Below the pieces are notes generated by a model. That model searched no databases. It was not told where the DNA came from and was given only the letters and a program-made list of their open reading frames with translations. From Rhizobium album (GTDB lineage Bacteria; Pseudomonadota; Alphaproteobacteria; Rhizobiales; Rhizobiaceae), in contig NZ_QFBC01000001.1 of the NCBI RefSeq assembly GCF_003122325.1, positions 744,001 through 808,000 on the forward strand: a DNA stretch of 64,000 nucleotides, given 5' to 3'. Numbering within the stretch: the first letter of the stretch is position 1; every line of letters starts with the position of its first letter. This document shows, in pieces, positions 1 to 64,000 of this stretch. The translations under genes were made by a program, and so were the position numbers.

Positions 1-1558
1 CAACGATCTCTTCCGCAGCAGGCGTCTGGGCCGCAACGGTGATGTTGCCGGCTGGACGGTTGAACGGAACCGAGGCACGCACCAGCGGCTTGCCGGATGC
101 ATCCAGCATATCGACGCCGATGGTATGATCGCCGACGGCAAGCTCCATGACGCCTTCGACCACGAAATGGCCCTCGGGTTCGGTCACGGATCTGCCGATC
201 AGCTTCTCGTCGGCATAAGCGGCAACGGTCGCACCCGATCTGGCGGTGCCGGCGACAAAGATCTTGTTGCCCTCGATCTCGACGGCGGTGACCTTGATCT
301 GCGGTTGCTGCTGCGGCTTGGTGGTGATGGCTGCCTGTTCTCCCGACGTCCCGGAGGTCTTGGACGCCGTATCGTCGACAGCGATGGCCGGTGCGGACGA
401 GGACAGGTCGTTGGAGCCGGCGGGCAGGTCAGGCAGGCCGACGGCGGTTTCCTGGCTGTCCTGCTGCTGGTTATCCTGGGTCTGCTGCTGCGCCGGCTTC
501 GCGTCGGTGTTCGCTTCGGTCGGGGCGGTGATGATGCGGCTGGCCTTGCCGGGCGTGGTGATCATCGCCAGCAACTCGCCGCTCTCGGTCTTAGGTATGG
601 AGACAGTGGCGACTTCTTCGGAAACGGTGGTCTTGCCGTCTTTGTCGGTGGCCTTCAGCGTCAGCTGGTGGTCGCCGGCCGGCAGCGGGTCGTCGAGAAC
701 TGCAGCGAAGTCGCCGGTGGAATCGACGCTGAGCGAACTGATCACTGTCTCGCCGTTGAGGATGTCGAGCTTGGTATTGGGCTCCGCCTTGCCGGCAATG
801 ACGGTCGATCCGTCCGGCTCGACGCGCAGCACGTCGAAGGCGGGAACCGTCTCGTCGGAAGCGGTCTGTCCCGACGCCTGCTTTGAGCCTTGATCGGAGG
901 TCTGCCCGGAGTCCTGGCCGGAGACTTGCGATGCATCCGAAGCCGCGTCGTTGGACGTGCCGGTGCCGGCAGCAGGCTTGTCTTCCGTCAGTGGCAGGGA
1001 GGCGTCGCGCGTCGTTTTCTCGGCCGTTTCGACCGGCTTGCCCGTCAGGAAGCCTTCAAGCTGGTTCAGCGCCTCGAGTGCGGCGGCGGGCTCGACCGGC
1101 AGCGCCTGCAGGATGGCGAGGGCCTTGGCGGCGCCGTCGCGGAATTTCGCCAGCGAGGCGGTGACCGTCGCGTCGAGGCCGGCCGGCAGTTCGAACTCCG
1201 CAATGGCGCGGATCGTTGTCTCCGCCTTCGCCTTGGCGCCGGCGAGTGCCTGCGCTTCCGGCGCCTTGCCGCCGATGAACAGGGCCTTGAGGTCCGCCGT
1301 CGCGGCGATGGCATCCGCCGAAAGGCGGCCCATCTTCTGGGTGACGGTTGCGACATCCTCGACTGCCGGGGTCTGTTTTTCGGGCTCCGTCTTGGTATCC
1401 TGGGCGGTGTTGCCCGCGGTCTCGCTGACGATCTGGCTTGCCTTGTCGCCCGCCGGCTGCTTGTCGCCGGTCACCCGCGGAAGCACGAAAAAGACCATCA
1501 ATGCGGCGGCCGCCACAAGGACCAACAGTGCCAGCAAACCGGCCCGGTTATTCTTCAT
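1..1558 (-). CDS. LysM/Ig-like domain envelope protein, C-terminus outside the window
   Basis: The frame is open from an ATG at 1558 to the window edge (519 codons), so the gene is partial at its 3' end. Residues 7-28 form one hydrophobic segment after a short basic start, which suggests a membrane anchor or uncleaved signal. The rest is Ala/Glu/Gln/Ser/Thr rich with two Ig-like modules (about residues 240-318 and 423-501, each with a pattern like GKAEPNTKLDILNGE). Rhizobial proteins of this build end in a LysM peptidoglycan-binding domain, which would lie beyond base 1. That domain is inferred from family and from the divergent LOG-gene neighbour, and is not seen. Likely role: cell-wall associated structural protein. 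Confidence 0.75.
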   Translation of the reverse strand, partial: MKNNRAGLLALLVLVAAAALMVFFVLPRVTGDKQPAGDKASQIVSETAGNTAQDTKTEPEKQTPAVEDVATVTQKMGRLSADAIAATADLKALFIGGKAPEAQALAGAKAKAETTIRAIAEFELPAGLDATVTASLAKFRDGAAKALAILQALPVEPAAALEALNQLEGFLTGKPVETAEKTTRDASLPLTEDKPAAGTGTSNDAASDASQVSGQDSGQTSDQGSKQASGQTASDETVPAFDVLRVEPDGSTVIAGKAEPNTKLDILNGETVISSLSVDSTGDFAAVLDDPLPAGDHQLTLKATDKDGKTTVSEEVATVSIPKTESGELLAMITTPGKASRIITAPTEANTDAKPAQQQTQDNQQQDSQETAVGLPDLPAGSNDLSSSAPAIAVDDTASKTSGTSGEQAAITTKPQQQPQIKVTAVEIEGNKIFVAGTARSGATVAAYADEKLIGRSVTEPEGHFVVEGVMELAVGDHTIGVDMLDASGKPLVRASVPFNRPAGNITVAAQTPAAEEIV

Positions 1559-1893
1559 CTCGATTCTCCAAGCGGATCGCCCGCCATATTCCCCACTGCA
1601 TGTCCTCAAGCTTTGAAACGTCTCTGCAGGGCCGGTCCTTGCGGACCCGCCGCGCCTTGCATCCGTGGCGCCTGGCAACAGCCGGCTCCGGTCAGGTCGA
1701 GGACCTTGCCGAACCGGCATCCCCGCAGCATGGACGCGTTGACGCGCACTGGAAAAACTTGAGGAAACCCTACTGAAACTGCTAACGATTCCTGCTGCTT
1801 TGCACAAGCATTCTCCGCCGCCGGCACAGGTTAAGCGCCGATTTTTCCGTCAATTTTCTTGACGCAGCAGGTGCAGCATAGTTCTCTGCACCC
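1559..1893. other. Intergenic region between divergent LysM gene and LOG gene
   Basis: These 335 bases hold the promoters of both divergent genes. Short open frames exist on both strands but none has a ribosome binding site or recognisable protein. I see no RNA gene. The only clear structure is the inverted repeat next to the LOG start codon, listed separately. Confidence 0.6.
1870..1892 (+). promoter_or_regulatory. 7-bp inverted repeat abutting the LOG-gene start codon
   Basis: GGTGCAG (1870-1876) and CTGCACC (1886-1892) are perfect inverted copies separated by nine bases. The right arm ends one base before the ATG at 1894, and no Shine-Dalgarno sequence is visible. It could be an operator or an mRNA hairpin that controls initiation. 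Inference from sequence only. Confidence 0.4.
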
Positions 1894-2514
1894 ATGACTG
1901 ATCAAACTGTTCCGATTCGATCCATCTGCGTCTACTGCGGCTCCCGGCCGGGGCGCGACCCTTCCCATATCGAGGCAGGCCGTGCGCTCGGCAAGTCGAT
2001 TGCCGAAAACGGGCTCTCGCTCGTCTATGGTGGCGGCACCAAGGGCATCATGGGCGCCGTTGCCAGCGGCGTCATGTCCCACGGCGGCAAGGTAACCGGC
2101 ATCATACCGGAATTTCTTGTCGATATGGAGGCAACCCGCCATTCTCTCGGAGAACTCGACGAATTGATCGTCACGCCCGACATGCACGAGCGCAAGCATC
2201 GGATGTTCGAGCGCGCCGACGCCTTCGTCGCCTTGCCGGGCGGCATCGGCACGCTGGAAGAGATCGTCGAGATCATGACCTGGGCGCAGCTCGGTCGGCA
2301 TCGCAAGCCGATGGTCTTCGCCAATATCAACGGTTTCTGGAACCCGATGATGGACCTTCTGCTTCACATGACCGAGCAGGGTTTCGTGCACACGTCGCAC
2401 CTGGTGCAGCCGATGCTGATCGACCGCGTCGAGGACATCGTCCCCGCCATTCGCAAGCACTCGGTCGAAGGCGTCAGCCGCGAGGGCGAAAAGGCCGTTA
2501 TCGACAAGCTGTGA
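1894..2514 (+). CDS. LOG family protein (TIGR00730), cytokinin riboside 5'-monophosphate phosphoribohydrolase-like
   Basis: A 206-residue Rossmann-fold protein with the LOG signature PGGIGTLEE at residues 115-123 and the partner motif MHERK at 98-102. Family members cleave the N-glycosidic bond of nucleoside 5'-monophosphates. Plant and some bacterial members release free cytokinin from its ribotide, while others act on AMP or pyrimidine nucleotides. Length is typical and no signal peptide is present, so it is cytoplasmic. The gene stands alone rightward, converging on the rarD-like gene with only ten bases between stops. No SD is visible. Cytokinin production is a family possibility and is not shown here. 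Confidence 0.9.
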   Translation: MTDQTVPIRSICVYCGSRPGRDPSHIEAGRALGKSIAENGLSLVYGGGTKGIMGAVASGVMSHGGKVTGIIPEFLVDMEATRHSLGELDELIVTPDMHERKHRMFERADAFVALPGGIGTLEEIVEIMTWAQLGRHRKPMVFANINGFWNPMMDLLLHMTEQGFVHTSHLVQPMLIDRVEDIVPAIRKHSVEGVSREGEKAVIDKL

Positions 2515-2524
2515 TCGGGAGCCG

Positions 2525-3439
2525 TTACGCCCCGTCGCGGCGGCTGCTCCTTATCATCGACCAGGTGTAGACCACCAGTGCCAGCCAGATCAGCGGGAAG
2601 GCGATCATCTTTTCCGGGCCGAAAGGCTCTCCGAAGACGAAGACGGCGATGATGAAGATCATCGACGGGGCGATGTATTGCATGATGCCGATGGTGGAGA
2701 GCTTCAGCAGCTTGGCGCCGTTGGCATAGATGATCAGCGGCCCTGCGGTGACGATGCCGGCGCCGATGAGAAGGGTCGTGTCGCTGGCGTTGCCGGCAAA
2801 GAAATGGCTCTGTCCCGTCACCTGGAGATAGATGATGTAGCCGAGCGCCGGCAGGCCGAGGATCAGCACTTCCAGGAAAAAGCCCTGGTTGGGGCCGATC
2901 GGCAGGGTCTTGCGGAAGAAGGCGTAGAACGCCCAGCTGACGCTCAGTGCCAGCGCCACCCAGGGCAGCGTGCCGGCTTCGACAGTGAGCACCAGGACGC
3001 CACAAGCGGCAAGCCCGATCGCCACCATCTGCGCCGGCTTCAGCTTTTCGCCGAGCAGAACGGCGCCCATCAGCACGCTGAGCAGCGGGTTGATGAAATA
3101 GCCGAGCGCCGTGTCGAGGGCGCGGCCGGAGCCGATCGCCCAGACATAGAGACCCCAGTTGACGGTGATCAGCGCTGCCGTCAGTGCTGCCATTGCCAGG
3201 ATGCGCGGTGTACGAAGTGCAGCCCTGACATCGGCGGTACGGCCGACGGCGACCAGGACCGCCCCGGCGACCGGCAACGACCAGATGATGCGGTGAGCGA
3301 TCACTTCCGCCGGCGAGATATGCGCCACGGCCTTCATGTAGAAGGGCAGGAAGCCCCAGAGAAGATAGGCCGCAAGCGCAAAGGCGAAACCGCGCGCGCT
3401 GTCTTCGTTCTTGCGTTCCGGCACCGCTTCGACTGCCAT
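2525..3439 (-). CDS. rarD: RarD-like EamA/DMT family transporter
   Basis: The 304-residue protein has about ten hydrophobic segments forming two EamA repeats. It begins AYLLWGFLPFYMKAVAHIS (residues 19-37) and contains HRIIWSLPVAG near residues 48-58, both typical of RarD (E. coli chloramphenicol-sensitive protein homologue). It is an inner-membrane exporter or permease of unproven substrate. It ends ten bases from the convergent LOG gene. A long imperfect palindrome lies between its start and the end of cimA. Family call is firm; substrate unknown. Confidence 0.88.
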   Translation of the reverse strand: MAVEAVPERKNEDSARGFAFALAAYLLWGFLPFYMKAVAHISPAEVIAHRIIWSLPVAGAVLVAVGRTADVRAALRTPRILAMAALTAALITVNWGLYVWAIGSGRALDTALGYFINPLLSVLMGAVLLGEKLKPAQMVAIGLAACGVLVLTVEAGTLPWVALALSVSWAFYAFFRKTLPIGPNQGFFLEVLILGLPALGYIIYLQVTGQSHFFAGNASDTTLLIGAGIVTAGPLIIYANGAKLLKLSTIGIMQYIAPSMIFIIAVFVFGEPFGPEKMIAFPLIWLALVVYTWSMIRSSRRDGA

Positions 3440-3463
3440 GGTGTACCCGCCCGATTTTTTGTT

Positions 3464-3534
3464 TATGCCGGGCCTTAACGCAACGGGCGCGAATACACCA
3501 ATTCATTTCCGTGAAGAATGGTAAGGCCGGCATA
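3464..3534. repeat. Long inverted repeat (13-bp arms) between cimA and rarD
   Basis: The left arm TATGCCGGGCCTTA (3464-3477) matches the reverse complement of TAAGGCCGGCATA (3522-3534) except for one extra G. The arms enclose 44 bases. No T-run follows either arm, so a simple terminator is unlikely, and no target duplication is evident. It may be a small palindromic intergenic element or a long hairpin in the 3' UTR of cimA. Confidence 0.5.
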
Positions 3535-3542
3535 CCTCTCGC

Positions 3543-5165
3543 CTATTCGGCGGCGATCTTGCCGGCCAGCGCGCGGTTCTTCATCAGCTTGTAGATGACG
3601 GAATCCATCAGCGCCTGGAAAGAGGCGTCGATGATGTTTTCCGACACGCCCACCGTCCACCAGCGCACGCCGTCGCTGTCGATCGATTCGATCAGCACGC
3701 GGGTGATGGCTTCCGTGCCGCCGTTGAGGATACGCACCTTGAAGTCGGCGAGCAGCAGGTCGTCGATTTCGTGCTGGTATTTGCCGAAATCCTTGCGCAG
3801 CGCCCGGTCGAGCGCGTTGACGGGACCGTCGCCCTCGGCGACCGACATCAGCGTCTGGCCGTCGATGACCAGCTTGACCACCGCTTCCGAGACGATTTTC
3901 ACCCGGCCGTGGGAATCGAAGCGGCGCTCGACCATCACCCGGAAGCCGTCGATGGCGAAGAATTCCGGAATGGTGCCGAGCGTGCGGCGGGCGAGCAGTT
4001 CGAAGCTCGCATCCGCACCTTCGTAGGCGTAACCCGAGGCTTCCCGTTCCTTGACGATGGTGATCAGCTTGTCGAGGCGCGGGTCGTCCTTGCCGACCTC
4101 GATGCCGCGGCGCTTCAACGCGTTGATGAAGTTCGACTTGCCACCCTGGTCGGAGACCATCACCTTGCGGAAATTGCCGACGCTTTCCGGCGGCACATGT
4201 TCGTAGGTGCGCGGGTCCTTCAGCAGCGCCGAGGCGTGGATGCCGGCCTTCGTGGCGAAGGCGGAGGCGCCGACATAGGGCATCTGGTGGTCCGGCGAGC
4301 GGTTGAGAAGCTCGTCGAAGGCATGTGAGATGCGGGTGAGTTCGACCAGCCGTTCGGCGTCGATCGTCGTGTCGAAACGGCTCTTGTAAGTTTCCTTCAG
4401 CGCCAGCGTCGGGATGATCGTCACCAGGTTGGCGTTGCCGCAGCGTTCGCCGATGCCGTTCAGCGTGCCCTGGATCTGGCGTACGCCGGCTTCGACGGCC
4501 GCCAGCGAATTGGCGACGGCCTGGCCGGTATCGTTATGGGCATGGATCCCCAGACAGTGCCCCGGAACGCCGGCGGCAATCACGGCGGCGACGATCTCGC
4601 GCACTTCCGCCGGCTGCGTGCCGCCATTGGTATCGCAGAGCACCACCCAGCGCGCGCCGGCCTCATAAGCGGTCCGGGCGCAGGAAAGGGCGTAGTCGGG
4701 GTTGGCCTTGTAACCGTCGAAGAAATGCTCGCAATCGACCATCGCCTCCTTGCCGACGCCGATGGCCGCGATGACGCTGTCGCGGATGCTCTCGAGGTTT
4801 TCATCGTTCGAACAGCCGAGCGCCACCTTGACGTGGTAGTCCCAGCTCTTGGCGACAAAACAGATGGCGTCGCTTTCGGCCTGCAGCAGCGCCGCCAGCC
4901 CCGGATCGTTGGAGGCGGAAACGCCGGCGCGCTTGGTCATGCCGAAGGCGACGAAGGCGGCCTTTTCCGTCCGTTTGCGGGTGAAGAAGGCGGTGTCCGT
5001 GGGATTGGCGCCCGGATAACCGCCCTCGACATAATCGATGCCGAAATCGTCGAGCATGGCGGCAATGGCAATCTTGTCCTCGGTCGAAAAGTCGATGCCG
5101 GGCGTTTGCTGCCCATCCCGGAGCGTCGTATCGAAGAGGTAGATTTTTTCGCGTGTCATTGCCAT
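3543..5165 (-). CDS. cimA: Citramalate synthase
   Basis: A 540-residue member of the LeuA/CimA family with the DTTLRDGQQTPG acyltransferase motif at residues 12-23, the metal site GIHAHNDTGQ, and a C-terminal LeuA-type regulatory domain ending GKIAAE. It matches the TIGR00977 type, which condenses pyruvate and acetyl-CoA to (R)-citramalate for the threonine-independent isoleucine route. The frame runs on upstream into antisense sequence of pip, so the start is set at MAMTREK; a second ATG two codons later is also possible. Isopropylmalate/homocitrate-type substrates cannot be excluded by eye. Confidence 0.88.
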   Translation of the reverse strand: MAMTREKIYLFDTTLRDGQQTPGIDFSTEDKIAIAAMLDDFGIDYVEGGYPGANPTDTAFFTRKRTEKAAFVAFGMTKRAGVSASNDPGLAALLQAESDAICFVAKSWDYHVKVALGCSNDENLESIRDSVIAAIGVGKEAMVDCEHFFDGYKANPDYALSCARTAYEAGARWVVLCDTNGGTQPAEVREIVAAVIAAGVPGHCLGIHAHNDTGQAVANSLAAVEAGVRQIQGTLNGIGERCGNANLVTIIPTLALKETYKSRFDTTIDAERLVELTRISHAFDELLNRSPDHQMPYVGASAFATKAGIHASALLKDPRTYEHVPPESVGNFRKVMVSDQGGKSNFINALKRRGIEVGKDDPRLDKLITIVKEREASGYAYEGADASFELLARRTLGTIPEFFAIDGFRVMVERRFDSHGRVKIVSEAVVKLVIDGQTLMSVAEGDGPVNALDRALRKDFGKYQHEIDDLLLADFKVRILNGGTEAITRVLIESIDSDGVRWWTVGVSENIIDASFQALMDSVIYKLMKNRALAGKIAAE

Positions 5166-5226
5166 GTCCGTCGTTCCCTCCCGAGGAACTGATGTCTTGT
5201 TTGATGCGGGTGCGGTTTGCCCTTCA

Positions 5227-5282
5227 CCCTGATCCGCTCCCTGCTTGCGGGGAGAGGTAAAAGCCGGCTGGCGGATGAGGGG
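5227..5282. repeat. Palindromic intergenic repeat of rhizobial type
   Basis: Outer arms CCCTGATCCGC (5227-5237) and GCGGATGAGGGG (5271-5282) pair with one mismatch. An inner pair, CTCCC (5237-5241) and GGGAG (5250-5254), forms a second stem. The CCCTCATCCG...GGGGAGA vocabulary resembles the many-copy mosaic palindromes of rhizobial intergenic regions. It lies between pip and cimA, both leftward. Confidence 0.55.
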
Positions 5283-5290
5283 AAGCGCCC

Positions 5291-6722
<1,432 letters not shown>

Positions 6723-6726
<4 letters not shown>

Positions 6727-7199
6727 GATTTTTTCTCCGCTGGCCAGGTAGTGGTGTCGTGATCGGGATGTTGGTAGGACACGATGTCGAGGATGAACGG
6801 GGCTTCCTCGACATCCTCCTCCGTCAAGCGTCCCGGCAATGCATGCAGCCGATCGACGAAGCCGATCTTGCCCTCGACGCCGAACTGCACGGTCGGCGGC
6901 AGCGCCGCCGGATCGTCGAAGGCGCCCGCCGCGATCGCCACGCCGTCCGGCGCCTCATAGGTCAGCGGCGTGCCGCAATCGCTGCAGAATCCACGATGGG
7001 CGAAATTCGAGGACTGGAATTTCTTCACCGTCCCGCGCGTCCAGCTGAGACCGGCACCACGCGTGGAGACCAGCGGCGCATAATAGGCACCAAAAGCCTT
7101 TTGGCACATGCGGCAATGACAGATCGAGCTGTCCCGAAGTTCGCCCTCGACCCGGAAGCGGATCGCGCCGCACTGACAGCCGCCGGTGTAGATGGTCAT
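6723..7199 (-). CDS. GFA/CENP-V family protein, tandem paralogue
   Basis: A 158-residue paralogue of the downstream gene with the same cysteine layout: C8/C10, C27/C29/C32 and the later CSDCGTP pair. An upstream ATG at 7223 would add eight residues. I chose 7199 because an AGGAGA ribosome binding site lies seven bases before it and because it gives exactly the paralogue's length. First gene of the GFA-GFA-pip transcript. The upstream boundary abuts the vapC remnant, whose stop overlaps this start. Confidence 0.9.
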
Positions 7200-7264
7200 G
7201 GTGCTGTCTCCTGTGGCCGGCACGAAGCGCAGGTCGCATTCAAGATGATGTTCTTATCGAGCAT
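7196..7264 (-). pseudogene. Probable vapC toxin remnant (first ~13 codons recognisable)
   Basis: Fifteen bases after the vapB stop an ATG opens a 22-codon frame, MLDKNIILNATCASCRPQET... VapC toxins commonly begin MLDTNIISNAT, where the Asp is a PIN-domain catalytic residue. The match covers about eleven residues and then disappears at the GFA promoter and start. The arrangement (toxin directly after antitoxin) is right. I read it as a toxin gene deleted for all but its start. The match is short, so chance remains possible. Confidence 0.5.
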
Positions 7265-7278
7265 GTCGGTTAGATCGC

Positions 7279-7518
7279 TCACAGGTCGAATTCTCGCGGC
7301 AGGGGGTCTTTTTCGTCTATATCTGGAAACTCTTCATCCCAAGGTTCGATCGTCATCAGCCATTCCAAGAGATTGCTCGCCTTGGTCGGCTGGATCACCA
7401 GCCGGTCGCTTTCCTTGCTCATGATCGCGTCCTCTCCAGGCAGTTCGAATTCCACGGGGATTAGAACGACATGGTGCTGGCCGTGGCGAAACAGCTTGAC
7501 GTGACGTTCTGCTCCCAT
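7279..7518 (-). CDS. VapB/MazE-type (AbrB-like) antitoxin, apparently without toxin
   Basis: A 79-residue protein. The N-terminal part (HVKLFRHGQHHVVLIPVEF) is an AbrB/SpoVT swapped-hairpin DNA-binding module. The C-terminal tail WDEEFPDIDEKDPLPREFDL is the acidic toxin-binding segment common in VapB antitoxins. A strong AGGAGG site lies seven bases before the ATG. Antitoxins of this class bind their own promoter and neutralise a VapC PIN RNase. No intact toxin gene is adjacent on either side, only the 22-codon stump downstream. It might still act as a regulator or counteract a VapC elsewhere. Confidence 0.78.
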   Translation of the reverse strand: MGAERHVKLFRHGQHHVVLIPVEFELPGEDAIMSKESDRLVIQPTKASNLLEWLMTIEPWDEEFPDIDEKDPLPREFDL

Positions 7519-7574
7519 CGTGTCCTCCTCTGGCCCGCTTCAACCATAGGCCGGTCAAGTTTGTTCGACAACGT

Positions 7575-8960
7575 CTACCGCTTCACCTCCCAGGTGGTAA
7601 CACGCTCACCGGTTGCCGGGTCCTTGCCGTCCTTGAGCTGGATGCCCTTCTCGGCGAGATCGTTGCGGATCTTGTCGGCTTCGGCAAAATCCCTGGCCTT
7701 CAGCATCTCCAGCCGCATGGCGACGAGCGCGTCGACGGCGGAGGCGACGGCTTCGTCGATTTCCGTCTTTTCGGGCAGGACGCCGAGAAGGGCGGCGCTT
7801 GCGGCGAAGGTGGCAAGCAGCCCGGCGTCGCCATGGGCGCCCTGCGCCAGCGCGTGCAAGGCCTGCACGGCGGCGACAGTGTTGAGGTCATCGCCCAGCG
7901 CTGCCAGCACGGTTTCATCGGGGGTAGCATCGCCGGCTTCGGCGGCCGGCCATTTGGCGAGCAGCCGCTCGGCCTCCTCCAGCCGCTTGACGGAGAAATC
8001 GATCGGCTCGCGATAGTGGGTCATCAGCATGGCAAGCCGCAGCACGTCGCCCGGCCATTTGCGGCCGCCGAAACTTTCGGTGTGCAGCAGGTCGTAGATG
8101 GTGACGAAATTGCCGTCCGACTTCGACATCTTGCGGCCTTCCACCTGCACGAAACCGTTGTGCATCCAGACATTGGCCATCACGGCCGTGCCATGGGCGC
8201 AGCGGGACTGGGCGATCTCGTTTTCGTGGTGCGGGAAGATCAGGTCGAGCCCGCCGCCGTGGATGTCGAAGACCTCGCCGAGGTAGCGGCCGCTCATCGC
8301 CGAGCATTCGATATGCCAGCCGGGACGGCCGCGGCCCCACGGGCTCTCCCAGCCGGGCTCGTTGTCGTCAGACAGCTTCCACAGCACGAAGTCGCCCGGG
8401 CTCTTCTTGTGGGCGTCGACGGCGATGCGGGCGCCGGCCTGCTGTTCGTCGAGCGGCCGTTTGGACAACTGGCCGTAGTCGGCCATCGACTTGGTGTCGA
8501 ACAGCACTTCACCTTCGGCGACATAGGCGTGGCCCTTGCCGATCAGCTTTTCGATGATGTCGATCATCTGGGCAATATTGTCGGTCGCCCGCGGCTCGAC
8601 GCTCGGCTCCAGACAGCCGAGTTCGGCGACATCGTCGTGGAACTGCTTTTCGGTCTTTTTGGTCACGGCGCGAATGGCGTCGTTGAGCGGCAGGTGCGGG
8701 AAGTCGCGCAGCGCCCGGGCGTTGATCTTGTCGTCGACGTCGGTGATGTTGCGGGCATAGGTGACATGGCTTTCGCCGTAAACATGCCGCAGCAGCCGGT
8801 AGAGCACGTCGAAGACGATCACCGGGCGCGCATTGCCGATATGGGCGAAATCGTAGACGGTCGGGCCGCAGACATACATGCGCAGGTTTTGCGGGTCGAT
8901 CGGCTGGAATTCCGCCTTCTCGCGCGTCAGCGTGTTGTAGAACTTGAGCGTCGCGCCCAT
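7575..8960 (-). CDS. cysS: Cysteinyl-tRNA synthetase
   Basis: A class I aminoacyl-tRNA synthetase of 461 residues that charges tRNA-Cys. The zinc and ATP site starts at C31 ([20 protein letters not shown] motif) and continues with WHIECSAMS and HHENEIAQS. The KMSKS loop is present as [11 protein letters not shown]. The C-terminal part holds the DALR-like anticodon region. Full length, cytoplasmic, expressed alone or with upstream material. No T-box is expected in this phylum and none was seen. Confidence 0.97.
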
Positions 8961-9283
8961 AAAAACCTCCCAAAGGCAAGCGGCCGGCTTGACCGGGTCG
9001 TTTGTCTGCTTCGTGAGCTTTTCAAGGAGACGAAAACGGCCAGGCCAGCGGAAGCGCTAGCGAATAATAATCCAGCAGATGCGAATTGCCGTTTTCATGG
9101 GCGTGGTTATGGCCCGCAGCAGGGATTTGGTCAAGAGGGTGAGACGCGGTCGGGCAAAGCCCGAGCGATCGATCCGGTGGATCGATCGCAGCGTCGAACG
9201 CCCGGAGCGAAAGCGAAGGGCCGGGCGCGGAGGAGAGTGCAGGCTTGATACGGCAGCCTGTGTCTGTGTCAGCCCCTCTTGCG
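8961..9283. other. Intergenic region upstream of cysS with palindromic element
   Basis: These 323 bases separate the SDR gene and cysS, both leftward. An 83-codon rightward frame here is Arg-rich, overlaps the palindromes and lacks a good ribosome site, so I do not call it. The middle holds the three-palindrome element listed separately. The cysS promoter is probably in the first 100 bases, but I could not pick it out. Confidence 0.6.
9151..9227. repeat. Cluster of three perfect palindromes, RIME/REP-like
   Basis: Stems in order: CGGGC/GCCCG (9151-9155 and 9159-9163), GCGATCGATCC/GGATCGATCGC (9165-9175 and 9179-9189, loop GGT), and CGCCCGG/CCGGGCG (9199-9205 and 9221-9227). Adjacent perfect palindromes in a non-coding gap are the hallmark of mosaic intergenic repeats such as the RIME elements described in rhizobia. 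Identity to RIME itself was not tested. Confidence 0.6.
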
Positions 9284-10024
9284 TCACTCCGGCATGCGAT
9301 AATCGACGATCTGCCTGTCGCGGACGATGAACAGCTTGCCGGTCTCGCTCTGCTCCGGGCCGACCAGCGGCAGCAAGGCTCCGGCGACCTCGGAGGGATG
9401 CGGCAGCGTCGTCGGGTCTTCGCCCGGAACGGCCTGCGCCCGCATCGCCGTGCGCGTGGCGCCGGGATCGACGCAGAGGATGCGCAGCGGCGTGCGCTGC
9501 GTTTCGCCGGCCCAGGTGCGGGCCAGCGCTTCGACGGCGGCCTTCGAGGCGGAGTAGGGACCCCAGAACGGCTTGCATTTGTGCGCGGCGCTGGACGACA
9601 GGATCAGCGCCCGGCCGGCATCCGACTTGAGCAGCAGTGGCTCGACGGAGCGGATCAGCCGCCAGGTGGCGTTGACGTTGATCGTCATCACCTTTTCGAA
9701 CACCTTGGCCTCGACATGGCCGATCGGCGAGATGGTGCCGAGAACGCCGGCATTGGCGACGAGGATGTCGAGCTTGCCCCAGCGCTCGAAGATCGAGCCG
9801 CCGAGCTTGTCGATGGCCGCCATGTCGCCGAGGTCGAAAGGAACGAGCGTCGCGGAGCCGCCAACGGCCTTGATCGCGTCATCCAGCTCTTCCAGGCCGC
9901 CGACGGTGCGGGCGCAGGCAACGACATGGGCGCCGGCCTTGGCCAATTCGAGCGCGGTGAAATAACCGATGCCGCGCGAGGCGCCGGTGACCAGGGCGAT
10001 CCGGTCCTTGAGGTTGACAGTCAT
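9284..10024 (-). CDS. SDR family NAD(P)-dependent oxidoreductase
   Basis: A 246-residue classical short-chain dehydrogenase: cofactor motif TGASRGIG (13-20), NAG (91-93), a serine cluster at 143-145, and the catalytic pair Tyr157/Lys161 (YSASK). The frame is open far upstream into purF antisense. The start at MTVNLKDR is chosen because GGGAGGAACG precedes it. It follows purF on the same strand after about 70 bases and may share its transcript, but no function can be assigned beyond the fold. Substrate unknown. Confidence 0.9.
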   Translation of the reverse strand: MTVNLKDRIALVTGASRGIGYFTALELAKAGAHVVACARTVGGLEELDDAIKAVGGSATLVPFDLGDMAAIDKLGGSIFERWGKLDILVANAGVLGTISPIGHVEAKVFEKVMTINVNATWRLIRSVEPLLLKSDAGRALILSSSAAHKCKPFWGPYSASKAAVEALARTWAGETQRTPLRILCVDPGATRTAMRAQAVPGEDPTTLPHPSEVAGALLPLVGPEQSETGKLFIVRDRQIVDYRMPE

Positions 10025-10094
10025 CGTTCCTCCCAATCGAATGTGCGCGCGGAAGCCCGATGGCCCCGCACCGAACAGATCTTTGAATAAAGGG

Positions 10095-11585
10095 TCAGCC
10101 GTTGCTGGCGAGCATCGACAGTTTGCGGCCGGGCGTCTCGCCGTTCTTGTCGAGCAGCCGGGTCGGATAGTCGCCGGTGAAATAATGGTCGGTGAACTGC
10201 GGCTGCGCAGCATTGCGCGGCGCACCGCCGACAGCCTGGTAGAGGCCGTCGATCGACAGGAACTGCAGCGAGTCGGCGCCGATGTAGCGGGCCATCGCCT
10301 CGACGTCGGCATATTGGTTGGCGAGCAGCTTGTCGGCATCCGGCGTGTCGATGCCGTAAAAATCCGGGTAGAAGATCATCGGACTGGCAACGCGGATATG
10401 CACTTCGGTGGCGCCGGCCTCGCGCATCATCTGCACGATCTTTACCGAGGTGGTGCCGCGCACGATGGAATCGTCGACCAGCACGACACGCTTGCCCTCG
10501 ATCATCGCCCGGTTGGCCGAATGCTTCAGCTTGACGCCGAAGGCGCGGATCTGCTGCGTCGGCTCGATGAAGGTGCGGCCGACATAATGGTTGCGGATGA
10601 TGCCGTATTCGAAGGGAATGCCGCTCTGCTGGGCGAAACCGAGCGCCGCCGGCGTGCCGCCATCGGGAACCGGCACGACGACATCCGCCTCGACCGGCGC
10701 TTCCTTGGCGAGGTTGATGCCCATGTTCTTGCGCGCCACATAGACGCTCCGGCCGCCGACGACCGAATCCGGCCGGGCGAAATAGACATATTCGAACAGG
10801 CAGAGGCGTTCCGGCGGCGGATTGACCGGCTTGCGGGAATCGATGTTGATCGAGCCGTCCGGCTGGATCTCGCAGATGATCAGCTCGCCATTTTCCACGT
10901 CGCGGATATATTTCGCGCCGATGATATCGAGGGCGCAGGTTTCCGAGCAGAAGATCGGCTTGCCGTCCAGTTCGCCCATCACCAGCGGGCGGATGCCGGT
11001 GGGGTCGCGGGCGGCGATCAGCTTGGTGCGCGTCATCGCCAGCATCGAATAGCCGCCTTCCATCTGGCGGATGGCGTCGATGAAGCGGTCGGCGGTGGAG
11101 GTGTGGCGCGAGCGGGCGACGAGGTGGAGGACGACTTCGGTATCTGAGGTCGACTGACAGATGGCGCCGGTGGCGATGATCTGGCGGCGCAACGTCAGGC
11201 CGTTGGTGAAGTTGCCGTTATGGGCGATGGCGATGCCGCCGACTTCCAGTTCGGCAAACAGCGGCTGGACGTTGCGCAGCGCCACTTCGCCCGTCGTCGA
11301 ATAGCGGGTGTGGCCGATGGCGATCGAACCCGGCAGCTTGGCGAGGATCGCCGGATCGGTGTAGTGGTCGCCGACCAGGCCCATGCGCTTTTCCGTGTGG
11401 AACTGCTTGCCGTCGAAGGAAACGATGCCCGCCGCCTCCTGTCCGCGATGCTGCAGCGCGTGCAGGCCGAGTGCCGTCAGCGTCGCGGCGTCGGGATGCC
11501 CCAAAATGCCAAACACCCCGCACTCTTCATGCAGGGTGTCGCCGTCGATTTCGTCATCGATGCGGATGGAATGGGAATGGGTCAT
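10095..11585 (-). CDS. purF: Amidophosphoribosyltransferase
   Basis: First committed step of purine synthesis: PRPP + glutamine to phosphoribosylamine. The 496-residue protein starts with a 21-residue propeptide, so the N-terminal nucleophile Cys22 (CGVFGILGH) must be exposed by cleavage as in Bacillus-type PurF enzymes. The glutamine amidotransferase domain runs to about residue 240 and the phosphoribosyltransferase domain follows, with the PRPP loop VVLVDDSIVRGTTS. Downstream of cvpA on the same strand, an arrangement also seen in enterobacteria. Confidence 0.96.
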   Translation of the reverse strand: MTHSHSIRIDDEIDGDTLHEECGVFGILGHPDAATLTALGLHALQHRGQEAAGIVSFDGKQFHTEKRMGLVGDHYTDPAILAKLPGSIAIGHTRYSTTGEVALRNVQPLFAELEVGGIAIAHNGNFTNGLTLRRQIIATGAICQSTSDTEVVLHLVARSRHTSTADRFIDAIRQMEGGYSMLAMTRTKLIAARDPTGIRPLVMGELDGKPIFCSETCALDIIGAKYIRDVENGELIICEIQPDGSINIDSRKPVNPPPERLCLFEYVYFARPDSVVGGRSVYVARKNMGINLAKEAPVEADVVVPVPDGGTPAALGFAQQSGIPFEYGIIRNHYVGRTFIEPTQQIRAFGVKLKHSANRAMIEGKRVVLVDDSIVRGTTSVKIVQMMREAGATEVHIRVASPMIFYPDFYGIDTPDADKLLANQYADVEAMARYIGADSLQFLSIDGLYQAVGGAPRNAAQPQFTDHYFTGDYPTRLLDKNGETPGRKLSMLASNG

Positions 11586-11728
11586 TGCTGCAGGCCTTTG
11601 CTTCTACAGAACGGGTCGGGCAATCTTGGAATGCGTTTGGCTCCGTCCGGCTAGTGCCTCGTACGGAGCGATGTTGCGATGCCACAAATGGCCCCGGCCA
11701 TCAAGTGTTTCAAGACGCAAACGGAGTG

Positions 11729-12340
11729 TCAACCGTTCGTTGCGGGTACGTCTTCTTCCGGGGCGGGTTCGGTCGTGGTGCTCGGGTCGGTGCTGTTCTC
11801 AGCCGGGGCTTCCTTGCCGAGGATGCGGGCGCGGATCTGCGGCTCGATATCCTCCGGCAGCACGCCTTCGAGCTTCAGCACCAGCGCATCGAGGAAGGGC
11901 TTCGACTTGGCGTTGTTGACCCAGTCCGGGCGGTGGTTGACGTCGACCAGCCAGTTCCAGAAGGCGACGGCGACGACGAGAAGCAGGATGCCGCGGGCGG
12001 CGCCGAACAGGAAGCCAAGCGTACGGTCCAGCGCGCCGATGCGGCTGTCGATGATGAAATCGGCGATCCGCATGGTGATGAACGAAATGACGATCAGCGC
12101 GATCAGGAAGATGACGGCGGCGGAACCGGCAACGGCGATGCGGTTGTCGTCGGTGTATTTCGACGCGTAGGGAACCAGTGTCGGATAGAAATAATAGGCC
12201 GCGGCGGCGGCACCGCCCCAGCTGGCGATCGACAGCACCTCGCGGGAAAAACCGCGAACCATGGCCAGCACGGCTGAAAACAGGGTGACGCCAATGACAA
12301 TGCCGTCAAAAATCGTAATAGGCATATTTTCGAACTCCAT
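11729..12340 (-). CDS. cvpA: CvpA family membrane protein
   Basis: A 203-residue inner-membrane protein with four hydrophobic segments in its first 130 residues, starting ITIFDGIVIGVTLFSAVLAM, followed by a polar, acidic tail (PSTTTEPAPEEDVPATNG). CvpA homologues were named for colicin V production and affect envelope stress and bile tolerance, but their mechanism is unclear. The cvpA-purF pairing is conserved here (143 bases apart). The tail is longer than in the enterobacterial protein. Confidence 0.9.
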   Translation of the reverse strand: MEFENMPITIFDGIVIGVTLFSAVLAMVRGFSREVLSIASWGGAAAAAYYFYPTLVPYASKYTDDNRIAVAGSAAVIFLIALIVISFITMRIADFIIDSRIGALDRTLGFLFGAARGILLLVVAVAFWNWLVDVNHRPDWVNNAKSKPFLDALVLKLEGVLPEDIEPQIRARILGKEAPAENSTDPSTTTEPAPEEDVPATNG

Positions 12341-12420
12341 GACGGTCCTGCAGAATCGCCCGGCTGCCGCTGCCGGACGCGCTCGCTCCTATAGCATCAC
12401 CGTGCCGTGGAGCGAAAGGA

Positions 12421-13824
12421 TCAATCCTCGTCCTCCACCTGTCTTAACGCACCCTTGGAGCCGGCGATGCGCGCCACCAGATCCGGCAAGGCCTCGACCT
12501 CGCTCCAACGGCCGGCGGAAACCTTCGGCAGATCGGCCGAGGCGGCTGGCAGAAGGGCTGCGGAAAACCCCAGCTTCTCGGCTTCCTTGAGGCGCTGGGC
12601 GGTGTGCGCAACCGGCCGGATGGCACCCGACAGGCTGACTTCGCCGAAATAGACGCAATCGGCGGGAAGGGCAAGACCGGCCAGAGACGAAACCAGTGCG
12701 GATGCGACGGCAAGGTCGGCGGCCGGTTCGGAAATGCGGTAGCCGCCGGCGACGTTGAGATAGACGTCATGCTGGCCGAGGCGAACACCGCAATGGGCCT
12801 CCAGCACCGCCAGTATCATCGAAAGCCTGGCCGAATCCCAGCCGACGACGGCGCGCCGCGGCGTGCCGAGCGAGGTTGCCGCCACCAGCGCCTGCACCTC
12901 CACCAGCACCGGCCGCGTGCCCTCCATGCCGGCGAAGACGGCGGCGCCCGGCGCCTTGGCGTTGCGCTCGCCCAGAAACAGTTCGGAGGGGTTGGCGACT
13001 TCGCGCAGGCCGATATCGGACATTTCGAACACGCCGATTTCGTCGGTCGGCCCGAAGCGGTTCTTCACCGTGCGCAGGATGCGGTAGTGATGGCCGCGGT
13101 CGCCCTCGAAATACAAGACCGCATCGACCATGTGCTCGACGACGCGCGGCCCGGCGATCTGCCCCTCCTTGGTGACATGGCCGACAAGCACGATCGCCGC
13201 CCCCGTCTGCTTGGCGAAGCGGATCATCGCCTGAACGCCGGTGCGCACCTGAGTGACGGTGCCGGGGGCCGATTCGGCCGTGTCGCTCCACAGCGTCTGG
13301 ATCGAATCGATGATCACGAGGTCCGGCCGCTTGCCTTCGGCGAGCGTCGCCAGGATGTCCTCGACATTGGTTTCGGCGGCGAGCAGCACGTCGGTCTGCG
13401 CGGCGCCGAGGCGCTGGGCGCGCAGCCGCACCTGGGCCACCGCCTCTTCGCCCGACACATAGATGATTCGGTGCCTGTTGCGGGAAAGAGCCGCCGCCGC
13501 CTGCATCAGCAGGGTGGACTTGCCAATGCCGGGATCGCCGCCGATCAGCACCGCTGATCCACGCACGAAACCGCCGCCGAGCGCCCGGTCGAGCTCGCCC
13601 ATGCCGGTATGGATGCGCGGCGCCTCCTCGATCTCGCCGGACAGCGCCGTCAGCGCCACGGCGCGGCCCTTCTTCGGTGTCTTGCCGGGGCCAGCGCCGA
13701 TGCCGCCCATCGGGTCTTCTTCGACGATCGTGTTCCACTCGCCGCAGCCGTCGCACTTGCCGGCCCAGCGATTATGGACGGTGCCGCAGTTCTGGCAGAT
13801 GAATTGGGTACGGGCTTTCGCCAT
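12421..13824 (-). CDS. radA: DNA repair protein RadA (Sms)
   Basis: A 467-residue RecA-like helicase/branch-migration protein. It has the N-terminal zinc finger CQNCG...CDGCG (residues 10-29), Walker A GGDPGIGKST, the RadA-specific KNRFG motif (VKNRFGPTDEIG), and a C-terminal Lon-like domain. It processes recombination intermediates at stalled forks. It lies between alr and cvpA, all leftward, in the usual rhizobial order. Confidence 0.96.
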   Translation of the reverse strand: MAKARTQFICQNCGTVHNRWAGKCDGCGEWNTIVEEDPMGGIGAGPGKTPKKGRAVALTALSGEIEEAPRIHTGMGELDRALGGGFVRGSAVLIGGDPGIGKSTLLMQAAAALSRNRHRIIYVSGEEAVAQVRLRAQRLGAAQTDVLLAAETNVEDILATLAEGKRPDLVIIDSIQTLWSDTAESAPGTVTQVRTGVQAMIRFAKQTGAAIVLVGHVTKEGQIAGPRVVEHMVDAVLYFEGDRGHHYRILRTVKNRFGPTDEIGVFEMSDIGLREVANPSELFLGERNAKAPGAAVFAGMEGTRPVLVEVQALVAATSLGTPRRAVVGWDSARLSMILAVLEAHCGVRLGQHDVYLNVAGGYRISEPAADLAVASALVSSLAGLALPADCVYFGEVSLSGAIRPVAHTAQRLKEAEKLGFSAALLPAASADLPKVSAGRWSEVEALPDLVARIAGSKGALRQVEDED

Positions 13825-13940
13825 GGAGTGGTTTTTCGCCTATCGAGATGTGTTGGAAAAGGCCATGCACCGCTCATCTCAAAACGGCGGTTGATCTCTT
13901 TTTGTTCTCGTCTAGCACAGGTTCTTCGCCACTCCAAGCG

Positions 13941-15107
13941 TCAATCGGTTGGCTGGACATAACGCCGTTCGTAGCGCAGGCCGAGGCTGGTCAGGAGTTC
14001 GTAGCCGATGGTGCCGGCGGCGCGGGCCGCGTCGTCCAGAGCGATGTTGGGACCGATGAGTTCGATGTAGTCGCCGGCGCGGACCGCGTTTTCGGGCAGG
14101 TCGGTGACGTCGAAGATCGTCAGGTCCATCGTCACGCGGCCAACGATCGGCACCTTGCGGCCGGCGATCCAGCCGTAGCCGCCGGCAAGGCCGGCATTGC
14201 GCAGGGCGACGCCCGAGCCGGAGAGGTTGCGCTGAAAACCGTCGGCATAACCGATGGAGGCGACAGCAAGCCGGCTGTCGCGGCTGAGGATGCCGGTGCC
14301 GCCATAGCTGACGGTCTCGCCGCTGCGGGCACCGTGCACCGTGAGGATGCGGGCTTCGGCCATGGCGACGTTGCGCATCCGGTTCGGCAGGCCGTTGACC
14401 GATTCGCCGCCGTAAAGGGCAATGCCCGGACGGGTGAGGTCGAAATGATAATCCTCGCCGAGCAGGATGCCGGCGGAAGCGGCAAGGCTGGCCTCGACCC
14501 CCTCGAACGCCGCCGCCACCGTGCGAAAACTGTCGAGCTGCGTGCGGTTCATCACCGCTGTCGGCGTGTCGGCGCAGGCGAGGTGGCTCATCACCAGCAC
14601 CGGCGAGAAGCTTGCCGGCCGCGAGGTGTCGTCGGCAAGCATCAGGGCATCCTCGACGGAGAGGCCGAGGCGATTGAAGCCGGTATCCACCTGTAATACG
14701 CAAGGGTAGTCGCCGTAATCGGCGAGCACCGCCATCCAGAAGGCGAACTGCTCCTGCGAGGCGAGCACCGGCACGAGGTCGTTCTCGAAGAACAGCTCTT
14801 CCATGCCGGGCCAGATGCCGGAAAGGACGAAGATCCGCGCCTCGGGGGCAAAGGCGCGCAAGGTCGCGCCCTCTGCCGGCAGGGCGACGAAGAAATCGCG
14901 GGCGCCGGCGAAATAGAGCGCAGCGCCGACATCCTCGATGCCGAGCCCGTAGGCGTCCGCCTTGACGACCGCGGCCGTGCGGGCGCGGCCGGAGCGGCGT
15001 GCCATCTCGCGCCAATTGTCGGTGATGGCAGCAAGATCGATGGTCAGCCGTAGCGGGGCGGAATCGAAGGGATCGGGAAGGTCGTGGTCGTCGGCGGAAA
15101 AGGTCAT
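13941..15107 (-). CDS. alr: Alanine racemase
   Basis: Interconverts L- and D-alanine for peptidoglycan. The 388-residue fold-III PLP enzyme has the cofactor lysine K49 in VVKADAYGLG, the second catalytic tyrosine in ETVSYGGTG, and IGYADGFQRNL. The frame continues upstream through antisense araC, so the start was placed at MTFSADDHD, which gives the usual length with a short N-terminal extension. It is divergent from araC with 120 bases between them. In related genomes alr usually follows dnaB directly, and here three genes intervene. Confidence 0.94.
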   Translation of the reverse strand: MTFSADDHDLPDPFDSAPLRLTIDLAAITDNWREMARRSGRARTAAVVKADAYGLGIEDVGAALYFAGARDFFVALPAEGATLRAFAPEARIFVLSGIWPGMEELFFENDLVPVLASQEQFAFWMAVLADYGDYPCVLQVDTGFNRLGLSVEDALMLADDTSRPASFSPVLVMSHLACADTPTAVMNRTQLDSFRTVAAAFEGVEASLAASAGILLGEDYHFDLTRPGIALYGGESVNGLPNRMRNVAMAEARILTVHGARSGETVSYGGTGILSRDSRLAVASIGYADGFQRNLSGSGVALRNAGLAGGYGWIAGRKVPIVGRVTMDLTIFDVTDLPENAVRAGDYIELIGPNIALDDAARAAGTIGYELLTSLGLRYERRYVQPTD

Positions 15108-15178
15108 GGCATCAGTCTTGGCAGAGAACGGGGCAGGGAGCGGGAAACAAGCCCTAACACAAAATGCCGGAGGAAAAA

Positions 15179-15199
15179 GTGTCACTTTTATACAAGACG
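15179..15199 (+). promoter_or_regulatory. Putative AraC operator, copy 1 (araC promoter)
   Basis: GTGTCACTTT, four spacer bases, then CAAGACG. The same layout with 16 of 17 fixed positions identical recurs at 16082-16102 in front of azlC. The right half overlaps a plausible -35 element (CAAGAC, 15193-15198). This suggests direct autoregulation by the AraC-type protein. Confidence 0.6.
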
Positions 15200-15221
15200 C
15201 CGTTTCGTTGTACGCTACAAT
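15193..15221 (+). promoter_or_regulatory. Candidate araC promoter, possibly giving a leaderless mRNA
   Basis: CAAGAC at 15193 (4 of 6 to the rhizobial CTTGAC) and TACAAT at 15216-15221 are 17 bases apart. Transcription would start about seven bases after the -10, that is at or next to the ATG at 15228. No Shine-Dalgarno sequence is present, which fits a leaderless message. Confidence 0.45.
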
Positions 15222-15227
15222 GGCGTC

Positions 15228-16085
15228 ATGCAGAGTGTGTCGCAAAAGCAGGCCGCGGATGAAATGCCGCTTTCCGGTTTCGAGGAAACCCGTTTCTGGA
15301 GGGCGTCGCGATTCGGCGGCATGGAATGCCTGAGCGCCACCTTTCATACCCATGAATATGCCCTGCATGCCCACGATACCTTCAGCATCGGCGCGATCGA
15401 GAAGGGCAGCCAGATTGCCACCATCCGCGGCACGCGTGAGGAGACGGGGCCGGGCGATCTCTATCTGATCAATCCCGGAGACGTACACGACGGCGCGCCG
15501 GGCGATGCGGGTTATCGCTACCGGATGATCTATCCGGATGCCCAGCTGGTGGCCGGCGTCCTGGAGGATGTGTCGGGCCGCAGCCTGCACGGCATGCCGT
15601 CCTTCGCCACCCGCCTGCCGCGCGACCCGCAGCTTTCCGCCGCCTTCACCCATGCCCACCGGATGATGGAGACGGGCGCCGGCCAGCTCGAATCGGATGA
15701 GGCGATGTTCCGGGTGCTCGCTGCCCTGTTCGTTCGCCACGGCAGCATGGTGCTGTCGCAGCTTGCGAGCCGCGAACGCTCCGCCGCCGGCCGCGTGCGC
15801 GATTATCTGACGGCGCATTTCGACAGCGACATCGGGCTCGACGAACTGGCGCGCATCGCCGGCCTCAGCCGTGCGCACATGATCCGCGCCTTCCGCCGCG
15901 AGTTCTTCATCACCCCGCATGCCTTCCTGACCGACCTCCGGGTGCTCGAGGCGCGCCGACTGCTGCGGCTGGGGCAGAGCCCGGCCGAGGTGGCGCTTGC
16001 CTGCGGTTTTGCCGACCAGGCGCATTTCACCCGCCACTTCAAGGCGCGCACCGGCGTGACGCCCGGCCAGTTTCGGCACCGGTGA
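15228..16085 (+). CDS. AraC family transcriptional regulator, probable regulator of azlCD
   Basis: A 285-residue regulator with an N-terminal AraC-type cupin (HTHEYALHAHDTFSIG near residue 40) and a C-terminal double helix-turn-helix of about 90 residues ending FKARTGVTPGQFRHR. The family senses small molecules and activates neighbouring transport genes. AzlC/AzlD genes are often next to such a regulator. A longer frame exists upstream but ATG 15228 fits the -10 element and avoids the operator. Stop is followed within one base by the second operator copy. Confidence 0.88.
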   Translation: MQSVSQKQAADEMPLSGFEETRFWRASRFGGMECLSATFHTHEYALHAHDTFSIGAIEKGSQIATIRGTREETGPGDLYLINPGDVHDGAPGDAGYRYRMIYPDAQLVAGVLEDVSGRSLHGMPSFATRLPRDPQLSAAFTHAHRMMETGAGQLESDEAMFRVLAALFVRHGSMVLSQLASRERSAAGRVRDYLTAHFDSDIGLDELARIAGLSRAHMIRAFRREFFITPHAFLTDLRVLEARRLLRLGQSPAEVALACGFADQAHFTRHFKARTGVTPGQFRHR

Positions 16086-16102
16086 CACTTTCGTTCAAGA
16101 CG
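16082..16102 (+). promoter_or_regulatory. Putative AraC operator, copy 2 (azlC promoter)
   Basis: GTGACACTTT, four bases, CAAGACG, the same 21-bp pattern as at 15179. A weak -10 (TAGAAC, 16120-16125) lies 18 bases after the CAAGAC part, which again would serve as the -35. The left end overlaps the araC stop codon. Confidence 0.6.
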
Positions 16103-16160
16103 GGTGCGGTTCGGGCGGTTAGAACCCGCATCCCCGATGCAACAAGTCTTGAGATATCAG

Positions 16161-16868
16161 ATGACGAAATGGAATGAGGCGCTGGCGGATATCGCTGCCG
16201 GCGCGCGAAGAATAGCACCGTTGATCGTGGCGGTGATCCCGATCGGAATGGTCTATGGCGCGGTGGCCGCGACCAAGGGCCTGTCGCCGCTGGAGACGGT
16301 GCTGATGAGCGCGCTGGTGTTTGCCGGCGGCTCGCAATTCGTGGCGCTGGATATCTGGACGCATCCGGCAAGCTGGGTGAGCCTCGGTTTCGCGGCGCTG
16401 CTGGTGAATGTCCGCCATGTGTTGATGAGCGCCTCGCTCGGCACCAAGCTGCAGGCCTTTTCCGGACCGCAGAAGGTCTTCTCCATGCTGTTCCTCGCCG
16501 ACGAAATCTGGGCGATGTCGGAGTTTCGCGCCCGCGAGACGGTGCTGAAGCCGCTGTGGTATCTCGGCCTCGTCCTGCCGTTCTACAGCGCCTGGGTGCT
16601 GTCGGGCCTCGCCGGCAGCCTGCTCGGCGCCTTCATCGGCGATCCGGCGCTGATCGGGCTGGATTTCGCCTTTCCGGCGGTGTTCATCGTGCTGGTGACG
16701 GGGTTCTGGAAGGGCAGTGAAACGGGCCTGGTCCTGCTTGCCAGCGCCACCTGCGCGCTGACGGTCCATCATTTCGTTCCGGGTGTGTGGTACATCGCTG
16801 CCGGTGCCCTCGGCGGGCTGGTCGTCGCCGCGCTGATCGGCGGCGAAAGCGAGGAGGTGCCGGCATGA
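16161..16868 (+). CDS. azlC: AzlC family branched-chain amino acid exporter, large subunit
   Basis: A 235-residue inner-membrane protein with about seven hydrophobic segments. It carries the AzlC pattern IPIGMVYGAVAATKGLS and ALVFAGGSQFVALDI. With AzlD it exports branched-chain amino acids or analogues. The start at MTKWNEAL matches family length; an in-frame ATG at 16137-16139 and an upstream extension are possible. It overlaps azlD by four bases (ATGA). Probably controlled by the AraC protein encoded immediately upstream. Confidence 0.88.
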   Translation: MTKWNEALADIAAGARRIAPLIVAVIPIGMVYGAVAATKGLSPLETVLMSALVFAGGSQFVALDIWTHPASWVSLGFAALLVNVRHVLMSASLGTKLQAFSGPQKVFSMLFLADEIWAMSEFRARETVLKPLWYLGLVLPFYSAWVLSGLAGSLLGAFIGDPALIGLDFAFPAVFIVLVTGFWKGSETGLVLLASATCALTVHHFVPGVWYIAAGALGGLVVAALIGGESEEVPA

Positions 16869-17167
16869 CGGTGGAGCTTACGACCCTGGCGGCCATCGTG
16901 GCGATGGCCGCGGCAACGGTGTTGACGCGGCTGAGCGGGCTCCTGCTGCTGCGCTACGTGAATTTTTCGCCGCGCAGCCGCCGTGCGCTGGATGCCATTC
17001 CGCCGGCGGTGCTGATGGCGGTCGTCGCACCGACGGCGCTGGCGACCGGCCCGGCCGAAAGTGCCGCCTGCCTGGTCACCGCGCTGGCAGCCTTTCGTTT
17101 TCCGATGCTCGCGGCCGTCGCTCTCGGTGTCGCGACGGTGGCCCTATTGCGTTTCCTGGGCCTCTGA
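16865..17167 (+). CDS. azlD: AzlD family exporter, small subunit
   Basis: A 100-residue protein with three to four transmembrane segments and the AzlD core LRYVNFSPRSRRALDAIPPAV. It is the obligate partner of AzlC in the membrane. The start overlaps the azlC stop, indicating translational coupling. The gene ends seven bases from the convergent dnaB stop, with no terminator between. Confidence 0.9.
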   Translation: MTVELTTLAAIVAMAAATVLTRLSGLLLLRYVNFSPRSRRALDAIPPAVLMAVVAPTALATGPAESAACLVTALAAFRFPMLAAVALGVATVALLRFLGL

Positions 17168-17174
17168 CCCCGGA

Positions 17175-18671
17175 TCAGTGCTCTTCGTATTGCGTGAAGG
17201 ACGGGTCGGCCAGATCGGCAAAGCGGGTGAATTCGGCCTGGAAGGCGAGCTTCACCGTGCCGGTCGGCCCGTGACGCTGCTTGGCGATGATGACGTCGGC
17301 CGTGCCCTTGACCTTGTCGAACAGGGCTTCCCATTCCGGATATTTCGGATCGTGGATATCGCGGGGTTCCTGGTTCTTGACGTAATATTCCTCGCGGAAG
17401 ACGAACAGCACCACGTCGGCGTCCTGCTCGATAGAACCCGATTCACGCAGGTCCGAAAGCTGCGGCCGCTTGTCCTCGCGGCTCTCCACCTGACGGGAGA
17501 GCTGCGACAGTGCGATGATCGGAATGTTCAGCTCCTTGCCGAGCGCCTTGAGGCCGGTGGTGATCTGGGTGATTTCCTGGACGCGGTTTTCGTTGGATTT
17601 GCCCGAGCCGGTCATCAGCTGCACGTAGTCGACCACCAGCACGTCGAGGCCGCGCTGACGCTTCAGGCGCCGGGCGCGTGCGGCCAGCTGGGCGATGGAA
17701 ATACCACCGGTCTGGTCGATGAACAGCGGCACCTTCTGCATCATCATCGAGCAGGCGACGAGTTTTTCGAAATCGGTGTCGGTCAGCTCGCCGCGGCGGA
17801 TCTTCGAGGACGAGACTTCCGTCTGCTCGGAAATGATACGGGTGGCCAGCTGTTCCGACGACATTTCCAGCGAATAGAAACCGACGACGCCGCCGTTTCT
17901 CGCTTTCATCGTTCCGTCGGCCTGGACTTCGCTCTCGTAGGAGGCGGCGATATTGTAGGCGATGTTGGTGGCGAGCGAGGTCTTGCCCATGCCCGGGCGG
18001 CCGGCGAGGATGATCAGGTCGGAGCGCTGCAGGCCGCCCATCTTCGAATCGAGGCTGTGGATGCCCGTGGAGATGCCGGAAAGCCCGCCGTCGCGTTCCT
18101 TGGCGGCGGCGGCCATGTCGATCGCGGTCGCCACCGCATCGTTGAAGGCCTGGAAGCCGCCGTCGTAGCGGCCGGTTTCGGCCAGCTCGAACAGGCGGCG
18201 CTCGGTATCTTCGATCTGCGCCTGTGGCGGCATGTCGAGTGGCGCGTCGAAGGCGATGTTGACCATGTCCTCGCCGATGGTGATCAGCGCGCGACGCAGG
18301 GCGAGGTCGTAGATCGCCCGGCCGTAGTCCTCCGTGTTGATGATCGATACGGCTTCGGCGGCGAGGCGCGCCAGATATTGCGACACGGTCATCTCGCCGA
18401 CCTTGGCATCGGCGGCGAGGAAGTTCTTGATCGTCACCGGGTTGGCGATGCGGCCCATGCGGATGATGTCGCCGGCGACCTCGAAGATCTTGCGGTGCAG
18501 CGGTTCATAGAGATGCGTGGGCTTGAGAAAGTCCGAAACCCGGTAATAGGCGTCGTTGTTGACGAGAATGGCTCCGAGCAGCGCCTGCTCCGCCTCGATG
18601 TTGTTCGGCGCCTCGCGGTAATGCGGCTCCGAGGGCGAGGGCGGCGTGATCTTGCGCACGGTGTCGTTCAT
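17175..18671 (-). CDS. dnaB: Replicative DNA helicase DnaB
   Basis: A 498-residue hexameric helicase that unwinds DNA at the fork. The N-terminal primase-interacting domain begins with PHYREAPNNIEAEQALLGAI. The RecA-like motor has Walker A GRPGMGKTS, the DnaB motif GVVGFYSLEMSSEQLATR, and VDYVQLMTGSGKS. No intein is present: the frame is continuous at the usual Walker A and other insertion points. Leftward, next to rplI as in many alphaproteobacteria. Confidence 0.97.
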   Translation of the reverse strand: MNDTVRKITPPSPSEPHYREAPNNIEAEQALLGAILVNNDAYYRVSDFLKPTHLYEPLHRKIFEVAGDIIRMGRIANPVTIKNFLAADAKVGEMTVSQYLARLAAEAVSIINTEDYGRAIYDLALRRALITIGEDMVNIAFDAPLDMPPQAQIEDTERRLFELAETGRYDGGFQAFNDAVATAIDMAAAAKERDGGLSGISTGIHSLDSKMGGLQRSDLIILAGRPGMGKTSLATNIAYNIAASYESEVQADGTMKARNGGVVGFYSLEMSSEQLATRIISEQTEVSSSKIRRGELTDTDFEKLVACSMMMQKVPLFIDQTGGISIAQLAARARRLKRQRGLDVLVVDYVQLMTGSGKSNENRVQEITQITTGLKALGKELNIPIIALSQLSRQVESREDKRPQLSDLRESGSIEQDADVVLFVFREEYYVKNQEPRDIHDPKYPEWEALFDKVKGTADVIIAKQRHGPTGTVKLAFQAEFTRFADLADPSFTQYEEH

Positions 18672-18887
18672 GTCTTCTACCTATCTTCTGCTGCGCGGGA
18701 AGCGCTTACCCTAGCGGAGTTCGCCCGCCAGACCATCGCCAAAATGGCTACCCACAGCGATCCACAGGGACAGCGCCGGTCTTGCGCAAAATTCCGGCAA
18801 AATTAGCGAATCCGTTTGACTGTGATCGTCGTCGGTCATTGCTGCGAATCGAATGGCCTGAGTAGCACGAGGCCACCTCGTTGCGCC

Positions 18888-18925
18888 TTTAAAAAAGAAA
18901 GCCCGGCTGCGATTGCAACCGGGCC
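18888..18925 (-). terminator. Rho-independent terminator after rplI
   Basis: Read leftward, GCCCGG (complement of 18919-18924) and CCGGGC (complement of 18901-18906) form a stem with a twelve-base loop, followed by TTTCTTTTTT (complement of 18891-18900). It ends the rpsF-rpsR-DUF2232-rplI operon and insulates dnaB. Confidence 0.85.
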
Positions 18926-18953
18926 TGATTCCCTTCGCGAAGGAAGGAAATTC

Positions 18954-19529
18954 TTATTCTTCGTCGCTGTCGCCGTCTGCATCCGGATCGAAAAAGTCTT
19001 CCGGACGCAGGGCGTCTTCGTCAACGCCGTAGATGGCGTCGGCAGACGTCAGGGTTTCACCCTTCAGCTGGCGCTCGGCTTCGTCGGCCGAACGGGCAAC
19101 GTTCAGCTGGATGGTGATTTCGACTTCGGAATGCAGGTGCAGGGTGACGTCGTGCAGGCCGATCGTCTTGATCGGGTTGTTGAGGTCAACCTGGTTGCGG
19201 CCGATGTTGAAGCCGGCAGCAGCCAGCGCGTCGATGATGTCGCGGGCAGCGACCGAGCCGTACAGCTGGCCGGTTTCGCCAGCGGCGCGGACGACGACGA
19301 AGGACTTGCCGCCGAGAACGTCGGCAACCTTCTGGGCTTCGGACTTGCGCTCGAGGTTACGGGCTTCGAGCGTTGCGCGTTCGGTTTCGAAACGCTTCTT
19401 GTTGGCGTCGTTGGCGCGCAGCGCCTTGCCCTGCGGCAGCAGGTAGTTACGGGCAAAGCCGTCGCGAACCTTTACGGTTTCGCCCATCTGGCCAAGCTTG
19501 GCGATGCGTTCGAGGAGAATGACGTCCAT
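18954..19529 (-). CDS. rplI: 50S ribosomal protein L9
   Basis: A 191-residue large-subunit protein. The L9 N-domain is clear ([31 protein letters not shown]), followed by the long connecting helix and the C-domain. It is about 40 residues longer than the E. coli protein, owing to an acidic tail ([20 protein letters not shown]) that is typical of rhizobial L9. Last gene of the S6/S18 operon. Confidence 0.97.
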
Positions 19530-19548
19530 TTCAGTGTCCTTTCAGATG

Positions 19549-20532
19549 CTAGATGTCAGGTGTCGTTTCATTGTTCTTGGATTGCGGAGCGCCCGAAGGC
19601 GTCAGCGCAATGGCCCGCCGCGTGTCGGTCAGGCCGAGCACGAGGATGGCCAGCGCCGGCAGCACCATGGTGGCTGCCAGGTATGCGAGGATCAGCGCCG
19701 GCACCCGCCAGGACTTGCCGCGCGTGCGAAAATGCAGCGCTGCAAAACCGGCGAGGAGAAAGCCAGCGCCAAAAGTACCGAATACGGTGGCGCCCACCAG
19801 CGCCGGCACGCCGCCGAAGAAGCAGGCGAGCAGGCCTCCGAGGAAGACGAAGATGGCATTGCGGTTCATGCGCAAGGCCGACGGCATGTCCTCGCGCGGG
19901 CGCAGTGCCCGGCCGGAGGCGCCGACGAGGCGCGTGGCAAAATAATAGGCGGCAAACAGCAGGATGACCCAGAGGCCGCCCTGCGTCATCGGCAGCACCA
20001 GTACCACCAGCCGCTTGGTCTGGTCGATCACGTCGACATTGCTGGCGAAGGTCGGGTCCTGCTGCTGCATCTGCGTCATCATCACGTCGACCAGCTGGTC
20101 GGTGAGCTGCGGTCCGTAGCCGATCATGAAACCGACGATGACCACCCCGACCGTCACCATGGCGCAGAGCTGCATCAGGATATCGGAAAGCGGATACCAG
20201 GCGGTTAGATGCGACGGACCACCGAGTTCGGAGGCCGGCCGCGCCAGGTTGGCGAGATGGCTGATCCAGCCCGCCGGCGCCAGCGTCACCACGGTCATGA
20301 CCACGGCAAAACTCGGGCTGACCATGACGGCGCCGAGTGCCGCGGCGGTAACGATGGCGGCGATGGTGCAGAGATTGCCCCAGCCGAGGCCGGCAATCAG
20401 GATCGGCAGGGCGGAAGCGGCATAGAGGATCGCGGCAAAAGACGGCTGCGCATTCGCCCCAAGCACCAGGAGTGCGGCGGTAATGCCGGCAAGAATGCCG
20501 AAAAGCAGCGTTTTTGGTTCCGGTTTCTTCAC
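19549..20532 (-). CDS. DUF2232 family membrane protein
   Basis: A 327-residue protein with eight or more hydrophobic segments (for example LLFGILAGITAALLVLGA at the start), matching the DUF2232 family, which in rhizobia is regularly between rpsR and rplI. Function unknown. The frame is open further upstream, but I set the start at the GTG 20532 because CAGGAC lies at ribosome-site distance. ATGs upstream lack a site. Its place in a ribosomal operon suggests constitutive expression; no ribosomal role is implied. Confidence 0.8.
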   Translation of the reverse strand: MKKPEPKTLLFGILAGITAALLVLGANAQPSFAAILYAASALPILIAGLGWGNLCTIAAIVTAAALGAVMVSPSFAVVMTVVTLAPAGWISHLANLARPASELGGPSHLTAWYPLSDILMQLCAMVTVGVVIVGFMIGYGPQLTDQLVDVMMTQMQQQDPTFASNVDVIDQTKRLVVLVLPMTQGGLWVILLFAAYYFATRLVGASGRALRPREDMPSALRMNRNAIFVFLGGLLACFFGGVPALVGATVFGTFGAGFLLAGFAALHFRTRGKSWRVPALILAYLAATMVLPALAILVLGLTDTRRAIALTPSGAPQSKNNETTPDI

Positions 20533-20701
20533 GTCGCTGTCCTGCTGTCGAGCAGTTAGGGGAAGCATGGCCAAACGAAGGCCGGTCCCCAACATGGGAT
20601 TTTCTTGTCTCGATCCGCGCCCACCGCGGAAGGAAGAAGGGAAGGGCGAGTGTACCGCCTTTCCCGGAGTCATGCCTGAGAGTCAGGCGCCTAACCTGGG
20701 A

Positions 20702-20950
20702 TCAGGCGAGGACGTAGGGCAGCAGGCCGAGGAAACGGGCGCGCTTGATCGCCTGGGCGAGTTCGCGCTGCTTCTTCTGGGAAACGGCCGTGATGCGGGA
20801 CGGAACGATCTTGCCGCGCTCGGAAATGTAGCGCTGCAGGAGACGGACGTCCTTGTAGTCGATCCGCGGAGCGTTTGCGCCCGAGAAGGGGCAGGTCTTG
20901 CGGCGACGGTGGAACGGGCGGCGTGCCGGGGAGGAAGAGGTTTCAGCCAT
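20702..20950 (-). CDS. rpsR: 30S ribosomal protein S18
   Basis: An 82-residue small-subunit protein that binds as a dimer with S6. It carries the S18 core [19 protein letters not shown] and [19 protein letters not shown] single cysteine remains from the zinc form. It is twelve bases downstream of rpsF in the conserved rpsF-rpsR pair. Confidence 0.98.
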
Positions 20951-20962
20951 GTTCAGATCTCC

Positions 20963-21412
20963 TTATGCACGGTCTTCGCGCGGACGGCGCTCGAAGCCGC
21001 CTTCACGCGGGCCACGGTCCGGACGCGGACCACGATCGCCGAAGCTACGCTCCGGACGGTCGCCATCGCGGCGCGGACGGTCGTCGCGGTCGCGCTTCTG
21101 CATCATGGCAGAGGGGCCTTCTTCGTGCTTCTCGACAGCGATGGTCATGTAGCGAAGAACGTCTTCGCTGATGCGCATCTGGCGTTCCATTTCCTGGACG
21201 GCAGCCGGCGGAGCATCGATGTCCATCAGTGCGTAATGCGCCTTGCGGTTCTTGTTGATGCGGTAGGTCAGGGACTTGAGGCCCCAGTTTTCTACGCGCC
21301 CGACCTTGCCACCGTTAGCTTCGATGACACCCTTGTACTGTTCTACGAGGGCATCGACCTGCTGTGCGGAAACATCCTGCCGGGCAAGGAATACATGTTC
21401 ATAAAGAGCCAT
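20963..21412 (-). CDS. rpsF: 30S ribosomal protein S6
   Basis: A 149-residue protein with the S6 fold in residues 1-100 ([40 protein letters not shown]). The last 40 residues are an unusually Arg/Asp/Gly-rich tail, [20 protein letters not shown] and on, which is disordered and longer than the glutamate tail of E. coli S6. Such tails are seen in rhizobial S6. First gene of the operon, behind a leader of about 215 bases. Confidence 0.97.
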
Positions 21413-21715
21413 GGATGGGCTTGCCTTTCTTGCGTTTCAATGAACCCGGAAATCGGCGGCTAAGCCTCAACGACTGCTCCTGTCAGGGTCTGCACCCAAG
21501 CAAGAAAGCGTTATTTCGAGACGGTCGAGAGCGGAGACACGGGAGGCTGGAACCTTTTGGCCCAAACGGTTCCCCGAAGGAAACCGGCCCTCCGTTCAGC
21601 CACCAGCCAGAAGACCGGGTTGCGAACAGGCGCGCTTATACGCATTTTTCGCCGGAAGGCAAGGGGTGACCGCCGAATTCGGTATCCGGCGGCCTTCGAT
21701 GTGTGGCGCGTCGCC
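21413..21715 (-). other. Long rpsF leader and promoter region
   Basis: About 215 transcribed but untranslated bases precede rpsF if the promoter at 21635-21662 is right. The leader holds GC-rich potential stems, including GGCCGGTTTCC/GGGAACCG-type pairing around 21560-21600. Many bacteria regulate rpsF by S6:S18 binding to such a leader. I could not fold it, so a riboregulator is possible and not demonstrated. The distal end borders the aldo/keto reductase stop. Confidence 0.45.
21635..21662 (-). promoter_or_regulatory. Candidate promoter of the rpsF operon
   Basis: On the minus strand TTGCCT (21662-21657) and TATAAG (21640-21635) are separated by 16 bases. Both boxes match consensus well for a GC-rich genome. 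This places the start near 21627. Confidence 0.65.
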
Positions 21716-22762
21716 TCAGATCGGCATCGGATACTGGCGGTGAACCGCAGCGATTTCCTTCAGCAGGTCGTCCGAGAGCTTGACGTCCTTGGCGGCGATA
21801 TCCGTCTGCAATTGCTGCATGGTGGTCGCGCCGATGATCACCGAAGCCATGAAGCCGCGGGTGAGGCAGAAGGCGAGCGCCATCTGCGACGGATCGAGGC
21901 CGTGTTTCCGGGCGATTTCCACGTAGGCCTTCACCGCCGGTTCCTGCAGCGGCTGCAGACGGCCGCCGAGATTACCGTTGATCGAGGCGCGCGATCCCGC
22001 CGGCACCTGGCCGCCGACATATTTACCGGACAGAAGCCCGGCGGCGAGCGGCGAGTAGGAGAGCAGGCCGACATCCTCGTAATAGGAGACTTCGGCCATA
22101 TCGAGGTCGTGGTGGCGATAGAGCAGGTTGTATTCGTTCTGCACGGAAGCGACCCGCGGCAGGCCTTTCTGCTCCGACAGCGTCAGGAACTTCTGCGTGC
22201 CCCACGTGGTTTCGTTGGACAGGCCGATGGCGCGGATCTTGCCGGCCTTCACCGCTTCGTCGAGCGTTTCGAGAATCACCAGGATATCGGCGGACGCATC
22301 CGTGCGCGGCTTCTGGTAGAGATCGAAATCCCAGGCCTGGCGGAAGTGGAAATGCGGCCGGTTCGGCCAGTGGATCTGGTAAAGGTCGATATAGTCGGTC
22401 TTCAGCCGCTTCAGGCTGAGGTCGAGCGCCTCGCGGATGCCGGCGGCATCGGCCGGCCGGCCATCGCGGATATAGGGCCGGCCGGGACCGGCGACCTTGG
22501 TGGCGAGAATGATGTCCTTGCGTTTGCCGGTCTTTTCGAACCAGTTGCCGATGATCTCTTCGGTGCCGCCGTAGGTCTCGGGCGACAGCGGCGTCGTCGG
22601 GTAAAGTTCTGCCGTATCGAAGAAATTGACGCCCTGGTCGACGGAATAGTCCATCTGCGCGAAAGCATCGTCCTGGGTGTTCTGCCCGCCGCCCCAGGTC
22701 ATGGTGCCGAGGCAGATTTCCGACACCGACATGCCGGTGCGACCCAAAATATTGTACTTCAT
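21716..22762 (-). CDS. Aldo/keto reductase (Tas-like)
   Basis: A 348-residue (alpha/beta)8 NADPH reductase. The start MKYNILGRTGMSV and catalytic set DTAELYPT (Asp/Tyr), ILATKVAG (Lys) and YQIHWPN (His) follow the AKR family. Overall it resembles E. coli Tas and Kv-beta-like members, including the long loop with TYGGTEEIIGNWFEKTGKR. Substrate unknown. The frame is open 64 codons upstream, but that stretch is the fabD promoter region. Divergent from fabD over 179 bases. Confidence 0.92.
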   Translation of the reverse strand: MKYNILGRTGMSVSEICLGTMTWGGGQNTQDDAFAQMDYSVDQGVNFFDTAELYPTTPLSPETYGGTEEIIGNWFEKTGKRKDIILATKVAGPGRPYIRDGRPADAAGIREALDLSLKRLKTDYIDLYQIHWPNRPHFHFRQAWDFDLYQKPRTDASADILVILETLDEAVKAGKIRAIGLSNETTWGTQKFLTLSEQKGLPRVASVQNEYNLLYRHHDLDMAEVSYYEDVGLLSYSPLAAGLLSGKYVGGQVPAGSRASINGNLGGRLQPLQEPAVKAYVEIARKHGLDPSQMALAFCLTRGFMASVIIGATTMQQLQTDIAAKDVKLSDDLLKEIAAVHRQYPMPI

Positions 22763-22808
22763 GAAATGAATTCCCGGTGTTTGGAAGGATGCCGCGAATT
22801 TAGGAGCG

Positions 22809-22833
22809 TTTTGCGGAAGCGCAATACGCAAAA
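22809..22833. promoter_or_regulatory. Dyad TTTTGCG-N11-CGCAAAA in the AKR/fabD divergent region
   Basis: TTTTGCG (22809-22815) and CGCAAAA (22827-22833) are perfect inverted repeats; a nested TTGCG-GAAG-CGCAA lies inside the left part. It sits about 47 bases before the AKR start and 50 bases upstream of the candidate fabD -35. Plausible operator for one or both genes. Confidence 0.4.
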
Positions 22834-22882
22834 TCCTGTGATTTCGCAGTTGCGAGCATGTCATGTCCGCCATGCCGCAGTC

Positions 22883-22910
22883 TTGACACCGGCTTTCAAC
22901 AAGGTGAATG
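22883..22910 (+). promoter_or_regulatory. Candidate fabD promoter
   Basis: TTGACA at 22883-22888, in the rhizobial context CTTGACA, with a weak -10 (TGAATG, 22905-22910) 16 bases later. It would begin transcription about 25 bases before the fabD ATG. Confidence 0.45.
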
Positions 22911-22941
22911 GAGGTGAAAACCAAGGGAAGGAACAATCCCA

Positions 22942-23886
22942 ATGACGCTAGCATTCACATTCCCCGGCCAGGGCAGCCAGGCCGTCGGCATGGGCAAGGA
23001 CCTTGCCGATGCTTTCCCGGAGGCCCGCGCGGTCTTCGAAGAGGTCGACGAGGCGCTCGGCGAAAAACTCTCCGAAACCATCTGGAACGGACCCGAGGAC
23101 GTCCTGACGCTGACGGCGAACGCCCAGCCGGCGCTGATGGCCGTGTCCATGGCAGTCATCCGCGTCCTTGAAGGCAAGGGCCTGAACCTCAAGGACAAGG
23201 TGGCCTACGTCGCCGGCCATTCGCTCGGCGAATATTCCGCCCTCTGTGCCGCCGGAACCTTCACGCTCGCCGACACGGCGCGTCTCTTGCGCATCCGCGG
23301 CAACGCCATGCAGGCGGCCGTCCCGGTCGGTGCCGGCGCCATGGCGGCGATCATCGGCCTCGAACATGCCGACGTCGCCTCGATCTGCGCTGACGTTTCG
23401 GATGCCGGCGCCTGCCAGATTGCCAACGACAATGGCGGCGGCCAGCTGGTCATCTCCGGCGAGAAGGCAGCCGTCGAAAAGGCGGCCGGCCTGGCGACCG
23501 GCAAGGGTGCCAAGCGTGCCATCCTGCTGCCCGTCTCCGCGCCCTTCCATTCGTCGCTGATGGCGCCGGCCGCCGAAGCGATGCGCCAGGCGCTTGCCGG
23601 CGTCGCGCTCAAGGATCCGGTCGTGCCGGTCATCGCCAATGTCCGCGCCGCTCCGGTGACCGACGCCAAGGAGATTGCCGGCCTGCTGGTAGAGCAGGTC
23701 ACCGGCCAGGTGCGCTGGCGCGAGACGGTCGAATGGTTCGCCGCCAACAATGTCACCACCCTTTACGAAGTCGGAGCCGGCAAGGTGCTGACGGGGCTTG
23801 CCCGCCGCATCGACAAGACGGTGACCGGAACCGCCATCAACACGCCCGCAGACATCGATGCGGCCCTTGCCGCCATTCTCGGCTGA
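22942..23886 (+). CDS. fabD: Malonyl-CoA:ACP transacylase
   Basis: A 314-residue cytoplasmic enzyme that loads malonyl onto ACP to start fatty acid synthesis. It has FTFPGQGSQ at residues 5-13, the nucleophile Ser94 in GHSLGEYSA, and the general-base His in SAPFHSSLM. First gene of the rightward fabD-fabG-acpP-fabF series. Confidence 0.97.
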   Translation: MTLAFTFPGQGSQAVGMGKDLADAFPEARAVFEEVDEALGEKLSETIWNGPEDVLTLTANAQPALMAVSMAVIRVLEGKGLNLKDKVAYVAGHSLGEYSALCAAGTFTLADTARLLRIRGNAMQAAVPVGAGAMAAIIGLEHADVASICADVSDAGACQIANDNGGGQLVISGEKAAVEKAAGLATGKGAKRAILLPVSAPFHSSLMAPAAEAMRQALAGVALKDPVVPVIANVRAAPVTDAKEIAGLLVEQVTGQVRWRETVEWFAANNVTTLYEVGAGKVLTGLARRIDKTVTGTAINTPADIDAALAAILG

Positions 23887-23906
23887 CAGAACGAAGGAAG
23901 AAAACC

Positions 23907-24644
23907 ATGTTTGACCTGACCGGACGCAAGGCGCTGGTGACCGGCGCCACCGGCGGTATCGGCGAAGAGATCGCCCGCACGCTGCATGCCCGCGGCGCCA
24001 TCGTCGGCCTGCACGGCACGCGCGTGGAAAAGCTGGAGGCCCTGGCGTCTGAACTCGGCGACCGCGTCAAGATCTTCCCGGCCAACCTCTCGGATCGCGA
24101 CGAGGTCAAGGCGCTCGGCGAAAAGGCGGAAGCCGATCTCGGAGGTGTCGATATCCTCGTCAACAATGCCGGAATCACCAAGGACGGCCTGTTCGTGCGC
24201 ATGAGCGACGCGGACTGGGATGCGGTTCTGGAGGTGAACCTGACGGCGGTCTTCCGCCTGACGCGCGAACTCACCCATCCGATGATGCGCCGCCGCTACG
24301 GCCGCATCATCAACATCACCTCGGTCGTCGGCGTCACCGGCAATCCGGGCCAGGCCAACTATTGCGCCTCCAAGGCCGGCATGATCGGCTTCTCCAAGTC
24401 GCTCGCCCAGGAAATCGCCACCCGCAACGTCACGGTCAACTGTGTTGCCCCGGGTTTCATCGAAAGCGCCATGACCGGCAAGCTCAACGACAAGCAGAAG
24501 GAGGGCATCATGGGTGCCATTCCGATGAAGCGCATGGGCACCGGCGCGGAAGTCGCGTCCGCCGTCGTCTACCTGGCATCCGGCGAAGCATCCTACGTCA
24601 CGGGCCAGACGATCCACGTCAACGGCGGCATGGCGATGATCTGA
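23907..24644 (+). CDS. fabG: 3-oxoacyl-ACP reductase
   Basis: A 245-residue SDR that reduces beta-ketoacyl-ACP with NADPH. Motifs: TGATGGIG (12-19), NNAG (86-89), and catalytic Ser139, Tyr152 and Lys156 (NYCASKAG). GAAGGAAG precedes the ATG as ribosome site. Twenty bases separate it from fabD, so the two are one transcript. The identity as FabG (rather than another SDR) rests on the fab cluster and the GMAMI end. Confidence 0.96.
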   Translation: MFDLTGRKALVTGATGGIGEEIARTLHARGAIVGLHGTRVEKLEALASELGDRVKIFPANLSDRDEVKALGEKAEADLGGVDILVNNAGITKDGLFVRMSDADWDAVLEVNLTAVFRLTRELTHPMMRRRYGRIINITSVVGVTGNPGQANYCASKAGMIGFSKSLAQEIATRNVTVNCVAPGFIESAMTGKLNDKQKEGIMGAIPMKRMGTGAEVASAVVYLASGEASYVTGQTIHVNGGMAMI

Positions 24645-24787
24645 AAGCGGTTCGGCAAGCAATTCCCGGCGACCCGGCAGAGAATTGCATGTTGAGCAAG
24701 CTGCCTCTGTGCCATTTTCAGGCTTTGCGGCAGACTTAAACCGTGTTAATCGGGCCATGACTGTGAACAGTCGTCCCGAAAATGCAG

Positions 24788-24833
24788 GGGACCACTATGC
24801 TTTTTGCATAGCTTCGGTCCCGGTTTCTCCGGG
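24788..24833 (+). other. Two mutually exclusive stem-loops between fabG and acpP
   Basis: Stem A: GGGACC (24788-24793) with GGTCCC (24816-24821), and inside it CTATGC (24795-24800) with GCATAG (24806-24811) around a TTTTT loop. Stem B: CCCGG (24819-24823) with CCGGG (24829-24833). They share bases 24819-24821, so only one can form at a time. A TATAAC box lies downstream at 24877-24882. This could be the 3' end of fabG mRNA or part of an acpP leader. Confidence 0.45.
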
Positions 24834-24936
24834 TTGAACGGGTTTGCCTGCTTCGCTCTTCCGGGTGGCGGCGGGTTATAACAGGGTAGAATGCCAGAAG
24901 GGCATTCTGGTGAAGTCAAAGGTCGAGGAATCCGAC

Positions 24937-25173
24937 ATGAGCGATATCGCAGAACGCGTAAAGAAAATTGTGATTGATCATCTGGGCGTTGACGCCGACA
25001 AGGTTGTCGAAGGCGCCAGCTTCATCGACGATCTCGGTGCGGACTCGCTCGACACCGTTGAACTGGTCATGGCGTTCGAAGAAGAATTCGGCGTTGAAAT
25101 CCCCGACGACGCTGCAGATTCCATTCTGACGGTCGGCGATGCCGTGAAGTTCATCGAGAAGGCCCAGGCCTGA
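24937..25173 (+). CDS. acpP: Acyl carrier protein
   Basis: A 78-residue acidic helical carrier. The 4'-phosphopantetheine attaches to Ser37 in [10 protein letters not shown]. It shuttles growing acyl chains between the Fab enzymes encoded around it. The start [10 protein letters not shown] is the standard one. It is 292 bases from fabG and followed by a terminator, so it probably has its own promoter (TATAAC at 24877) and high expression. Confidence 0.98.
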
Positions 25174-25190
25174 TCGATCGACAGTTTATG

Positions 25191-25240
25191 GGCGGATTGC
25201 AGAAATCCGCCCGCTTGAGCCCGGTTTTCCGGGCTTTTGT
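25191..25240 (+). terminator. acpP terminator with preceding hairpin
   Basis: GGCGGATT (25191-25198) pairs with AATCCGCC (25204-25211). It is followed by AGCCCGG (25218-25224), TTTT, CCGGGCT (25229-25235) and a T-rich run. The second stem is a classic intrinsic terminator, partly separating acpP from fabF. Confidence 0.8.
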
Positions 25241-25281
25241 TTACGATGACATCGACTGAAAAATAGGGTGGATTGCGGGCG

Positions 25282-26544
25282 ATGAGACGTGTCGTTATCA
25301 CCGGTACCGGCATGGTATCACCTCTGGGTTGCGGAACGGAAGTAACGTGGACGCGACTGCTGGCAGGCGAAAACGGGGCTCGTCTGGTCACCGAATTCGA
25401 GGTCGATGATCTCCCGGCAAAGATTGCCTGCCGGATTCCCTTCGGCGACGGCTCCAACGGCACCTACAATGCCGACGACTGGATGGAGCCGAAGGAACAG
25501 CGCAAGGTCGATCCCTTCATCATCTATGGCATGGCTGCCGCCGACATGGCGCTTGCCGATGCCGACTGGCATCCGCAGACCGAGGAAGACCAGATCGCCA
25601 CCGGCGTGCTGATCGGCTCGGGCATCGGCGGCCTCGAAGGCATCGTCGAAGCCGGTTATACGCTACGCGACAAGGGTCCGCGCCGCATCTCGCCGTTCTT
25701 CATCCCCGGCCGCCTCATCAATCTCGTGTCCGGCCAGGTTTCGATCCGCCACAAGCTGCGCGGCCCGAACCATGCCGTGGTCACCGCCTGCTCCACCGGC
25801 GCCCATGCCATTGGCGACGCTGCGCGGCTGATCGCACTCGGCGATGCCGACGTGATGGTGGCCGGCGGCGCCGAATCGCCGATCTGCCGCATCTCGCTTG
25901 CCGGATTCGCCGCCTGCAAGGCGCTGTCGACCCAGCACAACGATGACCCGCTGAAAGCCTCGCGCCCCTATGACCGCGACCGCGACGGTTTCGTCATGGG
26001 CGAGGGCGCCGGCATCGTGGTTCTCGAAGAGCTGGAACACGCCAAGGCCCGCGGCGCCAAGATTTATGCGGAAGTGGTCGGCTACGGCCTGTCCGGCGAC
26101 GCCTTCCACATCACCGCACCGTCCGAAGACGGCGACGGAGCCTATCGCTGCATGGCTGCCGCGCTGAAGCGTGCCGGCCTGACGCCTGCCGATATCGACT
26201 ACGTCAATGCGCACGGCACTTCGACCATGGCAGATACGATCGAACTCGGCGCTGTCGAGCGGCTGGTCGGCGATGCCGCGTCGAAGATTTCCATGTCCTC
26301 GACGAAATCCGCCACCGGCCACCTTCTGGGTGCCGCCGGCGCGATCGAGGCGATCTTCTCGACGCTCGCCATCCGCGACAACATCGTGCCGCCGACGCTC
26401 AATCTCGACAATCCGGAGCGGGAAACCGCGATCGACCTGGTGCCGCATACGGCACGCAAGCGTCAGGTCAACGTCGCGGTGTCTAATTCTTTCGGCTTCG
26501 GTGGTACCAACGCTTCGCTGGTGCTGCGCCGTTACGAAGGCTGA
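25282..26544 (+). CDS. fabF: 3-oxoacyl-ACP synthase II
   Basis: A 420-residue condensing enzyme that elongates acyl-ACP with malonyl-ACP. The catalytic triad is Cys170 (TACSTGAHAIG), a His in YVNAHGTST and a His in ATGHLLGAAGA. The first residues RRVVITGTGMVSPLG are those of FabF. An in-frame TTG three codons earlier is less likely. Position after acpP is conserved. Confidence 0.97.
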   Translation: MRRVVITGTGMVSPLGCGTEVTWTRLLAGENGARLVTEFEVDDLPAKIACRIPFGDGSNGTYNADDWMEPKEQRKVDPFIIYGMAAADMALADADWHPQTEEDQIATGVLIGSGIGGLEGIVEAGYTLRDKGPRRISPFFIPGRLINLVSGQVSIRHKLRGPNHAVVTACSTGAHAIGDAARLIALGDADVMVAGGAESPICRISLAGFAACKALSTQHNDDPLKASRPYDRDRDGFVMGEGAGIVVLEELEHAKARGAKIYAEVVGYGLSGDAFHITAPSEDGDGAYRCMAAALKRAGLTPADIDYVNAHGTSTMADTIELGAVERLVGDAASKISMSSTKSATGHLLGAAGAIEAIFSTLAIRDNIVPPTLNLDNPERETAIDLVPHTARKRQVNVAVSNSFGFGGTNASLVLRRYEG

Positions 26545-26675
26545 CCGGCGGGGTTTCCCGTCGGCATTTGCTTGATTGTGAATATTGCTCAGGGCGTGCG
26601 GCCGTTTCCTGAACCTGTTTTTTGCCGCATTGCTTCGCCAAACAGCGGGCAATGCCAAAATGATGAGGATTGTCG

Positions 26676-27893
26676 GTGAGCGATACGAACCAGAATGGTG
26701 AGGCGATCTACGGTCGCGACGGCGCAGGCGTGACGAAGGGACCGATCATTCCGAAATCGGCCACCGAGGCGCTGCGGCCCGAACGGGTGCCGGATCCGCC
26801 CCGCCGTTCGCGCAAGGCGCGCAGCCAGTTGATCATCTTCCTCAACTTCCTGATGACACTGACCGTCGTGGTCGCTGTCGCCGCCGTGCTCGCCTTCTAT
26901 TATGCGATCTCGACCTACCAGGCGAAGGGTCCGCTGGCGGTCAACACCAATTTCATCGTCCGCAACGGCGCCGGGCTGGCGGAAATCGCCTCCAACCTGG
27001 AGCGCAACGACGTCATTTCCGATGCGCGCATCTTCCGCTATGTCACGGCGACCTACCTCGCCGACAACGAGACGCTGAAGGCCGGCGAATACGAAATCAA
27101 GGCCGGTGCCTCGATGCGGGAGATCATGGATCTCCTGAAATCCGGCAAGTCGATCCTCTATTCGGTGTCGCTGCCGGAGGGCCTGACCGTGCGGCAGATG
27201 TTCCGCCGGCTTCAGGAAGATCCGGTTCTCGAAGGTGAACTGCCGGGCGACCTGCCGGCGGAAGGCAGCCTGCGGCCCGATACCTACAAGTTCTCGCGCG
27301 GCACCAAGCGTGCGGAAATCGTCGAGCAGATGCAGGCGGCCCAGGAAAAGCTGATCGACCAGATCTGGGAAAAACGCGATGCTTCGATCCCGCTGACATC
27401 GAAGGAAGAGTTCGTCACGCTCGCCTCGATCGTCGAGAAGGAAACCGGCAAGGCGGACGAACGGGCGCATGTCGCGTCGGTGTTCATCAATCGCCTGGAG
27501 CGCGGCATGCGGCTGCAGTCCGATCCGACCATCGTCTACGGCATTTTCGGCGGCGAAGGAAAGCCGAGTGACCGGCCGATCTTCCAGTCGGACCTGCAGA
27601 AGGAAACGCCGTACAATACCTACAAGATCAAGGGCCTGCCGCCGACGCCGATCGCCAATCCGGGCCGTGCGGCGCTGGAAGCCGTCGCCAATCCCTGGCG
27701 CACAAAGGATCTTTATTTCGTTGCCGACGGCACGGGCGGACACGTCTTCGCCGCGACGCTCGAGGAGCACAACGCCAACGTCAAGCGCTGGCGGAAGATC
27801 GAGGCGGACAAGGGTTCCGATCCGAACATCGCCGTCGATGGTCAGCCGGCAGACCAGCCTGATCCTTCGGCCAAAAAGAACAGCACGAACTGA
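26676..27893 (+). CDS. mltG: Endolytic murein transglycosylase
   Basis: A 405-residue bitopic membrane protein that cuts nascent glycan strands. After a cytoplasmic Arg-rich segment comes one membrane helix (LIIFLNFLMTLTVVVAVAAV), a LysM-like region, and the YceG catalytic core with ASIVEKETG and NPGRAALEAVANP. GAGGA lies six bases before the GTG at 26676, which I prefer over the in-frame TTG two codons earlier. It sits downstream of fabF and upstream of yicC. Confidence 0.93.
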   Translation: MSDTNQNGEAIYGRDGAGVTKGPIIPKSATEALRPERVPDPPRRSRKARSQLIIFLNFLMTLTVVVAVAAVLAFYYAISTYQAKGPLAVNTNFIVRNGAGLAEIASNLERNDVISDARIFRYVTATYLADNETLKAGEYEIKAGASMREIMDLLKSGKSILYSVSLPEGLTVRQMFRRLQEDPVLEGELPGDLPAEGSLRPDTYKFSRGTKRAEIVEQMQAAQEKLIDQIWEKRDASIPLTSKEEFVTLASIVEKETGKADERAHVASVFINRLERGMRLQSDPTIVYGIFGGEGKPSDRPIFQSDLQKETPYNTYKIKGLPPTPIANPGRAALEAVANPWRTKDLYFVADGTGGHVFAATLEEHNANVKRWRKIEADKGSDPNIAVDGQPADQPDPSAKKNSTN

Positions 27894-27906
27894 GCGCGGA
27901 GGCCCA

Positions 27907-28794
27907 ATGCCATTGCAATCCATGACCGGCTTCGCCCGGCGCGAAGGAACGGTCGGGCGTTATCGCTGGGCATGGGAACTGCGGTCCGTCAACGGCAAGG
28001 GGTTGGATCTGCGCCTGCGCTTTCCGCCCGGCCTGGAACAGATGGAAACGGAGGTGCGCAAGCAACTCACCGAGCGTTTCTCCCGCGGCAACATGCAGAT
28101 CTCGCTCTCCGTCACCGCAGCCGAAGCCCAGCTCGAGGCCGTGCTGAACAAGGAGGCGCTCAATGCCGTCATGGCCCTGCGCACGGAACTGGGGGATCTC
28201 GTCGATCCGTCTCCGCTGCGGCTGGATACCCTTCTGACCATTCGCGGCCTCGTCGATTTCCGCGAGGCGAAGGACGACGAAGAGGCGATGGCCGGGCGTG
28301 ACCGGGCGATCCTCGACGGCCTTGCCGACGCGCTCGCCGATCTCCAGGCGATGCGCGAAGGCGAGGGCGATGCGCTTGCCCGCCTGCTGCACGGCCAGAT
28401 CGACCGGATCGCCAGCCTGACGGTGGTGGTCGAGAACGATCCGTCACGCACGCCGCAAGAAATCGCCCGCAGGCTTGCCGGCCAAGTCGCAGCACTGATC
28501 GAAGGCGTCCCGAGCCTCGATCGCGAGCGGCTGCATGCCGAGGCGGCGCTGCTGGCGACCAAGGCCGACCTGCGCGAAGAAATCGACCGGTTGAAGGCGC
28601 ATGTGCTTGCCGCCCGGGATCTTCTGGAAAAAGGTGGTCCGGTGGGCCGCAAGCTCGATTTCCTGGCACAAGAATTTAACCGTGAATCGAATACGATCTG
28701 CTCCAAGTCCAATGCCGCGGCCGTGACCACGGCGGGGATAGAGCTAAAAGTTGTCATCGACCAGTTCCGCGAACAGGTCCAGAATCTGGAGTAA
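27907..28794 (+). CDS. YicC/YloC family endoribonuclease
   Basis: A 295-residue protein with the YicC start [11 protein letters not shown] and C-terminal DUF1732 region ([25 protein letters not shown]). Characterised family members are metal-dependent endoribonucleases involved in small-RNA turnover. The frame is open far upstream inside mltG, but MPLQSM is the universal start. It is followed five bases later by gmk, the conserved yicC-gmk pair. Confidence 0.92.
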
Positions 28795-28798
28795 TCCC

Positions 28799-29461
28799 AT
28801 GACCGCCCGGGCCACGCCGTCCAGCATTATCCAACGCCGCGGCCTGATGCTCGTCCTGTCTTCGCCCTCCGGCGCCGGCAAGTCGACGATCGCCCGCAAC
28901 CTGCTGGAATCGGTTCCGGGGCTCAGCCTGTCGGTGAGTGTCACGACGCGCGCACGTCGGCCGAGCGAGATCGCCGGCCGCCATTACCATTTCATCAGCG
29001 TGCGTGAATTCGAACGCATGCGCGATTCCGATTCGCTGCTCGAATGGGCCGAGGTTCACGGCAATTTTTACGGCACGCCCCGCGAACCTGTCGAGGTCGC
29101 CATGGCCGAGGGCCGCGACATGCTGTTCGATATAGACTGGCAGGGCGCCCGCCAATTGCAGGAGAAGATGGCGGCCGACGTCGTGTCGATCTTCGTGTTG
29201 CCGCCGACCATGACCGAGCTGCAGTCGCGCCTGCATCGCCGCGCAGAGGATACGGAAGAGGTGATTGCCACCCGGCTCGCCAATTCCCGTTCGGAAATCG
29301 AGCACTGGCGCGAATACGACTACGTGCTGATCAACGACGATCTCGACATCGCCTTCGATACGGTTCAATGCATCGTCAAGGCCGAGCGGGTGCGCCGCGA
29401 CCGGCGCCATGGCCTGTTCGATTTCGTGCGCGGGCTTCTGGAAGAGACGCCGAAGCTCTAA
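28799..29461 (+). CDS. gmk: Guanylate kinase
   Basis: A 220-residue P-loop kinase converting GMP to GDP. P-loop [13 protein letters not shown]-binding [16 protein letters not shown] and [12 protein letters not shown], plus the lid region. Essential for guanine nucleotide supply. It converges on rsmA with 17 bases between the two stops and no obvious terminator. Confidence 0.97.
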
Positions 29462-29478
29462 ACTTCGGCAAAACCATC

Positions 29479-30306
29479 TCACAGATGATTGGCGAGGGCC
29501 ACGAACTCCTCGACGGAGAGCGTTTCGGCGCGCCTTGCCGGATCGATGCCGGCCTTGAGCAGCAGCGTTTCGCCGCCGAGCGGCTTCAAGCTTTGCCGCA
29601 GCATCTTGCGACGCTGGCCGAAGGCGGCCTGTGTCACCTTCTCCAGCTTCTCGGCGTCGCAGGGCAGGGGTGTTGCCTTCGGCAGCAGATGAACGATTGT
29701 CGAGGTGACTTTCGGCGGAGGCGTAAACGCCTGCGGGGGCACGTCGAAGACCATTTGCGACGTGGTGCGCCAGCCGCAGAGCACACCGAGGCGGCCATAG
29801 GCGTCGTCGTTTTCATCGGCGACGATGCGGGCACCGACTTCCTTCTGGAACATCAGCGTCAGCGATTGCCAGAATGGCGGCCAGGCCTTCGGCAGCAGCC
29901 AGTTGACCAGAAGCTGGGTGCCGACATTGTAGGGCAGGTTGGCGATGATGCGCACCGGTCCCTCGGGCGCCAGCGCCTCGAAATCGGTTTTCAGCGCGTC
30001 GCCTTCTATGACTTCCAACCGGTCGGGATAATGCTCGGAAATTTCCGCCAGCGCCGGCAGGCAGCGGGCGTCGCGCTCGATGGCGATGACTTTCCTGGCG
30101 CCGAGCGACAGGATGGCGCGGGTGAGGCCGCCGGGGCCGGGCCCGACCTCGAACACCGTCACACCTTCCAGCGGCCCGGCCGTGCGGGCGATCTTCTGGG
30201 TGAGGTTGAGATCCAGCAGAAAATTCTGCCCCAGCGCCTTGCGGGCGTCGAGCCCGTGCCGCTGGATGACGTCGCGCAGCGGCGGCAGGCCGTCCAGGGT
30301 TGCCAT
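29479..30306 (-). CDS. rsmA: 16S rRNA (adenine1518-N6/adenine1519-N6)-dimethyltransferase
   Basis: KsgA homologue, 275 residues. It dimethylates two adenines in the 3'-terminal hairpin of 16S rRNA during small-subunit maturation. SAM-binding [14 protein letters not shown] and the catalytic NLPYNVGT are present, with [10 protein letters not shown] at the N-terminus. Its ATG overlaps the pdxA stop (ATGA), so it is the last gene of the lptF-to-rsmA transcript. Confidence 0.96.
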
Positions 30307-31322
30307 CAGGAGCGGGCTCCGCTGTTGCGCGCGAGCTCGGCCGCGAGCGTCAGGGCCGCAACGAGGCTGTCATGCCGCGCGATCCCCTTGCCGGCGATGC
30401 CGAAGGCGGTGCCGTGGTCCGGCGAGGTGCGGATGAACGGCAGGCCGAGCGTCGCATTGACCGAATCGTCGAAGCCTAGCGCCTTGGCGGGAATGAGCGC
30501 CTGGTCGTGATACATGCAGATCGCCACGTCGTAGCCCTGCCGGGCGCGGTCGTGGAACATCGTATCGGCGGGCAGGGGACCGAAGGCATCGATGCCCTCG
30601 GCGCGCAGCACCTCGATGGCCGGGCGGATGACGGCGTCGTCTTCCAGCCCCAGAGCGCCGCCCTCGCCGGCATGCGGGTTGAGGCCGGCGACCGCAAGAC
30701 GCGGTGCGGCGATGCCGAAGCGGTGCTTCAGGTCGGCATGGGTGATGCGGCAGGTGTCGAGCAGCAGTTCGGCATCGAGCGCCGCCGGCACGTCCTTGAG
30801 AGGGATATGGATGGTCACCGGCACGGCTTTCAGCTTCGGGCCGGCCAGAAGCATCACCGGCAGCGACGGCTTGCCCGTCGCACGTTCGGCGAGATCGGCC
30901 AGAAACTCCGTATGCCCCGGAAAGCGGAAACCGGCGTCATAAAGTACGGATTTGGCGATCGGATTGGTCACCACGGCGCTCGCACGGCCGGCAAAACAAA
31001 GCTCGACCGCCCGCTCGATGGCGCCGATGGTGCCGCTCGCACTGTCGACATCGGGCGTGCCGGGTTGACTATCGGCGCCGGCCGCGACTGGCAGGACTGG
31101 AATGGCACGATCGAAAATGCCGACAGCCCCTTCGGCATCGGTTTCTTCGATGGGTACCGAAAGGCCGAGATGACGGGCTCGCTTTGCCAGAATCACCGGA
31201 TCGCCAATGAAAATGAACGGCTCCAACGACAACGCCTGGCGATCAAGCCAGGCGGTCAGGGTTATATCCGGGCCGATCCCCGCCGGATCGCCTTGGGTAA
31301 GCGCAAGCGGGCGCATCGGCAT
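30306..31322 (-). CDS. pdxA: 4-hydroxythreonine-4-phosphate dehydrogenase
   Basis: A 338-residue NAD-dependent enzyme of pyridoxal phosphate synthesis. It starts [15 protein letters not shown] and has the metal-binding histidines in [11 protein letters not shown] and [13 protein letters not shown], with the dimer-contact [17 protein letters not shown]. The pdxA-rsmA overlap is common in proteobacteria, where it follows surA and lptD, as here. Confidence 0.96.
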
Positions 31323-31345
31323 TCTTTCGTCTCTGGAGGCCAGGG

Positions 31346-32284
31346 TTAGTTGTAGACGATCTGCGCCCTCTTGCGCAGCTCCTCGACATATTTCTGCTCG
31401 TTGGCGTTTTCCCCGTCCTTCTGCTTGCCGAGATCCTCGGCGCGGAAGACGACTTCTGCCGCATAATCGTCCGAAACCTGGCGTGTCTTGCAGATGGCAA
31501 GGTATTCGACGCCGCGTTCCGTCACACGGGTGCCGGTCGTGTTGCCCTTGGCCTTCTCGATCAACGGCTTCCAGTCCTCCGGCAGTTCGGGCGCAAGCAC
31601 GCGGCCAAGGCTGCGGACCGAAACGTCATGCATGGTGGCAGCAAAGACTTTGGCCTGATCGCAACCGGGGAACTTGGCACGCGACGCTTCGGCTTCGGCC
31701 TTGCGCTTGCCGACGATGCCCTTTTTCGAGGCGGGGACCACGAAGATGACCTGCTGCAGGAAATATTCCGTCGTCACCGGCTTCTGCTTGTTCTGCAGCA
31801 TGCGGCTGACAACCTCCTGGTTCGACATGCGGCCGCTGGAGCCGTAGCGGGCATTGACGACACGCGGCCAGCTCATCGAGATGGCGATGTAGGCCTTGAA
31901 GTGATCGGCGCCGACGCCGGCCTGCTGCAGCAGCTTGTCGAGCTGCTGGGGAGCAAGCTTGTTGCTGGCGGCGAAACGCGCATAGGCGGCATCGACTTCC
32001 TGGGTGCTCACCGACATCTGAACGCGCAGCACTTCCTGGCGCTTCAGAAATTCGTCGACCAGCTGCTGCTGGGCGATCTTGTTCAGATTGCCCTTGGTTC
32101 GCTGCAGCTTGAGGAAGGCGACGCGCTTGGCGACGTCGCCGGTGGTGATCGCCGTCTTGTTGACGGTGGCGCTGATCTGGCTTGCGGCGAAAGCTGCCGG
32201 TACAAACGGCTGCGCCGTCAGGGAAACCGCCAGGGCCGCGACACCGAACACAAGCGCACGCATCGGCTTCAATCCAGATTTCAT
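31346..32284 (-). CDS. SurA N-terminal domain protein (periplasmic chaperone, divergent isomerase domain)
   Basis: A 312-residue exported protein with a signal peptide ([24 protein letters not shown]). The SurA-type N-domain follows ([22 protein letters not shown]), then a region of about 100 residues where the parvulin PPIase domain should be. That region lacks the usual parvulin landmarks, so isomerase activity is doubtful. Its place directly after lptD is that of surA. GGAGAGG precedes the chosen ATG. Likely role: escorting outer-membrane proteins such as LptD. Confidence 0.8.
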
Positions 32285-32464
32285 CGGTCTACCTCTCCGG
32301 CTGGCGCCACCAGGGCTACCCGCTGCTCCGATCTTGCGAAAATTCCACGAAGGTGCCGAATAACGTAATTCTTGCGGCAAAACAATGACCGAGCCGCTTT
32401 CCGGCGTCTCGCGACGTGAAAAACACTGCCTTGGCGGGGTTCCGCCAAGGCATCGAGGACCTCG

Positions 32465-34825
32465 TCAGTAACGATAGTTGCCCTGCGGCGCGTCACCGAC
32501 CTGGATGTCGCCCAGCGTGCGGAAGCTGAGGCGGGCGCCGATCTGCCAGTCGTTTGCCGCGGTGTTCGAGATGTCCCGCTTGTCGGTGTAATACAGCGAG
32601 AAGATCGTGCACTCGTCCTCATAGGAGAAACCGGCGCTGCGGCGGCTGACGACATCGTTGTTCAGGTCCCAGGTCATCGAGCCGAAAACCGAAACATATT
32701 GCGTCAGGCGGAAGGAAGCGGAGGTTTGCAGTTCCGTGCTTTCTTCCGAGGCGGCGTATTTCGGCTGCGCGGCGATCTGGGTGTAGGTCAGGTTCGTCTG
32801 CAGACGGTCGTTGCCGTAACCGATGGAGGCACCGGTGCGCATCGGCTCGAGCGTCTTCTCGTCCAGGCGGGCCAATGCCGTCAGCGACAGACCGTATGGC
32901 GTCGTGACGCTGGCCATGGAAACGAAGTCCGAGACGTCGCTTTCGAGGCCGGAATTGGCGCCGGCATTCACCAGGTCGTCGGTGGCAAAGGAGTTCAGAC
33001 CCGCCAGGTGATAGGACTGGCCGAAGATGCCGTGCAGCGTGTAGCCGCTATCGAAGGTGCCGGTGTAACGCAGCCCGACATTGGCGCGCGTGCCGCCCTC
33101 GATCCGATCGTAGCCCGAGAACTTGTCGCGCTCGAACAGGTTGGTGGCGTCGAACACGAAGCTCTGGGCGTCTTCGTTCGGCAGGCGGCCGGCCATCTGC
33201 TCGTCCGGACGCACGAAGATCTGCGCGATCGGCTCGAACACATGGCTGCTGTTGGCCGTCGTCATCAGGATCGGATATCGCGCTTCGAGCCCGGCCGTCA
33301 CCATGCCGCGGGCGTTGGCGTCGTCGCCTTCGAAACCGCCGCCGTAGAGATAACGGGCCGGATCGATGGAGTTCGGGCTTGCCATGTCGACATTGAGCGC
33401 GTCGCCGCGCAAGGCAAGGATCGGCGTCAGCGACAGGCCGCCGTCGGTGATGAAGGTGCGCTTCCATTCGGCTTCCGCCGAAAGACGCGCCATGCGACCG
33501 TCGAGACCGCGGAAACGGTCGTAGCCGCTGACGGTGTAGATATCCGGGTTCGAACGCGAAATGTTCGTGAAGTTGACGTCGATCGACAGTTCGCCGCCGG
33601 CGACCGGAACCGGCGCAATGTAGCCGTAGTCGATGACCGGGTAGACCATCGCCTGCTTGTTCTCTTCCGTATCGCGCGGATTGGAATCCTGGACGTCGAA
33701 ATAGAAGGCGCGCATGTCGAAGATGTTACGGTCGCCCATGCCGGTCAGATAGACCTGGTTGGTATGGACGCTCTCGTCGAGACCGTTCAGATCGTAGGTG
33801 CGCGAGAAGTTGTTGTCGGTCTGAGTCATGACGTCCCAGCCGAACGCCCAGCGCGGATTGATGTTGAACGCGCCGGTGGACTGGATCATGCCGCGCTCTT
33901 TGACCTCGGCATCGCTGGTGCCGGCGGTAAACGCCTCGGGCTTCATCTGGCTGATGCCGGCAGCCCGCAGGGTCAGTATGCCATTGTCGAAGCGCTGGCG
34001 ATATTCGGCATCCAGCAGGAAGCCCTGGTTGGTATAGCCGGTGCCGCTGACGGTCAGATCCTTGCTGTTGGAAATGGCGTAATAATAGGGAACCTTCAGG
34101 CCGAAGCCGAGGTTTTCAGTGGTCGACATGCTCGGGAAGAGGAAGCCGGACTTGCGCTTCACCGTATGGTCGGGAACCTCAAGCACGGGAATCCAGGCGA
34201 TCGGCTGGCCGAAAAGCTCGAAGCGGGCATTTTCCAGCCGCACCGTATGCTTCTCGCCGTTCTGGATGACACGCTGGGCCTTGATCTGCCAGAGCGGCGC
34301 GCGATCCGGCTTCTTTGCGCAAGGCAGGCAGGCCGTATAGACGCCGTTGTTGAGAATCATGTCGCGGGCGCCGACGCGCTCGGCGCTTTCGGCCGCCAGG
34401 CGCGTGTTGTCGGTCGTCTCCACGCGCAAGGCGTTCAGGAAACCTTCGGCGAAGTCGTCCGTGACGTCGAGCGTTTCGGCATACAGCCGGTTGCCGCCGG
34501 GCTCGATCAGCTCGATATTGCCGATCGCCGTCATCCGGCCGGTTTTTTGATCGTATTCAACGCGCTGGGCCACCATTTTGTAGCCAGCGTAATTGATCTG
34601 CACACCGCCGACAGCGGAGATCCGCTCGGCATCTTTATCGTACACGAGTTCGTTTGCCGCGAGCATGAGCTTCGACTCGGCAGGAATGTTCGGCTCCAGC
34701 GACTGCAAACTGTTCGACTGAGCGTAAGCCGCTACAACGGTCGCACTGAAATACGCAGACGCAGCCACCCCGGTCAGCAGGGCGGTCAAGAGCCTCCTGA
34801 TCGTTTTGCGGTTTATTACCGCCAC
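32465..34825 (-). CDS. lptD: LPS-assembly protein LptD
   Basis: A 786-residue outer-membrane protein that inserts LPS into the outer leaflet. Signal peptide in the first 36 residues, an OstA/LptA-like jellyroll domain (to about 170), the cysteine pair TACLPCAKKPDRAP, then the beta-barrel ending GDAPQGNYRY. Translation starts at GTG 34825. That GTG shares its G with the lptG stop TAG and has AGGAGG seven bases before it, so the two are coupled. Only three cysteines are seen, against four in E. coli, so disulfide topology must differ. Confidence 0.95.
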   Translation of the reverse strand: MAVINRKTIRRLLTALLTGVAASAYFSATVVAAYAQSNSLQSLEPNIPAESKLMLAANELVYDKDAERISAVGGVQINYAGYKMVAQRVEYDQKTGRMTAIGNIELIEPGGNRLYAETLDVTDDFAEGFLNALRVETTDNTRLAAESAERVGARDMILNNGVYTACLPCAKKPDRAPLWQIKAQRVIQNGEKHTVRLENARFELFGQPIAWIPVLEVPDHTVKRKSGFLFPSMSTTENLGFGLKVPYYYAISNSKDLTVSGTGYTNQGFLLDAEYRQRFDNGILTLRAAGISQMKPEAFTAGTSDAEVKERGMIQSTGAFNINPRWAFGWDVMTQTDNNFSRTYDLNGLDESVHTNQVYLTGMGDRNIFDMRAFYFDVQDSNPRDTEENKQAMVYPVIDYGYIAPVPVAGGELSIDVNFTNISRSNPDIYTVSGYDRFRGLDGRMARLSAEAEWKRTFITDGGLSLTPILALRGDALNVDMASPNSIDPARYLYGGGFEGDDANARGMVTAGLEARYPILMTTANSSHVFEPIAQIFVRPDEQMAGRLPNEDAQSFVFDATNLFERDKFSGYDRIEGGTRANVGLRYTGTFDSGYTLHGIFGQSYHLAGLNSFATDDLVNAGANSGLESDVSDFVSMASVTTPYGLSLTALARLDEKTLEPMRTGASIGYGNDRLQTNLTYTQIAAQPKYAASEESTELQTSASFRLTQYVSVFGSMTWDLNNDVVSRRSAGFSYEDECTIFSLYYTDKRDISNTAANDWQIGARLSFRTLGDIQVGDAPQGNYRY

Positions 34826-35913
34826 TAGCCATCCTCCTGATGCAGCAGAATTGTAGCCCCGAGTGCCATCGCCACCACGACCGGTATCCAGGCCGCAATG
34901 AACGGAGGCACTACCCCGCTGCTTCCGAATGCTTTCACAAGCACGGTCACAACATAAAGCACGAAGCCTGAAAGGATTCCACCCAGAATCACCGAGCGGG
35001 ATTGTGCAAAACGACTGAACTTCAGCGTGACGGTTGCGGCGATCATGGTCATCGCAATCAACAGGAAGGGCAGCGAAAGCAGGGAGTGATATTGCGTTTC
35101 AAGCGCCCGGGTGGAAACGCCGAAGGACTTGGCAATCGCAATTTTCTGAGAAAGATCATAAAAAGCAACGGTTTCCGGTTGAGCCAAACGCTCCTGCACG
35201 AATTCCCGCTTCAAATTGGTCGGCACTTGGACGGACGGGAGACGCACAGGCACTTCACCTGGCCTAGTCTCTGTCACCTCGTTAAGCAACCAGTAACCAT
35301 CTTGCAATTTTGCCGTTCCCGCGTCCTGTCTCAGAATGATCCGGCCCTCCGGATCGAAATGGATCAGAACGGCGTCGACCAGCAGGGTTCCGTCCTCGAG
35401 GATCACGCGTCCGCCGATCACCGTGTCGTCCTTGCCGCTGATCTGGCGCAGCCACGGAACGGCGGAAGAGGAGCGGGACTTGTTGCTGGCTGCCTTCCAA
35501 TCCGATTCGAGGAATAGAGCCTGACGCTGGCCCCAGGCTGCCAAGGGATTGAGCGCCAGCGTCGTTGCCGCGCCGACCAGGAAGGCGCCGACCACGAAGG
35601 GCGTCATGAACTGCCAGACGGAAACGCCGGCGGCCCGGGTCACCACCAGCTCGTAGCGGCGGTTGAGCGCGATCAGCGTCGTCATGCCGACGAACAGCAT
35701 GATGAAGGGAATAGTCTGCTGCAGGATGAGCGGCAGGCGAACGAAGGTCATGAACAGCGCGCCGCCGACCGAATAGCCGGCAAGGGAAGAGAAACGGCCG
35801 GACGTCTCGGAAAAATCGATCAGGAAGATGATCGAGACGATGCCGAGCAGGAACCACAGGGTGGTCGCCAGATAGCGGCGGAAGAAATAGCGCCCGAGCG
35901 TCGAGAAGATCAT
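34825..35913 (-). CDS. lptG: LPS export ABC transporter permease LptG
   Basis: A 362-residue YjgP/YjgQ permease: two N-terminal and four further membrane helices around a periplasmic jellyroll (about 100-270). It starts FSTLGRYFFRRYLATTLWFL. With LptF and the LptB ATPase it extracts LPS from the inner membrane. The start overlaps the lptF stop (ATGA) and its stop overlaps the lptD start. Confidence 0.95.
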   Translation of the reverse strand: MIFSTLGRYFFRRYLATTLWFLLGIVSIIFLIDFSETSGRFSSLAGYSVGGALFMTFVRLPLILQQTIPFIMLFVGMTTLIALNRRYELVVTRAAGVSVWQFMTPFVVGAFLVGAATTLALNPLAAWGQRQALFLESDWKAASNKSRSSSAVPWLRQISGKDDTVIGGRVILEDGTLLVDAVLIHFDPEGRIILRQDAGTAKLQDGYWLLNEVTETRPGEVPVRLPSVQVPTNLKREFVQERLAQPETVAFYDLSQKIAIAKSFGVSTRALETQYHSLLSLPFLLIAMTMIAATVTLKFSRFAQSRSVILGGILSGFVLYVVTVLVKAFGSSGVVPPFIAAWIPVVVAMALGATILLHQEDG

Positions 35914-37088
35914 GCCGGATCTCCCTTCGACGCGCCGCGCTGGCCGCTCAGCCGCGCCACAAGCCCGCGCCAGATGTCGGCGGTCCGGTAGCGGAGGAAG
36001 GCCGGAATTCTGAGCTTCATGTTGCGCGACAGCAGGAAGGCGGCAACGGCACCCGCGACGATCGGCACGGCATAAGCGACATAGACATAGGTCATGTCGT
36101 GCTCCGACTGGTTCGACGCGTAGAAGGACGCCCAGCGCAGGCCGAAGCTGATCGCCAGGGCCGAGACCATCGGATGCAGGTGCGCATCGCGGTGGGAGCG
36201 GGCATCACCGGCAATCAGCAACGAAATCATCGCGTAGAGCAGCGGAAAACACCATTCCGTCAGCCGCCGGTGCAATTCGGCGCGGTATTCACCGGGTTTC
36301 TGCTTGTAGTGCGTATCCTCGGGATCCGGATTGAGCAGGAAACCGAGGCTTCGGTCACCCGAGCGCAGCGTGGCCTGGCCGCGTGTCTGGGTGAGGTCCG
36401 ACAGGTCGAAGGAATAGGAATCGAAACGGATGATCGAGACGTTGCCGTTCGGGATCTTCCGGTGCACTTCGCCGTCATGCATGATCAGCGCCGTGCCCTC
36501 GACATTCACCGCGCCCTCGCGGGCATAATAGATGAGGTCGAAGTTCGGATCGCGCGAATCGGCGACGAACAGGCCCTTGAGGATACGGCCGGAATGCCGC
36601 TCGGAAATCTGGATATAGAGCCCGTCCTCGATGCGCCGGAACGTCTTCTCCTCGATGACCGAAGAGAGAAGGTCGGCGTAGGCGGCGGCGACCATTTCGC
36701 GCGCGGCAACGCGGACCTTGGGCTCGATGACGTTGTCGACGAAGAAGGAAAACACGCTCAGGCCTGCGGCCAGCAGCAGGATCGGTCGCATGATCGTCGC
36801 GCGTGTCGCGCCGGCGGCCTCGATGACCGTCAGCTCCGAATCGTTGTTCATCGCCGCCAGTGTCTGGGTGACGCCGATGATGATCGCAAACGGCAGGACG
36901 ATCGGGATGATCGTCGGCAGGATAAGCGTCGCCAGTTGCACGAATGAGCCGATCGACTGGCCGCTATCGGTCACGAGATTGATGCGGCCGAGCACCTGGG
37001 TCGTCCAGATGATGGCCAGCACCGGCAGCAACGCCACCAGGAACATCTGGCTCACGCGCCGCAGAATATATGACTCGAGAAGTTTCAT
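35910..37088 (-). CDS. lptF: LPS export ABC transporter permease LptF
   Basis: A 392-residue partner of LptG with the same plan (KLLESYILRRVSQMFLVALL at the N-terminus). First gene of the leftward lptF-lptG-lptD-surA-pdxA-rsmA series. The frame runs upstream for 32 more codons, but MKLLESY is the family start. The promoter must lie in the 103 bases before it; no clear boxes were found. Confidence 0.94.
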   Translation of the reverse strand: MKLLESYILRRVSQMFLVALLPVLAIIWTTQVLGRINLVTDSGQSIGSFVQLATLILPTIIPIVLPFAIIIGVTQTLAAMNNDSELTVIEAAGATRATIMRPILLLAAGLSVFSFFVDNVIEPKVRVAAREMVAAAYADLLSSVIEEKTFRRIEDGLYIQISERHSGRILKGLFVADSRDPNFDLIYYAREGAVNVEGTALIMHDGEVHRKIPNGNVSIIRFDSYSFDLSDLTQTRGQATLRSGDRSLGFLLNPDPEDTHYKQKPGEYRAELHRRLTEWCFPLLYAMISLLIAGDARSHRDAHLHPMVSALAISFGLRWASFYASNQSEHDMTYVYVAYAVPIVAGAVAAFLLSRNMKLRIPAFLRYRTADIWRGLVARLSGQRGASKGDPA

Positions 37089-37191
37089 GCAGGCCTTCGA
37101 ACTCAGGCCGGCATTCGTGAAGACCTGCCGGCGACGCGTTTCTCTACGCTGTTTGTGAATTTTTGGCGACAGGCCGTCTCTCAAATTTCCG

Positions 37192-37974
37192 TCAGGCCAG
37201 TAAAATTTTCCGGCGGCGTGTCACTTCGGTCAATGCCAGCACGCCGAAGAAGATGACCGGCGACGACATCCAGCCGAGCACGGCATCGGACAGATAGTGG
37301 CCGCCCCAGGCGACGCGCAGGGCCGGCGTCACGAAAGCGACGACGACGATCGGCGGCACGAGCAGCGGCCGCAGGGCCGGGGGAACAAGGATAATCAGGC
37401 AGAACAGCCACCCGGCCCCGGCGCCCTCTCCCGAAATGAAGGAGCAGTTGTTATTGCAGGTGCCGGCGAAGGAGCCGGCCGGTTCGAACATGTGCTTGCC
37501 GCCGAAAATGTCGGTCTCGTAGGGACGCGGCCGATTCGAATGCGTTTTCAGCCAGAGATTGACGAGGATGTACGGCCCGACGACGAAGGAGACGAGCGCT
37601 GCGCCGTAATAGCGGAAGTCGAGCTTTTTGACACCGCGCCGCCGCCGCCGCAGTTCCAGCGCGGTCATGCAGGCCAGGATGATGGCGATCACCGACGGCA
37701 GGAAGAACAGGAACTTGCGCAGTCCCTTGTGGAAATCATCGCGGCTGAGCGGAAAATGTCCGCAGATGCCGAGGGCGTTCGGTGTTTCCTGGCAGGTGAA
37801 CGGCACGAAGAACCACTTGGCGACGACCAGGTCGATCTGTGGAAAGACGTAAAAAAAGCAGAGCGTCACCCACCACAGCGCGAATATCACGCAAAAGGTC
37901 TGCGTATATGCGTAGGAACGTGTCAGGTCGCCTGTTTCCTGCCCGGCGCAGGGTTTCCCCAAGTCAGTTGTCAC
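37192..37974 (-). CDS. PAP2 family phosphatase with altered motif 2
   Basis: A 260-residue inner-membrane protein with about six helices. PAP2 motif 1 is complete (K143 and R150-P151 in KTHSNRPRP). Motif 3 is R220...H226...D230, holding the nucleophilic His. Motif 2, normally PSGH, reads ISGEG (S181-E183), so the usual second histidine is a glutamate. Family members dephosphorylate lipids; the neighbourhood of lptF suggests lipid A or undecaprenyl phosphate. LpxE/LpxF-like activity is a possibility, and the substrate is unknown. Confidence 0.82.
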   Translation of the reverse strand: MTTDLGKPCAGQETGDLTRSYAYTQTFCVIFALWWVTLCFFYVFPQIDLVVAKWFFVPFTCQETPNALGICGHFPLSRDDFHKGLRKFLFFLPSVIAIILACMTALELRRRRRGVKKLDFRYYGAALVSFVVGPYILVNLWLKTHSNRPRPYETDIFGGKHMFEPAGSFAGTCNNNCSFISGEGAGAGWLFCLIILVPPALRPLLVPPIVVVAFVTPALRVAWGGHYLSDAVLGWMSSPVIFFGVLALTEVTRRRKILLA

Positions 37975-38121
37975 GAAAAAATCCCGGATTCATTCCGCGT
38001 CGCTCCCTCGAACATGTGGTTTCTTGCCTAGTGGCGGAGTACGACAGCAGAATGATGATCCGAGAGCCGGTTTTACAGAACCGTGCATTTCGGCATAAGC
38101 AGCTTGTACTTGCGTTCAGGC

Positions 38122-38152
38122 TATAAACCCCCATGATCGACCCGCGATCATG
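38122..38152 (+). promoter_or_regulatory. pepA leader: TATAAA box and 8-bp palindrome
   Basis: TATAAA at 38122-38127 is followed by the perfect inverted repeat CATGATCG (38132-38139) and CGATCATG (38145-38152). A second -10-like TACAAT lies at 38155-38160. No convincing -35 was seen. The palindrome could be an operator or an mRNA hairpin just ahead of pepA. Confidence 0.4.
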
Positions 38153-38177
38153 ATTACAATGTTGCAGCGGAGAATCA

Positions 38178-39668
38178 ATGTCTGCGAAATTCGAAATTTC
38201 CTTCGCCAAATCGGCCCGTATCGAGGGCGCCACGGCCGTTCTTCTCAAGGCCTCGGATGGGGAAGCGCCCGCCGGTGCAGCCGTTGCCGATCCCGCGGGC
38301 GTCTTCGCCAAGGCCGCCAAGGTCGCACGGTTTACCGCTAAGCCGATGTCGGTGCTGGATATCGTGGCGCCGCAGGGCGCCGATGCCGATCGTATTTTCG
38401 TCCTGGGCCTCGGCAAGGCAGCAGACATGACGGCGCATGACTGGCTCAGGGCTGGCGGCATCGCCGCCTCGAAGATCGGCAAGAGCGAATCGGTCGTGGT
38501 TTTTCTCGATGCCCCCGGTCTCGACGTGCAGCCGGCCCAGGCCGCCGATTTTGCCCTCGGCCTGCTTCTGCGCGCCTACAGCTTCGACACCTACAAGACG
38601 AAGAAGGGCGAGGACGACGACAAGGCCAAGGCCTCGACCGTCAAGGTCACCATCGTGACGGCCGACTCATCGACGGCGCAGAAGGCCTTTGCCGTTGCGC
38701 GAGCCGTTGCCGACGGCGTCAATCTTGCCAGAGACCTGGTCAACGAACCCGCCAACATCCTCGGCCCGGAAGAATTCGCCGCCAAGGCGAAGGAACTGGA
38801 GAAGCTCGGCGTCGATGTCGAGATCCTGACGGAAAAGGAAATGCGCAAGCTCGGCATGGGCGCGCTGCTCGGCGTTGCCCAGGGTTCCGTGCGTCCGCCG
38901 CGCCTCGTCGTCATGCACTGGAAAGGGGCGAAGAAGGAGCAGCCGGTCGCTTTCGTCGGCAAGGGCGTGGTCTTCGACACCGGCGGTATTTCCATCAAGC
39001 CGGCCGCCGGCATGGAAGAGATGAAGGGCGACATGGGTGGCGCCGCTGCCGTGACCGGCCTGATGCATGTGCTGGCCGCCCGCAAGGCCAAGGTCAACGC
39101 CATCGGCATCATCGGCCTCGTCGAGAACATGCCGGACGGCAACGCCCAGCGCCCCGGCGATATCGTCACCTCGATGTCCGGCCAGACGATCGAGGTGATC
39201 AACACCGATGCCGAAGGCCGCCTCGTGCTCTGCGATGCCCTGTGGTATTGCAACGAGCACTTCAAGCCGAAGTTCATGATCAACCTCGCGACGCTCACCG
39301 GTGCGATCATCGTCGCGCTCGGCAATACCCATGCCGGCCTGTTCACCAACAGCGATTCGCTGGCTGCCGAGCTGACGGAAGCCGGTCTTGCGACGGACGA
39401 GAAGCTGTGGCGCATGCCGCTCGGCAAGGAATACGACAAGATGATCGACAGCAAGTTCGCCGACATGAAGAACACTGGCGGACGCCATGCCGGCGCGATC
39501 ACGGCGGCACAGTTCCTCAAGCGTTTTGTCGGCGAGACGCCGTGGGCGCATCTCGACGTCGCCGGCACGGCGATGTCGTCGCCGTCGAACGAGATCAACC
39601 AGTCCTGGGGATCGGGTTTTGGCGTGCGGCTGCTGGATCAATTGGTCCGCGCCCGTTACGAGGTCTGA
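38178..39668 (+). CDS. pepA: Leucyl aminopeptidase
   Basis: A 496-residue M17 aminopeptidase, hexameric and dependent on two metal ions. The core carries [20 protein letters not shown] (catalytic Lys and metal ligands), [11 protein letters not shown] and [14 protein letters not shown] (catalytic Arg). Cytoplasmic. In E. coli the homologue also binds DNA at promoters. Followed after seven bases by holC, the conserved pair. Confidence 0.97.
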
Positions 39669-39675
39669 GACGGGC

Positions 39676-40125
39676 GTGACCGAAGTCCTGTTCTACCATC
39701 TGACGGAGAGCAAGCTGGAAGACGCCTTGCCGCCGCTGCTCGACAAGAGCGTCGAGCGCGGCTGGCGGGTTGCCGTCCAGATGAACGACGCCGCCTTGCG
39801 CGACAAGCTCGATGGCCATCTCTGGACGTTTCGCGACGACAGCTTTCTGGCGCATGGTCTCGATGGCGAGGAGATGGCGGAGGAGCAGCCGGTGCTCTTG
39901 ACGCTGACCACGGACAATGTGAACGGCGCGACCGTGCGTTTCATCATCGACGGCGCCGAGCCGCCGCCGCTGGATGCCTATGAACGCGTCGTCTTCATGT
40001 TCGACGGCTACGACCAGGGCCAGCTCGAAGCGGCCAGAGGCCAGTGGAAGAAGTTGAAGGGCGAGGGGCACACGCTGACCTACTGGCAGCAGAATGCCGA
40101 GGGCCGCTGGGAGAAAAAGGGATAA
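39676..40125 (+). CDS. holC: DNA polymerase III chi subunit
   Basis: A 149-residue HolC homologue beginning TEVLFYHLTESKLEDALPPL, with the FRDDSFLAHG and VVFMFDGYD motifs. Chi links the clamp loader to SSB. The start is a GTG seven bases after pepA; a longer frame inside pepA is not credible. A G+C-rich hairpin starts right at the stop. Confidence 0.93.
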   Translation: MTEVLFYHLTESKLEDALPPLLDKSVERGWRVAVQMNDAALRDKLDGHLWTFRDDSFLAHGLDGEEMAEEQPVLLTLTTDNVNGATVRFIIDGAEPPPLDAYERVVFMFDGYDQGQLEAARGQWKKLKGEGHTLTYWQQNAEGRWEKKG

Positions 40126-40143
40126 GGGCGGCTTCCGCCGCCC
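40126..40143. terminator. Hairpin at the holC/galactose dehydrogenase convergence
   Basis: GGGCGGC (40126-40132), TTCC, GCCGCCC (40137-40143), a perfect seven-base stem beginning directly after the holC stop. No T-run follows on either strand, so termination would be weak or factor assisted. Confidence 0.4.
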
Positions 40144-40167
40144 TCCAATCCCAATCGAAGCCCATCT

Positions 40168-41094
40168 TTAATCGAAGAACGAATCGACGAATTTGCGCCG
40201 GCCGAGCATGAAGGCATCGGCGACATGCGTCAGCGGCGCCAGGTCGACATCCGACTGGCCGGCGGCGACGAGGGCGGCAAAACGCGCGTAGAGCGCCGGA
40301 TATTCGGCTTCCGGCGCGGAGAACTTCAGTTCGCCATTCACCGAGAGCTTGGCGCCGCCTTCGGAGAGCACCATTTCGCCCGCATCCGTGGCGGCAACGA
40401 TATCCCAGCTCTGCTTGCCGGTCTGGCGCCAGTCGAATTCGGCATGCACGTCGAGGCCGGCAATGTCGGTGAAGCGGAGATCGGCGGCAATCGGCGCATC
40501 GCGGTTTTCCGGAAATTCCAGGCTGGCCTTGGTGAGGAAGATCGCCCGCGGCAGGATATACGTGACGATCGACAGCGCGTTGATGCCCGGATCGAAGATG
40601 CCGAGACCGCCGGCCTGCCAGATCCAGTCCTGGTTCGGATGCCAGTGACGCACGTCTTCCTTCCAGATGACGTTGACGCTGCGGATGGTGGTGGCGGCGA
40701 GGAACGCCTTGGCGGCTTCCACGGCCGGCGCATAACGTGAATGCCAGCTGGCGAACAGCGTCAGGCCCTTTTCATCGGCGCTCCGCTTGAGGTCCTGTAC
40801 TTCGCTCAGGGTGGCGCCCGGCGGCTTTTCGAGGAAGACGTGCTTGCCGGCGGCAAGTGCCGCATGGGCCGCCTCGTAGCGATACTGCGGCGGCATGCAC
40901 AGCGAGACGGCATCGATGTCCGGCACGGCTTCCAGCATCGCGCCGATGGTCGGATAGCTCGGGATGCCCTCCACCGTGCCGTGACGACTCGCGGTGGCCG
41001 TCAGTTCGTAGCTGCCGTTGGCGGCGATGGCGGGGAGGTGCTGGTCGCGGACGATCTTGCCGACGCCGACGATGGCGAGCTTGATGGGGGCCAT
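40168..41094 (-). CDS. Gfo/Idh/MocA oxidoreductase, probable D-galactose 1-dehydrogenase
   Basis: A 308-residue NAD(P)-dependent enzyme. The Rossmann start is LAIVGVGKIVRDQHLPAIA and the family motif EKPPGATLSE holds the conserved lysine. The overall sequence (for example NQDWIWQAGGLGIFDPGINA) resembles Gal-type D-galactose 1-dehydrogenases of rhizobia and pseudomonads, first step of the De Ley-Doudoroff route. That substrate is an inference from resemblance; other aldose substrates are possible. Monocistronic, between two other transcription units. Confidence 0.82.
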   Translation of the reverse strand: MAPIKLAIVGVGKIVRDQHLPAIAANGSYELTATASRHGTVEGIPSYPTIGAMLEAVPDIDAVSLCMPPQYRYEAAHAALAAGKHVFLEKPPGATLSEVQDLKRSADEKGLTLFASWHSRYAPAVEAAKAFLAATTIRSVNVIWKEDVRHWHPNQDWIWQAGGLGIFDPGINALSIVTYILPRAIFLTKASLEFPENRDAPIAADLRFTDIAGLDVHAEFDWRQTGKQSWDIVAATDAGEMVLSEGGAKLSVNGELKFSAPEAEYPALYARFAALVAAGQSDVDLAPLTHVADAFMLGRRKFVDSFFD

Positions 41095-41159
41095 GATGGG
41101 AATGCTCTTTGACGGGTGTTTCGCTAGAATTAGGTCTGTTTATCCGGCAGTCTTAGCAG

Positions 41160-41188
41160 AAAGCCGCCCTTCGGCAAGGGCGGCTTTT
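41160..41188 (-). terminator. Terminator downstream of the polysaccharide deacetylase gene
   Basis: GCCGCCCTT (41163-41171) and AAGGGCGGC (41176-41184) form a nine-base stem with a four-base loop. Short T-runs flank it on both strands, and it lies just beyond the leftward deacetylase stop. Confidence 0.75.
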
Positions 41189-41219
41189 GCGGTATCCGGT
41201 ACGGAAAGACGGCGCGATT

Positions 41220-42068
41220 TTATTCGGCGGAGGCCATCAGCATCGAGTTCGGCATGCGGCTGCGCTTGTAGCGGAGCGTCACGACCTTGTAACCGTCGCT
41301 CTTCAACTGGGCGAGAAGGGCGGGCAGCATGATGGCCGTGCGCTTGTGGATGTCGTGCATCAGGATGATGCCGCTGCCGCGCCGGCGAAGCGTGTCCATC
41401 GTCCGCATGGTGACGGCTGACGGTCCGACCTTGAAATAATCCTTCGAATCGACGTCGACGTCGAGGACGACCAGGCCGCGGCTTGAAAGCGCGCTGCGCA
41501 GCCGGCGGCTATCGGAGAGATAGGGGAAGCGGAAGAAGCCGGCATTGACCGCCGTCGCCTTTTCGACCGCCTTCTCGCCGCGGGCGATTTCGGACAGGGC
41601 GCTGTCGTATCCCATGCCGGCGAGGTTGCTGTGGCGGTAGGTGTGGGTGCCGATGGTGTGGCCGCGCTGCACGACCTTGCGGGCGATCGACGGATAGGTT
41701 TCCGCCATCTGGCCGACCATCAGGAAGGTGGCCTTGACGCCGTAGCCGTCGAGGATATCGAGCACCTTTTCCGTCTTGCCGGGCATCGGGCCGTCATCGA
41801 AGGTCAGGATCACTTCCTTGGGGCGCAGCTTCAGTTCGCCGAGCGAACCGACGGTCAGCGTGCGGCCGGAAAGTCCGCCGGGATGGCTTGGCTTGACCCA
41901 GGCGGCCGGTTCCATCTCCACGGGCTCGCTCGCACCCTTCTTGTGGTGCATCGGCGTGGTCGCCGCAAACGAGGTCTTGAGAGAGCCGGTTTCGGGAGAG
42001 GGCTTGGTGCCGCAGCCCGCCAGGGCAAGGGCCACGGCAAGCAGTGGGAAAAGAAGACGTGACGACAT
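41220..42068 (-). CDS. Polysaccharide deacetylase (NodB-like) lipoprotein
   Basis: A 282-residue exported esterase. The signal peptide ends in the lipobox LALAGC, so the protein is probably lipid anchored in the envelope. The NodB domain is intact: catalytic Asp and metal Asp in LTFDDGP, metal histidines in HTIGTHTYRH, FFRFPY, and the catalytic His in ILMHDIHK. Family enzymes remove N- or O-acetyl groups from chitin oligomers, peptidoglycan or exopolysaccharide; the substrate here is unknown. It is not a nod-cluster gene. ATG 42068 chosen over an upstream TTG. Confidence 0.88.
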   Translation of the reverse strand: MSSRLLFPLLAVALALAGCGTKPSPETGSLKTSFAATTPMHHKKGASEPVEMEPAAWVKPSHPGGLSGRTLTVGSLGELKLRPKEVILTFDDGPMPGKTEKVLDILDGYGVKATFLMVGQMAETYPSIARKVVQRGHTIGTHTYRHSNLAGMGYDSALSEIARGEKAVEKATAVNAGFFRFPYLSDSRRLRSALSSRGLVVLDVDVDSKDYFKVGPSAVTMRTMDTLRRRGSGIILMHDIHKRTAIMLPALLAQLKSDGYKVVTLRYKRSRMPNSMLMASAE

Positions 42069-42181
42069 CAAATCACTCAACAAATCGATAATGTTGAGCA
42101 AGTTTTCTCGATTATGGTTAATGAAGCGTTTCCGCCGTGCTGCGGATTTTAACTATTCCGCATGCAGTAGACAGATGGCGG

Positions 42182-44071
42182 TTATCCCGCCATCGCCTCT
42201 TCGTATTCGGCGGACAATTCCAGCCACTGCTCTTCCGCCTCGTTCAGCCTGGCAAGTGCCGCCGCGCGCTCCTTGGACTTGGTAACCGCCTTGTCGGGAG
42301 ATTTTTCGTAGAGCGCGGGATCTTCAAGTTCCTTGTCGAGGAGTTGAATCTGCTTGTTCAGCTTTTCCGTCAAGGATTCGAGATCGTTGATCTTTTTCTT
42401 CAGCGGTGCATAGGCGGCACGCTTTTCCGCCGCTGCCTTGCGCTGGTCGGCCTTGTTGCGGCTGTCGTCGGCCGCATCCGCCTTGGCAGCGCCGCTTTTG
42501 GGCTTGGAACTGGAGACGACGATGCTGCGATAGTCCTCCAGGTCGCCGTCGTAATTGGTCACCGTGCCGTCGCGCACCAGCCAGAGCCGGTCGACGGTCG
42601 CCTCGATCAGGTGCCGGTCATGCGAGATGAGGATAACTGCGCCCGGATAGTCGTTCAGCGCCTGGATCAGTGCATTGCGGCTGTCGATGTCGAGGTGGTT
42701 GGTCGGTTCGTCGAGGATCAGCAGGTTCGGCGCGTCGAAGGCGGCGATGCCCATCAGCAGCCGTGCCTTTTCGCCGCCCGAGAGATCCTTGGCCGGCGTG
42801 TCCATCTTCTCCGTCGCCAGTCCCATCTGCGCGACGCGGGCGCGCACCTTGGCTTCCGGTGCTTCCGGCATCAGCCGGCGCACATGTTCGACGGCGCTGT
42901 CCTTCGGCACGAGGTCGTCCAGCTGGTGCTGCGCGAAGAAGCCGATCTTCAGGTTCGGCGCCGTCCGCACTTCGCCGGTCTCGGCGGCGAGCTTGCCGGA
43001 AATGAATTTCGCGAAGGTCGACTTGCCGTTGCCGTTCGAGCCGAGCAGCGCGATGCGGTCGTCATTGTCGATGCGCAGGTTGAGGCGCGTCAGGATCGGC
43101 TTGCCGGGCGTATAGCCGACGGCACCGCTCTGGATGGCGATGATCGGCGAGGCGGGCTGCTTTTCCGGTTCGGGAAAGGTAAAGCCCTGCACATGGTCTT
43201 CGATGACCGCGGCAACGGTGCCCATGCGCTCCAGCGCCTTGATGCGGCTCTGCGCCTGCCGCGCCTTGGTGGCCTTGGCGCGGAAGCGGTCGATAAAACT
43301 CTGCAGGTGCTTGCGGGCCGCGTCGTTCTTCGCCTTCGCCTTCATCTGCAGCTCGTCTGCTTCCGCCTTCTGGCGTTCGAACTGGTCGTAGGAACCGCGA
43401 TAGAAGGTGAGCTTCTTCTGGTCGAGATGAATGATCGAGTTGACCGCGGTGTTCAGAAGATCCCGGTCGTGGCTGATGATGATCACGGTGTAGGGGTAGC
43501 GGCGGATATAATCTTCCAGCCACAGCGTGCCCTCGAGGTCGAGATAGTTGGTCGGTTCGTCGAGCAGCAAGAGGTCCGGCTCGGAGAACAGCACCGCGGC
43601 AAGCGCCACACGCATGCGCCAGCCACCGGAGAAACTGGAGGCGGGTCGGGCCTGCGCCTCATGGTCGAAACCGAGGCCGGAGAGGATGCTGGCGGCACGC
43701 GCTTCGGCCGAATGCGCCTGGATATCGGCAAGCCGCGTCTGGATTTCGGCGATCCGGTGCGGATCCTTTGCCGTGACGGCCTCGGCGAGCAGGGCCTCGC
43801 GCTCCTTGTCCGCCTTCAGCACGATCGTGATCAGCGATTCTTCGGTGCCCGGCGCCTCCTGCGCCACCTGCCCGATGCGTGCATTGCGCGGCATCGATAC
43901 CGATCCGCTCTCGCTTTCCATCTCGCCTGTGATGATGCGGAAGAGCGTGGATTTGCCGGCGCCGTTTCTGCCGACGAGGCCGGCTTTCGTGCCCGCCGGA
44001 AGCGTCACGTTGGCCTGGTCGATGAGCAGGCGCCCGGCGATGCGGGCCGAAAGATTGGTTATCGTAATCAT
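42182..44071 (-). CDS. ABC-F family ATP-binding protein
   Basis: A 629-residue soluble protein with two ABC ATPase domains: Walker A motifs GRNGAGKST and GSNGNGKST, signatures FSGGWRMR and LSGGEKAR, and Walker B LLLDEPTNYLD and LILDEPTNHLD. There are no membrane segments. A linker rich in Lys/Ala joins the domains and a coiled-coil tail ends the chain (LEYEEAM-like). ABC-F proteins act on the ribosome E-site or in stress. The start MITITNLSARI is taken rather than an ATG nine codons upstream. Confidence 0.93.
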   Translation of the reverse strand: MITITNLSARIAGRLLIDQANVTLPAGTKAGLVGRNGAGKSTLFRIITGEMESESGSVSMPRNARIGQVAQEAPGTEESLITIVLKADKEREALLAEAVTAKDPHRIAEIQTRLADIQAHSAEARAASILSGLGFDHEAQARPASSFSGGWRMRVALAAVLFSEPDLLLLDEPTNYLDLEGTLWLEDYIRRYPYTVIIISHDRDLLNTAVNSIIHLDQKKLTFYRGSYDQFERQKAEADELQMKAKAKNDAARKHLQSFIDRFRAKATKARQAQSRIKALERMGTVAAVIEDHVQGFTFPEPEKQPASPIIAIQSGAVGYTPGKPILTRLNLRIDNDDRIALLGSNGNGKSTFAKFISGKLAAETGEVRTAPNLKIGFFAQHQLDDLVPKDSAVEHVRRLMPEAPEAKVRARVAQMGLATEKMDTPAKDLSGGEKARLLMGIAAFDAPNLLILDEPTNHLDIDSRNALIQALNDYPGAVILISHDRHLIEATVDRLWLVRDGTVTNYDGDLEDYRSIVVSSSKPKSGAAKADAADDSRNKADQRKAAAEKRAAYAPLKKKINDLESLTEKLNKQIQLLDKELEDPALYEKSPDKAVTKSKERAAALARLNEAEEQWLELSAEYEEAMAG

Positions 44072-44445
44072 GTCGGCGTTTTCGCCGAACTCCGCCATGA
44101 ACGCAAGAGCAGGATAGGAATGTCGCTTTGCATGAAAGGCCGTCGTTTTGCCTGCGGAGAGAGTGAAATATTATGCAACTATGCCGCGCTTTTAATCAAT
44201 TAAAGAAGTATGACGCCAGAAATTTGCCTGCGATTGATGTTTCTTAAGTTGATTTTTGTCAATTCCATCGATTTTTTTGGAGGAAACGAAGCAACGGAAA
44301 TGATTATCTTCGGAATATTTCAGCAGAATCAGCAATATATCAGTCGTAACGATTTTTTAATTACGTTGCCATATTGTGTTTCCTTATAAAGAACGCCGTC
44401 TACAGGGGGCGGCGATCCGATATCCATTTCCTGGTGACCAATCGC
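44072..44445. other. AT-rich divergent intergenic region
   Basis: The stretch from about 44165 to 44395 is markedly AT-rich compared with its surroundings and has no credible frame. It separates the leftward ABC-F gene from the rightward small membrane protein. TATAAA at 44385-44390 could be a -10 for the latter, with TTACGT 18 bases upstream. Nothing else recognisable. Confidence 0.55.
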
Positions 44446-44745
44446 ATGAACCGTGTCGTCGTTGCGGCCCATTTCTGTCTGTTTCTGACGCTGCTGATCG
44501 TGGTCTGGGCGTTGCCGAGCGGACGTTTCGTGCTTGTCGTCACCGACCCGTCCGCGCCGCCGGCGCATATGCTGTCGGTCATCGGCGGTGCCGGAGGGGC
44601 TTTTGTTGGTCCCGGCCGCCTTCCATGGATGGCGATCGCCTATTCCGACGCAGAGGGTTTTCCCACACGTCTCATGCAATCCGGAGCACTGCTGGTGCTC
44701 AATCATAGTCTGGCTGCTGGCTGCCTACAGAGGGATCTCAAATGA
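44446..44745 (+). CDS. Small membrane protein coupled to chemotaxis receptor
   Basis: A 99-residue protein with one N-terminal hydrophobic segment ([20 protein letters not shown]) followed by an exported or periplasmic part with [20 protein letters not shown]. It resembles no family I know. Its stop overlaps the receptor ATG (ATGA), which implies translational coupling and a shared job. It may be a periplasmic or membrane accessory of the receptor. Confidence 0.7.
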
Positions 44746-46340
44746 ATGCCTTGAATCGACTGCGAGAGAAGATCGCTCCTGCCATCTTCGGGCTTGTCTG
44801 GATCAACGTTCTGCTCATCATCGTTCATACGATCTTTCGCGAGCAGGGTTTCGAGATCTTTCCGGTGCTGGCTGCCGTCATCGTCGCGGCTGCCGTCAGC
44901 GTCGGCTGGGTGACGGATCGCACCGGCCCGACGACACGCGTGGTGACGTCGATGGCGCATGCGGCAACGGTGGCGATCCTCGTCTACACCTTTTCCGGAT
45001 CGCCGCTGCAGATCGACATCCACATGTATTTCTTCGCCTCGCTGGCGATCTGTGCCGCCTGGGTCGATTGGCGCGCCCTGATCGCCTATTCGGCACTGGT
45101 GGCCGTTCATCACCTTCTCCTGTTCGTTGCAGCGCCCCTTGCCGTTTTCCCCGGCGAGTCCGATTTCAGCCGGGTCGTCCTGCATGCCGTCGTGCTGATC
45201 CTGCAGACGGCGGTCCTGATCACGCTGGTGCGCGCCGTCAGCCTGTCGTTCTCCTCGGCGGAAAACGCCATTACCCTGGCCCAGGAGGCCCAACGCAACG
45301 AAAAGGACATGTCGGAGCGGGCACGCAGCGCCGACCGCCAGGCCGAAGAACAGCGCCGCCAGCATGAGCAGGAGCGCCAGACCGAGGCGGCGGCACTGGA
45401 ATTTGCCGTCGAAAAGCTCAAGACGGCCCTTTCGGCGCTGTCGCGTGGCGATCTTGCCTGCCGCATTTCGGAAAACTTCAAGGGCGATCTCGACGGCCTG
45501 CGCAGTTCCTTCAACCTGTCGGTGGAAAATCTCGAGGCCGCCATCGGCCAGGTCAGCTCGATCACCAACAGCGTGCGCAACGGCGCAAGCCAGATCAGCG
45601 AAGCCACGCAGGACCTCTCCGCCCGCACCGAGCGCCAGGCAGCCTCCATCGAGGAAACCCTAAGCTCGCTGACGCTGGTGACGGAGGCGGTGCGGCGCAC
45701 CAGCACCGTCGCCGATACCGTCGGCAAACTGGTGGCCCATACCAGCAGCAGCGCCGAACGCTCCGGCCAGATCGTCACCACCGCCGTCGATGCCATGGGC
45801 CGGATCGAAACCTCGTCGCGCGAGATTTCCAACATTATCGGCGTCATCGACGAGATCGCCTTCCAGACGAACCTGCTGGCGCTGAATGCCGGCGTCGAAG
45901 CAGCGCGTGCGGGCGAAGCCGGCAAGGGGTTCGCCGTCGTGGCGCAGGAGGTGCGTGAACTGGCCCAGCGCTCGGCGACCGCTGCCAAGGAGATCAAGCA
46001 GCTGATCAATGCGTCTGGCGAACACGTCAACAGCGGCGTCACGCTGGTCGGCGAGGCCGGCGAAGCCTTGCGCGCCATTGCCGGCCAGGTCGCCGAAATG
46101 AGCACCCACATCGCCACCATCGTTTCCGGTGCGCGCGAACAGGCAGCCGGTCTTTCGGAAATCAACTCGGCGATTTCCAGCATCGACAGCAATACGCAGC
46201 GCAATGCCGCAATGGTGGAGGAATCGTCCGCCGCGACGGTTGCGCTGGCCAACGAGGCGACGACGCTTGAGGATCTGCTGTCGCGGTTCCGCACGGCGAC
46301 AAGGGCATCCGGGCCGGCACGGCACCGCTACGCCGCCTGA
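44742..46340 (+). CDS. Methyl-accepting chemotaxis protein with histidine-rich membrane domain
   Basis: A 532-residue receptor. The first 165 residues form about five membrane helices with little periplasmic loop and hold His29, His73, His94 ([10 protein letters not shown]), His123, His124 (VAVHHLLLF) and His148. A coiled linker and HAMP-like segment follow (about 185-260). The signalling tip is [20 protein letters not shown]. No C-terminal CheR pentapeptide is present. Signals to CheA/CheW. The input ligand is unknown. The intramembrane histidines could bind heme or metal. Confidence 0.9.
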
Positions 46341-46369
46341 CGCACCGGGCGGCCCAAACACGAAGACAG

Positions 46370-46402
46370 AAAAAGCCGCGGTTCACATGAACTGCGGCTT
46401 TT
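46370..46402. terminator. Bidirectional terminator between receptor and GGDEF genes
   Basis: AAAAGCCGC-G-GTTC (to 46384) and GAAC-T-GCGGCTTTT (from 46389) form a ten-base stem with one mismatch, with A-run before and T-run after. It can end transcripts from both convergent genes. Confidence 0.85.
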
Positions 46403-46423
46403 CCGTTTTCAGCAAGGACTGGT

Positions 46424-47458
46424 TCAGCCGGCGATCCGGATCGGATGCCGGGCGTTCTTCTTGGCGGCGGCGAGCGCTGTTTCCGCGTTGACCTGCAACT
46501 GTGCCGCCGAACCTGCCGAGGAGGAGAGGGCAACACCGATCGAAACCGCCAGCGCGTCGTCGGCACCGGTATCGGAGGTGGCGAAAACCAGGTTCTCCTC
46601 GATGGTGCCGCGAAGCCGTTCGCTAATGGCCAGAACATCGTTCTGATCGACATCGCGGAATAGGAAAGCGAAATCATCGCCGCCGATGCGGGCGACGAAG
46701 TCGTTCTTTTTCACCGATTTCCGGAAAATCGCCGCAAGGCGCTTCAGCAGCCGGTTGCCTGCCTGCTGGCCATATCTGGAGTTGACGAGACCGAAATGGT
46801 CGATATCGGCGAGGACGACCGCCGTGCGTTCGGGCACGCCGCCTTCGGCATAAAGCGTTTCAAGCCGTGCCCGGAAGGCGATGCGGTTGGGCAATTGCGT
46901 CAGCTTGTCGACGACCATCGTTTTTTCGACGGCGCCTATACCGCTACCGATCCTGTCGAGCGCCGCCGCCCCGTCGCCGAGCGTCTTGCCCAGGGCGGTT
47001 TCGGCGGTGACGAATTCGGTCATCGCAGCCATGAGATAGTCGAGCGAGGCGAGCGTTTCGGTGAGATCGGTAGTGTCTTCGCGTAGCGAGTGACCCGTCA
47101 GTTCCAGGGCGCGCATGAACGACCGCTTGTGCGACAGGCCGGTGGCGACCTGTTCCTTGAGGTTACGCAGCAACACGCCGCTTTCCGCCTGCGCCTTGAC
47201 GGCGGCAATGCCACAATAACCGATCAGGCGATGATAGAAGCCCATTTCGTCAAGCTCCGACTGCCGCGGCTGTTCGCCGAGCGCGGAAAAATCCGCCGAC
47301 AGTTCCGGGTTGCGACCGGAAAGCGCCTCGTAGACGAGTTCGTAGTTGCGGGGCAGGGCCGTTATGCCGCGCCGTGCCATCACCTGCAAGATCCTGCGAG
47401 CATCGGCGGATACGGATTCACCGCCATCCTTTGCTATCGCCACCAAAGCATTGTTCAT
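46424..47458 (-). CDS. GGDEF-domain protein (putative diguanylate cyclase)
   Basis: A 344-residue cytoplasmic protein. The N-terminal 150 residues are helical and unassigned; the GGDEF domain follows (DKLTQLPNRIAFRARLETLY at its start). The active-site motif is GGDDF (259-263), a conservative variant of GG(D/E)EF. The product-inhibition RxxD site is KKND, so feedback by c-di-GMP is probably lost. Cyclase activity is plausible and not certain. The frame extends upstream, but MNNALVA is the sensible start. Confidence 0.85.
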   Translation of the reverse strand: MNNALVAIAKDGGESVSADARRILQVMARRGITALPRNYELVYEALSGRNPELSADFSALGEQPRQSELDEMGFYHRLIGYCGIAAVKAQAESGVLLRNLKEQVATGLSHKRSFMRALELTGHSLREDTTDLTETLASLDYLMAAMTEFVTAETALGKTLGDGAAALDRIGSGIGAVEKTMVVDKLTQLPNRIAFRARLETLYAEGGVPERTAVVLADIDHFGLVNSRYGQQAGNRLLKRLAAIFRKSVKKNDFVARIGGDDFAFLFRDVDQNDVLAISERLRGTIEENLVFATSDTGADDALAVSIGVALSSSAGSAAQLQVNAETALAAAKKNARHPIRIAG

Positions 47459-47595
47459 GATCGGCCCCGCTCTTTCGGCCGTCTTGTTGTCGTGCGGCCC
47501 ACACCCTCCGCTATGCGGCCGCGACGTTAACATCGACTGAACATGCCGGCATGCCGGTGCATTTCTCGGTCAATGCGGTTAATGACGGCTTGCCC

Positions 47596-47625
47596 GCCTC
47601 ACATCCACCTGCCTCACATCCACCT
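47596..47625. repeat. 15-bp perfect tandem duplication at the dinB stop codon
   Basis: GCCTCACATCCACCT occurs twice head to tail (47596-47610 and 47611-47625). The copy nearer the gene encodes the last codons and TGA stop of the DinB protein, so the stop codon itself is duplicated. It looks like a recent slippage event. Confidence 0.7.
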
Positions 47626-48123
47626 GGTGCCCTCGCTGCGGAGGAAATAAACCAGATCCAGTCCGAGACTTGGCTTGCCGAGGGTCGTCAGAATCGTGTG
47701 GCACTGGCCGCGATGGTGGGTCTGGTGGTTGAAGACATGGGCCAGCGCCGGGGCGAGCGGTTGGGTGATTTCGGTCGGAGCGGTGATCGGCGTGTAGCTG
47801 AAGGTGCCGGAAAGCGCCGTCTCCTCCAGGCCGCCGATCCAGTCGACGATGCGGCGGTCTTCCGTTCGGCGTGCTTCGGTCAGGGACGGCAGGTCGTCGT
47901 AAAGGATGCTGTCCAGCGTGGTCGGAGCCGTTCCGGTGCCGGTAAACCGCTTCATCCAGATGCGGTCGGCCGACAGCAGGTGATTGAGCGTCGCATGCAG
48001 CGAGCCGAAGAAGGCGCCTGTGTCCCGGCGATAATCCGCATCGTTCAGCGTCGCTGCCGCCGCATACAGCAGGCCGTTGGCCCAGCGGTTGTAGTCGGCG
48101 AACATTTCAAAATGCTTCAGCAT
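47614..48123 (-). CDS. DinB family protein
   Basis: A 169-residue four-helix bundle of the DinB/YfiT type. The metal-binding histidines are His48 (LNHLLSADRIW), His133 and His137 in FNHQTHHRGQ. Family members include mycothiol- and bacillithiol-dependent transferases, but most are uncharacterised. It is divergent from the GST gene. The C-terminus is followed by a 15-bp duplication. Confidence 0.9.
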   Translation of the reverse strand: MLKHFEMFADYNRWANGLLYAAAATLNDADYRRDTGAFFGSLHATLNHLLSADRIWMKRFTGTGTAPTTLDSILYDDLPSLTEARRTEDRRIVDWIGGLEETALSGTFSYTPITAPTEITQPLAPALAHVFNHQTHHRGQCHTILTTLGKPSLGLDLVYFLRSEGTRWM

Positions 48124-48255
48124 GGCTCTCTCCCGGTTTTTCGTATGCTATCGCCAAATCCGTCACGAAGGGTGATCGCTGCGATGAATTTTCGTGATTT
48201 GATTCTTGAACCGCTTTGTTTTCCTATGCCCCGTTTTTTGAGAAAAGGAGAGGTG

Positions 48256-48945
48256 ATGAGCAGGATTCTCTATTCTTTGTGCGGGGCCGATTCCGAACGG
48301 CCATTTTCGCCGCATTGCTGGAAGGTCGTGATGGCGCTCGATCACAAGGGCCTGGAGTTCACGGAGCTGCCGGGACCGTTCACCGCCATCCCGTCGCTGG
48401 AAAACGGGTTCTCGAAGACCGTTCCGGTGCTGCGCGACGGCGACCTGCTGGTGCGCGACAGTTTTGACATCGCGCTCTACCTCGAAGAGGCCTATCCCGA
48501 CCGGCCGTCGCTTTTCGGCGGCGAGGGTGGCAAGGCGCTGGCGCGCTTCGTCGAAGGTTTTTCCCAGACGGTGCTGCACCCCGCCATCACCAAGATGGCG
48601 TTGCTTTCCATTCACGGCATGCTGGCCGACAAGGACCAGGCCTATTTCCGCGCCAGCCGCGAGGCGCGTTTCGGCAAGACGCTGGAAGAGGTGGCGGCCG
48701 AGGCCGAAGCGGAGAAGGCTGCCTTTCCCGCCAAAGTGGAGCCGCTGCGGCACATGCTGAAGTTCCAGCCCTATTTCGGCGGCGAGACGCCGTTGTTTGC
48801 CGATTACATCGTCTTCGGCGCCTTCCAGTGGGGGCGGATCACCGCCGGTCTGTCATTGTTTGCCGAGGACGATCCGGTGGGACACTGGTTCGACCGGTGC
48901 CTCGATCTCTTCAATGCGCGCGGGCGGACTGTGACACCGGCGTGA
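48256..48945 (+). CDS. Glutathione S-transferase family protein (beta-etherase-like)
   Basis: A 229-residue cytosolic GST: thioredoxin-like N-domain (RILYSLCGADSERPFSPHCW) and helical C-domain. The FSPHCWKV active-site region and PVLRDGDLLVRDSFDIALYL are of the LigE/etherase-like subgroup. AAGGAGAGGTG precedes the ATG as a strong ribosome site. An open frame continues upstream but crosses the dinB gene. Substrate unknown. Confidence 0.9.
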   Translation: MSRILYSLCGADSERPFSPHCWKVVMALDHKGLEFTELPGPFTAIPSLENGFSKTVPVLRDGDLLVRDSFDIALYLEEAYPDRPSLFGGEGGKALARFVEGFSQTVLHPAITKMALLSIHGMLADKDQAYFRASREARFGKTLEEVAAEAEAEKAAFPAKVEPLRHMLKFQPYFGGETPLFADYIVFGAFQWGRITAGLSLFAEDDPVGHWFDRCLDLFNARGRTVTPA

Positions 48946-48961
48946 AATTGCCGCCGGCCTC

Positions 48962-48990
48962 TTGTTTTCGGGCGTTCGGGCGGGTAAACA
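48962..48990 (+). promoter_or_regulatory. Candidate ndk promoter
   Basis: TTGTTT (48962-48967) and TAAACA (48985-48990) are 17 bases apart, giving a start about 30 bases before the ndk ATG, with AAGAGGA as ribosome site. Confidence 0.5.
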
Positions 48991-49025
48991 CCGCCCACTT
49001 TCCCTACAAGAAGAGGATATGAGAC

Positions 49026-49448
49026 ATGGCGATTGAACGCACGTTTTCGATGATCAAGCCGGACGCGACGAAGCGCAACCTGACCGGCGCCATCACCAAG
49101 ATGCTTGAAGACGCCGGCCTGCGCGTCGTCGCTTCCAAGCGCGTCTGGATGAGCAAGCGCGAAGCCGAAGGCTTTTACGCCGTTCACAAGGAGCGTCCGT
49201 TCTTCGGTGAACTCGTCGAAGGCATGACCTCCGGCCCGACCATCGTTCAGGTTCTCGAAGGCGAAAACGCCATCCTCAAGAACCGCGAGATTATGGGCGC
49301 CACCAACCCGGCCAACGCTGACGAAGGCACCATCCGCAAGACGCACGCCCTGTCGATCGGCGAAAACTCCGTTCACGGCTCGGATGCCCCGGAAACCGCT
49401 GCCCAGGAAATCAAGTACTGGTTCTCCGACACCGAAATCGTCGGCTGA
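49026..49448 (+). CDS. ndk: Nucleoside diphosphate kinase
   Basis: A 140-residue enzyme that balances NTP and dNTP pools. The phosphorylated His117 lies in [10 protein letters not shown], and the N-terminus [17 protein letters not shown] is canonical. Monocistronic, with its own promoter and a strong bidirectional terminator. Confidence 0.98.
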
Positions 49449-49490
49449 TCATTCGTCTGCGCCAACGCGCGGAAATAGCTGATATGACTC

Positions 49491-49522
49491 AAAAAACCGG
49501 GGCGGCAACGTCCCGGTTTTTC
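49491..49522. terminator. Bidirectional terminator between ndk and lipoprotein gene
   Basis: AACCGGG (49495-49501) and CCCGGTT (49512-49518) form the stem, with six A before and five T after. It serves ndk rightward and the lipoprotein gene leftward. Confidence 0.85.
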
Positions 49523-50030
49523 ATGTCGGGCATCCGGTTTCGGGCGAATAGTCGACCGTGCCGTCCGCCTTGTAGACATCCGGATTCCTGGTGTAGATCG
49601 GCCCGATCACCAGCGGTTTTGCCGGCAGGATGCTCTGGTCGAGATTGGAGACCACGGTCGTTTCCAGCGATTGCAGCAGCTTGCTGTCGCTGTCGAGGAT
49701 ACGGATCTTCACCGCATAACGCCGGTCCTTGACGACGCAATGCAGAGGCGGGCTTTCCAGGACGATCTTTTCCCAGAACGGAAAGATCTTCGAGCGCGTG
49801 GTCAGCGGCGCGCCGCCCTGCGGGTTTTCGTATTCCGCCTCGACCACGCCGTTTTCCGGCAGCGGCGCCTTGCGCTGCAATGTGATCATGTAGGTGGCCG
49901 TCGCCACCCGGTAATTGAAGACGAAGAGTTTTCCGGAGATTTCGGTCGGCCCGTCTCCGGAATCGCGCTGGCAGGCGGCCAGCAGGGCGAGGGCGGCAAG
50001 GCCGGCATATCTCAGCGATTTCAGTATCAT
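49521..50030 (-). CDS. Uncharacterised lipoprotein
   Basis: A 169-residue protein with a signal peptide ending in the lipobox LLAACQ, hence lipid anchored in the envelope. The mature part is beta-rich (IKIRILDSDSKLLQSLETTV) and I recognise no domain. Its ATG overlaps the stop of the CGNR regulator (ATGA), so both come from one transcript. Possible substrate-related partner of the divergent permease. Confidence 0.8.
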   Translation of the reverse strand: MILKSLRYAGLAALALLAACQRDSGDGPTEISGKLFVFNYRVATATYMITLQRKAPLPENGVVEAEYENPQGGAPLTTRSKIFPFWEKIVLESPPLHCVVKDRRYAVKIRILDSDSKLLQSLETTVVSNLDQSILPAKPLVIGPIYTRNPDVYKADGTVDYSPETGCPT

Positions 50031-50578
50031 GGCGCAATCTCCTGCCGCTTGCGGTGATAATGGCGGCTGGCCTTGGCGCGGTTGCCGCAGACCGTCATAT
50101 CGCACCAGGCGCGGCTCCTGTTCTTGCTGCGGTCGAGAAACAGCCAGCCGCAATTCGGGCAGATCTTCATCCGCTTCTCTTCCGGCATGGCGATCAAGCG
50201 AAGGGCGGAATGGGCCGTCGCCAGGCCGAGATCGTCTGCGGACGGCGCTTGCCGAAGGATGCCGGCAACCTTTTCCAGCAGATCGGCAAGCTCAAGTCGT
50301 GCTTCGTGGCCAAGGACGCGGTTGCGAAAATGCCGGTCGATCGCTTCGCGCAGCGCGATGAACGCGGGACGCGTTTTCTCCTGCACGGGCAGCAGCGGCC
50401 CGAACAAGGCGCGTTCGGCGCAAAATTCCTGGGCGGCCCGCGGAAAATCGTCGATCTGTTCGACCACGGCAAACCGGTCGATGCTGCGGGTCGGGTCGAA
50501 GCGCCGGACGACGCTGTTGGCGACGTCGAGCGCCAATGCGCCACCGGCGAAACGATGCGGGGTCCAGGCAAAAGTCAT
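50027..50578 (-). CDS. CGNR zinc-finger protein (ABATE domain), putative regulator
   Basis: A 183-residue protein: an N-terminal ABATE helical domain (from FAGGALALDVANSVV) and a C-terminal CGNR zinc finger, C-P-N-C (CPNCGWLFLDRSKNRSRAWC) plus MTVCGNRAKASRHYHR. Family members are thought to be DNA-binding stress or transport regulators. The ATG 50578 is chosen because it leaves the palindromic operator (50588-50617) just outside the gene. Upstream frame extension would read through that palindrome. Confidence 0.86.
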   Translation of the reverse strand: MTFAWTPHRFAGGALALDVANSVVRRFDPTRSIDRFAVVEQIDDFPRAAQEFCAERALFGPLLPVQEKTRPAFIALREAIDRHFRNRVLGHEARLELADLLEKVAGILRQAPSADDLGLATAHSALRLIAMPEEKRMKICPNCGWLFLDRSKNRSRAWCDMTVCGNRAKASRHYHRKRQEIAP

Positions 50579-50587
50579 GGAAAAATT

Positions 50588-50617
50588 ATAACTGGTAAAA
50601 ATGGTTTTACCAGTTAT
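50588..50617. promoter_or_regulatory. Perfect 30-bp palindrome between CGNR and permease genes
   Basis: ATAACTGGTAAAA (50588-50600) and TTTTACCAGTTAT (50605-50617) are exact inverted copies of 13 bases around ATGG. It is AT-rich in a GC-rich chromosome. It lies nine bases before the CGNR ATG and 28 before the permease ATG, the place for an operator that controls both divergent genes. The core resembles TGGT...ACCA sites used by several regulator families. Confidence 0.75.
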
Positions 50618-50645
50618 TCTTTTGCAGTAACCGGGAGCCTTCGCC

Positions 50646-51539
50646 ATGTATCTGCTGCAGCAGCTCGCCAACGCGATACCGCTCGCCGCGCTCTATGCGG
50701 TGCTTGCCTTCGGTTATGCCATCGCCTTCGGCGTCACCAAGCGCGCCGACCTCACCTATGGCGCGCTGTTTGCGTTTGCGGGGCAGATCTACGTGCTGTT
50801 TGCCGATGTCGGCTGGAACCGTCTGTGGCTCGTCCTGCCGGCGGCGCTGGCGCTGGGGGCTGCCTGTTCGCTGGCCTTCAGCGGCGGCGCGGCCTTCATC
50901 GTCGGTCGAAACGTCATGGCCAGGGTCGTCCTGCGCTCGCCCAACACGGTCATCGTCGCCGGCCTTGGCGTCCTGATTGTCCTGATGGAAACGGCGCGTC
51001 TGGCTTCGGAAACACGCAGCCTGTGGCTGCCGCCCTTCCTCAATCGTCCCGTCGTTTTCGCCGGCGATGGCAGTTACCCGGTGACGTTGACGGTGATCCA
51101 GCTGGTGAATTGCACAGCGATGCTCGCCATCATCGCATCGGGCGCGGCCTTGCTGCGCTTCAGTGCCATCGGCCGCATCTGGCGGGCGGTGACGGACGAT
51201 CCGAAGGCGGCCGAACTGTGCGGCATCAACGCTATCGGGGTCTTCCTGCTTTCCTATTGGGCGGCGGCGATGATCGCCGCCGTCAGCGGCATCCTCGCCA
51301 CCTCCTATTACGGCAACATGGATTTCGGTTCCGGCCTGATGTTCGGCCTCAAGGTGCTGATGGTCGCTTCGATCGGCGGTTATGCCGACCCGCCGCGCTC
51401 CGCCGGCGGCGCGGCGCTGCTGGGACTGGTCGAGACGGTCTGGAGCGCTTTCGCCCCCATCGTCTGGCGCGACCTGTTCATCTTTTCGCTGCTGGTTTTC
51501 GTGGTGGTGATCAGCCGCCGCGAAAAGGTCGTTCCCTGA
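50646..51539 (+). CDS. LivH-type ABC permease, without adjacent partners
   Basis: A 297-residue inner-membrane protein with eight or more helices, of the branched-chain amino acid/urea permease family. The ATPase-contacting loop is AVTDDPKAAELCGINA. A complete system would need LivM, LivG, LivF and a binding protein, but none is in this window. It may use partners elsewhere. It is divergent from the CGNR gene and ends three bases from moaE. Substrate unknown. Confidence 0.88.
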   Translation: MYLLQQLANAIPLAALYAVLAFGYAIAFGVTKRADLTYGALFAFAGQIYVLFADVGWNRLWLVLPAALALGAACSLAFSGGAAFIVGRNVMARVVLRSPNTVIVAGLGVLIVLMETARLASETRSLWLPPFLNRPVVFAGDGSYPVTLTVIQLVNCTAMLAIIASGAALLRFSAIGRIWRAVTDDPKAAELCGINAIGVFLLSYWAAAMIAAVSGILATSYYGNMDFGSGLMFGLKVLMVASIGGYADPPRSAGGAALLGLVETVWSAFAPIVWRDLFIFSLLVFVVVISRREKVVP

Positions 51540-51542
51540 GGA

Positions 51543-52010
51543 TCAGCCTTGCCACTTGTCACGGGCCCGGTCGTCGGCATCCTTGGCCGAGATCCAGTCG
51601 CCGGCCTTGCCGTCGCGCCCATGTTCCTTCTTCCAGAAGGGCGCCGAGGTTTTCAGAAAATCCATGACGAAATTGGCGCCGTCGAACGCGGCCTGACGAT
51701 GCGGCGAGGCGGCAACGACGAGCACGATGTTCTCGCCGGTGGCGATGGTTCCGTAGCGGTGGATGGCCGTCAGCCCGAGCAGGGAAAACCGTTCGATGGC
51801 CAACGTCGCGATGCGGGTGATCTCCGCCTCTGCCATGCCGGGATAGTGTTCCAGCTCCAACGCTTCCAGCCTGCCGCTCTCGCCGCGGCACAGGCCGGTG
51901 AAGGTGACCACGGCACCGACGTCATGACGGCCCTTCGTCATCCGGTCGATTTCGGCCTGCTGGTCGAAATCCTCGCACTGAACGCGGATGGTGGGGGTAA
52001 TGGTCGTCAT
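51543..52010 (-). CDS. moaE: Molybdopterin synthase catalytic subunit MoaE
   Basis: A 155-residue subunit that with MoaD converts cyclic pyranopterin monophosphate to molybdopterin. The conserved active-site block YGTIATGENIVLVVAASPHR and MDFLKTSAPFWKKE are present. The frame extends 13 codons upstream, but MTTITPTIRV gives family length. It lies 35 bases after moaD. Confidence 0.95.
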   Translation of the reverse strand: MTTITPTIRVQCEDFDQQAEIDRMTKGRHDVGAVVTFTGLCRGESGRLEALELEHYPGMAEAEITRIATLAIERFSLLGLTAIHRYGTIATGENIVLVVAASPHRQAAFDGANFVMDFLKTSAPFWKKEHGRDGKAGDWISAKDADDRARDKWQG

Positions 52011-52045
52011 GTCGTCACTCCTGCGAAACGCTGTCCGACCGTTCC

Positions 52046-52300
52046 TCACCCACCCGTCATCGGCGGGAACAGGCCGATTTCCCGGGCGCCGGCGATCGGT
52101 TCGTCATGCTCGACATGTTCCTGGTCGATCGCCACGCGGATGACGTCGGGGAACTGCAGCGCCGCTTCATATTCCTCGCCCAGGCCCCGGAGATGATTGA
52201 GCAGATCGTCGACCGTCACCACCTCGGCCGGCAGCGCCAGTTCTTCCTCGGCCTTGCCGATCCGCTCGCGCACCCAGGCGAAATAGACGAGCTTGGTCAT
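52046..52300 (-). CDS. moaD: Molybdopterin synthase sulfur-carrier subunit MoaD
   Basis: An 84-residue ubiquitin-like protein ending in the required Gly-Gly (PPMTGG), which is thiocarboxylated and gives sulfur to molybdopterin. Paired with moaE downstream and following pgsA by one base, so uvrC-pgsA-moaD-moaE may share transcripts. Confidence 0.94.
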   Translation of the reverse strand: MTKLVYFAWVRERIGKAEEELALPAEVVTVDDLLNHLRGLGEEYEAALQFPDVIRVAIDQEHVEHDEPIAGAREIGLFPPMTGG

Positions 52301-52301
52301 C

Positions 52302-52889
52302 TCATTCCTCGTTGACGATGTGCTTGAGGCCGGCGCGGAAATAATCGTAGCCGGTGTACATGGTCAGGATCGCTGCGATCCACAGCAGCACGATGCCGAT
52401 CTGTGTCGTATAGGGCAGCACCTTGTCGCCCGCGGGACCGGCGAGCAGGAAGGCGATGGCGACCATCTGCACCGTGGTCTTCCACTTGGCGATACGCGTC
52501 ACCGGCACGCTGACCTTGAGTTCGGCCAGATATTCGCGCAGGCCCGATACCAGGATCTCGCGGCACAGGATGATGATCGCCGCCCACAGCGACCAGCCGG
52601 CGATCGTGCCGTCCGCGGCGACGAGCAGCAGGATCGAGGCGATCAGCAGCTTGTCGGCGATCGGATCGAGCATGCGGCCGATGTTGGAGGTCTGGTTCCA
52701 GATGCGGGCGAGATAGCCGTCGAAGAAATCGCTGATCGAGGCGATCACGAAGATCCACACGGCCGCCCAGCGGGCAAAGTCGGAACTTTGCAGCCGGCCC
52801 TCGACGAAGAAGCAGAGCACTATCAGCGGCACGCAGAGGATGCGGCCGTAGGTGAGAATATTCGGTATGCTATATGCGCGGGAAGCCAT
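52302..52889 (-). CDS. pgsA: CDP-diacylglycerol-glycerol-3-phosphate 3-phosphatidyltransferase
   Basis: A 195-residue inner-membrane enzyme that makes phosphatidylglycerol phosphate, the first step to PG and cardiolipin. The CDP-alcohol phosphotransferase signature spans DFFDGYLARI...RMLDPIADK (D-G-x2-A-R...G-x3-D-x3-D). It begins NIPNILTYGRILCVPLIVL. About 107 bases after uvrC. Confidence 0.95.
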   Translation of the reverse strand: MASRAYSIPNILTYGRILCVPLIVLCFFVEGRLQSSDFARWAAVWIFVIASISDFFDGYLARIWNQTSNIGRMLDPIADKLLIASILLLVAADGTIAGWSLWAAIIILCREILVSGLREYLAELKVSVPVTRIAKWKTTVQMVAIAFLLAGPAGDKVLPYTTQIGIVLLWIAAILTMYTGYDYFRAGLKHIVNEE

Positions 52890-52995
52890 TCTATCCTGCC
52901 TTTGGAATTCGTGCCTGTAGATGACGGTCTTGTCCGGGGAGCGTCAACGGGTCTTTCCCTGAATTCACGGTGTTTATGCGGTTTTTAGGGCGATC

Positions 52996-55029
52996 TCATC
53001 GGGCGGCACCGTCGTGGAAGTGATCGTAGACCAGCCGGGCCACTGCCTCGGAAATGCCCTCGACCGCCATCAGGTCGGCGACGGCTGCGCGCGACACCGC
53101 TTTTGCCGTGCCGAAATGCTGCAGCAGCGCGCGCTTGCGGGTCGGGCCGATGCCGGAAATCTCGTCCAGCGGGTTCTTGACCATTTCCTTCTTGCGGCGC
53201 GCCCGGTGCGAGCCGATGGCGAAGCGATGCGCCTCGTCGCGCAGCCGTTGGATGAAATAGAGGACGGGATCGCGTGGCGGCATCGAAAAATCGCTGCGGC
53301 CGTCGGCGAAGAAGCGTTCGCGCCCGGCGTCGCGGTCGACACCCTTGGCGACGCCGATGGCCGTCACCGAGTCGCGGATGCCGAGCTCGTCGAGGATGGC
53401 GCGCACCGCCGTCATCTGCCCCTGTCCGCCGTCGATGAGGATAACGTCGGGCCAGGCCGGGAAGGCGGCATCGGCGGGATCGTCCGCCGCGGGCGCGGCA
53501 CGGTCGGGAATGCCTTCCTCCTTGATGAGCCGGCTGAAGCGGCGGGTCATCACCTCGCGCATCATGCCGAAATCGTCGCCGGGGGTGATGTCGGTCGATT
53601 TGATGTTGAATTTTCGGTACTGGTTTTTGACGAAACCTTCCGGGCCGGCGACGATCATGCCGCCGACCGCATTGGTGCCCATCATGTGCGAGTTGTCGTA
53701 GACCTCGATGCGGCGCGGCACCGTTGTCAGCTTGAAGGTCTCGGCAAAGCCTTGCAGCAGGCGCGCCTGCGACGAGGTTTCGGCCAGCTTGCGGCCATGC
53801 GCCTCGCGGGCATTGGCAAGCACGTGGTCGACGACATCCTTCTTGTCGCCACGCTGCGGCACGAGGATCTGCACCTTGTAACCGGCCTTCTCGCCGAAGG
53901 CCGCCGTCAGCAGGTCGAGTTCCTCCACCGTTTCCGACAGCAGGATCTGCCGCGGGATCGCTTTGTCGTCGTAAAACTGCGCCAGGAAGGCGCTGAGCAC
54001 CTCGGCGCTGGAGAGCGATGGGTCCGCCTTGGGGAAATAGGCGCGGTTGCCCCAGTTCTGCCCGGTGCGGAAGAAGAACACCTGGATGCAGGAGGTGCCG
54101 CCCTCGTGATGGATGGCGAAGACATCCGCCTCCTCGACGCTGGCCGGATTGATGCCCTGGTGGCTCTGCACATGGCTGAGCGCCGCCAGGCGGTCGCGGT
54201 AGACGGCGGCGCGTTCGAAATCGAGATCCTCGGAGGCCGCCGCCATCGCCGTGGCAATGGCTTCCTTGACGTTCTGGCTTTTGCCCGAGAGAAAATCCTT
54301 GGCCTCCTGCACCAGTTCTCCATACCCCGCATCGCTGACCTCGTGCGTGCAGGGGCCGGAACAGCGCTTGATCTGGTAGAGCAGGCAGGGGCGGGTGCGC
54401 GTCTCGAAGACGCTGTCGGTGCAGGTGCGGATCAGGAAGGCGCGCTGCAGCGAGTTGATCGTCCGGCCGACGGCGCTGGCCGAGGCGAAAGGCCCGAAAT
54501 AATCGCCCTTGCGCGAGCGCGCGCCGCGGTGCTTGAAGATCGCCGGCGCGCGGTGGTCGCCGGTGATCAGGATGTAGGGAAAAGACTTGTCGTCGCGCAA
54601 GAGCACGTTGAAACGCGGCCGCAGGCGCTTGATCAGGTTCGCTTCGAGCAGCAGCGCCTCGACCTCGGTACGGGTCGTGACGAACTCCATGTTCGCTGTC
54701 TCGCGCACCATGCGGGCGATGCGGTTGGAATGGACGCGGCCCTGGGCGTAGTTGGTGACGCGTTTCTTCAGGCTGCGCGCCTTGCCGACATACAATACGT
54801 CGCCGCCTTCGTTGAACATGCGGTAGACGCCGGGCTTGTTCGGCAGGTGCTTGACGAATTCGCCGATGAGGTCGGCGCCTTTCAGGCCGGTCTCGTTCTT
54901 CCAGCCTTCGTTCCAGTCGATCGACGCAGTGAGGCCCGGGCTTATTTCGCCCGTTTCGACGACATCGTCCTCGTCGTCTTCCATTTCGTCATAGAGAACG
55001 CCGCCTTCCGGCAGTTTCTGTCCGTTCAT
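52996..55029 (-). CDS. uvrC: UvrABC system protein C
   Basis: A 677-residue nucleotide-excision endonuclease. N-terminal GIY-YIG nuclease ([20 protein letters not shown]), the central UVR domain for UvrB binding, the RNase H-like C-terminal nuclease ([10 protein letters not shown]), and tandem helix-hairpin-helix at the end. It is about 65 residues longer than E. coli UvrC because of an acidic N-terminal extension. It overlaps the SDR gene by four bases (ATGA). Confidence 0.96.
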
Positions 55030-55793
55030 TCCGCAATCTCCGCCACGTCCGGCGTCTGCCAGGCAAGGTGCTGGCCGCCGTCGAGGGCAATCATCTGTCC
55101 CGTGATCGAGGGTGTTTCGTACAGAAAGCGGATCGTCCGGCCGAACTCCTCCATGGCCGGCCCCGCCTTCAGAATCAGTCCGTCGATCTGCGCCTGAAAA
55201 TCGTCCAAAGTCTGGCGCGCGCCCTGCGCCGTCGGTCCCGGCCCGATGGCATTGACGCGAATCCTCGGCGCGAAACTTTGCGCCATGGTCTGCGTCGCTG
55301 TCCAGAGGGCGGATTTCGACAGCGTGTAGGAATAGAAGCGCGGATTGAGCGCCCAGACCCGCTGGTCGATGATGTTGACGATCGATCCTACCGCATCGGC
55401 CGGCAGGCGCTTTGCGAAATCGGCAGCCAGGATCGACGGCGCCTGGACATGCACGGCAAAATGCGATCGCCAGGCGCGCGCATCGAATGTGGCGGCACTG
55501 TCGTCATGAAAGAGCGAGGCATTGTTGACCAGCAGGTCGATGGGACCGAGGCGATCGGTGACGGCCGGCAGCAGCGCGGCGGTTTCCCGCACATCCTCCA
55601 GATCGGCTTGAAAAGCTTCGGCAACGGCACCCTTGCGCTGCAGCGTCTGCGCCAGTGAAACGGCCTCGTCGATGGACCGGTGCGCATGGATGGCAACGGC
55701 AAACCCTTGATTTGCCAGATCCTCCGCGATCGCCCTGCCTATTCTTCTCGCCGCGCCGGTAATCAGCGCGGTTTTGAATTTCCGATGTCTCAA
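55026..55793 (-). CDS. SDR family protein, pteridine-reductase-like
   Basis: A 255-residue SDR with the cofactor motif TGAARRIG (14-21), typical of pteridine reductases/FolM (Arg instead of the usual Gly run), NNAS, and YTLSKSALW containing the catalytic Tyr-x3-Lys. It may reduce dihydromonapterin or dihydrofolate-type substrates, but this is inferred from the motif. Coupled to uvrC by a four-base overlap. Confidence 0.85.
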
Positions 55794-56152
55794 CGTGCTG
55801 CCTTGTTCTCGAACCTACTCACGTCCTCCCATATAGGATTTCCGGCAGCGGCGATAAATAGCTTTACTTCACAGGGAGTTGATTTTTTCTATTTAAGTAT
55901 TGTTTTGGATATTGTAAGTTATATTTCAAAATAACCATTGTAACGATTGATTAAGGTTAATAAATCACCTGTGGCCATGAAGCAACATCCAATTTTAGAC
56001 GCTCTTCTGCCACGATTATTTCACAATTTGGCTCTTTCAATTCCGCAATTGCACATCATTTTCCAGTCTGAACCGGGCAGGGACATTTTATGAATTACCC
56101 GCACCGTTGCCTTGGACAGAATGGCACAGTGCGGGGTTGAAAGGAGAAAAGT
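55794..56152. other. AT-rich region upstream of the outer-membrane protein gene
   Basis: Three hundred and fifty-nine bases with a strong AT-rich core at about 55850-56000 and no credible frame. It separates the divergent SDR/uvrC and Omp transcription units. I could not identify boxes with confidence. An abundant outer-membrane protein would need a strong promoter here. Confidence 0.5.
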
Positions 56153-56788
56153 ATGCGTACTCTCATCAAGACCCTCATGGCCTCTTCGCTGGTCGTTCTC
56201 GGCGTATCCGCAGCTCACGCTGCCGACGCTATCGATCAGATCCCGGAAGCGCCGATCGCCATCGACGAAGCTGCCCCGGCGGGCAACTGGTCGGGCGCCT
56301 ATCTCGGTGGTTCGGGCTCGTACAATGTCGGCCGCTTCGCCAGCGGCGACCGTAACGCCCACGCCCTCGGCGGCGCCGTGTATGGTGGCTACAACATGCA
56401 GAACGGCCAGATCGTTTACGGTGTCGAAGGTGACGTCGGTTACTCCGGCAACGACGCCGTCCGCAAGGGCATCGAAAGCCGCCAGGGCGTCAACGGCTCG
56501 CTTCGCGGCCGCGTCGGCTACGACATGAACCCGTTCCTCGTCTACGGCACGGCCGGTGTTGCTGCCCAGAACAGCAAGGCATCCGACGCAACGTCGTCCG
56601 ACAGCCGCACGGCTGTTGGCTACACGGTCGGCGGCGGTGTCGAAGCTTTCGTGACCAACAACATCACGGCACGCGCCGAATATCGCTACAGCGATTTCCA
56701 GAACAAGGATTTCGACCTGAACAGCGGTTCGGTCTCGCGCGGCTACGACGAGCACAGCGTCAAGGTCGGTATCGGCGTCAAGTTCTGA
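56153..56788 (+). CDS. Outer-membrane beta-barrel protein, RopB/Omp25-like
   Basis: A 211-residue exported protein. Signal peptide ends VSAAHAA. The mature part has the OmpA-like eight-strand barrel pattern of rhizobial and brucellar surface proteins: NWSGAYLGGSGSYNVGRF, GGAVYGGYNMQNGQIVYGVE, and the C-terminal VKVGIGVKF with terminal Phe required by the Bam machinery. AAAGGAGAAAAGT before the ATG is a strong ribosome site. Followed by a strong terminator. Likely abundant and surface exposed. Confidence 0.9.
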   Translation: MRTLIKTLMASSLVVLGVSAAHAADAIDQIPEAPIAIDEAAPAGNWSGAYLGGSGSYNVGRFASGDRNAHALGGAVYGGYNMQNGQIVYGVEGDVGYSGNDAVRKGIESRQGVNGSLRGRVGYDMNPFLVYGTAGVAAQNSKASDATSSDSRTAVGYTVGGGVEAFVTNNITARAEYRYSDFQNKDFDLNSGSVSRGYDEHSVKVGIGVKF

Positions 56789-56804
56789 TACCTTCTGCAT
56801 CATG

Positions 56805-56837
56805 ATAAAGAAGCCGGGTTCGTCCCGGCTTTTTTAT
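56805..56837 (+). terminator. Terminator of the outer-membrane protein gene
   Basis: AAGCCGGG (56811-56818), loop TTCGT, CCCGGCTT (56824-56831) and a run of T. A textbook intrinsic terminator. Confidence 0.9.
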
Positions 56838-56875
56838 TGCCCGAATGCCGCGTTTGGGAGGACGGCGGAAATGTT

Positions 56876-57475
56876 CTAGGCCGCCGCCTTGGGGGAGAGG
56901 CGTTCATAGTCGGCAAAACGCTCGCCGAATTCCTGCGCCCATGCGACGAGGACGGGATGGTCGCTTTCCCATTCGCCTGAAAACCTGAGACCCAGATAAC
57001 CGAGCAGCGCCGCCAGGGCGAAATGGCCGCCATGCAGGTCCTTGCCGATTTTCGGCGGGTTGGCTTCGAGGTGGTCGAGGCCGCGCTTGGCCTTGCCCCA
57101 TTGCCGGTCGAGCCAAGGCTGGTGAATGATCTCCGCCGGACGCTGCCGGCGTTCGTAGACCATGGCGAGCAGACAATCGGTGATGCCGTCGCACAATGCC
57201 TCCAGTACCTCGGCTTTCGTCCGTTCGGCATTCTTTTCCGGATACAGGCCGCCATCCGTCTTGCGGTTGAGAAACTGCATGATGGCGCGGCTGTCGAAGA
57301 TCGGGCCGTCCTCGCTCGAAAGCGTCGGTATCTTGCCGAGCGGATTGTTGGCGATCAGCCCGGCCGGATCGGCATTGGTGTCGATGACCGTTTCGGTAAG
57401 TTCGATCTCAAGGTAGCGCGCGGCAAGGCGCACTTTCGCGGAATAGGGAGAGGTGGGAGAGTAAAAGAGTTCCAT
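56876..57475 (-). CDS. Glutathione S-transferase
   Basis: A 199-residue GST: N-domain LFYSPTSPYSAKVRLAARYL with Ser/Cys-type active site (Ser-Pro-Tyr), NPLGKIPTL, and a helical C-domain. It resembles E. coli YibF-type members. Substrate unknown. Leftward and solitary; nineteen bases from the RNase T2 stop. Confidence 0.92.
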   Translation of the reverse strand: MELFYSPTSPYSAKVRLAARYLEIELTETVIDTNADPAGLIANNPLGKIPTLSSEDGPIFDSRAIMQFLNRKTDGGLYPEKNAERTKAEVLEALCDGITDCLLAMVYERRQRPAEIIHQPWLDRQWGKAKRGLDHLEANPPKIGKDLHGGHFALAALLGYLGLRFSGEWESDHPVLVAWAQEFGERFADYERLSPKAAA

Positions 57476-57494
57476 GGCAAATCCTCCGATGGTT

Positions 57495-58223
57495 TCAGGG
57501 TGCCGCCGGCAGGGTGACGGTATTTTTCCGGCAGCTTTGCCGGCCGGCGCCGGCGCAATCGCGAAATTTCAAATCCTTGGTGAAGCAGATGCGGATCTCA
57601 TCGAGTTGCCCGTCGTTGCAGGTGAGCGCGATCGCATCCTTGCCGAGACCGGCATTGGCGGCCGTCATTTTACGGACGATCTCGTCGCCGGATAGGCGCT
57701 TGCTCGTTTGCGGCCGGCGCAGATCGGCCGGAATGGACAGGCGGTTCCAGGCGGCGCGCAGCGTCTTGAAATAATCGGCCTGCGAAAGGCCGGAGCAGGT
57801 GCCGTGCTTGCGCCACTGGTGGCCGATCAGCCCCATGCTCGGCATGATGTCGAACAGGCTGCGCCCGAGACTGTCCGGCACGCGCTCCGGTTCGCGGCTG
57901 TCGCAGGATTCCGGATAACCGCGCTCATTCTGCGGCCAGAGGCCATGGACGATGAAGCCGTAATCCTTGTCGGTGCCGCATTGCTGGCGATTGCCGCTGC
58001 CTTCGTCGCTGGAACAATAGGTCGGCGACCAGGACAGAGCCAGAACGTAAAAATCGAAGCCGCCGGTCGAGGTCGGCACCGGTGCGGTATCGCGCTTTTC
58101 CGTCCGGCAATTCCCGCTGTCCTGGCATTCGTTGCGTTGCGGTGCCTGCTTGTCGCCGATGGCGAACCATGCGGCGGCGGCCATAAAGATCAGAAGGGCA
58201 CCAAGGCCGGAATAACGGCGCAT
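57495..58223 (-). CDS. Ribonuclease T2 family protein (RNase I-like)
   Basis: A 242-residue exported RNase. An N-terminal hydrophobic segment (LGALLIFMAAAAWFAI) is followed by the T2 core LALSWSPTYC. Catalytic box I is IVHGLWPQ (His93), box II is HQWRKHGTC (His135, Lys139, His140). The cleavage site is uncertain, so it could be periplasmic or anchored. It degrades RNA non-specifically. The ATG overlaps the stop of the upstream small exported protein, so the two are coupled. Confidence 0.93.
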   Translation of the reverse strand: MRRYSGLGALLIFMAAAAWFAIGDKQAPQRNECQDSGNCRTEKRDTAPVPTSTGGFDFYVLALSWSPTYCSSDEGSGNRQQCGTDKDYGFIVHGLWPQNERGYPESCDSREPERVPDSLGRSLFDIMPSMGLIGHQWRKHGTCSGLSQADYFKTLRAAWNRLSIPADLRRPQTSKRLSGDEIVRKMTAANAGLGKDAIALTCNDGQLDEIRICFTKDLKFRDCAGAGRQSCRKNTVTLPAAP

Positions 58224-58621
58224 CAACGCAGCGACTTGCAGGCCGCGCCATGGACATGCCAGCGGTCAAGGCCGCTGACGCAATATTCCACCGATGAGCC
58301 GATGCCGGCAAAGCCGAAGTTGCGTTCGATGAGATACCACAGCTTGCGGCGCACGCCGTCGCTGGTCACCACCGAGGCGCCGCAATAGCGCCGTTCAACG
58401 GGATATTGCTTTTCCATCCGTTCGATACGTCGCTCATGGATGTCTTCCACCGCCGTAATCGTCATGGGGTAGCCGATATAGCGGTGGCTGTAATGGTCGA
58501 AGCGGCTGACCACGGAGTTCACCACGCCGCTGGCCGCGCAGGATGGCGTCGAGGCCGCCTGGGCTGTGCCGGCGATTCCGGCGAGAAGCGCAGCGGCGGC
58601 AAAAATCAGGCGGCATGTCAT
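58223..58621 (-). CDS. Small exported protein with four cysteines, coupled to RNase T2
   Basis: A 132-residue protein with a clear signal peptide (LIFAAAALLAGIAGTAQAA). The mature part has four cysteines, in SCAASG, RYCGAS, YCVSG and AACKS, enough for two disulfides, and the motif DRWHVHGAACKSLR. I recognise no family. Its stop overlaps the start of the RNase T2 gene. Possible inhibitor, chaperone or cofactor of the RNase, by position only. Confidence 0.75.
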   Translation of the reverse strand: MTCRLIFAAAALLAGIAGTAQAASTPSCAASGVVNSVVSRFDHYSHRYIGYPMTITAVEDIHERRIERMEKQYPVERRYCGASVVTSDGVRRKLWYLIERNFGFAGIGSSVEYCVSGLDRWHVHGAACKSLR

Positions 58622-58715
58622 GATGGGAACTCCTCGGATACTGAATAACAGAATGTTGCCAAAGATGCCGGACGGTCAAGAGGGCGGTGTTGCCCCGGCC
58701 GTTGGCAGAGCCCCC

Positions 58716-59567
58716 TCAATTCTCCCCGCGCAGCCAGAAGGCGCGTTGCGACGCATAACGATCCTGGGCGAGCTTTTCCTTCAGCACCGGCAGCAGCGTG
58801 TGCAACTCGTCCTTCAGCGTATAGGGCGGGTTGACGACGATCAGGCCGGAGCCGTTGAGGCCAGTGGTTTCGCGGTCGCTTTTCACCGTCAGTTCGGTGC
58901 AGAGCATCTTCCTGATCTCCAGCGCCTTCAGCGCCTCGTGGAAATCGGCGATCGGCGCGCCTTTCTTCATCGGATACCACAGGCAATAGGTGCCGGTGGA
59001 AAAACGCCGGTAGGCCTTGGCGAGACCGTCGACCAGTTGCTCGTAGTCGTCGGGTTTTTCGAAAGGCGGGTCGACGAGGACGATGCCGCGCTTTTCCTTC
59101 GGCGGCAGATGGGCGCCGAGCGTCAGCCAGCCGTCGAGTTCGGTGACGCGCACCTGGAAATCGCCCTCGAACAACCGGCTGAGGGCGGAAAAATCCTCCG
59201 GGTGCAGCTCGATGGCCGAAAGCCGGTCCTGTGGGCGGAACAGCATGCGCGCAAGCTTCGGCGAGCCCGGATAACGCCGCACCCCGCCTTCGGGATTGAG
59301 GTCGCGCACGGCGGAGAGATAGGGTTCGAGCAGGGCCGCCGCCGCTTCCGGCAGGTCCGCATCGATCAGGCGGCCGATGCCCTCCTGCCATTCGCCGGTC
59401 TTCTGCGCCTCCTCCGAGGTCAGGTCGTAGAGGCCGATGCCGGCGTGCGTGTCGAGAACCCGGAAGGCGCCCTCCTTCTGTTGCGCGTAGCGGATCAGCC
59501 GCGCCAGGACCGCATGCTTGAGGACGTCGGCAAAATTGCCCGCGTGATAGATGTGCCGGTAGTTCAT
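58716..59567 (-). CDS. rlmJ: 23S rRNA (adenine2030-N6)-methyltransferase
   Basis: A 283-residue YhiR/RlmJ homologue starting MNYRHIYHAGNFADVLKHAV. The catalytic DPPF (VLVDPPFEKPDDYEQ) and VNPPYTL motifs and the SAM-binding DTHAGIG are present. The frame runs on upstream into antisense of the oxidoreductase gene; MNYRHIYH is the family start. Divergent from the molybdopterin oxidoreductase gene. Confidence 0.94.
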   Translation of the reverse strand: MNYRHIYHAGNFADVLKHAVLARLIRYAQQKEGAFRVLDTHAGIGLYDLTSEEAQKTGEWQEGIGRLIDADLPEAAAALLEPYLSAVRDLNPEGGVRRYPGSPKLARMLFRPQDRLSAIELHPEDFSALSRLFEGDFQVRVTELDGWLTLGAHLPPKEKRGIVLVDPPFEKPDDYEQLVDGLAKAYRRFSTGTYCLWYPMKKGAPIADFHEALKALEIRKMLCTELTVKSDRETTGLNGSGLIVVNPPYTLKDELHTLLPVLKEKLAQDRYASQRAFWLRGEN

Positions 59568-59651
59568 GGACGTTCCTGTGAGGGCAATGAAAATTGGCGG
59601 CCGGCCGGTTTTGGCCTTTTGGCACCTTGCCTCTTGCAATATAGAAATGAC

Positions 59652-61778
59652 ATGAACATTGCGACCCCCATTCACGCCAAATCCCGCATCGGCCATACGG
59701 CCTGTCCGCACGACTGTCCCTCCACCTGCGCGCTGGACATCGAGATCAGCGCTGAAGGGCGGATGGGCAGGGTCCGCGGCGCCGAAGACAACAGCTACAC
59801 CGCCGGCGTCATCTGCGCCAAGGTGGCGCGCTACGCCGAGCGTCTCTACCATCCCGACCGGCTGATGATGCCGAAGCGCCGCAAGGGCGCCAAGGGAGCG
59901 GGCAGCTGGCAGGAGATCGGCTGGCAGGATGCGCTCGACGAAATCGCCGACGCCTTCGTCAAGGCGGAAGCCAAACACGGCAGCGAGGCGGTCTGGCCCT
60001 ATTATTACGCCGGAACCATGGGGCTGGTGCAGCGCGATTCCATCGAGCGGCTGCGGCATGCCAAGAAATATTCCGGCTTTTTCGACACGATCTGCGTCAA
60101 TATGGCGTGGACCGGCTTCACCATGGCGACCGGCGCGTTGCGCGGCCCCGATCCGCGCGAGATGGCGAAGTCGGATTGCGTGGTGATCTGGGGCACCAAT
60201 GCGGTCGTCACCCAGGTCAATGTCATGACCCATGCGATCCGCGCCCGCAAGGAACGGGGCGCAAAGATCGTCGTCATCGACATCTACGACAACCCGACGA
60301 TGAAGCAGGCGGACCTGGCGCTGGTCGTCAGGCCCGGCACCGATGCGGCGCTCGCCTGCGCCGCCATGCACATCGCCTTCCGCGACGGGTATGCCGACCG
60401 CGCCTACATGGAAAAATATGCCGACGATCCGGCCGGCCTGGAAGAACATCTGAAAACCCGCACGCCGGAATGGGCGGCCGCCATCACCGGGCTTTCGGTC
60501 GAAGAGATCGAGACCTTCGGCCGGCTGATCGGCGAGACGAAAAGGAGCTTCCTGCGGCTCGGCTACGGTTTTACCCGCCAGCGCAACGGCTCGGTCGCCA
60601 TGCATGCGGCGGCTTCGATCGCCACCGTACTCGGCTCCTGGCAATATGAAGGCGGCGGCGCCTTCCACTCCAACAGCGGCATCTTCAAGTTCGACAATTC
60701 CGAACTCGTCGGCTCGCGCATGCGCGACCGGGAGATCCGGGTGCTCGACCAGTCGCAGATCGGCCGCATCCTGACCGGCGACGCCGAGGCGCTGCGCCAT
60801 CGCGGCCCGGTGACGGCGATGCTGATCCAGAACACCAACCCGGCCTGCGTCATGCCGGAACAGCGGCTCGTCCGCCAGGGTTTCATGCGCGACGACCTTT
60901 TCGTCGCCGTGCACGAGCATTTCATGACCGATACCGCCGACCTTGCCGACATCGTGCTGCCGGCGACGATGTTCGTGGAACATGACGACATCTATCGCGG
61001 CGGCGGCCAGAGCCACATCCTGCTCGGCCCGAAGCTGGTGGAGCCGCCGGAAACGGTGCGCACCAACCTGTTCGTCATCGAGGAACTGGCCAAGCGCCTC
61101 GGCGTCGACGACCGCCCCGGCTTCGGCCTGACGGAACGCGAGATCATCGATCGCATGCTGACGTCAAGCGGCCGGCCGGGCTTCGATTACCTTGCCGACA
61201 ACAAGTGGCTCGATGCCGGCATCTCCTTCGAAGAGGCGCATTACCTCGACGGCTTCAATTTTCCGGACAGGAAATTCCGCTTCCGCCCCGACTGGGTCAA
61301 CACGCCGGCGGCGACCCGCCCGCCGCGCTCCCTCGGCACGCTCGGCCCCTACGAGGCGCTGCCGGAATTCCCCGACCATGTCGAACTGATCGAACTGACG
61401 GACGAGGAACATCCGTTCCGCCTCGCCACTTCGCCGGCGCGCAATTTTCTGAATTCGAGTTTTACCGAGACAAAAACCTCGATCCAGAAGGAAGGCCGGC
61501 CGGAAGTGCTGGTCAATCCTGCCGATGCCGAAGCGAAGGGCATCGCAAGCGGCGACATCGTTACGCTCGGCAACCGCCGTGGCAGCGTGCGGCTGCATGC
61601 CAAGGTTTCCGATACCGTCAAGCCTGGCCTCTTGATCGCCGAAGGCATCTGGCCGAACAAGAAACATCTGGATGGCGAGGGCATCAACGTGCTGACCGGC
61701 GCCGACCAGGTGGCGCCTTACGGCGGAGCGGCGGTGCACGACAACAAGGTATGGATGGTCAGGGACGCCGCCGGATGA
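59652..61778 (+). CDS. Molybdopterin oxidoreductase family protein (cytoplasmic, Fe4S4)
   Basis: A 708-residue DMSO-reductase family enzyme. The N-terminal [4Fe-4S] site is C18-x3-C22-x3-C26 (CPHDCPSTCALD) plus a later Cys in VICAKVARY. The bis-MGD domains run to the end (NRRGSVRLHAKVS, QVAPYGGAAVHD). No twin-arginine signal is present, so it is cytoplasmic. Substrate unknown; similar proteins are annotated loosely as oxidoreductases. Its stop overlaps the NudK-like gene (ATGA). The long frame upstream is antisense rlmJ. Confidence 0.9.
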   Translation: MNIATPIHAKSRIGHTACPHDCPSTCALDIEISAEGRMGRVRGAEDNSYTAGVICAKVARYAERLYHPDRLMMPKRRKGAKGAGSWQEIGWQDALDEIADAFVKAEAKHGSEAVWPYYYAGTMGLVQRDSIERLRHAKKYSGFFDTICVNMAWTGFTMATGALRGPDPREMAKSDCVVIWGTNAVVTQVNVMTHAIRARKERGAKIVVIDIYDNPTMKQADLALVVRPGTDAALACAAMHIAFRDGYADRAYMEKYADDPAGLEEHLKTRTPEWAAAITGLSVEEIETFGRLIGETKRSFLRLGYGFTRQRNGSVAMHAAASIATVLGSWQYEGGGAFHSNSGIFKFDNSELVGSRMRDREIRVLDQSQIGRILTGDAEALRHRGPVTAMLIQNTNPACVMPEQRLVRQGFMRDDLFVAVHEHFMTDTADLADIVLPATMFVEHDDIYRGGGQSHILLGPKLVEPPETVRTNLFVIEELAKRLGVDDRPGFGLTEREIIDRMLTSSGRPGFDYLADNKWLDAGISFEEAHYLDGFNFPDRKFRFRPDWVNTPAATRPPRSLGTLGPYEALPEFPDHVELIELTDEEHPFRLATSPARNFLNSSFTETKTSIQKEGRPEVLVNPADAEAKGIASGDIVTLGNRRGSVRLHAKVSDTVKPGLLIAEGIWPNKKHLDGEGINVLTGADQVAPYGGAAVHDNKVWMVRDAAG

Positions 61779-62380
61779 CGAAGTTCAAGGACGTGAAGAT
61801 CGACATCGTCAAGGACGAGACGCTGTCGAAGAACTGGTATCACCTGCGCAACGTCACCTTCGACTATACCGGATCGGACGGCAAGACCGTGCGCCTGAAG
61901 CGTGAGGTCTACGACCGCGGCAACGGCGCCACCATCCTGCTTTACGATCCGAAACGGCAATCGGTGATTGTGGTGCGGCAGTTCCGCATGCCGGCGTTTC
62001 TCAACGAAAGCTCCGGCTGGCTGATCGAGACGCCCGCCGGCCTGCTCGACGGCGACAATCCCGCCGACGCCATCCGCCGCGAGGTGATGGAGGAGACGGG
62101 CTACATCGTCCGCGAGGTGCGGCCGCTGTTTCAAAGCTTCATGTCGCCGGGCGCGGTGACGGAGATCATCCATTTCTTCGTGGCGCTGATCGACGTCACC
62201 GAGAAAGCCGGCGACGGCGGTGGACTGATCGACGAATACGAGGATATCGAGGTGATGGAACTCGGCCTCGACGACGCCATGGCGATGATCGAGCGTGGCG
62301 AGATCTGCGACGCCAAGACGATCATGATGCTGCAATGGGCGGCACTCAATCGCGGCAAGCTTGCCGCAACCGGCGCGTGA
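61775..62380 (+). CDS. nudK: NudK-type Nudix hydrolase (GDP-mannose pyrophosphatase-like)
   Basis: A 201-residue Nudix enzyme. The Nudix box is AGLLDGDNPADAIRREVMEE, with a slightly variant first half as in E. coli NudK, and the flanking MSPGAVTEIIHFF matches NudK (MSPGGVTELIHFF). NudK hydrolyses GDP-mannose and related sugar nucleotides. The ATG overlaps the oxidoreductase stop, implying translational coupling. It ends one base before the omptin stop, convergent. Confidence 0.88.
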   Translation: MTKFKDVKIDIVKDETLSKNWYHLRNVTFDYTGSDGKTVRLKREVYDRGNGATILLYDPKRQSVIVVRQFRMPAFLNESSGWLIETPAGLLDGDNPADAIRREVMEETGYIVREVRPLFQSFMSPGAVTEIIHFFVALIDVTEKAGDGGGLIDEYEDIEVMELGLDDAMAMIERGEICDAKTIMMLQWAALNRGKLAATGA

Positions 62381-63322
62381 TCAGAACGAACCCCGGATGC
62401 CGGTGCCGATATAGACCGCGGCAAAACTTCCGGCGGCGCTGTCCTTGTAGGTGGTAGTCTCGCCGGAGACCGTGTTGTTCATCTTGATGTTGCCCTTGCG
62501 GAAATCCGTGGTTTCGAAGGAGCCGTCGAGATAAAGCGAGATGCCCTGCGTCAGCTTGTATTCGACACCCGCCTTGCCGCCGAACATGGCAGAGACGGCC
62601 AGTTCGTCCTTGAAGCGCAGGTCGCGCATCCAGTGGTCGTCGACATCCTTTGCCTTGATGGTGGCGCCGGCTTCCAGCGCGCCTGTCAGCCGCCAGCGGC
62701 CGAGGTCCTGCGAACCGTTCAGCGTCGCGTAGAGAACCGGGATCTTCTGCTGGTAGCTGATGCCGCGTTCGTCCTTGGAGAAGGAGCCGATCGTGTCGCG
62801 CGGGGCATCGACGCTGTAGATGAAATTGCCGCCATAGGCGCTCCATTTCACATCGGTGTAACGGCCGCCCAGGCCGAAATTGAGGTTCTGGATATGGTCG
62901 CCGAACAGGCGCCGGCTGATCTCGATGCTGCCGGTGTAATAGTGGTCCAGCCGGTTGTCGTCATGGACCGAGCGGTCGCTCCAGCCGCCTTTCGACGTGT
63001 TGGCATAGAAGGGCCAGACCCAGTCGTAGTCGGTCATCTGGCCGTCGCCGTCGATACCGACCTTGCCCTCGGCCCTGACCGTCCAACCGCCGCCCACCTC
63101 GACGTCCAGCGCGCCGCGCAGCACCTTGACGCCGCGGGATTCCCAATCGAGATGGCTGATCTTCATGCCGTCGGAATGAACCGTTTCCGTGGCATAAAGA
63201 TTGGCAAGGCCGACGCCGATCGAACCCGAGACCGTTTCGTCCCCGGCAAGCGCGGGAAGGGCCGGCGCCAGGGCGACCGAGGTCAGGCAAGCCAGCAACG
63301 CCGGGGACCGGAAGAAGACCAT
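62381..63322 (-). CDS. Omptin family outer-membrane protease
   Basis: A 313-residue outer-membrane beta-barrel protease. Signal peptide ends ALAPALPALAG. Catalytic pairs match OmpT: Asp98-x-Asp100 in TDYDWVW and Asp228-x-His230 in DVDDHW. Long sections align (LNFGLGGRYTDVKWSAYGGN, DTIGSFSKDERGISYQQKIP), and it ends in Phe as barrels do. Omptins cleave between basic residues, including antimicrobial peptides, and need LPS. Flanked upstream by a long 9-bp inverted repeat. Confidence 0.92.
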   Translation of the reverse strand: MVFFRSPALLACLTSVALAPALPALAGDETVSGSIGVGLANLYATETVHSDGMKISHLDWESRGVKVLRGALDVEVGGGWTVRAEGKVGIDGDGQMTDYDWVWPFYANTSKGGWSDRSVHDDNRLDHYYTGSIEISRRLFGDHIQNLNFGLGGRYTDVKWSAYGGNFIYSVDAPRDTIGSFSKDERGISYQQKIPVLYATLNGSQDLGRWRLTGALEAGATIKAKDVDDHWMRDLRFKDELAVSAMFGGKAGVEYKLTQGISLYLDGSFETTDFRKGNIKMNNTVSGETTTYKDSAAGSFAAVYIGTGIRGSF

Positions 63323-63330
63323 GATGAAAC

Positions 63331-63393
63331 CTCGCAGAACGACGATCGGATTGCGTCAAGCGCAAAAAGGCGATGCGGAACAATTTCTGCGAG
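63331..63393. promoter_or_regulatory. 9-bp inverted repeat spanning the omptin promoter
   Basis: CTCGCAGAA (63331-63339) and TTCTGCGAG (63385-63393) are exact inverted copies with 45 bases between, within the 101-base gap upstream of the omptin gene. A leftward TTGACG (complement of 63354-63359) lies between them. Could be a pair of half-sites for looping or a long hairpin. Confidence 0.5.
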
Positions 63394-63423
63394 TTTGGTA
63401 AATTTTCGGTGTATGCGGCGGTG

Positions 63424-64000
63424 TCAGCCGATGCTGACCAGCGTGCCCGTTTCATCGCTGGCCACGGGGCCGGTAAACACGGCGCGGCCATCACGCATCG
63501 ACACCTTGCCTTCGGCCAAGAGTTTCAGCGCCAGCGGATAGGTCTTGTGTTCCACGGTCAGGACCCGGGCAGCCAGGGTGTCGGCGCTGTCGGTCGGCAG
63601 CACGGGTACGACGGCCTGGGCGATGATCGGGCCTTCGTCCATGCCTTCGGTGACGAAATGCACGGTGCAGCCGGCCACCCGAACGCCGGCATCGATTGCC
63701 CGCTGGTGGGTGTGCAGGCCGGCAAACAGCGGCAACAGCGACGGATGGATGTTGATCATCCGCCCTTCGTAGCGATTGATGAACGTGGCGGTCAAAAGCC
63801 GCATATAGCCGGCGAGGCAGAGGATATCGGGCGAAAGCGTGTCCAGTGCCGCAAAGATTGCCGCCTCATGCGCTTCCTTGCTGTCAAAGTCCTTGCGCAC
63901 GAAGGTGAAGGTAGCGATGCCGAGCGCCTCCGCTTTGGCAATGCCACCGGCATCGGCCTTGTCGGAGATGACGCCGACGATTTCAGCGGGGAAGTCCGGC
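63424..64000 (-). CDS. purN: Phosphoribosylglycinamide formyltransferase, N-terminus outside the window
   Basis: The 3' 577 bases of the gene are present; the frame is open to the window edge, so it lacks the first 25 or so residues. Visible: PAEIVGVISDKADAGGIAKA, LAGYMRLLTATFI, INIHPSLLPLFAG with the catalytic Asn/His, GCTVHFVTEGMDEGPII with the catalytic Asp. Transfers a formyl group from 10-formyl-THF to GAR in purine synthesis. Upstream purM is expected beyond the window. Confidence 0.95.
   Translation of the reverse strand, partial: PDFPAEIVGVISDKADAGGIAKAEALGIATFTFVRKDFDSKEAHEAAIFAALDTLSPDILCLAGYMRLLTATFINRYEGRMINIHPSLLPLFAGLHTHQRAIDAGVRVAGCTVHFVTEGMDEGPIIAQAVVPVLPTDSADTLAARVLTVEHKTYPLALKLLAEGKVSMRDGRAVFTGPVASDETGTLVSIG

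Follow-up and report, generated by a model that had tools for sequence, protein, structure and literature searches.

The window, by which we mean the whole 64-kb stretch of Rhizobium album DNA analysed (contig NZ_QFBC01000001.1), contains a gene for a CGNR zinc-finger protein (P0001) and, divergent from it, a gene for an orphan ABC permease (P0002), with a perfect palindrome between the two (Table 1). P0001 scored 62.2 bits against the zf-CGNR family of Pfam (PF11706, cut-off 24) and 20.6 bits against ABATE (PF07336); as the latter falls below the Pfam cut-off of 24.4, its N-terminal domain is termed ABATE-like here. The AlphaFold2 model of P0001 (pLDDT 87, pTM 0.83) has a single fold match at E<=0.001, namely the crystal structure 3h0n (E 4.2e-4, probability 1.00), with a TM of just 0.52 and an rmsd of 8.9; 3h0n is also the only PDB entry related to it by sequence at E<=0.01. 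A search with PF11706 retrieved one CGNR gene from the R. album genome. The small lipoprotein-like protein encoded behind the CGNR gene has no match in Pfam or NCBIfam.

Table 1. Features at the CGNR–permease locus (window coordinates)
Feature	Coordinates	Strand	Remarks
Lipoprotein-like small protein, 169 aa	49521..50030	-	Overlaps CGNR stop codon (ATGA)
CGNR zinc-finger regulator, ABATE-like N-terminal domain, 183 aa (P0001)	50027..50578	-	Pfam
Predicted CGNR -10 hexamer TATAAT	50585..50590	-	Overlaps outer arm edge; predicted
Palindromic candidate operator	50588..50617	.	ATAACTGGTAAAA-ATGG-TTTTACCAGTTAT
Predicted permease -10 hexamer TATTCT (4/6)	50615..50620	+	Other edge of candidate operator; predicted
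Shine-Dalgarno-like GGGAG	50633..50637	+	8 bases before permease ATG
LivH-type orphan ABC permease, 297 aa (P0002)	50646..51539	+	Pfam BPD_transp_2, 89 bits

The best NCBIfam match of the permease is LivH, which at 95.2 bits lies far under its cut-off of 379, and no NCBIfam equivalog exceeds its cut-off. Neither an ATPase nor a binding protein adjoining the permease is encoded in the window, and at this locus the partner permease, ATPases and binding protein of a LivHMGFK set are absent from its vicinity. Given these two results, we rejected a complete transporter at this locus. The reading frame that comes next on either side of the locus (49026-49448 and 51543-52049) lies on the opposite strand and looks like an unrelated gene; we take the two to be ndk-like and moaE-like, respectively. 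An earlier sequence-only reading had regarded the three genes as one small transport system. This idea is supported in part: regulator, lipoprotein and permease keep company at every one of the 117 orthologous loci, and the window encodes no ATPase or binding protein beside them.

The palindrome is composed of two perfect 13-base arms around an ATGG centre. Its conserved TAAC...GTTA core spans 50589-50616, and 9 and 28 bases separate it from the ATG codons of the CGNR gene (50578, minus strand) and the permease gene (50646), respectively. The arms, centre and spacing described by the sequence-only reading were thus confirmed on the sequence, and so was the AT-richness of the element, at 73% AT against 63% GC for the window. 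It is the sole perfect inverted repeat of the window with arms of 13 bases or longer and a loop no longer than 10, and five dinucleotide shuffles of the window contained no comparable repeat. Its 24-base pattern, with up to three mismatches, matched once in the window and never in 100 shuffles. Across the 6.86-Mb genome the same search returned the window site alone (backward-read control, 0 matches), as did a looser consensus with up to two mismatches (backward-read control, one match per strand). A second, shorter perfect inverted repeat, with 12-base arms and 4 bases between them, lies at 41160-41187 of the window.

Conservation of the palindrome at orthologous loci

The sequence-only reading had suggested looking for the palindrome at orthologous CGNR–permease pairs. 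We collected 117 such loci (L001-L011, L042-L147), the window's own included, as the best matches among relatives, among named genome contigs, chiefly of Rhizobium, Neorhizobium and their kin (the best 80 of 557 relatives), and among family genomes (the best 30). Being related and taken as best matches, these loci are not independent; 111 of them are distinct in site and flank. The palindrome was present at all 117, as AAC-N20-GTT in a fixed 32-bp frame with one 14-4-14 geometry, in a scan that itself demanded AAC and GTT (six positions). At L111 a free palindrome scan picked a different repeat, and the fixed-geometry scan still located the site. The resulting consensus is TAACTGGYAAA-N6-TTTRCCAGTTA. 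Among the 234 half-sites, the position preceding AAC is invariably T (234/234), and the positions following it are T in 230, G in 210, G in 228, Y in 234, A in 203, A in 234 and A in 233. Mean pairwise identity over the 111 distinct loci was 0.91 for the arms, or 0.88 when the six scan-fixed positions are left out, compared with 0.49 for the spacer and 0.32 for the flank.

The gene arrangement is conserved to the same extent. A divergent permease gene is found at 117/117 loci, as is the lipoprotein-like gene, at a median of 3 nt behind the CGNR gene. Furthermore, the permease occurs in 36 of 121 sampled family genomes, and in all 36 it is divergent from a CGNR gene within 250 bp. In one genome the match to the permease falls into two overlapping parts (G224:C1:2209843-2210729), which may reflect a frameshift or an error in the sequence. 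As in an autoregulatory divergent operator, the palindrome lies between the regulator and its presumed target and is conserved with both, at every one of the 117 loci.

A search of 294 family genomes for a strict pattern, TAACTRGYNAA-N6-TTNRCYAGTTA, gave a single site in each of 42 genomes (backward-read control, 0), and all 42 sites lie 10-47 bp upstream of a CGNR orthologue. Matches to P0001 were found in 122 of 297 family genomes. Among the 59 closest of these (E<=2.8e-49), 17 have no strict site. Two of the 17 (G459 and G461) fall outside the 294 genomes searched, and among the remaining 15, variant sites are present in G267 and G423 (L127 and L134).

The outer edges of the site coincide with predicted -10 hexamers on both sides. 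The hexamer on the CGNR side matches the consensus at 6/6 positions in 69 of the 117 loci and at no fewer than 5/6 in 101, and that on the permease side at no fewer than 5/6 in 81 and at 4/6 in 35. In the window, the TATAAT on the minus strand would put the CGNR transcription start on the first base of the ATG, the A at 50578, so the CGNR mRNA is probably leaderless, starting at its own ATG. Shine-Dalgarno-like motifs precede the permease in 95/117 loci and the CGNR gene in 11/117.

Related sites upstream of other CGNR genes

Candidate loci with non-orthologous CGNR genes (n=55) were drawn from PF11706 or weak P0001 matches. Exclusion of those in which the script found no zinc-finger pattern match (L014, L017, L029, L034, L041, L164 and L169) and of a duplicate (L016) left 47, and removal of orthologues (L033, L166, L168 and L172), of loci for which the script had chosen an ill-fitting frame (L031 and L152) and of a near-copy (L150) left 40, all with script-guessed start codons. 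A matrix trained on the orthologues alone was applied, with gaps of -6 to 14 permitted and p values taken against dinucleotide shuffles. An inverted pair of half-sites was found upstream of 31 of the 40 genes at p<=0.05 (Fisher 1.8e-37) and of 26 at p<=0.01, the latter count being 24 with 200 shuffles (p floor 0.005) and 26 with 400; the remaining 9 of 40 gave no significant site. The trained gap is 6, and 20 of the 31 positive loci chose a gap of 6 or 7. Ten of the 31 distant sites end 2-12 bases ahead of an in-frame start codon. Examples are TAACCTGTCAAATATGTTTTTAACAGTTA (L154) and TAACTTGTCAACGTTAAATTTAAAGGTTA (L162), and the half-site of the wider family reads TAACYnGTnAA.

Positional controls at the same loci gave 1/38 at 400-660 bp upstream and 5/40 downstream, and matrices with scrambled columns gave 4, 0 and 1 of 40. 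The reversed-column matrix was partly positive (11/40 at p<=0.05, Fisher 2.9e-7); base composition and symmetry may therefore account for some of the matrix signal. For 38 of the 40 non-orthologues, the locus DNA contains no match to the permease P0002 or to the lipoprotein. A site was found at 29 of the 38; the site tracks CGNR genes with other neighbours. The other two, L012 and L023, are both site-positive and show distant matches to the permease and the lipoprotein, so the module of three genes predates the family studied.

For more distant phyla we built a second matrix from 48 half-sites of 24 other proteobacterial sites, chosen at p<=0.05 with gaps of -4, 6 or 7. Among 17 plasmid loci of Streptomyces and Deinococcus, the orthologue matrix found 4 sites and the retrained matrix 15, and the independent number of loci is smaller than 17 because nine of them form one close clade (seven of the nine beside ABC-F genes). 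Among seven proteobacterial plasmid loci, the two matrices found 2 and 3 sites, respectively. The single calls at L185 (first matrix) and L193 (second matrix) are doubtful. Among the loci positive by one matrix or both, the CGNR gene lies next to MFS transporters at L178-L181, to an epoxide hydrolase at L182, to EamA transporters at L186 and to an alpha/beta hydrolase at L198; the hydrolase-adjacent CGNR locus L195 has no site by either matrix.

The sites differ in the span from TAAC to GTTA, which is 28-29 bp in many and 18-19 bp, that is about 10 bp less, in others (for example TAACTGTTATAATGGTTA, L013). Scripted labels assigned 37 of 66 sites to the long spacing (27-30 bp), 21 to the short (17-19 bp) and 8 to neither, with the second matrix applied to part of its own training loci and a number of the short and long labels being close. 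Mapped on a tree of 66 CGNR proteins, from which the plasmid loci L187 and L196 are absent, these labels change 13 times, whereas shuffles gave 25.1 changes, with none of 200 reaching so low a count; near-copies contribute to this clustering. At nine related Streptomyces plasmid loci (L175-L177, L188-L192 and L194), the short site TCACCTGTCAAGATGGTGAT or a variant of it abuts the GTG start of the CGNR gene, which therefore looks leaderless there.

A putative operator of CGNR regulators

Conserved at the orthologous loci and recurring, less strictly, upstream of distant CGNR genes, the palindrome is probably a DNA switch that these regulators bind, which supports the inference of the sequence-only reading that CGNR binds it. 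From the DNA and protein sequences we infer the following putative model. A CGNR dimer, or a pair of dimers, would read the inverted half-sites, TAACTGGYAAA at this locus and TAACYnGTnAA family-wide. The outer ends of the half-sites run into the predicted -10 hexamers of two divergent promoters, and through this overlap bound CGNR would block RNA polymerase at both. It would repress its own gene, followed by the lipoprotein gene on a probably leaderless mRNA, as well as the permease gene. The ABATE domain would sense a ligand, perhaps tied to the permease substrate, that then releases CGNR from the site. Given that the pattern searches of the 6.86-Mb R. album genome returned no second copy, we rejected a wider regulon, and the regulon is probably this single divergon. 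We assign a probability of roughly 0.82 to this reading as a whole, that is, a CGNR operator with one or more dimers on inverted half-sites, repression of both promoters, relief by a ligand and a regulon of one divergon.

Alternatively, CGNR might bind the palindrome as an activator, or activate one gene and repress the other, which we regard as unlikely. A sigma-70 consensus scan of 50450-50750 detected no promoter; the -35 elements would accordingly be weak or absent, and for promoters in need of help, activation is conceivable in place of repression. The presence of a -10-like hexamer at either outer edge of the site is compatible with such a role as well. However, both -10 hexamers begin within the site, which would also cover the spacer and the -35 positions of both promoters. 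The TAAC edge of the site, moreover, is 9-11 bases away from the start of CGNR in 116/117 loci, a position from which a bound protein is expected to block the polymerase.

Very unlikely, in our estimate, is that some other regulator, for example of the MarR or GntR type, occupies the palindrome with CGNR as a mere neighbour. The half-site does resemble the operator of the MarR-family protein AdcR from Streptococcus, one half-site of which reads TTAACTGGTAAA (PMC6224198); the protein family differs, and at our locus two such half-sites are opposed across 6 bases. The test on non-orthologous CGNR genes makes an unrelated regulator's site unlikely, since CGNR loci without this permease carry related sites (the 29 of 38 at p<=0.05). 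Sites also occur at plasmid CGNR loci with differing neighbours in three phyla (L178-L182, L186 and L198), and the spacing class follows the CGNR tree.

We consider it highly improbable that the palindrome is conserved merely as the shared part of two symmetric promoters, with no regulator involved. Although -10-like hexamers sit at both edges, most of the conserved bases are located inward of them, TA being all that the hexamers share with the site; furthermore, distant CGNR genes again have the inverted pair upstream, and the control places hardly show it. A role as RNA, whether as a terminator or as a hairpin in a 5' leader, was rejected as scarcely credible: a terminator-like scan does score the palindrome on both strands (2 compared with 0.5 in shuffles), but no matched changes occur between the arms, which preserve the half-site sequence and not complementarity, the stem has just 3 G-C pairs and the predicted CGNR transcript begins downstream of it. 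Position 8 of the half-site (TAACTGGY) illustrates this, with arm pairs of T/C in 47, T/T in 39, C/T in 26 and C/C in just 5 loci; it is unlike between the arms in 73 of 117, and such unmatched T/C pairs are to be expected if the arms are two DNA half-sites, but not if they form an RNA stem.

Comparison with known regulators

Repressors of the TetR, MarR and GntR types have autoregulated operators between divergent genes, overlapping both promoters. The arrangement proposed here for CGNR is the same, with a palindrome that lies between regulator and divergent transporter genes and overlaps both predicted promoters. In contrast to those repressors, CGNR proteins are a treble-clef zinc-finger family, the half-site is some 11-12 bases long, and a leaderless mRNA is predicted for the regulator.

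Jann_2411 (PDB 3h0n), the best fold match of P0001 and its sole PDB relative, shares the zinc finger with it, and its authors suggest a dimeric, ligand-sensing transcription regulator (PMC2954205, section 3.2). In the abstract and section 3.2 of that paper the structure comes without a DNA site or target, whereas a site and targets are proposed here for P0001. Among the papers listed in searches of the open-licence literature (40 of 156 for one of them), PMC3485107 and PMC4260502 (which name a CGNR zinc finger) aside, none was found to report an operator of a CGNR/ABATE protein, and searches by motif letters or by leaderless or divergent promoters returned nothing on this family. A defined operator, with its consensus, spacing rule and predicted targets, would make the regulator proposal of PMC2954205, which came from one crystal structure, directly testable. 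It would also allow target prediction for further CGNR/ABATE members, and the promoter at the operator would serve as a tool for finding the CGNR ligand.

We see in the palindrome a probable operator for P0001 and in its half-site a probable code for a good part of the CGNR family. The chances are about even that the pattern extends to the entire family, such that all CGNR/ABATE proteins would be autoregulating one-component regulators sharing the TAACYnGTnAA code, which they would read at one of two spacings depending on protein subfamily, the two differing by about 10 bp or one helical turn. The operator would also form the core of divergent promoters that overlap, and the regulator gene would often be leaderless. 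If this code holds family-wide, operators and likely targets of CGNR/ABATE proteins would be predictable from sequence alone.

A hint of regulator and transporter genes moving together comes from Bordetella. Table 1 of PMC9976334 gives the CGNR gene bp3097 as up by 3.88 log2 along with modA, modB and modC (bp3095-bp3093), which are nearby by locus tag, and this induction of bp3097 and the molybdate-transporter genes took place during putative cysteine starvation.
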